Shown: in pieces, positions 1 to 64,000 of the stretch | Position numbering within the stretch: the first letter of the stretch is position 1 | Layout: each line of letters opens with the position of its first letter | NCBI GenBank assembly: GCA_003024175.1 | Contig: MDYQ01000153.1 | Location: 1-64,000 of the forward strand | Length of the DNA: 64,000 nucleotides | Direction: 5' to 3' | DNA from: Planoprotostelium fungivorum | Lineage: Eukaryota; Evosea; Variosea; Cavosteliida; Cavosteliaceae | Program-made: the position numbers and the translations under genes | Notes under the pieces: model-generated | Seen by the model: the letters and a program-made list of their open reading frames with translations, nothing else | What the model was told of the DNA's origin: nothing | Databases searched by the model: none

Positions 1-122
1 GATGTAAGAACAGCAGCAGGGACGAAGGGTGTGTCTCATGCTCACGTCGTGTCATAACCTTGTCAGACTACAAACATTTCTTTCATCTCACCATCCGCAT
101 CTCGAAAAGAAGGGACAACAAC

Positions 123-3100
123 ATGCTGTCCCGTTTTAAGACGGTCCTCGGGCTGAAGGAAACAGAGGGCAACCAATTGAGAACTTCACATCTGAAGGCG
201 TCCAACTTTGTTCCACAGGTGATGAGAGTGCGATGCAGAATGAACTGAGACGCTGGTATCATAGATCGATGTCAGGGGACTATTGGGTACTCCATTGTCT
301 TCTTCACCCATTCTGACAGCATATGATCCATTACAGAAGTTATTCGCCATCGGCAGTGGTTCTTTCGTACAAATATATCCTTTCAATTCTCCACATCGAG
401 ATCTGAATTTCCACTGTCCTTGACTCTGATTACCTTTGGAAATGTGTCGCACGGCGCGTGGTCAGGTCCAGAAGTTCCATCTTCTCTCATCCACCTCAGT
501 CCAGGATCTCCATTGCAATATCTCCTCTTTCAAATCAATCAGGTGAATCTAGTGTTATCGCCCATCCAACTCATTTCGAAACAGGGACGAGTCATCTGCG
601 TTCAAGAGGACGGTTGCATCTCCGTCTGGAAGGTCGATGACGGTAGTATGATCTCCCGATCACCTCGAAGCGGACAAGACAAGTACACATGTCTTTATAA
701 CCCTCCATGTGCACCCATCCTTTACATCGGTACTTCTTCGGGAGTCATCCTGCTGTTTCGCATAGACAATGGCATGTTCTCTGAGAGCTTCACCTTTGGC
801 TACCGCGATGCATTGAGTGATTTTCCCAAGGTGATGATGCAACGACAGAGATAGGAGATCTTCTGACTAGAACAGGTCAAATCGAGTGGAGAGCCACCCT
901 CCATCGTGTCCATGATGTCATGTCCCGCCAACGACGAGGAGATGCTCATCGTCTATAGCACTGGAATTCTAGTTCTATTGAACGTCGTAAAGAAGGAGAG
1001 AGTTGTCGTCTTCTCATCTTCATCAGAGGGTACTCCATCTCCCGCCGTGAGAAAAATTTCCTCGGAATCCATTTTATTTCATTTTATTCTTCCACTCGCT
1101 GATGTTCATCACAGTCACCTCGCTCGGCCTGCTGGTCACCTGACGGTAAAGACATCTTGTGTGGATTCCACGATGGAAGGATAATCCTGTGGCATTTTTC
1201 AGAAAAATTCAGAAACACCGAAGAGTTGATTCCACCCAAGGAAGTATTGGGAGGTGAGTGTCTCGATCATTGTGTCCGGCTCAATCTTTCGTGACGCCAG
1301 ACAGTCGCTGCTGGTGAAGGCGTGAGGACACCCGTTGTAGATATCCAATGGTCCCAGTCGAAAAAGTGAGACATTGAATTTCTTCCATCTGCACGATCTG
1401 ATCGCATCATCTCATCACATGATGGTGATGTCTTTCATTCTCCACTGAATGTAAAAAAGTGACGATTTTATTTTCGTTCACGGTGGAAATATCTCGTCTG
1501 GGCTGGAGGGCAACGAACTACAACTCTCACTCATTCACGGAAATTTCATGCAAGGAAAGAGGAGGACGACAAAGATAGGGTACAAGGGGACGCAGGAGGA
1601 CCCCGTTCCCGCCATTTTGAGATTTCAGATCATGAACAGTCAATTGTGGGGTGAGAGGAGTGATCTACAACGCTTTATTCAGATGAAATAGTGTACGAGA
1701 GAGACAACAGCATCAGCTTCGCTCTGGTAGATAATTCTGGCGCCCTGCACGTACAGACGCTATTGGACAAGTGATGATTCGCGTTCATTTCGACTCATCT
1801 ACAACGTTGTAGATTCACCTCGGTACCCATCCCCACCTTCTTTACGTATCGAAATTTCACTCAATTCTCCACCATATTGCAGTGCAGTGACAGGAGCGTC
1901 TTACGCGATCTCTGCGGAGCCGCCAGGCCACGAGAGGCTCTCACCCAGTACAAGGTGAGTCCCAATTTTCCCGCCGTCCCAAATTCCATCTTCCCGCCCA
2001 AACCGTCTCAGTGTTGGCCTCACAACGTGACCGACTTGTCCTCCTTTGGTAATGTAGAGGATCCATACCCTCGCGAGATCTACGTAACCTGGTATGACGT
2101 CATCACACGTCATCACTGACCCATTCAGGCGACACACCACCGCCGTTCTGTCCATGTGGCTCGATCAGTATCCCTCATCCACTCCCGTCTTGGTCAATCA
2201 GATCGAGTTTGAGACCATCATGAGCGATGAGGAACCAGACGGCCGCAAGCTGACCCATTTGATACTGAGAGACTACCCCATACCCTTCCTCATGATGGTT
2301 ACCGAGAGAGGAGTGGTCGGTGAAAATTCGTCGGAATTTCATCTAACGTGGGCAGGTGTACCTGTTGAGCGTGGAGGGTAACGTACAGCTTCACAAGACG
2401 GATACCCTGATCGTGAGTTTTCCGTGACATTTCATCGTTGATGACGTCATCAGTACAATCAAGTTGTAGATGAAGCTTCGGGTCGCAAGAGCTTCGTTCT
2501 CAGTCGTAAACCCATGCGAACTACAACGAACATGAAGGTGAAATCCCATCGAAATTTCTTTATTCCCAGGGAACACACACCACTCACCGTACCAGTTGAT
2601 CAGTGTCATGCACTTTGGTTCCTCCATCGCGTCGATCAGCATCCTCCCCCAATGGAAAAAGTGAGTCACGTGACCGTACAACCTTAAACCCTAAATCCAT
2701 CAGAATGTCCATCTGCGACCGAGACGGCTTCATGTCCGTCTTTGATTTCTCCCTCCTCTTTCCTCCCTTGGAGAACAATCCTTCTCCTTCTCCTTCTGTC
2801 CCACGCAGCAACACCTTATCCCCCAAGTTCTATTCGAATAAGACTTTCACCAACTCTCCAAAGGGTAGGAATCCACCGCTGAACGAACAAGTCATCCGAG
2901 AGGCATTGGAAGAAGAGAAGCAGAGGGAGAGGGAGAGACAGAGACTGGCCGCCTTACAGCAGCAGCAACAGCAGATGCAGGGACAAGGACAGATGCAGAC
3001 GGCTCAGAAAGAGGAGAAGGAGGGAGAAGATGAGATGTTCAGTAGCTTCTCTGAGTTTGGAACGGGGGAGGAGAGAAAGAGATCAGATTCGAGGGAGGCG

Positions 3101-4815
3101 CTGAGGGGGGAGGCACAAAATATCGTGCCCCCACCCGTCCCCGCTCGTCCCCCCAGGGAAGATCCACCGGTCGTCACGAAGGTGACAATTTCTATTCTCG
3201 ATCCATCTACAACGTTGTAGATCGAGCCGCATGGTGATAAAGCGTTACTGATGGACAAGCAATGGACCGGTGATATTCCGACATCCGTCTGCTTTGGAAT
3301 GGTACCATCAACCTCCGGGCTGTACCAAGTGATGACGTCACGTGACGTCATCGCACGTAATGACACGTAACAGGGTATGCTCGTGGGAACCCAACACGGA
3401 GCCCTCCTGGGAGTCCACCTCCAGAATTGGCAGGTATTTATTTCCTCTTATTCATCATCTACAACGCTGTAGATCAACACGTTGGTGGAACCGAAGAAGG
3501 CTGGTGCTTCGGAGAATATCATTTTCCTCGAATGGATTTCCCGCCAAGGAGAAGGCATGGAAGAGTACTCGATGAGATCAGCCGACGAGAACAACAACGG
3601 ATCGTTTGTCCTCTGTGGTAGTCCATTGGCTCTGAATCTATTGTACGTGAGTTACGGACAGAAGGGAGAAGTCGTCGTGAAGAAATTGTCAAAGGTGCAA
3701 TTCAAGAGTCCGTGCAAGAAGGTGATGATGCTGATGATGACGATCTCGATGATCGTGATTGCGATGATGAGATGATTAGATGTTGACGAGATGCAGGTGG
3801 TTTACGCGAGACACCCTAACACAGGTTCACCTCTTCTCTCTTCCCTGACTGACCCAATCGACAGGAGAGAACTACATACTGGCATTAGAAGGTCCTCAAC
3901 AGCTCACCTGCTATTCAGTTCAACTGGAACTCATCACCAACATCCAGATGCTGCCGGACATCTACAGCGACGTGTCTCTGTCTATCGGTGGACATTTGAT
4001 CGCACAGATCAGTCCAACTTGCGTCTACATCTCTTACATCGTGTCGGCCGTGGTGAGGAAAAGAAAGAGTCCCAATTCTGATTTCCCGCGCAGGAGGAGA
4101 GAGTGGAGAGGAGGCATTCGGGGCCGGTTGTAGATACGAGGAGGCAGTACATGAAGCTGTACAGTTCGGATGTGAAGCAGCCCATCAAACCAGAATACGG
4201 TTCGGTCATGAAAAAAACGGTACATCATCAAATATCATCAAACATCGTGCATCAAACATCGTACATCATCAGACATCATGCATCATCGGACATCGTCAAC
4301 GCAAGACCATCGTTGGCGTGAATAACATCGATGAATCATCTGAGGCTTCGACAGTTGAGTATCTTCAATTCAAAGAAGGCCACGCCAACTGCAGTGGATT
4401 ACGAACAGTTGTGTGAGTGACGCGGACTACCTCACGATGTCACTGATGGACATTAGTTGGAAAGAGCAGGAGCACATCGAATGATAGAGGCACAGCATCA
4501 GACAGAACGGCCACTCAGAGCTCTCAGAGTCGAGCTGATGCGACACGACAAGAGGTGATGTGATGTGATATCATGTGATAACTCACCCCAATCAGGTCCA
4601 ATCGACATCAAACATCATGAACCGTAACATCCAAGCCCTTCAAGAACGAGGAGAGAAGTTACAACAACTGTCCGACAAGTCCGAAGAACTGAACCAAGGA
4701 GCCGGTGACTTTTACAACATGGTGAGCATCATCCCATCTCAGGCGTTCTCTCAACATTGTGAAGGCTAAGGAGATAAGAAAGAGAGAAGAGAGCAAGAAG
4801 TGGTGGGAGCTGTGA
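123..4815 (+). CDS. Lgl/tomosyn/Sro7-family WD40 protein with C-terminal R-SNARE
   Basis: Proteins of this family bind syntaxin-type SNAREs and control exocytosis at the cytoplasmic face of the plasma membrane. The ATG at 123 opens MLSRFKTVLGL, and many short introns follow. The N-terminal WD40 part contains PILTAYDPLQKLFAIG followed, after an unusual intron, by a stretch ending FVQIFG, the family pattern DPxQKxLAIG...LFG. Later exons give LIVYSTGILVLLNVVKKE and SACWSPDGKDILCGFHDG, both Lgl hallmarks. A charged, Gln-rich linker lies near 2880-3060. The C-terminus is an R-SNARE helix (about 4614-4722) containing QERGEKLQQLSDKSEEL with the zero-layer Arg. After one more intron it ends AKEIRKREEKSKKWWEL, stop at 4813. 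The R-SNARE favours tomosyn over Lgl proper. Family assignment is firm; individual exon edges are hand-placed. Confidence 0.88.
375..433 (+). other. U12-type AT-AC intron inside the Lgl/tomosyn gene
   Basis: The 59-nt interval starts ATATCCTTT, the minor-spliceosome 5' splice site consensus. It contains GTCCTTGACTCT, an 11 of 12 match to the U12 branch consensus TTCCTTRACYCY, and ends TTAC with AC ten bases after the branch A at 423. Reading straight through meets a stop. Removing the interval joins CAA AT to C TTT GGA in frame and restores the family motif (V)QIFG, equivalent to LRLFG in animal homologues. Every other intron I placed in this gene is GT-AG. Confidence 0.9.
4215..4335 (+). repeat. 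ACATC/ATCATC-rich simple repeat within an intron
   Basis: The sequence is dominated by irregular repeats of CATCAAACATCGT and ACATCATCAGACATC. It lies between two coding exons of the Lgl/tomosyn gene and behaves as an expanded intron, longer than the usual 40-60 nt. Confidence 0.6.
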
Positions 4816-5285
4816 GAACGAGACAAGAGATAAACGTTTTTCGGCTGAATTTCGGCACCTTCTTCTTTATACGAAGCATATAATAGACTCTGAGCGTCAC
4901 CTTTGACCCAATTGATCGAAGCATTTGGAGTGCTGTTGGTGTGCCTCTCCTTTGAGAAGCGTAAGGGGATGAAAAACGCGTCGACCGTCTAATTCGGCGG
5001 CTGCTGTCGACACCGAAGAAGAAAACGAGGGGGGATTTCGTTGTGTTTTGAAGAGAGGCGGAGTGGCTGAGCTGCTCACGCAAATACGAACAGAGAGCAA
5101 CACCAGGTTGAGAAGGTTTAGAGGAAACGCCTTTGAAGGTGAGAGACGCTTGTATGATGCGGGGTTGCTCGATGATGGGTGGTAGCTGGTACTGATGCCA
5201 TTTACAGCTATCACATCACTCACGTACGCACGAACGCAACAACGACACAGCTATATTCAGTACCATCAGTAGTTCAATCCACACA
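4816..5285. other. Intergenic stretch between Lgl/tomosyn and kinase genes
   Basis: Two overlapping minus-strand reading frames of about 105 residues run through here, but neither shows a recognisable domain and one would run into the SNARE exons on the other strand. I see no convincing gene. It probably holds the 3' end of the upstream gene and the promoter of the kinase. Confidence 0.4.
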
Positions 5286-6328
5286 ATGAAATCACTCGCC
5301 AGTTACAACATCGAGAAGACTTTGTCAAAGACATCCAACCGAGAAGTCTTTCTCGCTACCAACAAGAAGGGAAACAAGGTCGTCATCAAGAAAATCAACA
5401 AATTGGGAGTATCAGAGATCCTCATAGAGGGGGAGATAGAAGCCGGACACAAGCTTTCACACAAGAGAATCGTCAAGTACATCACAGAGTTCGAAGACGG
5501 CAATTATGCATACATTGTCATCGATTACATTCGGGGGCTCGATCTCTTTGCCATCCTCTCCGTCAACAACTTTGAGATCTCCATGCAAGAGAAAGAGGCC
5601 AAGAGAATTTTTAGACAACTCGTCAACGCAGTCACATACACACACAAACAGGGGTTCGCACACCACGATATCAAGTTAGAGAATGTGGGTCTCATTGATT
5701 CATCTTCTCTTCTAAAAATGGACAGATTATGATAACAGAGAAGGATTCTTCTGTTCGGCTGATTGATTACGGGTTATGTGAGAAGATCAACCCCGGCATG
5801 CTGTCTAGATCATACTGTGGCTCACACGACTACGTCTCACCAGAGGTCTTGAGAAGGTAAGATACATTAAAACATTCACATTTCATCGACTCATTCTCTC
5901 GCAGGACACCTTACTGCCCATTCAAAGCCGACGTCTGGTCTCTCGGAACCGTATTGGTGAGTCTCTCATTTTCCCGCCATTATCCATCTGACCATCACAA
6001 GTACATCATGCTATACGCTGAGTTACCATTCGGTTTCCAATCGAGAGCGGAGGCTATCTCCAACGGACAACCTCACCCCACCGTCGAATTTGCAGACCAT
6101 CGTAACCCATATCACACCGTATCGGTCGAAGCCAAACAGCTGATTAGCATGTGTCTGCAAGGTGACGCCGACAAGAGGGCCAGTTTAGAGGAAGTAGCCA
6201 ACCACAAGTGGCTGCTGAAAGAGAAGAAACAGAGTACATGGATGAACTTCTGGTCAACCAAGAAGACAGATGCAGCTGTGATGAACCAAGAACCATCACC
6301 ATCGAGAACGCAAGCGGTGGTGGTGTGA
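5286..6328 (+). CDS. Divergent Ser/Thr protein kinase
   Basis: A small protein kinase domain starting MKSLASYNIEKTLSK. The ATP-binding lysine is in VVIKKI and the C-helix glutamate probably in LIEGEIEAG. The catalytic loop reads HHDIKLEN instead of HRDxKxxN. The magnesium motif reads DYG instead of DFG, and the activation segment ends SPE. Substrate-lobe motifs DVWSLGTVLY and PF are present. The glycine-rich loop (LSKTSNREVFLA) has lost its glycines. Introns follow LEN, VLRR and LGTVL; the protein ends TQAVVV. Overall it resembles the CAMK/SNF1-like group. The key Lys, catalytic Asp, Asn and DYG Asp are all present, so it may still be active despite the poor nucleotide loop. Substrates are unknown. 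Confidence 0.85.
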
Positions 6329-6877
6329 AGATATAAAGAAGAAAGCGGAAGGGAGTTGATCAAGTCTGTGATGGTCTCGTCGAATTGATAGATGTGTTTG
6401 TGTTGTGTCGTTCGCTCGATGGATGTTCCATCATGCGCCCACTTTTATCCGTCCACCGCGTGATGATCGTGTTGCGTTGCAAGGCATTCGTGGTCTTAGG
6501 TCAAGTTGCGTGTGTTTGCTGTGGCGAGTGAACTCAAATAGAATCAAATATTGTTGATGTGATGCTGTGTGAGGATCCGCATCTAAGCCAACTACGTTTT
6601 GTGACAGAGACGTGCTCACATCGAACCCACGGTCCCACAAGGTCTCCTGCACTGCATCTTGGCAAAGATGCGATTGTGAGACAGGTGTGAATCTCAGGTC
6701 ATGAACGAAGAAAACGAGTCCCTGGCTCAGTTTATACAATGTTGACCAGAAAGTTTACGTCCATCTTCATGATGTTATTTACATGTTGTTCTGATTCTTT
6801 GCACGCTGTTGATGTGCTCTGTTTTCGAAGTCGATTCTCTCTGTTGCATTGTTACTCGATGAAAATTGGAGTTGAGA
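6329..6877. other. Region between kinase and homeobox genes
   Basis: The two flanking genes converge here. A minus-strand frame of 102 codons (6431-6739) has no recognisable domain or intron structure. I see no supportable gene or RNA. Confidence 0.4.
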
Positions 6878-7201
6878 TCAAAATGCAAACCTCGTTCGGC
6901 GATTCTGAAACCATGTCTTCACTCGCGTCTCCGGTAATTTGATTCTCTCAGCCAGCATGGTGTACTCTGTCGGCGTCGGCTTCTCTTTCTTTAAGAAAGC
7001 TTGTTCCAGCATGAGCTGCTGCTCGGCTGTCGTGAGGTTGCCCTTCCTCCTTCCATCTTCTTCAGACTTTGGTCGGATCACGTGATGTCGTGGCCGCATG
7101 TAGAGATAGCGCCCCTTCTGCAGGGCGAAGGCCACTTGTGACACGAAGGCCTCTCGTACAGGCTCACTCATGCTGTCGATATAGAAGTCTGCTGCTTGCA
7201 T
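6878..7201 (-). CDS. Small homeodomain protein
   Basis: A predicted DNA-binding transcription factor of 107 residues in one exon. The last 55 or so residues are a homeodomain: helix 1 and 2 region LTTAEQQLMLEQAFLKKEK, helix 3 region LPETRVKTWFQNRRTRFAF, with the diagnostic Trp48, Phe49, Asn51 and Arg53. The stop follows almost directly after helix 3, so the usual basic tail is missing or very short. The N-terminal half, starting MQAADFYIDSMSEPVREAF, has no recognised domain. An upstream exon cannot be excluded, but the ATG at 7201 gives a complete frame. Confidence 0.82.
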   Translation of the reverse strand: MQAADFYIDSMSEPVREAFVSQVAFALQKGRYLYMRPRHHVIRPKSEEDGRRKGNLTTAEQQLMLEQAFLKKEKPTPTEYTMLAERIKLPETRVKTWFQNRRTRFAF

Positions 7202-7712
7202 CTTGCGCCGTGAGATTGATATGCTGGTGTGAGGCTCAGTCTTGTCTCCACACGAATTCGCAACGTTTCACTTTTTTCTGACTTGTGTTGCAGAAGTAAC
7301 CCGACTTCGAGTGGTTCTGTTCGCCTGAGGAGGAGAAAAAGAGATGAAAACGAAGGATGTCTGCCACAGAAGAAGGTTCCACGTTGAAAGACGTGTGACT
7401 TGGACAAAGTTGAAAGGCGAAGCGTCCGAGGCGTTTTCCCTTGTGGCAAATGTCCGTGTGACATCGAGTCCCTGTGTTTCTTGTCGTGACAGAGAGACAA
7501 ACGAGACGTCCGATGGAGTGGCTGGAGGTTCTCGACATCACAACGAGCTCGATGTGAATGTGGACGACTATTGATTCCCAGCGGATGCACTTCCTTTTGC
7601 TATATAAATGGCGATGGTCCATGCTCACCCTCATGCGTTGCTTCTCCGTTTACCCAGTACCTCAGATCGACCTTGACGAAAATATCCTGATCTGCGATCA
7701 GCAAAAGGAAGT
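7202..7712. other. Region between homeobox gene and tRNA-Gly
   Basis: Minus-strand frames of 132 and 140 codons overlap here without recognisable domains and are probably chance. The only structure I can support is the inverted copy of the tRNA-Gly 3' end at 7573-7601, followed directly by a TATATAAAT stretch. Confidence 0.4.
7573..7601 (+). repeat. Inverted 29-nt copy of the tRNA-Gly 3' end and trailer
   Basis: These 29 bases match, with a single mismatch, the reverse complement of 7700-7728, that is the last bases of the tRNA-Gly T arm, the acceptor strand and the T-rich trailer. The copy has the opposite orientation to the tRNA gene about 100 bases away, so the pair could form a cruciform. 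Confidence 0.75.
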
Positions 7713-7782
7713 GCATCCGCCGGGAATCGAACCCGGTTCGCCTGCTTGGAAGGCAGACATCATACCATTAGACCACGAATGC
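7713..7782 (-). tRNA. tRNA-Gly(UCC)
   Basis: The minus strand folds as a 70-nt tRNA. The acceptor arm is GCATTCG paired with CGGATGC. The D arm contains the A box TGGTCTAATGGTA. The anticodon stem-loop has loop CTTCCAA, giving anticodon UCC. The T arm contains the B box GGTTCGATTCC. A T-rich trailer follows on the minus strand as a polymerase III stop. There is no intron, unlike the second tRNA-Gly at 33278. Confidence 0.93.
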
Positions 7783-7903
7783 TTGATGTTTTTGGAAAGG
7801 CGAGTGGCGTACGATACTAGGCGACTCAAAATCACAAAATCGAACCGTCCGTTTTATGATGCAGTTGCGGTCATTCAGCGATTATGAAGTTGATGTAGCA
7901 AAA

Positions 7904-8020
7904 GCTACGACACGATGGATTCCCGTGCGGTCTCCCATCACAGTATTAGCATCGCCCACGACTGCTTACCTTACGAGTTCGGAATGGGTTCGTGGGCTTT
8001 CAGTCTGGTATGATCGTAGC
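7904..8020 (-). rRNA. 5S rRNA gene, copy A
   Basis: The 117-nt minus-strand sequence starts GCTACGATCATACC and carries the conserved CCGAACTCGTAAGGTAAGC block and the GATGGGAGACCGC segment of the internal promoter region. The 3' end TCGTAGC pairs with the 5' end, and TTTT follows as a terminator. It stands alone, about 120 bases from a tRNA-Gly in the same orientation. Confidence 0.92.
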
Positions 8021-8269
8021 TGTCTGCGTTCTTCGTATAACACAGTGAGAGGCACACTCTTCAGAAGACTCTGCCCACGATCGACTTTATCCTCTTCATC
8101 ATCATCATGCTGAGACGTTTGGACGCCGCTCGATACAACAGACAATATTACAGCAAGGCTACTCGATAGAAGAGATGTATTACGATCACTCCTTCTCTTC
8201 CTTCACTTCCATCTGCTCCTCCGTCCTCTCTTCCACCTTCTCCTCCTTCACCTCGCTCGTCTCCTCCAT

Positions 8270-9712
8270 CTACAACGAGTCACTCCCGACCCTCCCCCGC
8301 CCTCTCACCTCTTCGTCTCCCCCCCTGGCCCCTCTCTTTCCGTTCGACTCATCGTTGTCTCCCTCTTCACTCCTCTTCTCTTCGTGACCCGTGGCCTCAG
8401 CCTCCAATGGTTTTCTGAACGTAGGATTCACCTGCCAGAAGATGACAGGCTGAGCGGTAGTCTTTTCCCACACAGACAGCTGCCTGTGGTGACCTTCTAC
8501 GACGGCAGCCTGCGTCCGTCAGCTCTACACACGGAGACGATTACGAGGCATCACGAGTGACTCACCACGATGGCTTCTTCCAATTCGGCTTCTCTTCTCT
8601 TGAATTCGGCTTGCACGGACAAATACTTCTCCTTGTCTTCTTGCATCTTGGCCGCTTGCTTCTTTAGATAAGCCTCGTGTTCCTCTCTGACTTGTGCTTC
8701 CACTCGACTCTCGATTTCGGCGCGGCTGGTGGTCTACCTCCATCAGTTTTTCGAGTTGGAATGGATGTCGCGTCAGTCTCTCACCTCTTCCGCTTTCTTA
8801 TCGGCTTCCTTCTTGAACTGCTGCAGGTGACCTTGCAGGATACCAAATACTCTTCGACTTCTCGTTCGGTCTTCTATGCGCAGATTTGGCTTGGGTTTCT
8901 CCACTTCGAGTGGTGCTACTTCTCTCTTCTGATTGGATGTGAGTTTTGTTGTATTACGAGATGAGTAGAAGGTGCTCACGATGTCAGGGGCGGGCTCGCT
9001 TTCAGTTTTCGTGGACTCTGAAGGGAATCAGGTGAGAAGGATTTATTTCGTTTTATTGTTGGATTTCGAGCTCACCTCTTCCTTCGTCTCTTCTTCTGTC
9101 TCCTCCCCTTCTATCTCTGTCTTCTCTTCTGTCTCTGTTGTCTTCTCTTCTATCTCTGTTTTCTCCTCTGCCGCGGATGTCTCTGGCTTGCACGTCTCTT
9201 CCATCCCGACCATCGCGCTGGCTCGTTCTGTCTCTCTCTTCTCTTCCACCTCTCTGCTCTTCGTTCGGTCGAACTTTCTTGTTCACTTCGTCTCTCCTAT
9301 GTCTGGCGGCTTCTGTGGAGGCATCAATCGATTGTGATGGTGATGATTCTGATTCTGATTTCACCTTGTTGTGGGACCTTGCTGTGCTCCCATGGAGCGT
9401 CTAGCTCTTCTCTTGGTCTCTTGGCTGCCTGACTTCTATCTACCTCCTGGACATATGTTCACAAATAGATGGGTCATGTTTTCAAATAGATGATTATATT
9501 CTATTTTATAGAATAGATTCCGTTTCATGAGACGATTTAGAGTGTGGATGATGGAAATCATAACATGTGATCCTCACCTGTGTCACAGGTCTACGTGGAG
9601 CCGGTTTATCTCCCTTTTCTACAGTCTCTATATGCTTTAGCTTCTGATCGGACACAGCCTTCAGCTTATACAGGTGTCGCAGCTCATTCTTGAGATGATT
9701 AACTTTCTGCAT
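8270..9712 (-). CDS. PNN: Pinin (SDK/memA domain) homologue
   Basis: Pinin is a nuclear protein associated with the exon junction complex and splicing speckles. The N-terminus MQKVNHLKNELRHLYKLKA begins at 9712. After introns come KRPREELDAPWEHSKVPQQ and a strongly charged exon. The family core follows as RRVFGILQGHLQQFKKEAD, then a long charged helix with AEIESRVEAQVREEHEAYLKK. The region equivalent to the human TKPHLFYIPGRM motif is KTTAQPVIFWQVNP. The tail is Glu/Gly/Arg-rich and ends VGSDSL. The charged exon (about 9073-9312) is open in two frames, one Arg/Asp-rich and one Glu/Thr-rich. The upstream splice phase selects the Arg/Asp frame, but its end does not join the next exon cleanly, so one boundary or base there is uncertain. 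Confidence 0.83.
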
Positions 9713-10430
9713 GTCTATAATGGATCAACTGGCCTCGAAACTCCTCCTTGTCGTAATCGGTCCACTCTGTGATCTGATTTTTGATGAGATCACCTTGCGT
9801 CCATCTACAAACATCTTTATTTCTCTCCACATAGTCGTAATTATGACCCAATATATTGGACGTCACCATCTCAACTGTGATGCTGACTTATATTGACGAC
9901 ATACACATCTCACATGTGAGAGCCAGCGATCTCTCCTCCTTTCTGCGTAAAGCTTTAGAATTTACGTAGGTACGCAACGTTTTCAGTACACGCGCACATA
10001 CTCATACGTATAGACTGTCTTCATCCAGGTGGAGAGACAGGAACCAGAACGGAAGCCACGGACCTCTTCACAGGCATCGATCTCTAAACACTGCGTTTCT
10101 CTGTCGTCATCAGAGGGGTCACCTCTGAAGACGTTGCACACTTCAAATGACCAATAAACCGCCTTACCCTGCTCTTTGCTGCTGATTTTTCGCAGTTCAC
10201 GCCCTGATGGAAGCGTAAGGTGAGAAACATATAGGATAAGGTCAGCAGCTCCACCCCATCTGGTACCAGAGAAGGACAAAATGAGCAAAAGATATCCTCT
10301 AAGAGGACCACTGAAGGTCACCTTTTTCACCGTGAGGTACGTCTGCGGGGGTATGCATCAGGCCAAACGGAACAAAAGGTAGCAGCTTACCTCAGTCATT
10401 TCCGCACCAGTACGAGGAAGGTCTCCACCC
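9713..10430. other. Intergenic region; one weak minus-strand ORF
   Basis: A minus-strand frame of 115 codons (9983-10330) starts MKKVTFSGPLRGYLLLILSF, which could suggest a membrane-directed N-terminus. I recognise no domain in it. It may instead be promoter and 5' region of the divergent pinin and homeobox genes. Confidence 0.3.
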
Positions 10431-10889
10431 ATGACCATGGAAGAGAAACAGGTGGCACACCTCTTTCCATATGTAGAGAGTAGAAAGTCAGAACCATCTT
10501 CTTCTCTACACGATGTGGATCAGACGTGCCATCGAAACATATCCTCTAAATCTAAAATGCAACGCCTGCCTGATGTGAAGAGCAATATATATCGAACTAC
10601 GAGTGATCAACTCGATGTCTTAATGGCAGCATTCGCACAGAAGCAAAACCTATCTGAGATGGAGTGCCGTAAACTGGCTGAACAGACGAACATGTCGGAG
10701 AAGAAAGTGAGGGTGAGGACGATGGTTCGTGTGGCCGCATCTAATCCCTCCAAGACATGGTTCACAAATCAGAGGGCAAAGATGAAACGACAAGAGAGGG
10801 ACGAGAGAGAAAACAATAAGCCAACGAGGAAACCAGTCGTCGTCCCACACAACCCCAAGATGAGCTTGAACTTTTTGATGAATTCATAG
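10431..10889 (+). CDS. Second small homeodomain protein
   Basis: Predicted DNA-binding protein. The homeodomain runs from about YRTTSDQLDVLMAAFAQKQ through LSEMECRKLAEQTNMSEKKV to TWFTNQRAKMKRQERDER. Trp48, Phe49, Asn51 and Arg53 are kept; position 50 is Thr and 52 is Gln. A 42-nt GTGAG...AAG intron (about 10713-10754) interrupts helix 3 between KKVR and TWF. This intron is in phase and has no stop, so retention would insert 14 residues in the recognition helix rather than truncate the protein. The spliced protein is about 138 residues and has a basic tail, unlike the homeobox gene at 6878. Confidence 0.82.
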   Translation: MTMEEKQVAHLFPYVESRKSEPSSSLHDVDQTCHRNISSKSKMQRLPDVKSNIYRTTSDQLDVLMAAFAQKQNLSEMECRKLAEQTNMSEKKVRVRTMVRVAASNPSKTWFTNQRAKMKRQERDERENNKPTRKPVVVPHNPKMSLNFLMNS

Positions 10890-10948
10890 AGCATGGACAC
10901 AAAATAAAGCGCATGTAAACACTCGGACTCTCTTTGTTTATAGACAAA

Positions 10949-11826
10949 TCAAGCGCAGCACTTCTTGCTCTCCTTTCCTGCCTTGGGGAGACCACCGCCA
11001 CCGGCCGGCTTGACTTCTGGTGCTTTAGACACTCTCTCCTTGATCTGCTTTGTCATGAGGTTGAACGCCTCCTCTACATTCTCTGAGCTCTTGGCAGATG
11101 TCTCCAAGAAGGAGATGTTGATGGATTGTGCGTACTCTTTGGCTTCGTTCGTGTCGACAACCTGTTTGGAGGATGAGATGATTGTCATATGAGATGTCGG
11201 ATGGGTTCACCTTCTTCTCCAAGAGATCAGCCTTGTTACCGACGAGAAGACGGTTGACAGACTGGCAGGCGTAACGATCGATCTCGCCCAGCCATTGCTT
11301 TACATTGGTGAATGATACCTTGTCGGTCACATCGTACACGACGATGATACCATGAGCACCTCTGTAATAAGAAGAGGTGATGGTTCTGAAACGTTCTACG
11401 GGATGTGAGGGGGATTCTAGATGTGAGGGGGATTCTAAATGTGGGGGTGTTACCTTGTCCTGCAGTATCCCAGATTTGAAGTTTGACGGTCTTGTTGTCG
11501 ATGGTGAGAGTCTTGATTTTCTGCGGATGGATGAGAATTAAATCGGGCGCAGATGTAAAACGACTCACGAAATCCACTCCGATAGTAGAGATGTAAGAAT
11601 CTGTGTAGACGTTGTCTGCGAATCGGCTGTCTTCGATTAGAAGATGGCTAAGTGGTAATGCAATGGGAGCAACATGGATGAAAATCATATCAAGAGAACT
11701 CACAGGAGGAGAGAGGATTTACCCACACCAGAATCACCGATGAGGAGGAGTTTGAAGAGGAAATCGCTGAGACATAATGAGCAACATGGGCGTGATTCGT
11801 ACTCACTAGTCGTTGGCGTTTGCCAT
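10949..11826 (-). CDS. RAB1: Rab1/Ypt1-type small GTPase
   Basis: Rab1 controls ER-to-Golgi vesicle transport from membranes. The protein starts MANAND and is split by at least five introns. G1 is GDSGVGKS, switch I is TIGVDFKIKTL, and G3 is WDTAGQERFRTI. The stretch [18 protein letters not shown] is nearly identical to Rab1 in other eukaryotes. G4 is NKADL and G5 is ETSAKS. The C-terminus CCA carries two cysteines for geranylgeranylation. The Rab-family motifs are complete, so it should be functional. The assignment to Rab1 rather than Rab8/10 rests on these stretches by eye. Confidence 0.93.
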
Positions 11827-11991
11827 GTCTCTAAAGTATAAGAAGATGGTTTGTCTTGGTTCACCCAAGAAAAGGAGAATAATGGGAAATCGAACAGGAC
11901 CTTTCCACCGTCTACAAACACATACGCCAACCATGAAGCACACAACCTTTCTAACAAACACCAGCGGAATCATGCGGTCAGGGTGACCTAT

Positions 11992-13006
11992 TTATTGCTC
12001 TCTCCATTTCAGGTTCGTCGCGATCTTCTCCTCGATGGATCGGAGCAGGTGGGTTGATATACCATTTCCTGCGGACTCCAATGTTATCTTCCTAATGCTC
12101 GAATTGCTTCGCAATGCATCCAGGAGATGTTGAGCTCCACGATCAGTGATGCCACAATCTGCGTTCAAATCACATCACATCATCAACTTCGTACTCTATT
12201 CACTTGGGAGACTGAGGATTTCGAGTCTGGAGTTGAGAGATAACATTCTCGCAAAAACCAGAGCGGTTTCATCTTCCAATTGTTGTTCTGCATTGCATCA
12301 GACAATGCTATTTGAGAACACACCGTTTAGATAAAGTTGGCGGAGAGTCGAATTCATCTCTAAAACGGTGGCCAAGTCTTTGGCCCCTGCCTTGCCAATA
12401 CCATTGTCTGTGACGGTGTCAGCGAAGAGGAACGATGAAATGACCAAGCTCACTGTCGAGAATGAGAGCCGATAGTGTCTCATTCGTTTTCAAACTATCA
12501 GCGATAGCTGTGGCGCCCAGTGTGCCGACGTAACAACCTACATTCTATATTCCCTCCTTCTCTCAGGTTGCGGTGCTCACCTGAGATGTCCAAAACTTGC
12601 AGTTTCGTATTATATTGAAGCATCTCAGATATGTATAAGCCACCGTCGCTACCGATGGAGTTTCCTGATCTCATTTTCAGTGCTCTCATGTGATCCGCTT
12701 CAGATCACCTCTGAGTGAGAGGCGAAATACGTTTCCGTCGTATTTAAGAGCCTCCATAAGCACCTTGCATCCCATCGAGCCAAGATTCACATCTACATGA
12801 TCAGGTTTCAGAACGTAAATACATAACCCCACCACACAGATGCACTCACACCACAATTCGATCGTCCTCAATTGTCCCATCATGTCCATCATCCATCTCG
12901 ATAGCTTCGTACAGTCATCCAAAGTCATCCTCTCGTCGCCACCCAGGCGTAAATGTCTGATCTCTTTCGATAAGTGCTCGAGCTTGAAGCACCTGGCGTT
13001 GCTCAT
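11992..13006 (-). CDS. RI-type leucine-rich repeat protein
   Basis: The protein begins MSNARCFKLEHLSKEIRHL. Its repeats are of the ribonuclease-inhibitor type, about 28 residues each: GSMGCKVLMEALKYDGNVF, GSDGGLYISEMLQYNTKLQVL, LGATAIADSLKTNETL, GKAGAKDLATVLEMNSTL and DRGAQHLLDALRSNSSI. It ends NLKWREQ. Such repeats occur in RanGAP and NLR proteins, but I see no NACHT domain, GAP arginine motif or signal peptide. It is best called a cytosolic scaffold of unknown partner. Confidence 0.72.
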
Positions 13007-13050
13007 GGACTAATTTTATAATGACACGCATTTTTTTCTTGCTGACGGGT

Positions 13051-16000
13051 TCAACTCTTTATTTTCAAGCTCTCTCCTTCAAAGTTTCTCTTATGCTTGG
13101 CAGCGGCGACAGCTTTCGTTGGTTTGCAGTTCTTACGAGTATCTTCCCAGCAGATGACCGATAGAGGTCGATATTGGATCCTCATGCGAATACTGTCCAA
13201 AGTGATGTCTTCCTCCATCAACTGTTCGTGTCGGTGATGATGGTGATGTGATGGAACTCACCATCAGCTCGGCTTCCTCCTTCCTCTTCGCTTCGAGTTG
13301 ATCTTCAGGGCTCCCCTCCTGATGACGTCACGATTCGTCATCGATGTGAAACTCACCAGCTCCATCTCTTGTGTCGACTTGTCCTGCTCATCACCGCTGT
13401 CACTCAAGCTACGCTTCTTGTAAGCACACAGGGCCTGCATCACGATCATCATCAAGCTCATCGTCATCCATCATGGACGATCGCGATCATCTCCGTGATC
13501 ATCACGATGCACTCACGAGACTGTTGACAAGGCTCGAAGAGGTAGAGCTGTAATACTTTGACGCAGACCTCTTGAAGATAGGGAGGGTGTTCGTGTTCTC
13601 CACGAAAGCCATGGAGATCTCATTGGGTTGTACGTCGTTCCTGTGTGCGATTTCTCTGCGGACGTCGGCCAATTTGGCCTCTAACGGCAGCACTACGATG
13701 GCAGGCTCGGTACACTGCATCTGAGCTCCGTCCCAGGAGATGAACTGGACGATCTATTTTCCGTCAATTTCCACCGTCTACAACGCTGTAGATGTACCTG
13801 AAAGTAGACGAGATTCTCTTCGGTGTATGCGGAATTGTACTGAGAGGGTACGTAATCGAAGCGTAAGAGGGTGTTGGTGTTGATGAACAGATTGGACAAT
13901 ACGTCGGAGTTACGCTCGTATACGTCTTCCACCGAGTGGTGTTGGCTCGAGCTGTGTCGGCTGACCAGGAGATTTTCCGGTGAAATTCCGACCACGGCGG
14001 CGGCGGCCCGTCTCAACTCGAGAACAGTTTGGGACTTGTTGATTTTCAACTTGAAATTTTTGGCGGGCTCGCTCTTCTCGTTGTAGTAGACGGATGTCAA
14101 ATTCATGTCTCCGGGCTCAAAATATTCGGCCGTCTCCAACAGCTCCATGATCAGCTCTGGCTTGCGGAATTTTCCTTCCAAACGTCCCTGGAAATTCTCA
14201 GAATTTTCTCACGATTTTCGGAGAATTTTCACCTTGACGTTGTCTTCGTTCAGCTCGACCAACTTTTCTTCGTAATAAGCGTATTCCTTTACGAATAAAC
14301 CTGTGAAGATGAATAAATCTCCTCCAACTACGAGCCACTCACGGATCTGGTGAGGTAGAGGTACCACTGTTTCACCCACGGCCTTCTGAATCAATTGTTT
14401 GAGACGGAGGACAGACGCATCCTTCCATATCAGGAAGTCCTCTATCTCGATCCTCCTCTTACTCCAATCATTGACCGGCGTTGCTTCGTCTACAACGCGT
14501 TAGAAAAAATTCCCGCCAAACGGAACGATTCGAATTTCAGATACCTTCCTCGGGGGTGAGCGGTTGAGGTCTCCTCTTGGAAAAGGAAGAAGAAGATTCT
14601 TCTAGCGTCGCGTAGATTTCGTTCAGTTTGTCGTTGTAGAATCTCTCCACGTCAGACTTCCATTCGGACAGTGGCTGAGTCGCAATCTCAACGTGAAGTA
14701 TGTCTCCCGTGATCAATCTGCTCTTCGTATCAATCTACATCGTTGTAGATTCAATAAAAACACGTATATCAGAAGGAAATGAATTGATAAATATGTAATA
14801 CACACTACGCGGAAACTATTCCTGCGTGACACATCACACCAAAATCATTCACTTTGATGAAAGGATGGACGATATTCATCCAACTCACTTGTAAGAAGAC
14901 AAGTCCATGTCTGGATTTGTCATGAGGTGTCTCACTTTCTCCGTCTCTTCTTCAGTGACCATGACTAGATTGGGATCGACGTCGCCTAGATACTGCTGGG
15001 ACAAATACTCTCTCAATTCCGATAATTTCATGTTGGCCGGTAGAGATAGATCGGCCAGAGTCGACGGTCTTTCTTCTGCGGGATTCCACACGCGAAGCGA
15101 TAGGAATCGCATCTGCGAATGTCAGTCGGGATCCCGATGAAATTTCGAGTTACGTCGTCGGGGGTGGAAGACAGATCGGATTCGATGGATGGATCGCCGC
15201 TCTCTTCTAAATAAACGAAATTCTTCTTGTCGAGTTGTAGATCGTACAATTTCTTCCTGTTTTTTTCTCGTCAGCAACGGTTCCTGATGGCTCGTGGATA
15301 GCTCACGCGTCGTCTGACGTCTGATAGACCTCTTTGGATGGTCTCCTCGTTGCGTTTTTTCGTCCCACCATTCTCCTTATGCGGTAGAAAGGCTTGCCTC
15401 CCTTCTCTTCGGCCAGAATTTTCATCAACTTTTCGCGGAGTTCGCCGAATTTGGCGTTACGATCGAGACGGATCTTCCCGCCATAAGTCGACGTTTGAAT
15501 TTCGAACGTACCTCGATGGCGGGCTTTTCGATGACGCTCCTGTACACAGTGATGCGGATCGTGTTCTCTTCTTCTTCCTTCTCTCTCTTCACCCTCTCTT
15601 GTTCTTCTGCTTCTCTCTCGATGTAGTTGACCAATGGAATCGGAATCTAGGAATGTCATTCGGAATCCGGACGACTACAACGAGCCACCTCTTCGCGGGT
15701 GATGGAGTCGCAAATAAATGAGACCGGGGTGGAAGCTTTCGTGTCTTCCATCTTGACACCTTCTCTCTGTCGGTACACAAGCATGTACGGCGTCGTAGAC
15801 TGAAATTTCGATCAGTTTTCTGCGAGATTTCACACTCACTCGGCCGTAGTTAGACATCCAAGAGGGTCTGTTGCCGCTGGAGGGTGCGTTGAGCCATTGG
15901 CTGTCAGAAATGTCGTGATCTGACACGAACGTAACCGTTTCATCGTTGAATTTGTACCACCTAGTAGCAGCTTCAGCTGTGTCTCGTCCGGAAAAATGCG

Positions 16001-18139
16001 GAAGAACTCACTTTGCATCGGCGAAATTCTTGATGTACACGTAATAGTGACCGTAACCAGCGTTACCCGAGTGGACCAATATGGCGAACAGCTCGTACGT
16101 ATTCTGACGAAATATCGGTGAAATTTCGCGGAGATTTCGTCACCTCCTCCCTGCGTGGTACTTCGGGTGAGGTAGCGAGATCGCTGGCCTCGGATCCTTC
16201 TGGTCTCGGACTTTTCATCGAGTTTTCATCTTCCGGGGTGAGAACGTAATCGGACATGTCTAAATACGGCGGAAATTTCACGTCATCGTCTAATTTGACG
16301 CGAGTGTCGCTGTTCCAATCGTATTCGAACCTACACCACGTCATCACCTCCACGCGTGAGACCTCTCACCTCTTCAATTGGATGTTTAGGATCTTAGGTA
16401 GAGTCTTAAAGACAGTGCTCTTGATGGCCTTCTGCTTGCTGGCGCACTTGTCGCAGTGATAAGCGTTCTCTTCTTCTAATGTCTCCTCTTCTGTGAATTC
16501 ATCTAATGATTCTCGGACGTCCTGATTTTGTTTCAATTTCGACGCGGCGCGTTGTGGTTTGACACCTTCTTGCCCTTTACAACGAGGGAAATATCGTAGA
16601 ATTCTTCTTCTCGCTTGGAGATCCTCTTGCAGGTCGTGCATTTGATCATGTTGACCATCATGCCTCTGTACAGACCGGCGATGGTGGCTGCGTAAACCTT
16701 AAACCCCATTGTACACTCGATCAGTACTCACGGCTGTTTTCCTTGATGTTTCCCTTCATCTTGTCTTCGAGTCTGTCACACAAAATGCGATTCAATTCTT
16801 GTACGTCGTGCTGGACGAAATTGTCCGAACTACAACGAGTCAGTGAACGATTTCGAATCGGCGCGTTGTAGACGAACCTGTCCCAGCCGAAGCTACGGGT
16901 GAGGCCACTGGTGGACACGGGCTCGCTCTTAGACGTCTGCATTCTGGCGAAAAGCATCTGCATCTGTAGGATGATGTCTTCGCTCGCTTCACTACCCTTC
17001 CTCTCCAGCTGTACGGCGTGTCAGTTTTGGCGGGAAAGAATAAAATGAAATAAAATATCGACCTGACGCAGGAGTCTGTCCCATGGCCTCTCGAACATGT
17101 AGATCATTCTGCGAAATTCCGGGGTCATGTAGCTGTCTCGAGTGAGAAATAAAATAGAATAAAAGATAGATGTTCGACGTCTCACAGTGATTGGATGAGC
17201 GAGTTGAGGTAACAAGTCGCTCCCTGATTCTGGATGCCAATCAACCCAGGGGGGAGTGGTTTCGGCACGTTGTAGTTCGTCGACGTCGTATAGAACGTCG
17301 ACTCATCGCTGCTCGAACTCCGAGTCAGCCCTCCGCTGCCTTGGTTGACTGCTGCCACCGTGTCATCATCATCATCATCATCATCATGATCTCACCGTCC
17401 CATCGACCACTACCTCCTGAAGAGGAAGCCCAAGACTGTCCGCTGAAAGGTCTCGAGTTGTGCAGATTCTCTGAATCATCACCATCACTGCTGCTGCACA
17501 CGGTCAGAAACGGATGAGACGAGGGGACTCGCCTGTCTTCGGTGTGGGTGTTGAAGATGAAGCATTGTAGATTGTCATTGACGTTGAGCTGTTTGAGTTG
17601 GACTCGATCGTCCGTGGTGAGCTCGTTTGTTCCGTCCAATGAGAACTGATGGAAGGTGAGATGACGTCGATGTGATGGGGTCACCCTCAGACAGTGATCT
17701 GTGGGGTTCTTGTTGTATTTGCGGAGGATCTGCGTTCGAAGATCTGACCAAGTGAGATTGGCTGGATACTGCTCGGTGACGATGTTCTGTGAGTTTCGTT
17801 TGTTACGTGAAGAGAGAGCAGGTGATGATTACCTCATGTTCAGTTTGGGTGCGGTCATTGATGGTAACGGAAATCTCTCGGTCATAATTGTTCTCTTCGT
17901 CCGTAGCTCCCAATTCCATATCTCTCCTGTGTTCGTCTTCGTCTATATCCGAAGCATCATCCGGGGCCTGGATGATGTAAATCGATATGACAAGAGTAAA
18001 CAACAAAATGAACTGACTTGTCCTTCCGTGCTGATTGCACTATTATCGCTGGCGTATTGCTGCTCATCCAAAGTCTTTAAGGATGACTCAGACGAAACGT
18101 CCGGGGTTACAAAAGACTCACCTCTCTTCTCAGGCTCAT
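13051..18139 (-). CDS. Ubiquitin-specific protease, USP47/USP7-like
   Basis: A large cysteine protease that removes ubiquitin from proteins. The short first exon gives MSLRRE, followed by an acidic N-terminus and a ubiquitin-like segment. The Cys box is GIQNQGATCYLNSLIQSLY and the next motif is RSFGWDSDNFVQHDVQEL. A zinc ribbon is visible as CTTC and CDKC. The His box is LVHSGNAGYGHYYVYIK and the Asn/Asp part is KWYKFNDETV. A long C-terminal half contains several ubiquitin-like folds and ends in a Lys-rich tail (LKIKS). The order of motifs and very long tail fit USP47 better than USP7, because I see no N-terminal MATH domain. More than 15 short introns interrupt the gene. All catalytic residues are present. 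Confidence 0.85.
13778..13791. repeat. Example of the CTACAACGYTGTAG intron palindrome
   Basis: The 14-base palindrome-like word recurs in introns of the Lgl/tomosyn gene (about 1799, 3207 and 3459) and of the USP gene (here, with imperfect forms near 14489, 14734, 16829 and 16863). In the plus-strand gene it sits at the acceptor, with its last TAG serving as the splice AG. Confidence 0.5.
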
Positions 18140-18984
18140 CTTATGTGTATCGAATGAATCGTACCTGTGCACAATCGATCAGATTTGTTTATGTATGAGG
18201 TAGATTCGGTACCTCTTTGCGGGGAGAAGAGATGTTTATGATCGAGACTGACGCACAAACGGATAAAGATGTAGATGAGTTGTTCTGCTCCTCTTGAAAA
18301 ATGGTTTTGCTTCTCCCTTCCAACACGTTCGGTGAACAATTCCGACTTTTTTTATTTCGTTTTATTCTTTGCACACGTGTGGGCTGACGTTTCCGGCCGC
18401 TCGTGCAGAGGTCTCATGCTCTATATCCCTCCTCTCATTCCTGGTGGCTCATCGCCACATCATCGTCGTCAATCGATCAAGAGGTCATGGGACGGATGAT
18501 GTGTTCATCGTACGGGACAATACACCCACCCGTGCGGGTCGATTGAAGACACCCAACCGTGGGATATTACACGCAAGGCGGTTTCATTACAGCCTCCGCG
18601 ATCTCTTGCTGCGAACCTGGACCTCCCCTTTGAGAACTCCTGCAACTGTTTGCGTTACCCTGACATCCTTATCTCTAAATCCGGTGGATTTCCCCTTTTC
18701 TAGGAATGGAGATATTCAGCTGTCATCGCCAGTACTCCCTTCCATACGGCTTGAAGGACCTTACACCACTTATATCGATCGCAATTTCTCTCGTCGCTAT
18801 AAACTTCTCAGCTCTACGCAGTTCTCTCTCTTTCTCTTCCTCTCCTCGATCACGCACGTTGCCGTCTTACGATGTGATCACGTAGACGAGGAGAGAGTCA
18901 CGCGAGAGACGAGGCCTCCTCTCTAGTGTCAGCTCTCTATCGGAAGCTTCCTCTCCTTGCTCTCCCTGCACACAGGGAAACAAG
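18140..18984. other. Divergent intergenic region with a weak ORF
   Basis: This lies between the start of the USP gene and the next plus-strand gene. A 185-codon plus-strand frame (18369-18926) starts MHTCGLTFPAARAEV. It has no recognisable domain and its composition looks arbitrary. Probably promoters and leaders for both genes. Confidence 0.35.
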
Positions 18985-19780
18985 ATGGACGATGTGAATG
19001 CGATTTCGACACGGTGCCCGAAAAAGGGCCTTCATTTCCCTATCTTACCGTCAAAATGCGTAAAATCAAACGAGACAGTCCCTGGGCGTCTCAGTTCTCT
19101 CAAGTCACCCACCTTCAAAGGTAATTATCACACCCCCACACCAAAGCATGATGGAAGCCGCAGCCGTCTCGAATATCGGAAAGACCGAATTAAAGAAGGA
19201 GAACAAGGACAAACCACAGAAGAGAAAGGTTCGCAGACTTTCTCATGTCTTTCTAAAATGCAAATGCAGTGGACGAACGCAGAGAAAGGGTTCGAAGTCT
19301 GCGGGCATGCGAACAAATTTAGAAGACCATGCCAGAGGGTCGGAGTGTGTCCCTTCCACCATGTTTCTGGAGAGAGGTCAAAGCGTACAAAGGTCAAACA
19401 CGTTCAAGAAGGATCAGCATCTCATTCTCCCATCCACATCGAGGTAAGAAGTTGTACTCTTAAAGTTATGGAGGATATATTATGCTCACCTCCGATAGAA
19501 GAAAGAGCCGACGCTCAACACGATGACTCCAACGGAGGACACAGACGAAGACGTTGAGGAATGGAACCGGAGCGACTCATACACCAGCGATCCGGAACAT
19601 CCGAACGTGGCTCAATCGCCCATCCATTCCGATGAGAGATTGACTCTGACCGTGAGAGGAACTTGGATGGACATGTTGATCTCGCCCCTAAGTCTGCCTG
19701 CGGAAGACAACTGGCTCAACACCGAAGCGGAGTGGCAGTTCATCAATACCAGCCAGACTTTATTTTCGTGCACTATTTGA
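18985..19780 (+). CDS. Unknown protein with a CGHxN...CPFH Cys/His motif
   Basis: The first exon starts MDDVNAISTRCPKKGLHF. It contains FEVCGHANKFRRPCQRVG followed by VCPFHH, a compact Cys/His arrangement that looks like a small metal-binding module. I recall similar CGH-N-G-PC-G-CPFH motifs in protist and plant proteins, but know no function. One intron (donor after HIE, acceptor near 19498) leads to an acidic second exon with MTPTEDTDEDVEEWNRSD, ending TLFSCTI. A downstream ATG at 19148/19151 in another frame is possible but would lose the Cys/His motif. Function unknown. Confidence 0.55.
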
Positions 19781-19964
19781 CACCACAGAAGGGCTCTGTG
19801 ATAAATATTTGTATGATATTGGACGTCCTCTATTCTCTCTTGTTTTCGATCGTGTACGTGCTTCAGAGTCTATCATTGGCAGGTTGTTATATGACATCAT
19901 TAAAACAAATGAAAACGATTTATCACGAAATTTCGACCGTCACGCATCATCAGACACACGCATC

Positions 19965-20921
19965 ATGTCTCTTCTCCTATTCGGTCGTGCCAACCTGTGT
20001 AACACATTTCGTGTATCCACTTTGAGGAAACCATTGTTGAGCTTCAGACCTTCGACCGGCCGATGCATTTTGAATGAGCTGATACCACCACGACCTCATT
20101 TTCAGCCTGAGTTGAGTCGAGGTATCATCACCACGATATTCACGGAATCACCTCTGAAGAAGAAGCTGCCCAAGTTTAGAAGATTACCCAGCCGCAACCC
20201 AAAGCGAGACAAGCTCGGCACCTGGGTCTTGGCCGTCGTGAGTCCGACCGCATCATCTCCTCGTTGATGATTTCCAGCTCCTGGTTGTATGCATGTGCAC
20301 CTACGGTCTCTGGTACGGAGATCTCCTTCGCGATCTCATCCATGATTTCCGAATGGGAAGGAAATCGCTGTCTTGGCCGTCGACTGAGGGTAAGAAATGA
20401 ACATCATGTCGTCCATCGTCACGTGATTCTGTCCACGTCATTTAAGATCTCCCAGGCATGATCGAAAAGAGCTCGACTTCGTTGAGAAGGCTTCCAACTG
20501 GCTCAGGTACCAAAAAGATGTGGGCGCTAGACGTCGAATACTCTTACAAGGTGCGATCACATTCAACGCATCTTAAATTGAATCTTCACAGGTCAACGGT
20601 GAATGGTTCAGAGGCAAGAAGATCAGATTCGCCGAGGATTTCACCACCGAGGAGGACGCGAGATCTCAGGTGGATTTCGAGTTACGTACGATGACATCAT
20701 AACACGTATAGGCCAAGAACTTGAGAGTGGGCACAGATGTGATCGTCTACTACGACCCCGCCGAGCCAAAGACTTGTGTCTTGGAGAGAGGATCACAAAA
20801 GCAGACGCCACTGATTGCCATGTCTGTGTCAGGTGTCGCCGTTGCCCTCTTCACGATCTCCCTTCTCTTCAGACGTCCCCGACTGACGAACGCCAAGAAG
20901 AACGGTGTAATCAAACGATAA
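19965..20921 (+). CDS. DUF3592-like membrane protein
   Basis: The proposed start is MSLLLFGRANLCN at 19965. A first hydrophobic segment, WVLAVLLVVCMCTYGLWYG, is created by splicing. A beta-rich extramembrane domain follows with WPSTEGMIEKSS and DVEYSYKVNGEWFRGKKI, then AKNLRVGTDVIVYYDP. A second hydrophobic segment, PLIAMSVSGVAVALFTISL, precedes a basic tail RPRLTNAKKNGVIKR. The pattern of a domain with YxYxVNGxxxxG and VxVxYDP between two membrane spans is that of DUF3592. No enzymatic function is known for the family. The first exon and its ATG are the least certain part. Confidence 0.65.
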
Positions 20922-21071
20922 ATGTCATTTGTCATCCTGAACAAATCTCTTGTGCTGTGTATGAAACCACTCGCAGCATCTTCTGATGGTGAATAATGGT
21001 CACACTCGATCGATACGATGATGGACCACTGTCGCCATATGCGTAAGGATGGATATAGATAACGATTCGTT

Positions 21072-22732
21072 TTACAATCGGGAGATGAAGACATTAGCTC
21101 CATCCCAGATGATGGCCACTCTACCTGCGAGCAGATCGGAACACTTGTCCGCGATGGTCTGCTTGCTTCTTCCACAGAGTGAAGATAGAGAAGAGTGGAG
21201 AGTCTTCTCGATCGATGAACAAAACGATCCGTCCGTGCAAGCCCCAATCAGCCATAGACAGATGTGGACGTGCTCCTGCTGAACCGACTCCATGATGCTC
21301 TTGACGCGTTCGAGTCAGGAGATGTCTTCAGACATATCTACTCTTTACCCCCGACCATCCGGCGTACGTATCTCTCGTGTGGGATAGAGCTTGCTTCTTG
21401 GCCAATTCCGCCCAGCCTTCGCAGCCTCGATCATAGTCAAAGTTGCAGACGGCGACGTAGGTGACAGCTTTCCCCTTCGAATCGTCTGGACGGAGGATGT
21501 GGATAGTGAGGACATGTGGTTGAGAGGTGTCGAACACAATTTGGAGCGAGTGTAATGTATCACCCCGGCAGACCATGAAGACAAAGGAGTTGGTCTCCAT
21601 ACTGCCACCAGACGGAAACATCCTCTTCTTTCTACCGTTCATCGAGCAAACCATACACGCTCAACAGAGCGTCATGAATGAGGTCGCTTCAGATGTGGAA
21701 GCCTCCAAAGTGGCAAAGAAATACATGTCTCTCGTCTGCTGTTTCACTTCATTTGTGGAAAGAGGTTGAAGATTTGTCACAGACACAGACGCTCCGGCCC
21801 AGACTTCTTGGTATGTGTGAGAGATCGGGATATTAGGAAGACTGAGAGAGAATGCGATAGATGATCATCTTAATGATCTCATCAATGATCATTGTGAAAA
21901 AGAAGAAGAAACGAAGTGTGGATGCACAATTTACTCTTCAAGAAATGCATCAGCTTGTTGGATATACTCCAAATACTGGAGCTGCCTGACGCCCAGGTGC
22001 GATTCCATCTTGAACCAGTTTCCACTGGTGAACATGACGACCACACAGTTCCGGTTGTTGTGGTTGCGGAACAGGACATAGGTTCTGATGTCCAACTTGA
22101 TCTCAAAATTTGCGGTTCTATACATGCTCAATGGCTGTTGCTGGCTGAAAGTAGTGGCTATGATGGTGTCCAGCCCGTCTGCATCTTGTGGGTCGTAGAT
22201 GTCCGTTGACTCCCCAGAAGTTCAGTCGAGCCCGATGGTCTGTTTCTCTTCGGTCCAGAATGACGAGCAGGCGGACCAGGTTTCCTCTCGTGGCGAACAG
22301 CTTGCTGTTTCTCTTCCGGTACTCTCTGACCCTAGAGGGAAGCTGTTTTATCTGCATGTCTATGTTGCGGACGCCACGAGTATCTCCAAGCAGCTGAAGC
22401 TCCTTCTGCTTTCGCTCTAAACGAGCTCTCTCGTCTCGGAGTTTGAAATGGGGTCCTAGAAGTTGTTCGATGGGCTCGTCGATGAAGTGCATGGTGTCGT
22501 GAAATGGCTTCTGGAGAAAGTCCAGGTACTTCTGGATTTACCTCCAATTGTGATATTGAGGGAAAACTCTTGATCGATCTGGGTGTCATTCTCGTTCGAA
22601 TGCTACGGAGGCGAAGAAGCGGGCTTTCTTGCAGTTCAAACTCGGGTTCGGCGGGAAAACTTTCAAATTCAAATATCCCAACTGACTCGATCAACGAACG
22701 TTTACCCAAGTCAAAGCCAGGCGAATAGTCCA
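21072..22732 (-). CDS. Unrecognised multi-exon protein
   Basis: I do not recognise this protein. Likely exons, from the start: MDYSPGFDLGKRSLIESVG; a segment with KYLDFLQKPFHDTMHFIDEP leading into a charged helix (RARLERKQKELQLL); a segment IYDPQDADGLDTIIATTFS joined to KLDIRTYVLFRNHNNRN and an amphipathic stretch ending ADAFLEE; a segment with SFVFMVCRGDTLHSLQIVF; and a C-terminal exon with HVHICLWLIGACTDGSF ending NVFISRL. There is no signal peptide or transmembrane span that I can see. Continuous coding frames across plausible GT-AG introns support a real gene, but exon joins are approximate. Confidence 0.5.
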
Positions 22733-23175
22733 AAATACTCAGAATTCAATTTTAGAGGCCTCTTTCAGACAATTTGATGTGAGACAAATCGATGCATAAA
22801 GCGAGCATCTTCCATCCTTCTGTATTTCTTCTCGTAGGCAGGAATGGGTATTTGAGTATCGCATTTCATCCAATACTCACTCATTTTGGATGATACTCAC
22901 TCACGAATACTCATTTCAGGTATGATATGTTACGTTTATTAATTCTATAGCATGCAACACCTGTCGCATCACATCGTGTGGTGAACAATCACGCACGACC
23001 TACCTTCACTGATGCTGTCCCCGATGCCTCTTCCTCACTCAGGTGGGATGCCATCTCATCGCATGTGCGATGATCACAGTTATGAGGATTTGAGTATACT
23101 ATCCTCGGCATACTCAAATACTCAATTGACAGGGGGTCACTCACTCACTCAGATACCCATTCATACTCGTAGGCA
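22733..23175. repeat. Cluster of ATACTCA motifs upstream of U6
   Basis: The heptamer ATACTCA or its complement occurs about eight times in 440 bases (near 22733, 22853, 22869, 22892, 22906, 23090, 23108 and 23117, with a partial near 23160). There is no convincing gene: a 63-codon plus-strand frame at 23012 has no known domain. The cluster lies between the preceding gene and the U6 snRNA. Confidence 0.45.
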
Positions 23176-23269
23176 CTCTGCACCACCAGTTTTTCATTAT
23201 TAAACCTCTCCGGAAACCATAATATTTGCGTTGACCAAAAAAAAAAGGTCGACCCCGATGAAATGCAAA

Positions 23270-23299
23270 TGCCTTTCGGACCGGGAAACCGGCATCCGT

Positions 23300-23331
<32 letters not shown>

Positions 23332-23378
23332 GGCCCCTGCGCAAGGATGACACGCAAAATCGAGAAGTACCAAATTTT
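23270..23378 (+). ncRNA. U6 spliceosomal snRNA
   Basis: The core sequence AAAATTGGAACGATACAGAG, then AAGATTAGCATGGCCCCTGC, then GCAAGGATGACACGC is the highly conserved U6 body including the ACAGAG box (5' splice site pairing) and the AGC triad. A run of six T at 23375-23380 is a polymerase III stop. Upstream is a GC-rich hairpin (CCGGGAAACCGG) that may be the 5' stem-loop, and an A10 tract flanked by GTTGACC and GGTCGAC. The exact 5' end is uncertain. No intron interrupts the core. Confidence 0.93.
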
Positions 23379-23797
23379 TTGAAGGTCTAAACCCCTGAAC
23401 TCGATGTATCGATCGATAATCGAGCTTTTTCTATCTTTTTTGACATTTGAACCGCTTCCCCTAAAGATGTTCGTTGTGTGCGTGATGAGTTCGTGAGAGC
23501 GTGATGCGCCGTGGGGAGGTTTCTCATCCGATTAGGAAACCTTTACGAGTAGCTGCTATGGAGAATGCACGTGTGTGAAGAAATATGGACTGTATTGAGA
23601 ATGCTTAACTATACATATCACAGATGATCCACACCACATACACACACTCCCGTATCCTTCTCAAGGATGAGCGAAGTATATCTGCGCAAAAGATAGCGAC
23701 ATTTTTATTTAAATACGCTATCGCAAATCGAAGTGAGAGGGAAAACAACGAGCACGTGATGCGATTGGGTGTGATCACATCAAACAATTTAGACACG

Positions 23798-26511
23798 ATG
23801 CTTCGCAGAGCATTATTCTCACGCCCCGTGGTGCATACCGCTTTCCGAAAACATCTTCAGACGGCCAGACGATTTCACACAGTGATTCAACCCTTGCACC
23901 TCTCTCAAGTGTGTCAAACAAGACTGAATCGAGGATGCATTGTGAAGAACATCTCCATCTCATACTCTACTCAATCGAATGATGATGAATTTGAGCCGTT
24001 GGAAGAGATCATCAAAGGTGAAACGACCGTCTTCGTGTATGGCTGAAGACATCGTAGCGTCAGACAATCTGAAGAGAGCCAAGTTGAGTTTCCAAGAAGG
24101 CGATCTAGAGGACGCCATCAGGTGCGTCAGCAAAGAGATCGAACAAAACCCACACTACGACGTATACGTATTGAGGGCTCAATTCTGCGAGGATCTCTAC
24201 CTACACCTCGAATCATCTCGAAAGGTGATTCCTTCGCTGGTGATTGTCGCTGATCAACATCAAGGAGGCAGAAATAGAAGAATCGGATCTGGCCGAGCAA
24301 GAAGTGGCCCAACGGAAGAAGGTGAGTGACTACGTGGTCTTTGATTGATGGAAACAGCTGAGAGACACCATCTTGAATGATCTGGACGAGTTGTTGACGT
24401 TCAATGAGTACCGTGAACAGATTTTGGTGAGGAAAGCGAGGATCTTGTACAATACCTTTCATGATCCACAAGGTGGGTGATGCCGTCGATTTAGAGGTTG
24501 ATGAGAACAGCCAGCATGAAGGTTCTGAAAGAAGCTGAAGAGATGTCACCCGATTCTCACACCGTTCTCATGTCCATGGGACAGTGGTATTCACAAGAGA
24601 AGGTTCGTGTCATCGTTCACATCTACATCATCACCGCACCACATCACCTAATACATCGCGTCTAAATCTCAATCAAATGATAGAAACCCGAAGAAGCTTG
24701 GAAGTATTACAAGAAGGCCTTGGGCGTCACGAACAAGGACGATCATCAGGGTGAGACGTCTCCACGCACATGATCGCACGATCAGATGACTCATCGACAC
24801 AGGGATCTACATCAGAATGGCCATGGCATTCATAAACGCCGAGAAATACAAGGACGCTCTCTCGGTGGTCAATCTTCCATTCGTGAAGAGAGAGGACCTA
24901 CCTTATTACAAATTCAAAATTTCCATCTTCAACCGATGGGAAGAGTGAGTGGTTCAAGAGAGGGATCGACTGAAAGAGACAAGGACAAAGAAACCGATGA
25001 AGAGGGAGGAGATGAGAGAGTGGAGAGAGACATTAGACAGTGCCATCAATGCGTTGGGCGCTACGTTAGACGAAAAGATGGACAGAGCTTCACAAAGCAG
25101 GAGAGACGAACAGTACGATCAGATGTCGAGATTCTATCAAGAGAGATCTTACTGCAATACCCTCCTCGACCTCCACGAAGAAGCGGTCAGGGTGAGCAAA
25201 CGCGCGGAAAATTCTGTCTCAAATCGGAACGCAGGATGCAGACAAGATCATCGAATACGAACCTCAGAGGATCGACGAGGGATTATCTCACAAGGCCAGA
25301 GCTTTATTCTCCATGGGAAAGCAGAAGGAAGCCATGCAGATCTTAGATAAAGCCATCAGCTTGGCCGACGGTACCGATCGAGTGTATCATCATTTGGCTC
25401 TACGCGCGAGACTCAGAAACGAGATGAAAAACTTTGCAGAATCCACGGGTGACTGCAAGAGGGTGAGACGGATGAATGATGAAGAGATTCAGTTTCATCA
25501 GGTCATCGATGGTGGTGCGACTGCCGTACCGAAATCTCTTTATAATCAGATGAAGACGATGAGGTGAGAGGTGTGATGGGAAGATCTGATGGTGATAGGG
25601 CGGAGAACCTCATCGAGCTGTCGAGATACGACGAAGCGGAAGATGCCATCAACGCTCTGATTCACGAGAGGGGGGAGAACAGTTGGGAGTTGTTCTGCCT
25701 GAGAGCCATCGTTTATCACGACCTTCAGAAGGCGAGAGAATGTGTTCGCGATTTTGAGAGGGCGATGAATATCGCACCCAGACGAGTGGAGGACAGATAT
25801 CCACAGGTGAGGATGAGATCGTGATGAGAGGAATTGAAGAGGAGACTGAATGGAACAGGTATACGGTATGATGGGTTCGACATTGAGAGTCGAGACGGAA
25901 GGAAAGGACGATGAACAGACGAAGGCAAAGGCAGAATATTACCTCAAGAAGGCCATAGAGAGAGACGCTAGTAACACAGGTGATCGATCTGTAAGATTCA
26001 TAGATACCATCTATTTAACTTTTCTACAGAATGGTGGATCCAAATGGCCTTGTTGCACCTATCCGATCACAGATACGAGAAATCGATCGAGGACTGTGGT
26101 CACATCTTAGCGATAGACAACAAATGTGCCGACGCTTTTTACATCCGTGCGTGTGCTCGCGGGAACAAGAAGCAATTCGAGGGCGCATTGAAGGACATCG
26201 ATGAGGTATCTATCACCTTTCATTTCGAATGAGATGGCTGACATTTGATTAGACTCTCTTCCTCGATCCAAAATTTGAGGGAGCTACTGAGATCAAGAAG
26301 AAATTATTGGAAGATAGGAGACTCTCATACAGTGAAGCAGGTGAGAGAGTGAAATCGTTTTTCCATTCGTCTATTCTCTTGATCACAATTTGACCCGATA
26401 AAAGGTATTCCTGTGGATGCTGAGGGTAAACCTTCACAGAAATGGGTGGAAGATGCAAAGAAGAAGAAGGCTCTGGGGAGACAAGATCGTCCACAGATCG
26501 ACGGCAAATAA
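23798..26511 (+). CDS. Mitochondrially targeted TPR-repeat protein
   Basis: The N-terminus MLRRALFSRPVVHTAFRKH, continuing TARRFHTV, is rich in Arg, Ser and hydrophobic residues without acids, a typical mitochondrial presequence. After an intron the protein is largely tetratricopeptide repeats, for example NLKRAKLSFQEGDLEDAIRC, EEAWKYYKKALGV, ALFSMGKQKEAMQILDKAI and YEKSIEDCGHILAIDNKCAD, interrupted by a charged segment. It ends DAKKKKALGRQDRPQIDGK. At least ten introns of 40-60 nt. TPRs mediate protein binding, so a role in a mitochondrial complex or in import is likely, but I cannot name an orthologue. Its stop is 25 bases from the convergent ERO1 stop. Confidence 0.7.
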
Positions 26512-26536
26512 AGAACTAAGATAGAGACTCAGTTTA

Positions 26537-28329
26537 TCACATCCACGAAGAGAAAGAAGAAGGAGGAGAAGAGAAGGCGTCGGAGGGGTCGAGGAAGGTG
26601 GTCTGGCTGACACCAAAGGAATTCTTCAGGAACTCGATGGAGTTGGAAAATTGTCTTGCCGTCACAACGAGGGCAATCACTTCGTTTCTCTGCAGGTGTC
26701 TGCCGATCTCCATGGCATCGACACCTGTGCATCGTTTATTCACGATGTCATGTTTGATTGTTGGAGATCATGATGTGATGTGATGTGCGGTCGATGATGT
26801 GATGTGATGTGGTGGAAGAATAAAACAATAGATACTGACCTGAAAATAAAATTTTGAGGGCAGTGCCCAATCCAAGTACTTGTAATTTCGAATAGACTCT
26901 ACACTTTTCACACGTCACGCAATCCTGACCCCTTCAGTCACAATTCCACAACAAGACGCACCGTGATCATGCTGATGTTCCTAAAGTGCTGTCTGAACTG
27001 CCTCTTGATCATGTCCTTCTGTGGATCGTTGAACATGGTCGATTCATCAAAATTGGGTGAACACAATAGATCTGTCTGTAATAGACGATCGATGAGCTGT
27101 CTGGCCTGTCGATCTTGTTCTTCGTCTCCAGTGTGATAAGAATACGTTCTCAGCACGGGCTCCACCTTACTCATGGCCCTGTCGTAACGTGAGGGACAAT
27201 TCCCGTGGGAGATGTACGTCGGACGTACGCATCGTGGATCGATTATATGAGATCACCTGAGGAGGAAGAGGAAAGCAAAGTATAGATTTCTGATTCTACT
27301 GGGATCTCTGTGGATTCTCTGCTCGTAGATGGCGTAGTTGTGTATCCAGTTACCGTTGGCATCGATCTCGTTGTGATGAGCGATGTGCGTGTTGATGCTG
27401 GCGTGCATCCCTGAGACTAATCGGAAGAAGACTCTCTCTTCCAGACACATCGAGTCCACCGTTCCTTTGAAACAATTTTCCTTCGTTTTCGTCAGACGAC
27501 ATACATGTGTGAAGGAGACCATCATCGATGATGATAATGATGATGTACCTGATAGATCTGATCCCATACGAGCCGACCATCGTAACCCGTATTACCCTCG
27601 GGATATCTCTGTAGGTCGACGTAAGACATGGGACCAGTGGAGTGGTCCTCCGCTTCTGTCCACATGTCCTTATCTGTGTCTCTCCATTTGACAAAGTCAA
27701 GCGGCGTCGTAACATCCACTAGATCTGTCTTCTCGTCCTTCCAACATTCTGGAACCTGATCTCGTGTCATTTCGTGATGATTCATCATCATGATGCTGAC
27801 CTCATCGTCTCTGCAGACATCGATAGAACAGCCGGGCTTCATGCACATGGCTTGAGTGGCCCAAAAAGGACAAGTGCCCTCCAGATGAACTTTGAAGTAA
27901 CGGAAGAATTTGAGTTTCTGATCGTGATCAGGAGATGACACTTGGATGACAGAGACGGTGAAATGTACGATGACGATGACTCACCGCTAATTGGTTGAGG
28001 ATGGGATTGATATCTTCGTAATTTGAAGATGAGACGGTTTTGATGGAGCAGCAACAGTCGTCAACGATAGACTCTTGAGGAATGGCCAAGTTGAAGAGAT
28101 TCCTTGATATCTCCATCTGTTGTGGATCCAATTCGTTACATGTGTCTCTATTCTCCTCGTCCGCTCGGCTCAATATGTCACCTGAACTATTATGCTGCTC
28201 TCTCGTCTTCTCCTTGATCCCTAATTGAACTCCTTCTTTTCCATCTCGGATGCTGACGTCAGCTGATGTGAACAGTGGTTGTATACAGAGAAGTATACAG
28301 AAGATACAGCATCGCCAGTAGCCTCTCAT
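26537..28329 (-). CDS. ERO1: ERO1 endoplasmic reticulum oxidoreductin
   Basis: ERO1 is the FAD-dependent sulfhydryl oxidase that re-oxidises protein disulfide isomerase in the ER lumen. The N-terminus [20 protein letters not shown] is a signal peptide. Conserved blocks follow: [69 protein letters not shown] and the core [19 protein letters not shown] followed by TALKILF, which holds the CxxC active site near the flavin. The helix [15 protein letters not shown] is near the C-terminus. Introns are short GT-AG. The gene converges on the TPR gene and diverges from the DUF72 gene 105 bases away. Confidence 0.93.
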
Positions 28330-28434
28330 CACTCGTCTTCAATTTTGTTGTGACACGGCGGAAAATCACAGACACTCTACAACGCTCGTCCACGTGACCA
28401 ACGACACATCACAAAGACCAACACGACAGAGAGC
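28330..28434. promoter_or_regulatory. Short bidirectional promoter between ERO1 and the DUF72 gene
   Basis: Only 105 bases separate the two divergent start codons. The interval contains CTACAACG and CACGTGAC words but no clear TATA box. Both promoters and 5' leaders must lie here or overlap the genes, so shared regulation is likely. Confidence 0.5.
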
Positions 28435-30364
28435 ATGAGCAATATGAAAAGAGAAGAAGATGACACAGGAAAGAGAGAATGCGAGAGATGTGGAGGCCTA
28501 GTGACCAGAGAAGTTGGTACAGACAATACACAATGTGTGAACTGCACGAATCAGAGAACCGAAGTAAGAACGTCCTGCATAGTCCCTCTTTCCTTCTATG
28601 ATATGTCGTCGCACAGTCACCGGATGATTACTGATTCATCTCAGAGGCCATCTCCCTCAACGACAAAACAAGAGTCTAAACCTTCAGTACGTCTTTCTGT
28701 ATACGATAAATCTCCTCGTTGATCAACAACAGATCACACCACTTCTCGTCGCAGGAGTATGCAGCTGGACCGATCCAGATCTGACCTCCTCCGGAAAATT
28801 CTATCCTTCCACCGTCAAGAACAACATGGACAAGTTAGAGTTTTATTCCCGTGATGAGCTGTGATCACCTCATCTTCTTCTCATCGATGCAGGAAAATTT
28901 CCTTGTGTAGAGATCGACATGTCTACGTACGCTATTCCTTCGTCAGCGCAGTGCCAAAAATGGTCCAAAGTGAGACGATGAGTCATCATCTACCACCCAA
29001 CACGATCATCAGGCAACCCATAAAGGATTCACATTCCACGTCAAAGCGTTTCAACTGTTCACTCAACTCAGTTGTGACATGGCTTCCCTCCCTCAGGTAT
29101 GTCACCATCGACACCATCACCATACCGTCACATCTGATCCTTTTAAGGTCATACGAAGCCACATCGAAGGAGATTCAAAGAGTCACGTTCATATCGGTGG
29201 CAATGACGGAAGAGAGAGGATCGAATACTCGAAACTGTCCGAAGCCTCGCGAGACAAATTGTGGGAACACTACAACGAGTCCATCCATCCGTTACACGAG
29301 GCGGGGAAGGTGAAGGGAGACGAAGAGAAGACCCTGAAGACATACAGATGGGAGTCGTTCTCTTTCAATTCGCACCCAACGTCGATCCTTCTACTGATCT
29401 GGGAAGAAATCACATCCTATCGTGCAGACGAGGTGAAGTAGTGATCCATCGAGTGAGAAATAGACACTGTCAGGTCTCGACGAGAAGTACAGGATGGTTG
29501 TCGAGTTCAGGAGCAACGCTTGGATGACGGACGGTGGAGTCTACCATGATACGATCCAATGGCTGAGAGATCATCACGTGCCACTCGCCTCTGTCGATGA
29601 GATCGTCGACACAGATCATCCGTCCGAAGAAGTGAAGAGAGAGGTGAGATCTTCGAGATGACTCATCACGATGATGACGCAGATCAGTGTGAAACGTATC
29701 AGGCTGTCGTGGATGAGGTGAGATCACGTTCGGTGGACGGATAATGAGGGAGGGAAGGTGTTGAGAGAAGATGAAATGGCCGTGGGAACGTCAGGGAAGA
29801 CATCGAATATCAGGAGAGATCGACCTCTCGCCCTAGTTTACACCCACGGTGACTTTCTCTACGTCAGAGTGCACAGAAGGAAGGGAAACAACAGGTGGTA
29901 GACGTATAGAGAGTGGCGTGTGTCTCTGACGATTCACACAGGAAGATGTCAGAGGAAGAGCTGAAAGATTGGAGTCATCGGCTGCATCACGTCGTGAAGA
30001 AGGTGGAAGGACCTCTTACTGTATATCTGTTGATGAACACCCATCACGATAACCAATCGGTAGAGAATGCAGAGAGGTGAGGAAGATGATGATGGAGGTG
30101 GAGCTGATCGAGATGAGATTCACGGATGAGATGATGGATTGGAGTCTTCAGTGGAGGAAACAGTTTGATGAAGCGAAGGGTTCTCTCATGATGTTCTTGA
30201 AGCAGGGCAACGATGGGAAGGTGTGTGGAGGTAGAGGTGAGAGCTGAAAGGAACAGGTGAAGAAGGAAGAGGGAGGGGAGAGGGTGGAGAAGAGGGAGGC
30301 ACCCAAGTTGGAGTCACCCGTGAAGAAGAAGAGGACGATCGATAGTTTCTTCAAGAAGATGTAG
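28435..30364 (+). CDS. DUF72/YecE protein with zinc ribbon and PIP-box-like tail
   Basis: The N-terminus has CERCGG and CVNC, 19 residues apart, a zinc ribbon. The DUF72 TIM-barrel domain follows: VAGVCSWTDPDLTSSGKFYP, LEFYSRKFPCVEIDMSTYAI, FHVKAFQLF, GVVLFQFAPNVDPS, RMVVEFRSNAW and LYVRVHRRKGNNRW. The C-terminus is Lys/Glu-rich and ends KKKRTIDSFFKKM, which resembles a PCNA-interacting peptide (Qxx-aliphatic-xx-FF) with Lys in place of Gln. DUF72 proteins have no established enzymatic role; bacterial members are often near DNA-repair genes (my recollection). Zinc ribbon and PIP-like tail suggest a nuclear DNA-associated job. Many introns; exon edges in the last third are approximate. Confidence 0.78.
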
Positions 30365-30471
30365 AGATGTAAGATGGTCTGTGTGCCGATGTGAAGGATA
30401 AATTCGTTAAGGTTTGCGAAAGATTTTCAGGGTTTAGGGTTTAGTTTTTACGGAGCGTGTCATCACATCTG

Positions 30472-31066
30472 ATGTCCGAGCAGGGAATCAAGATCGCGGG
30501 AGAGTTGAGTGTATACTATGGACTGGAGAGTCTGTTAGAGATTTCCGATTTGGCCGATCAAGTCGTTCAACTCATCAGACAGAACTTCGATGTGGAATCA
30601 GATGAGCCATCCCAATCAACAAAAGACTTCTTGTTGGACGTGTGTAGCTATCATGAGCCCAATCAGATATATTGGTATGTCTTCAAGGATGGACACAGAC
30701 TGTTAGCCGTATGCGCAGGAAATGTGAGCGAATGGGCCATATCACAAGACATTATCCAACGAAATCAAACAGTTGTATCCTTCTGCCGTTGGACAGAAGA
30801 TGTTTCTTCTCAACCTGTGTGTCCAGAAGGATCTTCAAGGCCTTGGCCTCGGAACACAGTTTCTCCTTTCCATCGGCCGCGACACACTGTCCAGAGGTGT
30901 AACGAAGATCATCGGTGCCGTGGATGCAAAGAACGAGAGACTTCACCGTCTCTATCAGACCATTGGCGCCAGATTACTTCCTCCTACATCGATCAGCTCA
31001 GATCGGACTCAAAGACTGGTTCGATTTGAAGCTGATATCGAACAAGCGCTCGCTCGATTCTTATAG
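30472..31066 (+). CDS. GNAT-family N-acetyltransferase
   Basis: Two exons joined across a GTGAG intron (about 30724-30772). The first starts MSEQGIKIAGELSVYYGLE and carries the substrate lobe, including NQIYWYVFKDGHRLLAVCAG. The second opens LYPSAVGQKMFLLNLCVQ and contains motif A, QKDLQGLGLGTQFLL, matching the acetyl-CoA pyrophosphate-binding pattern QxxGxG. It continues IIGAVDAKNERLHRLYQTIG, the motif B helix seen in many GNATs. The substrate (small amine or protein) cannot be told. The ATG at 30472 was chosen because the upstream in-frame start would be GTG. Confidence 0.78.
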
Positions 31067-32048
31067 AAAGAATGTTCTTAGAGTCACGCGTCGCTGGATG
31101 ATGTGGGTATCCACACAGAGACGATCCATGATGACACAAACAGGTGATTCGATTTGATGCAGGCCAGAGTGTAGGCGTACGATTGGTCCCACAGGTTTCT
31201 GAAGAACTGAAGGAATGGGATTGAAAGATTCCGTTGTCGACACAATTTTATTGTACATAAAGAAGCGATTCGACGGAACATCATCCTTCACCTGCCTCTT
31301 CATCTTCCGCGGTTGTGGTCCTGCACTCTTTGCATCGTTTCTCTTGGAAAACAAGAACAAGTGAGACGTCATGTTGGAAGGAAGTCCGGCGCATCATCCA
31401 CAACACGATGAAGATGTGATCTGTTCGATGATGAAATATTCAAATGGTTGATCGACTCGTGTCATTGTCTCTGCCGTCCAAATTGTAACAGATCTCTTCG
31501 GGAAGGGTGTCCACCTGCGAACTGGATGTAACATTCCTGCTGAATTCACCGAAATAAATCTGTTCTTATCGTTCTGGTGGTTGTAAAAGGTGGATGCGCG
31601 CGCAAAATTTTTCATTTTTCAAAAAGGGTCCGAGCGCGGCATCACGCATCCCAACCAACCGCATGGTCTATCCTCTATCCAACAAGTGGCACAAGCTGTG
31701 AAAGGAAGGATAACAAGAGCGTAGTCCCTCCCTCGAAGTTCTCCCACCCCAGTCCTTTCTCTACCATTTTCTCAAGTCTTCCCTCTTAGACTCTCAAGTC
31801 TTCCCAACGAACTCGTAAGGCCCTCTACACCCTCCTGCTTCTGTCTTTCTTCACAATCAAATCATATCGAATCGACATTCTTCAAACCTTCTCATCTCCT
31901 CTCACGAAGACTCTAAGTGCCTTCTATGACCCTTCTAACGCTGACGCAGGTGAATTCGGACCGAATTTGATTCGAGGGGCGGGAAATCATCGCCCACAAT
32001 TATTGTAGACCACTTTAACGGCTCGTTCACACTGCCGTCCTCCCCCAG
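31067..32048. other. Region between GNAT and U2 snRNA; weak minus-strand ORFs
   Basis: Minus-strand frames at 31061-31372 (103 codons) and 31394-31615 (73 codons, starting MKNFARASTFYNHQ) could be exons of one small gene, since a GT-AG join between them is possible. I recognise no domain, and the first overlaps the GNAT stop. From 31640 to the U2 gene I see no coding frame. The last 150 bases should hold the U2 promoter. Confidence 0.35.
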
Positions 32049-32275
32049 AGCATCTTCTCGGCTTTTTAAAGCTTAGATCAAGGTGGGCTGCGGCTTTTTT
32101 GACCATCATACATCATCATCATCTCTTCATTGCTAATTCGCGCCTAGTGTAGTATCTGTTCTTATCAGTTTAGTCGACTGATAGCCCTGGGTACTCCAGG
32201 GCATCCGACTAAATTAATTTTTCTCTCGGGTGAGAGGATCAACACCGGAGCTTGCGAAGGTACCTCTTACACGGA
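32049..32275 (+). ncRNA. U2 spliceosomal snRNA gene, interrupted by an intron
   Basis: The 5' part reads CTTCTCGGC...GCTTAGATCAAG, the U2 stem I and U6-pairing region. The second part begins TGTAGTATCTGTTCTTATCAG, the branch-site recognition sequence GTAGTA and stem IIa. It continues with the GCCCTGG...CCAGGGC stem IIb, a CGACTAAA that can pair with the stem IIa loop TTTAGTCG, an Sm-like site AATTTTTC, and a CTCTC-GGGT-GAGAG hairpin. In other eukaryotes AGATCAAG is joined directly to TGTAGTATC. Here 65 bases separate them. Both ends of the transcript are approximate. Confidence 0.88.
32083..32147 (+). other. 65-nt GT-AG intron-like insertion in U2 snRNA
   Basis: The insert starts GTGGGCTG and ends CGCCTAG, with TGCTAATTC about 12 bases before the AG as a plausible branch site. 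Removing it exactly rebuilds the universally conserved AAGATCAAGTGTAGTATCTG. Size and ends match the protein-gene introns in this window. Position corresponds to after nucleotide 31 of human U2 by my count. Confidence 0.82.
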
Positions 32276-32950
32276 TGAATTCAGCATTGCACTGAAGCTG
32301 ACTTTCGTCCACCGTTCAAATAATCAAAAGATACGAAAATACAAGAAAATCGTCCAGAAACGATTGAGCGAACATACAACGAGGTAAATTACTCGTGGTA
32401 CAAAAAGTGAGTGATCGGGATGAAATGATGGACATCAGATGAAGAGCCAATACGAAGAACGAGAGGTGAGTGATGATCGATGTGGTATGACGAAGGAGCG
32501 TGCATCATGTGAAGCATCGACGTGAAAATCGTTGCCTGAATCAGGGAAGATAGACAGGATGAGTGTAGAGATCACCCAACTAATGCGATGATCGGAGCGA
32601 TCGAGTTGCACAATCCCATATAGAAATAATAAAGGATTTTCCTTTCCACCATTGTTTGAAAGGATATTCGTTTGCTCCACTTTTATTGTGCACTGCAGTC
32701 GTGAGATTCATCCAATACGATTCAGTGGGCTCGCTTCGTATCCTCTGTCCATGATCCGTTCCATATTATGTCGAAGTGATGACTCGGTCGAACACACGAC
32801 AAATTCATGATCTTCATCGTCACTGGTTGACAGACGTACGATGTTTCACGATTCAAGTGCAGTGAGGGGAATCTACTTCATCGCGGGCGATTGACATCAT
32901 CGATGCAATTGCAATTTCTGTTCGTCATTACCCACGTGTGACATCAAAAA
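32276..32950. other. Non-coding stretch between U2 and 5S copy B
   Basis: Only an 81-codon minus-strand frame (32435-32680) without recognisable features is present. I see no gene, tRNA or repeat that I can support. Confidence 0.4.
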
Positions 32951-33067
32951 GCTACGACACGATGGGTTCCTGCGTGGTCGCCCACCGCGGTACTGGCATC
33001 GCCCATGTTTGCTTACCTTACGAGTTCGGAATGGGATCGTGGGTGTTCAAGCAGGTATGATCGTAAC
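32951..33067 (-). rRNA. 5S rRNA gene, copy B
   Basis: The 117-nt minus-strand sequence starts GTTACGATCATACCTGC and contains CCGAACTCGTAAGGTAAGC and the CGGTGGGCGACC segment. The 3' end reads GTGTCGTAGC followed by TTTTT. It differs from copy A at many loop and stem positions while keeping the fold, so the copies are not homogenised. Confidence 0.9.
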
Positions 33068-33277
33068 TATCTAGACTGTTGACTTCGACCATTGAAAACG
33101 CAATAGAGCGACAGCACTCAATCAGATGATGTCTCTTCTGCATATCTCTCACTGTTGGTACAGCTGATCGATACGTAGCAAGACACCTTCTGCATATGTT
33201 GGCTCATCCAATTCGTGTACGGCTCATCGTCCATGAAGAATGGTCGCCGCTTGACCACTTGTGACTGCAAAAGGAGT

Positions 33278-33361
33278 GCATCCGCCGGGAATCGAACCCG
33301 GTTCGCCTGCTGACCTCGAAATTGATGGAAGGCAGACATCATACCATTAGACCACGAATGC
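33278..33361 (-). tRNA. tRNA-Gly(UCC) with 14-nt intron
   Basis: The mature part is the same as the tRNA-Gly at 7713, including the A box, anticodon UCC and B box. Here a 14-base insert (TCAATTTCGAGGTC on the minus strand) follows the base after the anticodon, the canonical position 37/38 for a tRNA intron. Total length is 84 against 70. The T-rich trailer after the acceptor end is also similar to that of the first copy. Confidence 0.92.
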
Positions 33362-33535
33362 TTGACTCCCGACGATGACATTTCGATTGATGTATTATCA
33401 ATGATTGCGATCGCCCGCGTAGCTCTCTATCTGTATGTAAATCAGGATACAATGCGCTGTCCAAGTGTTTCCACTAGTTTCGATTCAATGTGACACATAA
33501 GGCGTTTATGTAAGTTGAATGCAGTTTCCAGGAGA

Positions 33536-36500
33536 TCATAGGGCAGTGACAGTCCATCTGGAGTCGGCCGAGTTGGGCATGGGATCCGTCATTACGACCG
33601 AAGTGGAGCCCGTAGTGGTGCCGATGGCGAAGGAGTTGTAGGTGGCGGTAATCCTATAGGTTCCGTTGTTGATATTCTCGACGACCCACACGGTTCGCCT
33701 CGTGTCTACGACTCCGGAGCTGATTCTGACCTGTCCCTAGTGTCATCATCGCTTGACGATCGTGATACGAGCACGGCTAGAACTCACGCTGTTCCGTACG
33801 ATCGAGAGTACCAGTTGTCCAGTTGATAGCCACTCTTCGATATGATGACGTACTGATCCTTGTTCACCGAGGTAAACTGATGACAGTCAAATTGTGAATC
33901 CTTCCGGACTTTTTTCGGCTCACCGAGAAGATCTGACTGGTGGTCGTAGACGAACAGTTAGCCACGGTGACGATGTTACTAGCCACGAGACATAGACCCG
34001 TGCTGGATTGCTTGATCAAAAAGTTGTAAGAACCGAAGGGGTTCTGTGTGTTGGCCAAGACGATGTTAGGCTGAGCGATGGAAGTCTGGCACAGGTCAGA
34101 GAGGCAGGTTCTATACGAGCCTCACCAAGATACCTCCGGTACCTCCTGCACGGTTTCTGGCCCACAGCATGTAGCCGTTCAGACCCCAGCGGGTGCTCCA
34201 CGAACTACAAAGAGTGAATAAAGAAGATAAACCCCATAGATCTCACTTTCTGATGATCCAATAGTCTTGTCCGGTGGTCTTCTCAGTTCCCCAGCCAACG
34301 ATCAACATGGCATGGCCTGATTGAGACTTGTTGGCCCAAGTGTCGTCCGTGTACACTCCACCTGCCACATCATCAGCCACCCGTTGGGTATTATTGTAGA
34401 TCGACCCACCGGTGTAGCTGTTGAAGGAGCTGGATAATTGTACGGCAATGTACGCCGGGCCGAATTGAAGGGCATACTTGATTGATTCCTCGTTGCTACC
34501 CCCTCTTCTCGTGATGGTGCTAGGAGCGGAAGAATTTGTAACGATCTTGATTTCGGTATTGGGGGGCTGAGGCCGGCGTCACGATCACTTGACAGGTCGA
34601 CTCACCTGGCTGTGCGGCACATGGAGCTCCCTGTGTACTATCCTGTACCACGTCAGACTTATACTTATGACGTCATATCACGTCACCTTTACTGTGTAAG
34701 GGAAATTGGAAGAAGTAGTGATACCTCCGTTGTATTGGATCCAACTGTAGGCCTGATCACCCCATCCTCCGCTGCAACCCTGCTTGCTGGAACAAGAAAC
34801 AATCTACGAGGAGTCATGCAGAGATTGACAGGTGATCACCTGCTGCTCGGACAATGCAAGAGGGGTCGTGTTGTACGCTAGAGCCCAGACGGATTCGAGT
34901 GAGCCTGGAAGAGTGAGTTCCCGCCCGAGATGTACGTCCAAATTTCGAATCTCACCGATGGAAGCGAATGCCCAGCAGGATCCACATGAGGATTGATCGC
35001 GGACGGCACCGACTATATTTCCGCGACTTCTCCAGTCAAAATCCGGTAGGTAACGATAGCTATCAGCGTTAGCATTGTATATCGTCGACATACGCACCTG
35101 GGTGCCGCGCAGTTGAGGGTAGTGTACAAGTTTACGTATTTTCCATCGGTTGTACCACAGTTAGAGCCGTCAGGACATTTGTTGGGGTTGGTGGGGCAGG
35201 CAGGCGAGGTCGACTCAAACTTACCGGTCGCTATACTATATCAATCTAGAACCACCAGAATTTCGATTCTCACCGAAGCTGTTACCACAGTAACAGTAAG
35301 GTACGCTCATACCACCATAAGAATATCCCTTGGTAGAGCAGTAATTTACGCAGCCGGCGACGCTGGACATGGAGTAACCGGTGGCCCAGTAGAAATTGGT
35401 TAGGTTGGTGCAGCCCAAAGACTGACACTGAGCCGAACTGTTGCAACCAGATACGTCGTAGACAGTGAGAGCAGCTGTTCCACCGCAGATCTGTGCAGCA
35501 TTACCCGAGCAAGTGGATGAACAATTGGAGTTGGATCCCGCGTATCCGTAATCGCAGATGCAAGTGCTACCGGAGCTGAGACCTGATGGGGTAAGTACGT
35601 GGGTACGTACGTATGTTACGCACCGGCAAAGGTGAAGCCAGAATTGACGCAGTACTGAGCGCAGGCTTGGACTGTCATCTTCTTCGTGTCGGTCCATGTG
35701 GCACCTGCAATTTGTCAGAAGCTATCAAAGATCTTTTTAGAAGCTCTCACCCGTCATGCTAGGTTTGTCTGCAGAGGAAGACAGACATCCCTTGTACACC
35801 AAGCAGCTGCTCGTGCTCTGTCTCTTTCTGTTGCTGTCATGCCGTCAGCCTCGTTGTAGATGCTCTATGTGCTCACCCGTCAGCACCTGGGATCGTGGGC
35901 GGTGTGCACGTTCCACAGTCTTGATAAGTGCAGCCGTCGAAGACTGAGCCGCACTGTCCAGAGCAAGTGAAGCCTGCATTATAGTTGCACTTGGCCTTGT
36001 AAGGCAGGAGACCTTGTAGTAGAGTCAATGAAAGATGTGGTATGGGCTCTGGCTCTGGGCAGAGGATGCGATGAGAGGCGATGATGGATGATGAGATGTG
36101 CTTCGTACCTGGATAGTTTCCTCTGGTGGAGAAGACACACTGGTGGTATGTTCCACCGTGGCAAGAAGCAGAAGCACAGCCGACCTAAGACGGTCAACTG
36201 ACGTTTTTGGCGCCTGCATCCGCTCACCTTGGTGGTGTTCTGCCACACAATGGCCGTGTAGTTCTTGGCGCTGCGGATGTTGAAGAGGTCCCAGTTGAAC
36301 TCTCTGGCCTCCAAATTCCACTGTCCAATCACCTGATGTCACATCAGAATCACGTGATGCATTCTTCCATCTCTGACCTGGGCGATGGTCAAACCGTAGG
36401 TGTCGAGAGTGTAAGCTTCCGTGCGTAACCAGCTGCGAGAGGATCAGAATAGATGATGGAGATGAAGAAGAGCTTGTTACCGATTGGCGGGGTTTGGACC

Positions 36501-36640
36501 GATGTGGCACTGGTTCACCCAGTTCTGTGCTTTGCTGGCCAGATCAGAGTCCCAGGTCAGAGAAGTGAGGTTAGTGGCTGCAGGAGGGTACACATTGGCT
36601 CAAACGTTGTTCAGAGCCGCAAGGTAGTCTGTCTGTTCAT
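33536..36640 (-). CDS. Secreted-type multidomain protease: CAP, WSC and papain (C1A) domains
   Basis: Domain order: a CAP/SCP domain (LTSLTWDSDLASKAQNWV, NYTAIVWQNTTKVGCASASC); a Cys-rich linker; two WSC domains (SGSTCICDYGYAGSNSNC, SYGGMSVPYCYCGNSFG); a papain-type domain with catalytic Cys in RDQSSCGSCWAFASIGE, His in SQSGHAMLIVGWG and Asn in RNSWSTRWGLNGYM; then a C-terminal beta-trefoil-like region (SSTGLCLVASNIVTV) ending RWTVTAL. It would bind glycans and cut protein outside the cell or in a phagosome. Two oddities: the CAP exon has an in-frame TGA (36600-36602) where related sequences would continue, and I found no upstream exon with a signal peptide. The gene may be N-terminally damaged or misread there. 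Confidence 0.8.
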
Positions 36641-37044
36641 GAACCTAAACAAGAGATACAAAGAGCGAGATCCTCACATCGACACATCATCCAGCAGGGT
36701 CACCAACAGTATGATTCAAAGGCATTAACTATGGGTATGAAAAACTTGGCCATACAGTCTGTCATGATTTCAATTTTGAATGCTCCAACGGTCAACAGAC
36801 CTGATTCCTGGCGGAAACCAACACACGCAATGGGATCATAAAGATCTCGTATGTCCAAAGTTTATTAGTGTCTTCGATCATCGTCAAAAGCAACGTTGAG
36901 GCACACATCTGGTGGCAGATTTGCTCACAGCCATCGTGCAAAAGCGTTCTCACCTTACACCAAGATGAACGCAAACGCTTGGTGTCTCTGTTTCTGAGTC
37001 ACCCCACACAACGCGTTTATATCACGTGACCTCAGAAGATCAGG
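36641..37044. other. Stretch upstream of the papain gene
   Basis: No signal-peptide exon for the minus-strand protease is visible. An 8-bp inverted repeat, ACACCAAG...CTTGGTGT, lies near 36958-36987. The last part should hold the promoter of the Tim17-family gene. Confidence 0.35.
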
Positions 37045-37870
37045 ATGCCCGATCAAGAGCAAGATGGAAGAATTTCAGAGGCTGAAGAGCCAATAGTCAA
37101 ACCGTATGCTTTCTCACTGAATCCACAAACAGAATGGAGCGCGAGATTATTCACAGCGACCATCTCCAGTCTTCTTCTGCTTGGGTGGAGGGGTGCCATC
37201 CAGGGGAGAGATGAAGCAGTCAACATATTGAAGAACACAACCACCAAAATGACCAAAAAAGAGGTGATCATATAATATCACACACACCCTCTTGCAGTCT
37301 GGCTCAATTTATTCAGGTCATCGATCGAGCGACCTGGAACACACAAAGAAGCATGTTAAACAGTATGCTTCGAAAGGCAGCCCCGGTGGGTGATGTAATG
37401 GTTGATGAATCTGATCACGAGGAAGATAACTGCCGTCGTGGGTCTATACTCTGGCATCGACATCTACTCGGGAGAGTACAGACAAAAGTTCGACTTTTGG
37501 AATCCATTCGGTGCAGGGACAATCACAGGCTTTCTGATTGGACCCGTCTTCAGTGTGTCTCTCATCCATCACACCATTCCATCGCGACTCACGCATCACC
37601 CACTGACTGCAGACAGAGAACGGTCTGCGTGGCATCTTCTATTCTACCGTGTTGGGCAGCATGTTCGGAGGCATCATGGGCTCCATCGTCTTGGCAATCA
37701 ACACGCCTCTGCTAAGAGAAGCCATGCTGCGAGACAATGAGAAGAGGAAACAGCTGGACGAAAAGATCGACGAACTACAGAGGGCAAAGTTGGAGAGGAG
37801 CGAACAGTTCAGGAAGTTGAGGGAGGCAGAGGAGGATGAGATCAAGAGGTTAGAGAAGAGGGACAGATGA
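37045..37870 (+). CDS. Tim17/Tim22/Tim23-family mitochondrial membrane protein
   Basis: The protein starts MPDQEQDGRISEAEEP. Hydrophobic helices are RLFTATISSLLLLGWRGA, a middle segment with FWNPFGAGTITGFLIG, and STVLGSMFGGIMGSIVLAI, whose small-residue Gly pattern is typical of the Tim17 superfamily in the mitochondrial inner membrane. A Lys/Glu-rich coiled-coil tail (KRKQLDEKIDELQRAKLE) follows and ends EKRDR. It could be a relative of TIMMDC1 (complex I assembly) rather than a translocase subunit, but I cannot decide. Introns are short. The stop arises inside a 31-nt tandem repeat. Confidence 0.6.
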
Positions 37871-37940
37871 GATCAAGAGGTTAGAGAAGAGGGACAGATG
37901 AGATCAAGAGGTTAGAGAAGAGGGACAAATGAGATCAAGA
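37838..37940 (+). repeat. 31-nt tandem repeat, three copies, across a stop codon
   Basis: Copies starting GATGAGATCAAGAGG follow each other with a 31-base period, the last slightly changed. Because 31 is not a multiple of three, the join of copies 1 and 2 creates the TGA that ends the Tim17-family protein. Confidence 0.85.
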
Positions 37941-38001
37941 TGAAGAGATAAAGACGAAGAGACAAAGAGAACACAAGTATAGAGGAGAGATGAGACTTCT
38001 A

Positions 38002-39533
38002 TTATACGTCATCTGGGATGTCGTCTTCGTTGAACAATTCCTCGTTAACGTCCAATTTAGCGACCTTCTCTACTGTTTCCTTCTGTTCCGTTTAGACTTT
38101 ATCTCTCCTCCACCTCACCTCTTCCTTGTTGGAGACGTTGGTGATGAGGTTTCCATCGGCATCGTAGGCGATGAAAGACCCTTCACCTCCCGTCTTCGTT
38201 GACGTGATCGATGTTCCCGTGGCCGAGAGGTGGATCGCTGGTTCCTGTCTGTCGTTAGCTCGTGTCGAACGGTCATCTTGCATGATGTGATGATGAACGA
38301 TGAAGAGGAAGAGTAGAGGATGGAATACACACGTCGTCCTCTTCAGGCTCCAGACCCTCCGTTTCGAATACGTTCTCGTCGTCGACAAAGAGATCGGGGT
38401 TGTACAAGAAGAGATCCCTTCCACTTCGCATGGTCTTTCCAGACTTGATGTCTGCATCTCTCTGCGATTTCTCTGCCAGCTCTTTCTCTTCCTTCGCCTT
38501 CTTCTTGTCGGCCTTCCACTTTTCGAACGTCTCTCTCGTCAGTGGTGTTCGTGTCGTCAGTTTCAGTTTCTGATCTGCGTCATTTTCCCTCCTTCTTCCT
38601 CTCGTCTCACCTCTTCCTCGATAATCTCTTCGATAGGTGTCTCCTCCACTTCCTATCTCATTTTAGATCATGTCCATCATGCAATGTGCATCGCGTGATG
38701 ATGGTGCTCGAACGATCGAGAGTGTATCTCGTGATGGTATAGATGACGACGGGTTCACCTCTTCGTCGTCCTTCTTCTTGGTCTTGAACTCGTATCCGGG
38801 GGGTAGAGCGTGGACGTACATGCACTTCTCTCCTCCATTGGGACACTCCCAGAACCAACCGTACTGCTTGTTCTCGATGGCCTTTCACTCGTGAGTCTCC
38901 CTCCTCTCTCCATCTCATCACCTCGAGGAAATATTTGCAGACGATCTTGGTGGGCAAGTTCTTGTTGGTGGTAGTCTGCTTCGAATTGACGACGCTCTCG
39001 AGCTGGGTCTGATCCCAGTTGTCGATGGTGTCTTCCTCTCCGATCGCTCTCTTATCGGTGTACAAGTCCACCTGGCTCATTCAGGACCACCCTCCATCTC
39101 ATCTTTACCTTCTCTGACATTCTCTCTTGAGCCAGGTTGTGTGAGAACTTGCACTTGGCACCTTTACCACAGATGCCCTTCTTGAAGAATTCACAGACGA
39201 TCGATTTGGGATCGACTCCAACAGGTGCCTTCTGCGTGATGACGGGCTTGAAAAGATCCCTCTCAAGAGCTTCTCTCTCCAACTTGGCCTTCTCTTCTGC
39301 CTGCAACTCTGTTCAGATGGAAGCCCGGTTGTCTGGTCATCTTGGATTACCTTCTTACGGTTGGCGGCCTCCTGGTTTGCACTTCCTCCCTTCACGTTGT
39401 TTGTTACATTTTGGACATACTTCTGAACCGTTTTCGATTTGTTTTTGTTCTTCAGACCGAAGGTCTTGTCTTCCACGATCTTGTTCTTGGCCTTATCGAC
39501 CGTCTTCTTTGATGGGCCTGACTTTGGCGGCAT
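38002..39533 (-). CDS. ZC3H15: ZC3H15/DFRP1 (Tma46) homologue, partner of DRG GTPases
   Basis: DFRP1 binds and stabilises the translational GTPase DRG1. The N-terminus [20 protein letters not shown] and the family stretch [18 protein letters not shown] are nearly diagnostic. A first CCCH finger is [19 protein letters not shown]. The second spans CKYFLEA...[18 protein letters not shown] with an intron inside. The DRG-binding region is Lys/Glu-rich ([19 protein letters not shown]) and is followed by [15 protein letters not shown]. The C-terminus is acidic and ends [14 protein letters not shown]. Several short introns. Confidence 0.9.
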
Positions 39534-39746
39534 GGTGGCTCACAAGTTTCCTCTATTATTCTTCAGTTATCTCGTTCTCAAGCTCGAGCACTCACAACGA
39601 ATGGGAGGATGTGATGTGATTCTGATGAATGCACTTCTGTTGCAGGAATAAATGAAATAAACGATCTTTTATTTCATTACAAACCTTCGATTTTCTGTAG
39701 CACATTCACCTGATCAACAGCCTTCTTCAGCATCGATCATCTATAT

Positions 39747-41058
39747 CTAATCACAACCGTTTGGAGACACAGAGAGTAGGACGTTCTCTTCGATGAATGC
39801 ATCCAGTGATTCACTTTTTATATGATGCAATTCATTGAAGACGGCCCAATCGATAATACACCCTCTATTCATCCATCTCCTCACGTCTTCAATTTTCACT
39901 CTCTCCTTGCTCGCTCCCTTCTTGTGCTTGGGCACCCGATATCCTCTTCACGTTGGTTTCGATCTGGTCTGCGATGTACCCCAAATACTTGTCTCCGATA
40001 TTGTGCTTGTCACAGAACTCCTTTGATAATTCGTTTGGATCATCACCCTTCCAATTATCAGCGAAACGTGAACTAGTGATTTCGGTCTACGCACCTCACA
40101 CACGGACAAGAGTTCCTCTCGATCACCGATGGCGATGTTGAGCACCATGATGACCGTCTTCTCTTGACTGAACCTTCGATTACGCGAGCCGCTCGCTCTC
40201 CCCTGCTCTCCATCATTTTCTCTCTTCACTTTGACTCTCACCCTGCTGTTTCTCCTTCCACCAGAGTGGTATTCTCTCTCGCCGGACTCTGGATTGATGT
40301 CGCCTGAGTTTCTACCGTTAAATTTGGGCGACTGCTCGGTCTGATCATCATCAGTACGACAATTCATCTCTTCCCGCTGAATGGATGACGTCATGCATTA
40401 TGTGTGGAGATCAGGAGCCGATGACATATGTCGTAGAAGGGTATATCGTACACACCTGTTTACGGTCACCACTACCGCTCAACCTCCTACGATCGGCAGA
40501 TCTGGGGTTGCCTGATTGGGCTCGATTGTCTGTATCTCGACGAAATGAGGCTTCCTCGGGTGCAGGTGAGACTGGTTCTGCGGTCTCGACTGCGGAAGAG
40601 TATTTGCCGCGAGGAGGCGTGTAATGCAATCGATCGGGATGTCTGGTTTTCTCTTTGGTTTCAATTCCTACTGCTGACGAGGAGTTACTCTTTTGTGGGC
40701 TAATGGTCTCTAATCCAGCTCCATCAAGCTGCGTGGTTGAGGTAGTATCGTGAGAGCGAGAGTGACCTATGGAATGTCCTGAAGATGGCCTTCCACCTCG
40801 ATTCCTTCCTCTCGTCTCATAACTGTGGCGATTCGGTCTTCTTTGAGATTGTTGCTGCTCTCTCTCCTCCCAGCCACTGTGATCCCATACGTCACCGTCA
40901 GCCCTGTTAGGACTGGAGGGCGGTCTCTCTTCGCTGTCTCTGCGGTCACCTCGGTGTCTCTCATCTCGCTCCGAACTATTACGCGGTTTGTATGATCCGC
41001 TCTTGTAGGATTTGTACGATTCTTTATCGTTATATGTGTTTGACCGTGTGTCGTCCAT
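39747..41058 (-). CDS. Arg/Ser/Gly-rich protein with a C-terminal globular module
   Basis: The first exon begins MDDTRSNTYNDKESYKSYK and encodes about 200 residues of disordered, Arg/Ser/Gly-rich sequence (RGRNRGGRPSSGHS), as in RNA-binding proteins. After introns comes a compact segment, VIMVLNIAIGDREELLSVCE joined to DDPNELSKEFCDKHNIGDKY. This kind of small module, with a beta-hairpin, a DDP turn and FCxKH, is one I recall from C-termini of various protist proteins, with unknown function. The final exon ends LLSVSPNGCD. I recognise no named family. Confidence 0.55.
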
Positions 41059-41369
41059 GGCTCAATGTGCTTTCTTTTCGCGCCATCACGGTGGGACGTC
41101 CACTACAACCTGCTCATTCACATATTATCTGGAGGAACATCAGGACAGGTAGGTCATTCCCTGAAGGTTCAATCGTTCTACTGCTCGCATAGAATTGTCA
41201 GGAACGAGAGTCTGTAGGTGATTTGATCGCAATGTCATCTGATTCATTCGCGCACTTGAAAGACCTTTGCACTTCTAAAAGTGGATCGAGATGTTGTGGG
41301 ATGGAGGTGTCACCCTGATTACGACTGTGCATGGAGTCTTTATATATCATCACTCTACATGTGAATGGA

Positions 41370-43389
41370 CTATCTATCAATGATCTGAAGAGACCACTGC
41401 TGACAGGATACACTCGCTCTGTCCCACTGGTAGACAAAAGATCCCTCCCCATCATGGCACCCGGTGTCCATGTACTTTCCAGAAAACTTGTTGAAGAGCT
41501 CGTACGATCCACTCCCAGAGGGCTGAAGACGGAACGCCTGCTGATCGCTCTTCGAGCACTGCGACAGAGATGCTCCTTGTCCGTTACCGTTCCCACCCAG
41601 GGTGAGACACTTGTCCGTTCCCACGGCTTGAATGTTGTAGAATCGATTGCCCAATCTCTTCACGTTGTACTTCTGTCCCTCTTGGCCTGCGAAGCTCCTG
41701 ACGGTGACACCACCGTCCGAGCTGCCGCTCAGGACGAGATTCGAGCCCACGCTCCAGATCTGCAGAGGTCAGCGGGATCTACGTTTCATCTCTCACGGAG
41801 AAGGAGAACGAGGTGGTGACGTTGGGAGTGAGATAGCCTCCGAAGAGACCGGAGAGGGCACACTGCTGAGTGCACATCTTCGGTGTGGACAGAGGTCCCT
41901 GCCACTGCGGACCATAAGTGTCGCCCTGTCTGTCGTTCTTTCTGATGCCATTCATCTGAGCTGCCAGGAAGGGCATCAGTTTGTTCTGAGGATCTGAAGG
42001 TCTGGATGTCGTCAGGGAAGATACACCATGGTGATACGTACGATACGTCCATGAGGTAGGAGATTCCTCTGACCAACTGAGAGCTGAAGCACAGACCGTC
42101 GTCACAATTGACTCCGTTCTTCAAAATTCCGTGATCATCTATCCAGTCTCTCCGCTTGATCGTGTAGACGCTGAAATTGTACGCATTCTTCCAGTGGGAC
42201 ATGTCCTTCAGACATTAGCTATCGTATGATTCGTGTACACACTCCCGTCGCTTGGGCCAATGCGGCCAGGCCCATGATGTAGATTCCACTGTTGTAAGTG
42301 AAGCATGATTCGCTCAGTTTACAATCGTTGCCGGTCGGTCTCCTACCGTCAGCAATGCAATCTGACATCCTCAGTGTCTCCACGTATTTGAGAGAAGCCT
42401 CTGCTGCGTTAAGGTACTGCGTTCGTTCAGAGGCTGGTCTCTTCACTTCTTCATCACCTTGGCATCGTTGGTGTGGTAATAGAGTTTCGCTGAGAGGACG
42501 GTGTTGAGGCTGGAAGCGATGGCTGATATGTAGTTGTCGTCTTGTTTCTCGATCATTCCACCGGCTCCACATTGTCCGGGAGGTAAGATCCACCTTGGAT
42601 TCAATATCTCCCTATACACATCAGATGATGATGATGAAGTGAAGATGGAAGGAGGGGCTCACCAGATGTTCTGGGCCATTTCTAAGTGATTCGCGCCCGT
42701 GGACTTCTTTGAAACCTTTCCAGAGACTCTGCAGTTGTCTTGATGCTGTCCGTTGGTGTCTTTCTTCAACCAACAATTGTGACCGCATTTGTCATGAGCC
42801 CACGACTGAAGATGGGTTAATGTGAGTCTCAGAGGAGGATTCACCTGACAATTCGGATTGGAGGTGCACAGTCTCATGCAAGATCCAGCATCACGAGCGT
42901 AGATGGGCATCCTGGGTAAATCCCCACCTTCTACATCTATGTTGTCGTTGTAGGAGCTCTGTCCGTCGGTGGAGGTATCTCCAAAAGTCTCGTGATATCG
43001 AATGGCCATGACACCCCACCTGTGGGTGTATCAGAAGGACGTAGATTGACATCATCAGACATACCATCCAGCATCATCGTTCCAATCGTTCTGAACGATG
43101 TTGTTAGGTTCAACTGCTCTGGTCCTACTGAGAGAATGGTCTAAACGGAGATCTCTTCCACCGAATGTCTGACGCCAGTTGATAGCATCGATGTAGGCCG
43201 TGTAAGCCAGTGCTGTCTGCCAGCCTACCTTCTCCGGATCGAATCCCAACGAATACAATCCATCTACGGCTGCGTATAGATCCTCCGAGATTGTGCCTGA
43301 GGTGGTGAGAATCGAACTGAGCTCATATACACACGGCAGGAACACAATGGAATCAATAATAGTAGGTATAGAAAAGTAGCGGCTCTCAT
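41370..43389 (-). CDS. Secreted GH76-like alpha-1,6-mannanase with ricin-B lectin domain
   Basis: GH76 enzymes cut alpha-1,6-mannan of fungal or yeast cell walls. The signal peptide is MRAATFLYLLLLIPLCSC, joined across an intron to RTISEDLYAAVDGLYSLGF. The catalytic Asp pair is in VQNDWNDDAGW. The family region SLNTVLSAKLYYHTND...YLNAAEASLKYVE and the motif SCFTYNSGIYIMGLAALAQ are clear. Between the Asp pair and the next core block sits an extra Cys-rich module (MRLCTSNPNCQ, HDKCGHNCWLK) of unknown type. The C-terminal ricin-B part has QQAFRL and QQWSL repeats. A food role in digesting yeast walls fits. Confidence 0.78.
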
Positions 43390-43875
43390 GTCCTGTCTAT
43401 TGATCGTTTGTCGTCTGTCTGTCGAAAAATCGCCCACTTATTCGTCTACAGTCCCGTCACTTTTGGACATGCACGTGACATTTGGCTTCTGGTTGGTGTC
43501 CATGCATTTGTTGTGCATATTCCAGTAGTCGGGAGAGAAGTGATCCATCCTCAATGCACCATTTGACTGCCAACCGAACGGAAAAGCCGAATCAGATGTT
43601 CGTCACACTTTTGTATATTTCCCTCCATCAAATCCTTCTCACACTTCGTGACAGATATAAGCGTAAATTACATCTCCCCAATACAAGCTTGTATTTGAAC
43701 CCAAGAGGGACGAGTCAGCGAGTAGTATTTGCAACTGATACCACAAGCAAACACAGGTCGACATCGATGACTGTTGTCTGTCAACATCTCGCGGACACAG
43801 TGCAATCATGTCTGATGAATCGATGATCGCTGTGGTGGGAAGATGCATCAACTTTTTTATGCCTATTCCCACACA
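43390..43875. other. Non-coding stretch with an inverted-repeat element
   Basis: No credible gene. It contains copy 1 of a short inverted-repeat element (43481-43591) and the upstream flank of 5S copy C. Confidence 0.45.
43481..43591. mobile_element. MITE-like element, copy 1
   Basis: About 110 bases match the copy at 50848-50973 along most of their length, with one larger indel. The ends, starting TTTGGCTTCTGGTTGG and finishing AAAGCCGAA, are imperfect inverted repeats. No coding capacity. No clear target-site duplication is seen. Confidence 0.55.
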
Positions 43876-43992
43876 GCTACGATCATACCTGGTTGATCAC
43901 CCACGATCCCATGCCGAACTCGTCAGGTAAGCAACCGCGGGTGATGATAGTACTGCGATGGGTGACCGCACTGGACACGATCGTATAATAGC
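43876..43992 (+). rRNA. 5S rRNA gene, copy C (divergent)
   Basis: The sequence starts GCTACGATCATACCTGGTTG and keeps GATCCCATGCCGAACTCGTC and GATGGGTGACCGC. Its 3' end reads CGTATAATAGC instead of GTGTCGTAGC, so the terminal helix pairs less well than in copies A and B. TTTTC and a later TTTTT follow. It may be a functional variant or a decaying copy. Confidence 0.82.
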
Positions 43993-44688
43993 TTTTCTGT
44001 TCTTTTTGGCCCAATAGTGCCATTCTTTCACGACACGACGTGCGTGATGGTGACGAAAACCAAGGATGAAGCTTTTTTTCAACCTGCCTTGTGTGTGGGT
44101 CTGATTGATGACGAACAATGAGTTGAGTGGATGAGCGGTGAAGTCTCACTCGCGATGAAGATCTCAGATTAGGCATTGTCACATTTCCGTCTCTTTTACT
44201 GAAAACCTTATATAGAGATTTTCCCTTCACAAATACATTCAAGCTTCATTATACGTTGATATGATCACCATCCAAGGGAACTCTCAGTGGATTACGCAAT
44301 CCCACACAAATAAATAAGAAATGATTGACCATTGTAGGGACCCAGCTGTCAACAGGAGATTCAGTGCTGCTCCCGAGCAAAGGCATAATCTTGCTAACAA
44401 TGGAGAGACACGCACCTCATGAGGCGAGGAAGGTCAGGCGAGACCGAAGTTCCGTGGTGACCCGACGTTGGGTCTCACACAACAAACCGAAACGTGAACG
44501 TACAGGTGTGTCGTGAACTGTTAGATCCTCTATTCAACCAGTCGGATCGACTGGATCGTCGATGAGATCGGCAAAATCGCAATATTCACATTTCCTTTTG
44601 AAAACCATAAAAACATTTTCTCATAGCACAGCCGTTCATCAGTTGCGACGTGCTCTACGAGTACGGGACTGATACGATTCTAGAAGGT
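43993..44688. other. Non-coding stretch upstream of the LRR-PP2C gene
   Basis: Minus-strand frames here lack recognisable domains. TATATAGAG near 44211 and the sequences up to 44688 may be promoter or 5' leader. I see no RNA gene that I can name. Confidence 0.35.
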
Positions 44689-47600
44689 ATGTCAGAGAAG
44701 ACCGCCTACGACTTGTTGCAAGATCTCGGAGAGAAGGAGCTCACCCGCCCCAAGGAGGATGAGTCCAATGATACAGAAGGCACAGAATCAGAAGAAGGTG
44801 TAAACGTGAGTGTGACCTCTTCTCCTCGAGGATCTCTCCATCCATTGGACGAGGTTACATCTGATCTGGCTACTTCGATTGGAAGACATTAAAAGTGGAC
44901 AGGTATCCATCGAGCCAAATGAACATGGCTATGGAGAAGAGGAATCAAACGAGGATGGTGAGCCAAGATCGCATCATATCTGACACATCTTTCCATTTAT
45001 TCCTAGAATGACTCCCAACAGGATCATACATTGATGAACAAGGAAACTATTACGATTCGATCGGAAATTACTTGGGTTATTATGATGCGGATGGTAGTTT
45101 TTATGAAGATGACGGCACCTTCTACGCTTCTCAGGTGATCCTCCACTCGTCTCCCCACGAACGTCTATCTGACACGCGAAACAGGAGAATACAGAGGAGG
45201 GAGAAGCAGATGTGAGTGGTGCGTTAGAGGACACAGACATGGACGGAGTCATACAGAAGACGGAAGACGAGCCGATCGTGGAGACGGACGAGTCCACAGA
45301 GCAAGCTCTCGAATCTCCCGTCGCACAGCCTACTCGTAAACTGACCAGAGAAGTCAGACTACTCAGCCCCGGAATCGTCGAGGTGAACGAGAACAAACAG
45401 AAGAAGCTGAAGAGTTCAGGATGAAGAAGAAGAGACGGAAGTGAAGACGGAGAGACCTCCAGTCCCCACACGTCATCCACCGACCACAGTTCCCTTCTCA
45501 CCTAAGACGGGTGTCCCCAATTCACCCAATCAGATGTTATCTCCCATCATGAGGTGTCTACTCGTCACATGTTCAATGAGATCGACACGTTGATGATCGG
45601 ATGCATCATGATGCAGATCGAACCGATGTGGATGAGAGAGTGACGTGTGCAGGATGCCCATATTCGATCGAACGGGAAGGGACATGAAAGAGCTGGAGGA
45701 TGAAGCGTTCGTCGGTGCATCTCACGTGACCAAGGTCACCTTGTCCAGGAATCTATTCTCGTCTCTTCCCTCTTCTGCCATCGATCTGGTCAATCTGCAA
45801 CACTTGGACATCAGTCACAACCGTTTAACAGAGTTTCCTGACGTCATTCCTACCTTCTCTCAATTGGTGGTATGTAGTCTTCTCATTCCTCTCCTTCATT
45901 CTTGTTAAAATGAAACAGGATCTATTGTTATTTGGAAATCGTATCTCTACCCTGCCTCAGAGTGTTTCGGTGAGTCAGATTGAATTTTAATGCTCCACTA
46001 CCAAATGATCTCATTCTCTCACTTTGCATTCACATTCTTGTTCAATCAAATATAACAATCAGACATCTACACCTTCACATTCAGACATATATACTCACTC
46101 GAGGTAGAAATTAACAAAGCTAAAACTACTGAACCTGTCATCCAACCGGATGACTCATCTTCCCGAAGAGATATCGCAGATCCCTCAACTGGTCCATCTG
46201 AACGTGTCGAGGAACAAGCTCACCTCTCTCCCCTCATACATCTCCTTCTTCCCAAAGACCATCACCACCCTCAATCTCTCCAACAACAGCCTCTCTGACA
46301 TACCCAGAAGTCTATCTCATCTCAACTCACTCAAGGTACGTCACTTTTATCACAACATCTATACATCACAACATCTATCACATCACAACATCTATACATC
46401 ACAACATCTATCACATCACAACATCTATCACATCACAACATCTATCACATCACAACATCTATCACATCACAACATCTATCACATCACAACATCTATCAAG
46501 GCATTAGCTCATCTACTGATCTCTCAATCAGACGTTACGATTGGCGGAGAATCAGATTCAATCGTTTGCCGATCAACTGAATCTCCCCTCGCTGACGGAT
46601 CTGGACCTTCACGACAACCAGTTGACCGAGGTGCAGTCCTGCGTGTCACTTCATCACCTTCTGAACATCACAGGTTCCACAGTGTCTGTCGAACATGGTC
46701 AACTTGGTGAAGTTATCCGTATCAAAGAATAGATTGAAGACACTGGGAAGAGACATGAACAAGATGTCCCAGCTGCAGGTGACAAGGGAGAAAGGAGATG
46801 ACTGAGATGGACAGGAATTGTACCTGAAAGAGAACGAGATCGAGGAGATACCGACAGAACTGTACGAACTGGGCGAGCTGACCACCATCGATCTGACGAA
46901 CAATCGAGTCACGAGCCTGTCTCCAGATATCTCTCGCCTGACGAAATTGGAGTCACTCCTCCTGGGCGATAACAAATTGTCTGATCTACCCGAGGAGGTG
47001 TGTTACCCTGCGTTCGTTCGTCTCATGTCTTCAGATCGGTCAGCTGTCAGCTCTGAGACAGTTGACCTTGTTCAGAAACAAGTTGAAGGGGGTACCTCAG
47101 AGTCTGTTACAATTGAATGAGCTGAACCTGTTGCTATTGAGTTACAATGAGATTGAACAACTCGGCTTTGATGAGATACCCGAAGATNTCAGCACTGAGA
47201 CAGTTGACCTTGTTCAGAAACAAGTTGAAGGGGGTACCTCAGAGTCTGTTACAATTGAGTGAGCTGAACCTGTTGCTATTGAGTTACAATGAGATTGAAC
47301 AACTCGGCTTTGATGAGATACCCGAAGATTGCTGGTCTTACATGGAAGAGCTCCATCTCTCTGGTAATCCCTTCTCTCAGGTGCTTTCCCTCTCTTCTTC
47401 ATTTCATCCTCTCCTCTCCTTCATTTGATTATCTCCTCTTCTTCATCTGCTGATTATATCTTCTTCTTCATTTGATCATCTCTTTCCTTCATTCTATTGA
47501 TATATCTAATGATGTTAGGTGCCTCTGAGCTCTCAGTTGTTATCTGGAATGAGGCAATTGACGACCTTATTCCTCGGAAACTGTCAGTTAGGTAACGAGA

Positions 47601-48947
47601 TCGATTCCATCAGCTCCACAGCCACACTGACCCACTTGGACATCTCAGGAAACAAGATCACACAGGTACATCACTCTCCACATCAAACGTTAACGTGAAA
47701 CAGATTCCCGAGAGCTTCAGAGGGCTGATGGAACTCCAACGATTGGACATCAGTCACAACTCCATCGAAGACATCGGAGAGGACATATTAGAGGGAATGA
47801 TCTACCTGCAAGAGATCATCCTATCCAACAATCCCATCACTCTCAAGAACTTAATCGAACTCCCCTTCTTATCTACTCTGATGGACAGGTGATGCACTCT
47901 CTTCACTGTCACACTCATGCTTATCAGGGGAGTGGTGTGCTATCTAGACATCCTTCCCTTGGAGAAGAATTACGCAGAAGTGCCACCAACGATCGAGAAG
48001 AACGAAGAGAGAAGATACGCATACACGGAGATGACAGGAAAGCGACCGACACAAGAGGACGCACTGCTGATCGAGGAGAATTTCACCTACACGACTCCAG
48101 GTGAGTGAAGGAGGAGAGAAGTACTGAGAGACACAGAAGGAGAGACGAAGAAGGTCCAACTGTGGGGTGTCTTCGATGGACACGCCGGCAGCTCGGCCTC
48201 TAAATTTGGCGTGAAGAAGTATCCGAAGGCTCTACGGTGAGTGAAGGAGCGAGGAGGAGATTGAATGGAACAGGAAACAACTGGAAGAAGGGAAGGAAGG
48301 GTTAGAAGCGTTAGATGGAGCGTTCCAGGAGGTGAATCGAGGATTTCGAGAGGCGATGGATGCGAACGAATTACCACCGATGGAGAGACACTGCGGGTCG
48401 ACGGGACTGGCGTTGATCGTAGATCGAGAGAAGAGGAAGCTTTATTGTGCCAATGTTGGTGATACAAGGGCTGTATTAAGCAGAGGAGGAAAAGCCATTC
48501 GACTCTCTTACGACCACAAGGTAATTCTATTCTCATCCACTATTTCAGTCGTTGATCGAATCAGCCAGGGGACGAAGAGGATAGGATCAATGAACTGGGG
48601 GGACACGTTGTGGGTGAAGTCACTCGACGCGTCAACGGAGTCATTGCCGTGTCCAGGGCCATAGGTGTGTCACCGTCTGAGAGGGACACTGAATATCCAC
48701 AGGGGACTTTTACATGGCACCCTTTGTCACCTGCGAATGCCACCTGGCTGAATTCGACATCACGGAGGAGGACGATCATCTCATCTTGGGGTGTGATGGT
48801 GTCTGGGATGAGATCGGGGACCAGAAGGCCGTGGACATCATCTCCTCCGGTTCGAATCTCTACGATTCATCCGTTCGACTGAGAGACGCCGCTTATCTCT
48901 TGTCTTCGGAGGACAACATCAGCGTCATCACCGTGTCTCTCCAATAA
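44689..48947 (+). CDS. LRR-PP2C protein phosphatase (PHLPP-like)
   Basis: Predicted metal-dependent Ser/Thr phosphatase. The proposed start is MSEKTAYDLLQDLGEKELT. An acidic region follows, with the Tyr/Gly/Asp-rich GNYYDSIGNYLGYYDADG. Splicing then leads to a Pro/Thr-rich linker and a series of leucine-rich repeats: LQHLDISHNRLTEFPDV, LVHLNVSRNKLTSLP, LTDLDLHDNQLTE, LTTIDLTNNRVTSL, LQRLDISHNSIEDI. The PP2C domain has RPTQEDALL, WGVFDGHAGS, CANVGDTRAVLSRGG, LGCDGVWDEIGD and SSEDNISVITV, so all metal-binding acids are present. It ends VSLQ. The acidic N-terminal part could be a separate gene. One N and an adjacent exact duplication disturb the LRR part. Confidence 0.8.
46340..46500 (+). repeat. 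17-nt tandem repeat inside an LRR-PP2C intron
   Basis: The unit CACATCACAACATCTAT and a shorter variant are repeated about eight to nine times between the exons ending SLSHLNSLK and starting TLRLAENQI. It makes this intron several times longer than its neighbours. Confidence 0.8.
47043..47331. repeat. Near-identical direct duplication around a single N: probable assembly join
   Basis: About 140 bases starting near 47050 recur after the N at 47187, with only a couple of base differences. Both copies encode the same LRR segment (LRQLTLFRNKLKGVPQSLL). A lone N between two near-identical stretches is typical of an overlap not merged by an assembler. Confidence 0.85.
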
Positions 48948-48982
48948 ATTCATCATCACGTGAACAGACACATCTTTATCTT

Positions 48983-50636
48983 TACTTTTCGGGGTTGAGA
49001 GAGATGTAATGAGGTGATGCATCGGATCCAGAGAACCATCCATCCGCGTTGGTCGTTGCCTTTCGATCGAACTGATACCACGTCAAACTCTGTGCATCTT
49101 ACAGTGCACTCACCGTGTTAGGGAAGAGATCATCTTGGAAGAACGAGTTCTCTCTTCTGGGTACCTGAGAGAGTTCGATACACGAAGAAAGTGAAGAAAG
49201 AATCACACCTCGAAGCGAATGGAAGTGGCCAGGCCGTTGGGTGACACTTTGATAAATCGCTGCGATAGTGAGCCTTTACATGATGCAATGACTCACGGCA
49301 ATTTCACACTTGACGGCATCCACGTTCGTCTTGGGTAACAGAGCCAAACCTGTCTGAGGATCCTTCGATTTGAACTCGTTCAGATAGTGAAGCATAGGCT
49401 CATCGCTACCCAATTCATAGTAACGAATGTTACCATCACCCTATCCAAGTCAGCACAACAAACACATCTTCTTCTCTCAATGCGATGATGATCGTCCTCG
49501 ATGAGAAGATGAGATGATGAGGGAATACCTTTCCAGCGACGTAAACGAGACCGAGATCTCTGTCTGCATAAGGGAACAGATGGGAGGACCCAGTATCGAC
49601 ACGAACGGTAGTCAGCCTCTTTCCGAAGCTCCTGGGATCCCACAGAGCCAATTCCCTGTCAGTGCCCTTGCTAGACCCGGCCGTCAGGAGGAGCTCAGGC
49701 TCTGTATCAAATCACTCAATGTCTGAAGAGTAGAACTCACCTCCTTGTTTTCCAACGAATGTGTTCTGTGCACCCTTAACACCCGAATGATCTTCAGCAG
49801 AGGCGACGAGAGGTGAAGAGGCTCTGGGGTCGAACAATCGAACCTGAGAGGATCAGCCAGATCATCATGACGATGAGAACCTTCTTGTCCTTGCAAGAAG
49901 AGGCGACGAGCTTTCCATCTGCGGACCAGCAGAAGGATGTGGGTGCTGCCTTAAATTCCGTTAGTGGTCTTCTGTATTATGTGACGAGATGCACCTGATG
50001 ATCTGGGAGGGACGCGCGAGACTGGCCAGTAGAGACATCCCACAGCTGAACTGATTTTGCGGCGTCAGCGGTCAGCAGGACATCAGAGGCCAGGGGATGA
50101 AAAGACAAGTTCATGACTCTGTCGCTTGGTGAGATCGAGAATGAGGAAGACTGTCACCTCTTCTCCGACACTTTGTACTCCCTCTCCGGTGCAGCTGGGC
50201 TCTGCTCATAACCACCGTCGGGGATCCTCCAGAAGCTGACTGTTCCATCGGAGTTGGCTGTGGCCAAGAGATTGTCGTCGGTCGAAGCGAATTGGAGGTC
50301 GTTCACTGTCCTGTCTTCTTGGAGGATCAACTAAAATACATCAACTGCATGTGAAGGGAGAATGACGCACAGGATGTTCGGGGTGAACAGAACCTTTGTG
50401 GCTAAGTGGGATGACTGCGACTGTTCCTGTGAGAGCCCAAGGTACTGCAAGGAAACGACCGTTCGCCTTGACTGGGTTGGCGTCCAACTGCACTGAGAGG
50501 ATGGGTTACATCTGAGTTCCACATACAGATCTTCACCTGAACCGATCTTGACCCCATTAATGCATTCGGTGGGCTGAAACGGAGTGCCGAAGAGGTGGCG
50601 ATATTTGGATTCACGAGGTTTCTTGGAGAGAGACAT
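48983..50636 (-). CDS. Coronin, actin-binding WD40 protein
   Basis: Coronins bind F-actin and the Arp2/3 complex in the cell cortex. The N-terminus MSLSKKPRESKYRHLFGTP is the coronin signature (SKYRHxxGxP), and further exons give WALTGTVAVIPLSHKG. WD repeats include DLQFASTDDNLLATANSDG and LSFHPLASDVLLTADAAK, with WDVSTGQ. The C-terminal end follows the family's LFPDT block (DDLFPNT, WFSGSDASPHYISLNPEK) and stops there. I see no C-terminal coiled coil, so it is shorter than most coronins, or the coil is in exons I missed. Many short introns. Confidence 0.88.
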
Positions 50637-51330
50637 GCTGACGCGTCGGCTACTTGAAAATGAACCAGGAGGAATATGTTACGTAACATATGTTTCCACC
50701 ACTACACACAGACACAAACACCAAACAAGGACAAAAAACTATACGATTTCCAATGGAAGAGATGCATCAATTTCTATGTGCAGATCAACAACTTATCAAG
50801 TCTTCTCTGTTGGCAAGAGACAGTATATTCACAAAATGAGTACCAGATTTGGTTTTTCTGGTTGGGATCCATGCATTTGGATCACTAATTTTATTGTCGT
50901 GCATATTCCAGAAGTCGGGAGAGAAGTGATCCATTCTCAATGCACCATTTGACTACCAACCGGAAAAACCGAATCATCACTTGGAGATAAATGAGACAGA
51001 AATAAGCGAGACATTCTCGTGTACGTCAATCTCTTTAAGGGTTCCTTTTCTGTGGTTGTACAATCGAAATAACGTCTCAGAAGGCCTGAACCAGTTTGAA
51101 TGAGTTGACAGGAGAATCTTCGATCACACCATCAACAGCGGGATTACATTTAGAAGATAACAACTCTTGACAATTCCGTTTCGTATTCGATGCTGAATCT
51201 CAATGGAGTGAACACGTGGTCTCATCGTGAGTGTCTACAATGATAAAATCGACTTTTTTGGAATCTAATCTCGTCAGACACGGAAATTTTGTCTATCACG
51301 GGTTCCCCAAGGCCTGAAATGTCAAAAGAG
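50637..51330. other. Non-coding stretch between coronin and tRNA-Asp
   Basis: Holds copy 2 of the MITE-like element (50848-50973). Plus-strand frames of 122 and 70 codons cross it but show no domains. Nothing else supportable. Confidence 0.4.
50848..50973. mobile_element. MITE-like element, copy 2
   Basis: 126 bases bounded by 18-bp terminal inverted repeats: TTTGGTTTTTCTGGTTGG at the left and, reversed, TTCGGTTTTTCCGGTTGG at the right, 16 of 18 identical. The interior matches copy 1 at 43481-43591, for example the shared GGGAGAGAAGTGATCCAT. It encodes nothing. A non-autonomous DNA transposon or a structured RNA are both possible. Confidence 0.62.
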
Positions 51331-51425
51331 CTCCCCGACCGGGAATTGAACCCGGGTCCCAAGCGTTCTGCGCCATGTGTGGCGTTTCTGACAGGCTTGT
51401 ATACTCACCACTATACTATCGAGGA
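51331..51425 (-). tRNA. tRNA-Asp(GUC) with 23-nt intron
   Basis: The minus strand begins TCCTCGATAGTATAGTGGTGA, the usual start of tRNA-Asp with its A box, and ends with the T arm GGGTTCAATTCC and acceptor strand CGGGGAG. The anticodon stem CAAGC/GCTTG encloses loop bases CTGTCA, giving anticodon GUC. A 23-base insert after position 37 contains a GCGCCA/TGGCGC-like hairpin. Mature length would be 72. Confidence 0.92.
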
Positions 51426-51927
51426 GTGATGTAGTGTCCGCGGGATAATCACATATCATATATTTGGTAAATTGACCCAAACGCTGTCCGTGCGTATAAA
51501 TCCTGCCTCTTAGCCACCACCCTTGGCACATGCATCTCCTCTCCATCGAACATGATACCGTATCGGTAGGGCTCCCCCATCTTCGGATGTAGCTCGCACA
51601 TGGCGATGATACGAAGAATATCGAAACGAAAAACGTGTGGTTGGCTTGGACCGGAACGATAGATTAACGGATACATGAATCAACTTTGGGCACTTGAACT
51701 CTTTATATTCTAAAATATAAAGAGTTCCGAGCTCGAAATGTAAATTGCGGGCGATGTTTATTCTGTGTTGGTAATCCATCGTGTTGTAGCATTTTGTACC
51801 TCGAATATTGCACTGGGGTCTGCAAGGGTTATCGTAATTCTGTGTGATATTCAGGCTCAATGAATCGTTGTAGATCGCCACCATCCCAAAGACCCAAAAG
51901 ATCCCTCACAATCTTCTCGACAGGAAC
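51426..51927. other. Stretch between tRNA-Asp and next gene; weak minus-strand ORF
   Basis: Minus-strand frames (51510-51884 and 51449-51676) could form a small split gene starting MVAIYNDSLSLNITQNYDN. I recognise no domain. The hairpin at 51696-51727 interrupts the first frame's middle. Confidence 0.3.
51696..51727. repeat. Perfect 14-bp inverted repeat with 4-nt loop
   Basis: GAACTCTTTATATT and its exact complement flank the loop CTAA. In RNA from either strand it would form a stable AU-rich hairpin. No T-run follows that would mark a terminator. Confidence 0.85.
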
Positions 51928-53358
51928 ATGAGCGAAAGTCTCGACAACTCACCCGAATCATACGAGTCTCCCGTCCGCACCCCGATTGAAGACCGTTTCA
52001 TCACTCTCAATCTAGGGGCTTCTGATACTTGGGAGATATTGAGCGCTGCCATAGAGGACTATGCAAACCAGGACGATGACAGCAAGAAGGAACCACTGTT
52101 ACTCAATGTCATCGAACTGTTCAAAACTGCCTGCAAGAACGGAGTTGTCCGAGGTTTGTGTCTCGAGAAACACGCCAAGTATTCATGGTGAGAAGACGAC
52201 CAGTTGAAAGACACTCATTTCATTAGGTGGATCACTTGTGGCGTTGCGAAACCAGGGGACGGACAATGGATCGTCAAGACCGGAGGAGCCAAAGTGAAGG
52301 GAGACATTTCAAGGGCCTCCGGGAGCGCCATATGCGCATCTTCGAGTAAAGAATACCAGCTCGCCCGCTGGTCCTTCTGTAACAAGTCTACCCAACAGAA
52401 GCCAGACGAAGAGACTGCTCAAGTGCACCTGTACATCCTTAATGATCCTGGGGATATTCCACCATTTCCAAAGCCACAATTCTATCCCACCCTAGACAGC
52501 CCGATAACAGCAGAAGATGAGCGTTTCCTAGAAGAGGAGGAGGCAAGGAGGAGAAGTTTACCGTCATCACCTCTTGCCACCACCACATCGCCACAAGATT
52601 CAGAATCAAATGCACCATCCGTAGCTGTAGCTCCTGTCACTCCGACCTCCACCAACAAATCTTCTCGTAGATCGGCCACTTCGAAGACGGAAGACGGAGG
52701 TCATATCACCAAGCGAGACGACCACGAGGTGAAGCCTACGACGGAACAGACCCCCCCGATCGATCCACTTGATGAAAAAGGGGATCCTCTCCAGACGTGG
52801 GACGTTCTGAACGATACCATCACGAGCTACGTGAACGAGAAGGGTAAACACAAGAAGGAGGAATTCCTCGTACAAGTCAACGAACATTTCAAGAAGGCTT
52901 GTGATAATGGTACAGCCCGCAGATTGTCCGTCTCTAAGCACGAGAGGTATTCGTGGTAAGGAGACGTTCATCGCCGTCGGCTTCCTAACGTTCTTTACAG
53001 GTGGGTCATCTGTAATGTATCAGATCGAAAGCCTGCCAGTGGTACGTGGACAGTCAAATTGGGAGGAAAGAAAGAATCGAACAGAGGTCTTAAGAAGGGC
53101 TCGGGCACGGCCAAATGCAGCCGCTACGAAGAAGCCGAAAAGACATACAAACTCGTACGCTTGAGTGTAGGGGAGAACGAGAGATTTCAGTTAATCATCC
53201 TCAAATCGCCCGACGACAGCACACCACCTCCTCCCAGGAGTGAGACTGTAGAGAGTCCATCCGCGAAAAAGTCACCTCCAAGTAAGGTGAAACCGAAAGA
53301 AGGTGCCAGGTCCCCGGTTTCCGAGGTTTTGGCAAACATCAAACCTGTGTCCTCTTGA
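51928..53358 (+). CDS. Protein with two copies of an unrecognised ~100-residue domain
   Basis: I recognise no known family. Repeat 1 runs from TWEILSAAIEDYANQ through KTACKNGVVRG and KHAKYSWWITCGVA to QLARWSF. Repeat 2 runs from TWDVLNDTITSYVNE through KKACDNGTARR and KHERYSWWVICNVS to KLVRLSV. Shared features are a helical first half with K-AC-NG, the YSWW core and a basic GGxK segment. Both repeats carry an intron at the same codon and phase, within the first W of YSWW, so the domain arose by duplication with its intron. A Pro/Ser-rich linker joins them and the C-terminus is Pro/Lys-rich, ending IKPVSS. The domain could bind nucleic acid or actin; the sequence does not say. Confidence 0.7.
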
Positions 53359-53504
53359 CCACAAGTTGGCAAAGACCTAACGGGGAATAAACAAATTGTC
53401 TCTGATGAAGAATGCTTTACAGATTCTGCACTCTCATCTAGAATGAGTTGCAAGACTGCAACCAACTTGATACATGAACATGACCTCCATCACAAGGTCA
53501 GTTT

Positions 53505-56500
53505 TTATTTTCCTGTTTTCTTTCTTCCCACCACTTTCGCCTTCTTCGTTGGGGATACTTCTGTCTCCTCCCTGCGATTGTCACTCCTCTTCTCTTCATC
53601 CTCTCACCTCTTCGTCTTCCCTCCCTTCCCTTCTTCTTTCTTCTTCTCTTCCTTCTTCTCTTCCTTCTTCCCTTCACTCTTCCCCGTCTCGACTGCCTTC
53701 GGCTGAGCCTTGGGTGCTGCACTCTGAACGACCATCTTTCCTTGGTTCTATCGATGGTTAAGAGAGATAGAGGACACAGACTGACCTTATCCTCCACGAG
53801 ACAACCGGGGATGAGGTCGATGAACATGTTCCACGTCACGTGCCTCGAGTCCTTCCTGGTCTCTTTGGTACCCACAATGACGTAATCTGCCTCTTCCACC
53901 TCCTCTGTCATCTCTCCTCCACCCAGTGTGCACACGATGGTGACGCAGTTCTTCATCTTGTACGGTCTCTTCTTGTTCTCTTCCACGAATCCCCTCTCCA
54001 TCATCACCTTCTTGTCCTTGAAGATCAACGCCCTCACTCGACTCCCATACCTTCTCTCTTCAACTTCCTCTCTTGATGAGAGACTCACGGTTCTTCGTTG
54101 ATGAACTGGTTCTCTCTGTGACTCTCTTCGATCCACTTGGGAGTGACCAACCATCTTCCCGTCAGTGCTGCTGCCAGTGTCTTCATTGTCTTGCATCCCG
54201 GTGGTGCTACTACGTGGCTGATGGTCCCATTGAACTCGCATTCGTTCATCGCCTTCGCTCCCATCTTCTCCACCTTTCCTCATCAGTTCATTCTATCTCT
54301 ACATCATGTCTATCCTCTATGTCTATCCTCTATGTCTATCCTCTATGTCTATCCTCTATGTCTATCCTCTATGTCCATTCTCTATGTCTATCCTCTATGT
54401 CCATTCTCTATGTCTATCCTCTATGTCTATCCTCTATGTCCATTCTCTATGTCTATCCCCTCTATGTCCATTCTCTATGTCTATCCCCTCTATGTTATCT
54501 CTGTATCATGTCTATTCTCAATGATATCTCTCACCTTCTGCATCAAGTCATCTCTCAGTGCGGATGTCCACTCGGTATCATCCTTGAATCCAGAGAACAG
54601 GATCACTATTCTCTCTCACTCTTCGTCCTTCTCATCCTCTCACCTTTCTCTTCTCTCTCCTCCCTCTCTTCTTTCTTGGTCTTCTTCGTGTTTGTCTGTT
54701 TCTCTCAGCTCTTCCTTCTCATTCAATAGACTCACAGGGGATGACAGATCGATCGTTGCCGTTTCTCTCTTCCTCTTGTTCTTTGTTGACTCTGGTGTCT
54801 TCTCTTTCTTCTCTTCTTTCTTCTCCACCTCTGTCTCTTCTGTTACTTTCTTCCTTCCCAAGACCTTAGTTGGTGTCCTCTTCTTCGCTTCCTTCTCTTC
54901 TTCCCTCTTTCTCTTTTCTTCCTTCTCTTCCTCCCTCTTTCTCTCTTCTTCCTTCTCTCTTTCCTCTCTCTCTTTCTTCTCCTCCTCTTCCCTCTCTTTC
55001 TTCTCTTGCTCTTCCCTCTCTTTCTTCTCTTGCTCTTCCCTCTCTTTCTTCTCTTGCTCTTCCTTCTCAGCTCTCTTCTTCTCCTCTCTCTCTTGTGTCT
55101 TCTTCTCCTCTTCTTTCCTCTCTTCCTCTCTCCTTCTTGCTTCCTTCTGTTCTTCTTTCTTCGTTTCTACCTTCTTTCCAGGGCTCTTTGTTGGTGTCTT
55201 CTTCCCTCTCTCCTTCTTCTCTTCCTTCTCTTCATCACTACTACACTCTGGCTCTTCGATCTTCTTCGGTGTATCCATTGCGCTCTATTTCATCTCAGTC
55301 TCTATCATGTTCACTATCTCACTCCTCTCTTTGGCTTCGATGTGTTCACTTTCATCTCCGTCTTGCCCTCCACCTCTTGTGCTTCCTTCGTTTCCTTCTT
55401 CACTCTCTTCTCTTCTGTCTTCTTCATGGGACTCTGATACCGTTCAATCCAGCATTCAGTCGATCTCTCACCTGTATCTTCTCTTCCTTCTTTGTCTCCT
55501 GGAGCTTCTGTAGCTCTTTGATCTGTTCTTCCTTCTCTGACAGTTGGATTTCAAAGGTCGTCTGGTTTTCCCTCATCTGCATGATTTCACCCTCCAATCG
55601 ATTGTTCTGTCCTTGTTGGTTGCCATGTCATGGATCACTTTCACCTCTTCCTCCTTCAACTTGATCTCCGTCTTTCGTGCATCAGATTGCTTCCGAGTCT
55701 CCTTGAACTGCTCGTTCCTCCTGTTGTACTTGTCTTGCCATGTCTCTGCCGTCTTCTTGTGAAGATCTATCTCTTGGCGTATTTCCTCCATCTTCACATC
55801 TTCAGTATACATCTACAGTGCATTTGTCAGATGCACCCACCTTCTCCTCCGTTGCCTTCATTTGATCAGCCAATTGACTGCACTTTTCTCTCCACTCTTC
55901 AATCTCTGAAGCAGATTCTCCACTCTTCTGTACTTCTTGCCTCAGCTTCTCCATCTTCTCTTCGGAATCCATCTTCTCTTTCTCCTGTTTCCATCAGATC
56001 CAGGTCTGAAGGTGATACTACACACATGTTGTGCAGTCATCTGCAGAAGAGTCTCCTGTGTGTCTCTCTCTCGCTCTGCCGCTCGCTCTTCCGCCTCTCT
56101 CCTCGCTTGTTCCATATCCTCTTGCAGTGCCTCCATCTTCTTTCGAACTTCCGTTGTTTCTTCCATCATCGATGCCTTCTGTGCTTCATACTCCTCCACT
56201 CGTTGCCTCAGCGTTTCACCTTCTGTATCCCTTCTGATGATCAACACTTCTCACTCACCGATATCACACCTCTCCTTGGCTTGTCTTTCCTGTTCTTCTC
56301 GATTGATTTGGATGATCGAATTCAGCCGCTCGACCTCCATGGTATGCTCTCTTTCTCTCTCTTCTCTCCTCTCCTCTTCCTCTTTCATTTCTACTCGAAG
56401 TGCTTCCAACTAGTAGAGGTGAATCAGCTTATTCAATGTATCGATGGCTGTACCTGTTCTCTGCTCTCTTTCATCTTGTCTGTCTCCTCTTGCATCTCTT

Positions 56501-58844
56501 TCTCTCTTTGTATCATCGATTGGATGATCTCCTTGTACTTTCTTATCTTCTCCTCTGAAAGCTACGTTGTTCAGACTCCTTCATTTCATCACATCCATTT
56601 CACCTTTTTCAACCGTTCCAGCTCTTCTTCCTTCTTCGTAATGCTCTCTTCGAACTTGTGTACCTTCTCTCTCAGTTCTTGCATCTCCTCTTCCATCTCT
56701 GCTCTCTTTTTCGTGATCCTCTCTACCTCTGCTCTCTTCTCTTGTGTCTCTTCCACTTCTCGTTTCGTCTCCTCTCGAAGTATGTCCAACTGGGCTTTCA
56801 AACTTGTCTCCAGAGCTTCTGAATCCTCTCTAAATGATTTAAATTCCTGCTGAATCTCCTCTGTTGATCGAGCCTCTCTGTCTTTCTCTTCACGAAGTTC
56901 TCTGATCTCAGCCTCCAGGCTCTCCATCTGCTTCTCTTCTCTGTTCCTCTCCTCTTTTTCTGACTCTAACTCGGCTAATCTCTTTTCCCTCTCTTCCCTC
57001 TCTGACTCGAGTTCTGAGATCCTCTTCTCTCCTTCTCCTCTCTCTGATTCTAATTGCGTCACTATCTTCTCTCTCTCCTCCCTCGCTGATTCCAGTTCTG
57101 CGATTCTATGCTTCATCTCTTCTTTGGCTGATTCCAGATCCAGTATGCCCTTCTCTCTTTCTTCCTTCACTGAGTCTAGTTCGGCTATCCTCTTCTCTCT
57201 CTCCTCCGCTACTGATTCCAACTCGGTGATTCTCTTTTCTCTCTCCTCGATCCTGGCTTGGAGTTCTTGTTGAGCTTGTTCCAAACTGGACACAGACTCC
57301 TCGTGGTCCACTGTTGTCTGGTGCAGCTCTTCTCTCTCTCCTCTCGCCTTGCTCAGCTCCTCTCGAGATTCATCTATCTCTGTTCGCATCTTCTTCACCG
57401 TCTCTTCATTCTCCCTCTGCATTTCGGACAGTTCCCTCTCCCTCTCCTGCAGCTGAACGGTGAGCAAGGTGATCTTCTCGTTCAGGTCCCTCTCAGATTC
57501 TTCCCTCTGTGTTCGAAGCTCGGCCAGTTGTTGCTTCGTCTCGTCCAATAATTTGTTCTTCCGCAGCATCTTCTCTTCGTGCTCGACCGCAGGATCGATT
57601 CCAGACGGTTGCCCTTCGCCTTCGAGCAGCTGATCTCCGTTCACGGTGTGAGCTGCCAGCCATTGGTGAATCTCCTGCAGGATCTCCTCCTTCCCCGTCT
57701 GTCCTTGAATCTCCATGGACTCACCCTTAGAGAGATTCAGTCATCGTTCGATTCACTTCACTCACATCTGCAGAGAGCGATCGTAATTTTACTTGTAATC
57801 CTGAAAGAACGGATTGTCTCTGTCGGTCAGACTCTTCTCTTCGAACTTCCGCTTCTTTCAATTTGAGCTCCAACTGACCCATCTATCGAATGTCATCTTC
57901 TCTTGCAGCGACAATGTGATCACCTCACGGGACAGCAATTGAGCGGCCTCTTCCATCTGTTGAATCATCCTATTGGACTCTTGTACAGATTGGTTACAAT
58001 TCGATCTCTCGATCTCCATCAGTTGTCTCTGATTCATCTCTTCGTCCAGTCTCTGGTGGAGTATTCGAGTGGTTTCAGCCGTTTTGATTCCTTCTTCCGC
58101 CAACTGCTTCAAGTTCTCGTTCTGCTCTTGTCAATCTTATCACGGATGTTTACCTCACCTCACTGAGTAACGCTTTGATGTCCTCGTGTGACAGTGCCTG
58201 ATCACAATTAGAATGGAACTCTACATTGTCATTCACCTCTTCTTGTGAATAGGAATGGGATTGAGACTGCGACGACTGAGATTGGGACAGTTTTCTTATC
58301 TCTTCGAAGGATTTTTCCATCAATTCCTCCTGTGATCGGATCTGTTCTATGTATCCTCTCTACCCTTCGGTCATCATCATGTTCTTCTAATCGTGATCAC
58401 CTCTTTTCTCTGTGATTCTTCCAACAGAGAGAGATACTGACCCAATTCCGAACGTAATGCCTCGTCCTCTATCTGTCTCTTCTCTAGTAGGTCTTGCAGT
58501 GTCTTCACTTGATCTCTTAACGAAGACATCTCTCCAGCATGGTCATCCATCTTGTGAGAAACCGTGTTCTCATCTCTTGGTAATCTTTCGAGCAGTTGTA
58601 AGATGTATGCTCTGTAATCCTTGTCTGTCTACATCAGATCCCTTCTCTGTTGAGTCGAGAAGTTCACCTTGGGTTTCGGTGTATAAAGTTTGGAAAGACG
58701 GTTTTGCATCGCTGAAAGCTAGACGAAGGACGAGATCTGAGGTCCCTTAGAGATGAGTAATCGAAAATAGTTACCATTATATTTCTTCTGGCAATCTTCC
58801 AATTCTCTCTGCAAACCCTCCATCAGTGCCGTTGATTGGTCCAT
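53505..58844 (-). CDS. Long coiled-coil protein with C-terminal tandem BRCT domains
   Basis: The protein starts MDQSTALMEGLQRELEDCQ at 58844. Well over 800 residues are heptad-rich coiled coil (for example LAELESEKEERNREEKQME, repeated EEREKRIAELES units near 57000-57250). A basic, NLS-like region (TPKKIEEPE, KKTPTKSPGKK, EQEKKEREEQEKKER repeats) follows, then BRCT 1 (LFSGFKDDTEW, ISHVVAPPG, GRWLVTPKWIEESHREN) and BRCT 2 (ALIFKDKKVMMERGF, EADYVIVGTKETRKD, VTWNMFIDLIPG). It ends KKAKVVGRKKTGK. A 39-nt GTGAG...TAG intron (about 55280-55325) joins the two halves. Without it they would be two genes. Tandem BRCTs usually read phosphopeptides at DNA damage; a nuclear scaffold is likely. Confidence 0.75.
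54304..54505. repeat. 13-nt tandem repeat in a BRCT-gene intron
   Basis: The plus-strand unit TCTATCCTCTATG and the variant TCCATTCTCTATG repeat about fourteen times between the exons for DDLMQK and MGAKAMNE. It is a minisatellite confined to one intron. Confidence 0.85.
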
Positions 58845-59242
58845 TGTTAAAGGCAATTGTTTGTGATGTGCGTTTCCAGGAATCAATTTGTAGATGGATG
58901 GAATTGTCACGCTGGGAAAAGATTTTATTTCGAGTACAGGAAAACAAACAAGCATCACCACCGCACAACGTGGCCAAGCGTGGATGAATCATCGAGACTC
59001 GAATTTCAAACATCCTGCTCCCGCGGACGAGGAGAAGGAATTAAGCCATCCCTCTTCAACCTCACATATAATTAGATTACCATCAAAGGAACCTCCTCGA
59101 GTCACCTCCTCACAATTAACTACGGGAAACTGGAGTCCAAAGAAAAGGATCTCAAAAATACCTCACCGCAGCTCTTAATCACTACCCAGAAACTCATTGG
59201 AACGTAGAACTTCTCTGCCCTATAGATTCTGATCAGACACGC
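58845..59242. other. Divergent intergenic region
   Basis: Separates the coiled-coil/BRCT gene from the AlbA_2-STAND gene. From about 59100 the plus strand is open in the frame of the next gene (RKGSQKYLTAALNHYP), so its first exon may begin here rather than at the ATG at 59243. Confidence 0.4.
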
Positions 59243-61631
59243 ATGAAACAACAGATGGACAAGATGGGGATAGAACTTGGCCGTTCGTATTCGGCCATTC
59301 AATCAAGAGACGTGTTCTGGTCCGCGTGTATGACTCAGGGTTCTAAGTCGGTGTCCAATCATGCCTCCAAAGACATCGATTGTAATAGGTGAGAACAGAC
59401 GATGCGTTGTGCCCAAAATTGAACTGAGGAGGTTGTCAAATAACCGGGGAATTACTTTCTCAATACATTCCCTTCCAGAGGATCAAGTTGCAGCTGAGGT
59501 AGTCGGTTATACGCACCGATGTGGTCCGAGTAAACAACCTAAAGCTGTCTCACCCTCTGAGATCCTCGACTACAATATGGACTGGAGCGTTTTCTACGAT
59601 AACAGAGCCTACAAAAACTGTCTGAAAGAGGACAAGATATTGCATAACCACATTTGGTCAGCAGAGGGGAGCCGAGTTCAGTATGAAGAAGTGAGATGCG
59701 GACGGGTGAGGAAGCACACAATCATTCGATCGTATCAGATGGTTGGCTCCTCTTATTGATCATTCTCAACAGGATGGGCTTATCACCTTGAAACAAATCA
59801 GAAATACGATCGAACAGTATCTCGATGATCTTGTCTGCCCGTACATGGAAGGCTCACCGATCCATCTCATATTGGGTGTCACTGATCATTGCACCACTTG
59901 TGGACTCTATCCGATGCAATTGGACGATACGCTCAAGAACGACATTGCAGACTGTCTCAAAGCGGAGCTGAGGGCATTCACACCTCCAATACCCTTTGAT
60001 GACGTCAGCGTCACTATCTATCATATCCAAGAACCCTCTGATGGAGACGTGAAGTACATCACGTATCAGAGTCAATTAAAGGATGAGAGAAGATGTGAGC
60101 TTGACTGCCGAGATTGCAGAATCGCATTTGAATATTGATACAGTCATCAACATACGGAAAATTTTCAATCAGGAAATGCCAGGTGTTCATCTTATCGAGC
60201 ACAACGGGTACACACATTCTCAAGCTGATCAAAGCGACTCCAGGCAGTGGAGCATCAACTATGCTACAGTGGTTGGGAGTAGAACTATCCAAAGACCCTC
60301 ACACGACAGTGGTGGACTTTTCACAACAATCATTTTCGTGGGACAAGATACCACTGCTCTTCCAAGGAAGAACTCATCACACGGTCATCATCACCATCGA
60401 TGAGAACAACTCGAAACCACCAAGTGGTCTGCACATCACGGGAAGATTGATCGTACTCATCGTAGACAAGTACAGAGGCAATCAACCAAATGTGACACCG
60501 TATGTCCAATGGAAGGACATCGACTGTTTGGAAAGATTTCTGCAACATCACTTCCCGGACTCGAAAGTCATCTCTGAGGTAGCCAAGAGAGCACGAGAGG
60601 CAGTGTACGACCATTTCGACAGACACTTCTTTTCATTCGTATGCGCTGCTGAAGAGGATCAGCATGATGCAGTGGCATGGGTTCGAAAGCAGTACTACCG
60701 AGTCGAACACATGAAGGAGTCCATTGATTTAATGGCATTCTTCTCGGTCTTTGGATGTCGGCAGTTACGCTTCCCTGTGGAGAACACCATTCACTTGAAT
60801 GGATCCATATTGCATCTTGAGGACAACAAGGTCTTCATCTGGCATGACGCTATCAGCGAGATCATCATGCGACAGGTACTCCATCTGCCTGGACCTCACA
60901 GTAAGAGTGAGTGTGACACATTCAATCGTATCTTTCAGAGTGCATACAAGACCTTTAGAGGATCAGAATTTTGTGCCATCATGGGAGATTTTTGCAGAAA
61001 TACAAATTTTCTCCATTACCTCGCTGAAGACAAGGTCTGAGAGATCATCTACTGATCGTGATTCACATGATGCAGTGCTATCAGTGTGTGGAAGACATCG
61101 TTCAAACCAAGGTGAATGATCTCCGATATTCAGATTCAAAGGAATACGAGACTGCTAAGGAGACGACCATCTATCTGTGTGTGGCGCGATCCAAAGCACA
61201 TCGAATAATCAAGAACAAGAAAGATGAACTCAAATACGCACAGGCTGCAATGGAGATGGTCAATGGTCGTGATGTAGTCACAAGAGCACGATTAAAATAT
61301 TGATCTCTACAGAATTCTAGTTCGTTCTACCTCTGCAAGTACAACTTGGCTGTGTCTCACTGCAACGTGGGCAACAAGGTTGATGGTGAAAGGCTTCTTG
61401 ATGAGTTGTGGGCACTGCAGTATACAACGGAAGAAAAGGCGAGCATCCATAAGGCCTGACAAAATCTAACGATCACAGAAACAAGAATTGTGCAAGGTCG
61501 TACAGAGTTACAACATTCAGGGCAAGGAATGGGAGTCTCGGATCAAGAGATATGGAACTGCCGAAGAGATTGATATCTGCTCGACACCAGCAAGTGGAAC
61601 TACTTTGATTCGACGAGAACTATTACAATAA
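59243..61631 (+). CDS. AlbA_2-STAND NTPase-like protein, SAMD9/Schlafen-type
   Basis: Order of segments: an N-terminal part with KMGIELGRSYSAIQSRDVFW, a Myb/SANT-like helix; an AlbA_2 (Schlafen)-like domain with KQIRNTIEQYLDDLVCPYM, HLILGVTDHCTTCGLYPM and FTPPIPFDDVSVTIYHI; a P-loop segment LIKATPGSGASTMLQWLGVE with a following strand TVVDFSQQSF and a Walker-B-like HTVIITIDENN; an all-helical region; and a C-terminal TPR-like part (YLCKYNLAVSHCNVGN), ending SGTTLIRRELLQ. The Walker A lacks Lys (GSGAST), as in SAMD9-type STAND proteins with GGTT. Those are antiviral and growth-control factors in animals. Family match is by eye and not certain; exons are approximate. Confidence 0.5.
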
Positions 61632-61761
61632 AGACGGGGAATACAATTGCAGGCCATGAGTATACAGACTTAAATTTACCATCGCCTCACCACACGGACC
61701 AGTGGAGTGACGATAAACGTTGTGATTCAACACACAAACAAAAAAGTTCGATTTATTCGGT

Positions 61762-63925
61762 CTAGTCCAGATTCATGTGCTTCTTCAGCTCCTTCTTGTA
61801 GTCGTCGATGGTGCCCTTCCATGGCTCAACTCTTCCCTTATCGCACAGCCAGATCTCCTCGGCAATCTTAGAGATCAATCTCATGTCGTGAGACACCAGG
61901 ACAACTCCTCCGCTGAACTCGTTGATGGCAATGGCCAGTGAGTCGATGGTCTCGATATCCAAATGGTTCGTGGGCTCATCCAGCAGGAGCATGTGAGGCT
62001 CTCTGTTCCCATTCAGCGACAATGAATGACACAAACTCACTGATAAGCCATCCAGCAGAAGACGAGACGAGACTTCTGTCCATCAGAGAGATGCTCGATG
62101 ATCTGGAACTGCACGTCTCCAGAGATTCCGAATCTTCCCAGCCAGCTGGACATTCTCTCCTGAGTGAGACCGGGGAACTCTCTCATCATGTACTCCAGGG
62201 GTGTCTCCTTCATGTTCAACACGTCGATGAAATGCTGTGTGAATCTTGCGATCTTGAGGCGGTTGTGAGGTCTGACCATACCGTTCGTTGGGATCAACTC
62301 ACCAGCCATCAACTGAGTAACGTCAGACAAGAGATGAACAAGAGACAAGAGATGAACAAGAGACAAGAGATGAACAAGAGATGAGAGACTGACCTTGAGG
62401 AGAGTGGTCTTTCCGGCTCCGTTGGGACCCACGAGAGCGATTCTAGATTGAAGATCTACACCGAGATCGATCTTCTTGTACAACAACTTCTGTCCTGGGT
62501 ATCCGAAATCGACCTCCTGGAATTGGAGCACTGGTGGGGGCAGTTCCTCGGGGTCTGGGAAGGTGAAGGACAGCACCTGTTCCCATCAGTCTTCTCACCA
62601 CTCTCTGTCCTCACCTTGTCTCGGTGCACCCTCTCTGTCAATCCTTCTCTCTCCATCTTTGCTAACACCTATTGCCCTTCAGTCTTGTTTCCTACAGGTG
62701 AGATACGCGAGATGGGAGAATGTCAAATGTACCTTCTCCTTAGATTGGGCTTGTCTAGCGAGCTTGGCTGAACCGTGACCGAAACGAGCGATGTACTCCT
62801 TCATGTGTTTGATCTGATCTTGCTCCCACTGGTACTTCTTGCTCTGGTTCTCCTCCAGTTCGAATCTGCGGGGGTCATTCTCTGGAAGGGTGGTGTGTGT
62901 CACCTGGTCTTGATGTATGCGTCATAGTTACCGGTGTAGTACTTGAGATCCTGCTGTGAGAAGTGAATGATGTTGGTGCAGACCTCGTTCATGAAATCCT
63001 CCGAGTGGGAGACCATGAGCAAGATGCGGTTGAAGGTCTTGAGGTACTCCTCAAGCCACACGACAGCCTCCATGTCCAAATGGTTCGTGGGCTCGTCGAG
63101 CAAGAGAAGAGTGGGCTCCAAGAAGAGGGCACGAGCGAGGGAGATACGCATACGCCAACCTCCAGAGAAGTCTCTGGTCTTCTTCTGTTGCATCTCCTTG
63201 TCGAATCCCAGACCAGCCAAGATCTCTCCTGCCTTGGCCTCAGCGGCACCAGAGTCCATCTTGTCCAGACGATCGTAGATGTCCATCAGCTGAGTTGAGA
63301 TCTCCTCTCCATTGTCTCCGTTGGCGATCTTGACTGGGTCAGAAGTGTCCACACTCGTCCCTCACCTCCTCGTCTGCCATCATATCAGACAGCTTCTGAG
63401 CCTCGGCCTCCAGAGCGATCTTCTCGTTGTCGACTGACATGACGGCCTTGAGGGCAGTGACATCACTGGCCTCAACTTCGTGAGAAAGGTGATAGATGTC
63501 AACGTAGCCAGGGATGGGTACCATGCGGTGACCGATGGCCTGCAAGAGTGTCGATTTACCACAACCGTTGACTCCGATCAGTCCATAGCGACGACCGTAG
63601 TTGAGAGTGAAGGTGGCCTCCTTGATGAGCTCTCTTCCGTGAAAGAGAACAGTGAGCGTGTCGACACGGATATCACGTGATCTTGAGGCACTTCCCACTG
63701 TCGCTGCGGCTGAGGCTGCGGCTGAAGTGATCGTGATGTTGGCCAACAGATCCTGCAGTTTCGCATCTCCTTCTCCTGCCTTATGTCGTCAATCAAGGAA
63801 GGAGATTCAATTGTACTGACCAAAGAGGAAGTGAATGTGTTGGATGCTTGCTTAATCTCTGGTGCAGCAGGGGCTGATGAACCCTTTCCTCCCTTTCTTC
63901 CAGCTACGCTTCTCTTTCCTGCCAT
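61762..63925 (-). CDS. ABCF2: ABCF2/Arb1-type ABC ATPase (ribosome-associated)
   Basis: A soluble twin-ATPase of the ABC-F group, with ABCF2/Arb1 acting in ribosome biogenesis. The N-terminus [18 protein letters not shown] is basic. First ATPase: Walker [10 protein letters not shown], signature [16 protein letters not shown], Walker [14 protein letters not shown] linker follows ([28 protein letters not shown]). Second ATPase: Walker [10 protein letters not shown], signature [11 protein letters not shown], Walker [12 protein letters not shown], switch His in [10 protein letters not shown]. It ends [11 protein letters not shown]. No membrane spans. Both nucleotide sites are intact. The intron after TTLLK (minus strand) contains an 18-nt repeat. 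Confidence 0.94.
62325..62390. repeat. 18-nt tandem repeat in an ABCF2 intron
   Basis: The unit GAGATGAACAAGAGACAA occurs about three and a half times inside the intron between the second Walker A exon and the [11 protein letters not shown] exon. Confidence 0.8.
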
Positions 63926-64000
63926 TTTTGTGTTCTGTCCTGAAAGTTCCGTTTAATGCCTGTGTCGAGACGCATCGGTTGATCACCTTATGATGCCAGG

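Follow-up and report, generated by a model that had tools for sequence, protein, structure and literature searches.

At about the middle of the 64,000-nucleotide stretch of DNA analysed here (the window) lies a U2 small nuclear RNA (snRNA) gene interrupted by a 65-nt insert. Judged from comparison of the gene copies, it very probably belongs to a nine-copy U2 family that carries a major-type spliceosomal intron of 65-69 nt and is spliced to working U2, beside an intron-free U2 family.

The interrupted U2 gene

The gene spans about 32050-32316 on the + strand, and thus reaches beyond the end at 32275 given in an earlier sequence-only reading, and it is interrupted by a single GT...AG insert. 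That reading had described a U2 gene split by a 65-nt GT-AG insert containing CTAAT, a description borne out by the exon borders at 32082 and 32148 and by the recurrence of the interruption in nine of the 15 U2 genes of the genome. The window sequence likewise supports its reading of the insert as bearing the hallmarks of a spliceosomal intron and as situated immediately 5′ of the stretch that recognises the branch site. The features of the gene are as follows:

31993-32000, + strand: upstream promoter element CCCACAAT, similar to the Dictyostelium DUSE, 57 nt 5′ of the gene start
32050-32082 (5′ end approximate), + strand: U2 exon 1, which contains GATCAAG and 5′ stem-loop I and differs little from that of the intronless class
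32083-32147, + strand: putative 65-nt intron GTGGGC...CCTAG, assigned from recurrence at an identical site, splicing signals and divergence relative to the exons
32133-32137, + strand: branch-like CTAAT, in which the A at 32136 is the presumed branch point, at a distance of 12 nt from the 3′ splice site
32148-32316, + strand: U2 exon 2, with GTAGTA (32149-32154), stem-loops IIa and IIb, the Sm site and stem-loops III and IV; assigned from Rfam U2, identity among copies and helix arms
32216-32224, + strand: Sm-site-like AATTTTTCT, read from the sequence by its likeness to the Sm consensus
32325-32331, + strand: downstream CAAAAGA, a 3′ box common to snRNA genes of the genome

Exon 1 comprises 33 nt, with AGATCAAG ending at 32082, and exon 2 comprises 169 nt, with TGTAGTATCTG beginning at 32148. 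The Rfam U2 model (RF00004) matches 32121-32317 with a score of 86.6 bits against a curated cut-off of 46, which supports assignment to U2; the first ~30 model positions are placed badly in this alignment, on the 3′ end of the insert. The hallmarks of U2, namely the branch-recognition GUAGUA, the Sm site and the arms of stem-loops I-IV, were also found, the helices by complementarity of hand-set arms. The insert is situated between what we take to be the U6-pairing stretch of U2 and its branch-recognition GUAGUA, and an RNA that kept it would hardly work with these two stretches split. Three dispersed 5S rRNA genes are also present in the 64 kb (7902-8021, 32949-33068 and 43875-43994), one of which follows the U2 gene at a distance of ~630 bases, on the opposite strand.

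Two classes of U2 gene

A covariance search of the 36.9-Mb genome, which scores the best candidates only and did not recover the window's own U6 gene, returned 15 U2 matches, of which 14 were above cut-off and the fifteenth was a truncated copy. The exact pattern GTAGTATCTGTTCT, which sees only those U2 copies matching all 14 bases, occurs at 15 genomic sites that are exactly the 15 U2 genes, while its reversed control occurs at two. Nine of these genes are interrupted at an identical site by inserts of 65, 68 or 69 bases (69 in seven copies). These include the window gene itself (contig C94), genes on C90, C120, C451 and C23, and four on C387. Because the position is identical in 9/15 genes, the insert is excluded as a chance product. 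Among the four C387 genes, one is cut short by an assembly N, and the comparisons of exons and inserts were all made without it. This copy (L018, about 1918-2240) lies ~0.3 kb before a full copy and may reflect an assembly join.

The other six genes (three on C27, two on C123 and one on C234) are intron-free, with a continuous AGATCAAGTGTAGTATCTG. Five of them are 78-81% identical to the interrupted class, and the sixth 71-72%. It had been proposed that the window might hold the only U2 gene, in which case the cell would need splicing to make its own spliceosome. The first part does not hold, given eight further interrupted genes and six uninterrupted ones, and strict self-dependence is not required because six intron-free genes exist, so that the first U2 need not depend on splicing.

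Contamination was considered as a source of the two classes and rejected, owing to a composition of the intronless contigs within the window's own range and to a promoter element and 3′ box held in common. By GC and tetranucleotide content, C27 and C123 lie at distances of 0.056 and 0.069 from the window, compared with 0.053-0.097 for 12-kb pieces of the window, and the 4.2-kb C234 lies at 0.116, compared with 0.077-0.253 for 3.2-kb pieces. No contig holding both classes was found among those that carry the 15 U2 genes, and the composition would also fit a close relative; the presence of both classes in one genome is the simpler reading.

Intron signals and divergence

The donor dinucleotide is GT in eight of the nine inserts and GC in one, that of C451, which begins GCACGC and constitutes a weak donor. 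A G at position +5, a terminal AG and a CTRAY motif whose A lies 12 nt before the insert's end are found in 9/9, counts that are not independent since the inserts are homologous and of only three sequence types. The inserts thus have the GT/GC...AG ends and branch-like site of the major intron class, and they diverge while the exons are conserved. Between the window gene and each of the seven other full interrupted copies, 1-3 of 202 exon positions differ as against 22-25 of 69-73 insert positions (Fisher p 1.7e-12 to 2.4e-15). Across all eight full copies, only 4/202 exon columns are variable, exon 1 being identical (8/8) and exon 2 98.2-100% identical, and multiple alignments of these copies give a mean identity of 64% for the inserts (38-100%) and 67% for the 90 bases upstream (40-100%). 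Conversion of a single block was rejected as the cause of the exon likeness because the identity extends to exon 1, across the insert from exon 2. Conservation of the exons alone therefore argues for a functional molecule without the insert.

The ABCF2 gene, which lies at the end of the window, provides a yardstick in seven of its introns. These were placed with the JGI protein P0001, 98% identical to the hand-joined query, with GT-AG borders allowed up to 4 bases away from an exon edge. They measure 37-81 nt, and each has a GT-AG placement (one allows two). A G at +5 is present in 5/7, and 5/7 have CTGA close to the 3′ end, the A lying 10-11 nt before the last base as compared with 12 nt in the U2 inserts. 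In length and signals the U2 inserts are similar to these introns of the genome, as judged on seven introns of one gene, three of which contain a strict CTRAY. Among the 120 ABCF2 protein matches listed, with the best 8000 candidates scored, the nine best are JGI proteins of 68-98% identity, followed by plants and oomycetes at 59-65%; the JGI data thus seem to include the same species or one very closely related. A search with one lineage-specific open reading frame of the window gave 165 candidates, of which none was significant.

Promoters, 3′ boxes and RNA folding

The element CCCACAAT is situated 56-58 nt upstream of all 15 U2 genes. The motif [CA]CCAYAAT lies 58-64 nt upstream in 15 of the 16 U1, U4, U5 and U6 genes tested (a set that omits the window U6 and the degenerate copies L032 and L033), the exception being one U4 copy. 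Downstream, CAAAAGA follows 13/15 U2 genes, all except the truncated copy and that on C234, and [CG]AAAAGA follows 10/16 of the other snRNA genes tested. By their promoter element and 3′ box, U2 genes of both classes look alive. One study describes the upstream sequence element of Dictyostelium as lying about 60 nt before spliceosomal RNA genes of both polymerases, and gives it three Cs in two dictyostelid groups (PMC7919456). The U2 element resembles this description in motif and spacing, a likeness that would fit an amoebozoan origin of the DNA.

Four interrupted copies were tested with the insert omitted, and in each of them both arms match as complements in stem-loops I, IIa, IIb, III and IV; one IIb pair and one III pair are changed on both sides between the two U2 classes. 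This helix test used hand-set arms in 7 of the 14 full U2 genes, with stem III undefined for C234; one intronless variant has no match to the hand-set arm string of stem III. The predicted fold of the joined RNA is better than 200/200 shuffles (z -3.79), and for the unspliced RNA 1/200 shuffles is as good (z -2.63). In its best predicted fold, the joined RNA forms neither IIa nor the hand-set stem III, and its branch-recognition stretch is paired; stems IIa and III are assigned from the complementarity of their arms.

Other small RNAs of the genome

Matches were obtained for U1 (six, four above cut-off), U4 (three), U5 (six) and U3 (four), and for U6 as two matches on C74 that cover the full span, of which the second is degenerate, and a short one below cut-off on C448, in addition to the window gene. 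No insert was found in these other snRNAs or in U3, where match lengths leave no room for one, subject to the escape of interrupted copies from best-candidate scoring. The C74 U6 gene is followed directly by its degenerate U6-like copy (L031/L032, C74:56400-56602), and the shortened third copy is L033 (C448:117157-117206). The six U1 matches (L022-L027, on C82, C392, C231, C24, C90 and C25) have two kinds of 5′ end, ATACTTACCTG in two and ATACTCACCTG in four. From its sequence, a U1 with ATACTCACCTG would pair best with GUGAGU donors, and the genome may thus have two U1 specificities. A U12 gene (L042, C9:21400-21552) and a U6atac gene (L043, C4:75292-75414) are each preceded by CCCATAAT, and the organism likely possesses a minor spliceosome. 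Pieces of mitochondrial COX1 occur on contig C425 (L044/L045), repeated and frame-broken, with a best JGI protein 89% identical among the 120 listed.

Removal and origin of the insert

We infer that the interrupted U2 genes would be transcribed from the shared snRNA promoter, that the intron would be removed by the cell's own major (U2-dependent) spliceosome, and that the joined 33 + 169-nt RNA would serve as working U2 in spliceosomes. The six diverged intron-free genes could start or sustain splicing, which would make self-dependence partial.

Were the interrupted genes instead silent or decaying, the intronless class alone would make U2. The presence of full-length intronless genes fits this proposal, as do the truncation of one interrupted copy and the GC donor of another, but exons that vary at so few columns in eight full copies, amid strongly diverged inserts and upstream DNA, are not what decay would leave, and the promoter element and 3′ box are retained in 9/9 and 8/9 interrupted genes; silence is accordingly improbable. 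The genome also contains matches to U12 (67.9 bits) and U6atac (58.5 bits), so that the insert might be removed by the minor (U12-dependent) spliceosome and the processing of U2 be independent of U2. Introns of the U12 type are marked by an [AG]TATCCTT donor and a TTCCTTAAC branch. None of the nine inserts begins even with [AG]TATC, and TTCCTTAAC is absent from the last 35 bases of all nine with up to two mismatches allowed, which renders this route very improbable.

Slimmer still is the chance that the insert is kept and functional, or is cut out by an endonuclease or ribozyme. The GC start of one copy would fit any route, but the insert diverges freely save at its splicing signals, is unpaired in the centroid fold and, at 65 nt, is much shorter than self-splicing introns; if retained, it would hold the U6-pairing and branch-pairing stretches 65 nt apart. 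Splicing by the major spliceosome is therefore the most likely route for the insert on the signals that it contains. Because this route is the best supported and U12-type signals occur in 0/9 inserts, U2 is probably needed to make interrupted-class U2, a paradox of self-making that is removed by the six intron-free genes, if they are expressed. A more speculative extension, which we regard as rather doubtful, is that the interrupted genes form a self-dependent supply, in which U2 is made only as fast as spliceosomes process it, giving feedback on spliceosome number. The intron-free family would then act as a starter, either constitutive or stage-specific, and the work of the two isoforms might differ in part.

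As to origin, we favour one insertion event, in an ancestor that all the interrupted genes share. Within the sensitivity of the search, the rest of the genome yielded no donor copy of the insert: the window insert matches itself alone, and the C120 insert matches six places, all of them U2 genes. The search with the C120 insert did not see the C94, C451 and C23 inserts and skips simple repeats, so that a diverged or repetitive donor could escape it. Transposons that target U2 genes have been reported, as far as the available text of two articles indicates (PMC4640811, PMC3706591). A mobile element was considered as the source and rejected, as the window and C120 inserts match U2 genes only. 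A search for relatives with the insert gave 0 matches in the collections viral_contigs and genome_contigs, neither of which is expected to contain protist nuclear DNA.

Comparison with known snRNA and snoRNA introns

The basidiomycete yeast Rhodotorula hasegawae presents a likeness in its U2 gene with an mRNA-type intron. This intron is known here from the title of the original report (Takahashi et al. 1993, cited in PMC2586383). In the present case the organism is not a yeast but a protist with a dictyostelid-like promoter element, and the intron occurs, in diverged forms, across nine genes that exist alongside a diverged family lacking it. Among the matches listed from the open-licence literature on snRNA introns and genes, in the text available, no non-fungal U2 intron was found, nor is one mentioned in the accessible portion of an article from 2026 that treats the spliceosome of Entamoeba histolytica (PMC13292270).

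The passages available on fungal U6 describe introns in Schizosaccharomyces pombe and other fungi (PMC10484740, PMC5832005), of which that of Schizosaccharomyces pombe is thought to stem from reverse splicing, since it lies near catalytic nucleotides (PMC10484740). As described there, those introns are alike in being of mRNA type and in their closeness to the catalytic region of a spliceosomal RNA, but they interrupt U6 rather than U2, and full-length U6 genes here (window 23271-23379 and C74:56400-56499) are without an insert. As of 2017, frequent interruption was known among small structured RNAs for U3 and U6 only, and the accessible text reports no diverged paralogue families for fungal U3 (PMC5832005). 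The interrupted fungal U3 snoRNA genes, so far as described in that text, resemble the present U2 genes as small structured RNAs in several copies. The four U3 matches here, unlike fungal U3, cover 206 nt of the 219-position model and leave no room for an insert.

Where U2 itself contains an intron, the spliceosome has to process a catalytic RNA of its own, and the cases found in the literature are fungal. A gene family with three diverged intron types beside an intron-free family offers a natural test of the need for the introned genes, of the splicing of RNA from an snRNA promoter, and of reverse splicing into the catalytic core as the origin of a U2 intron.
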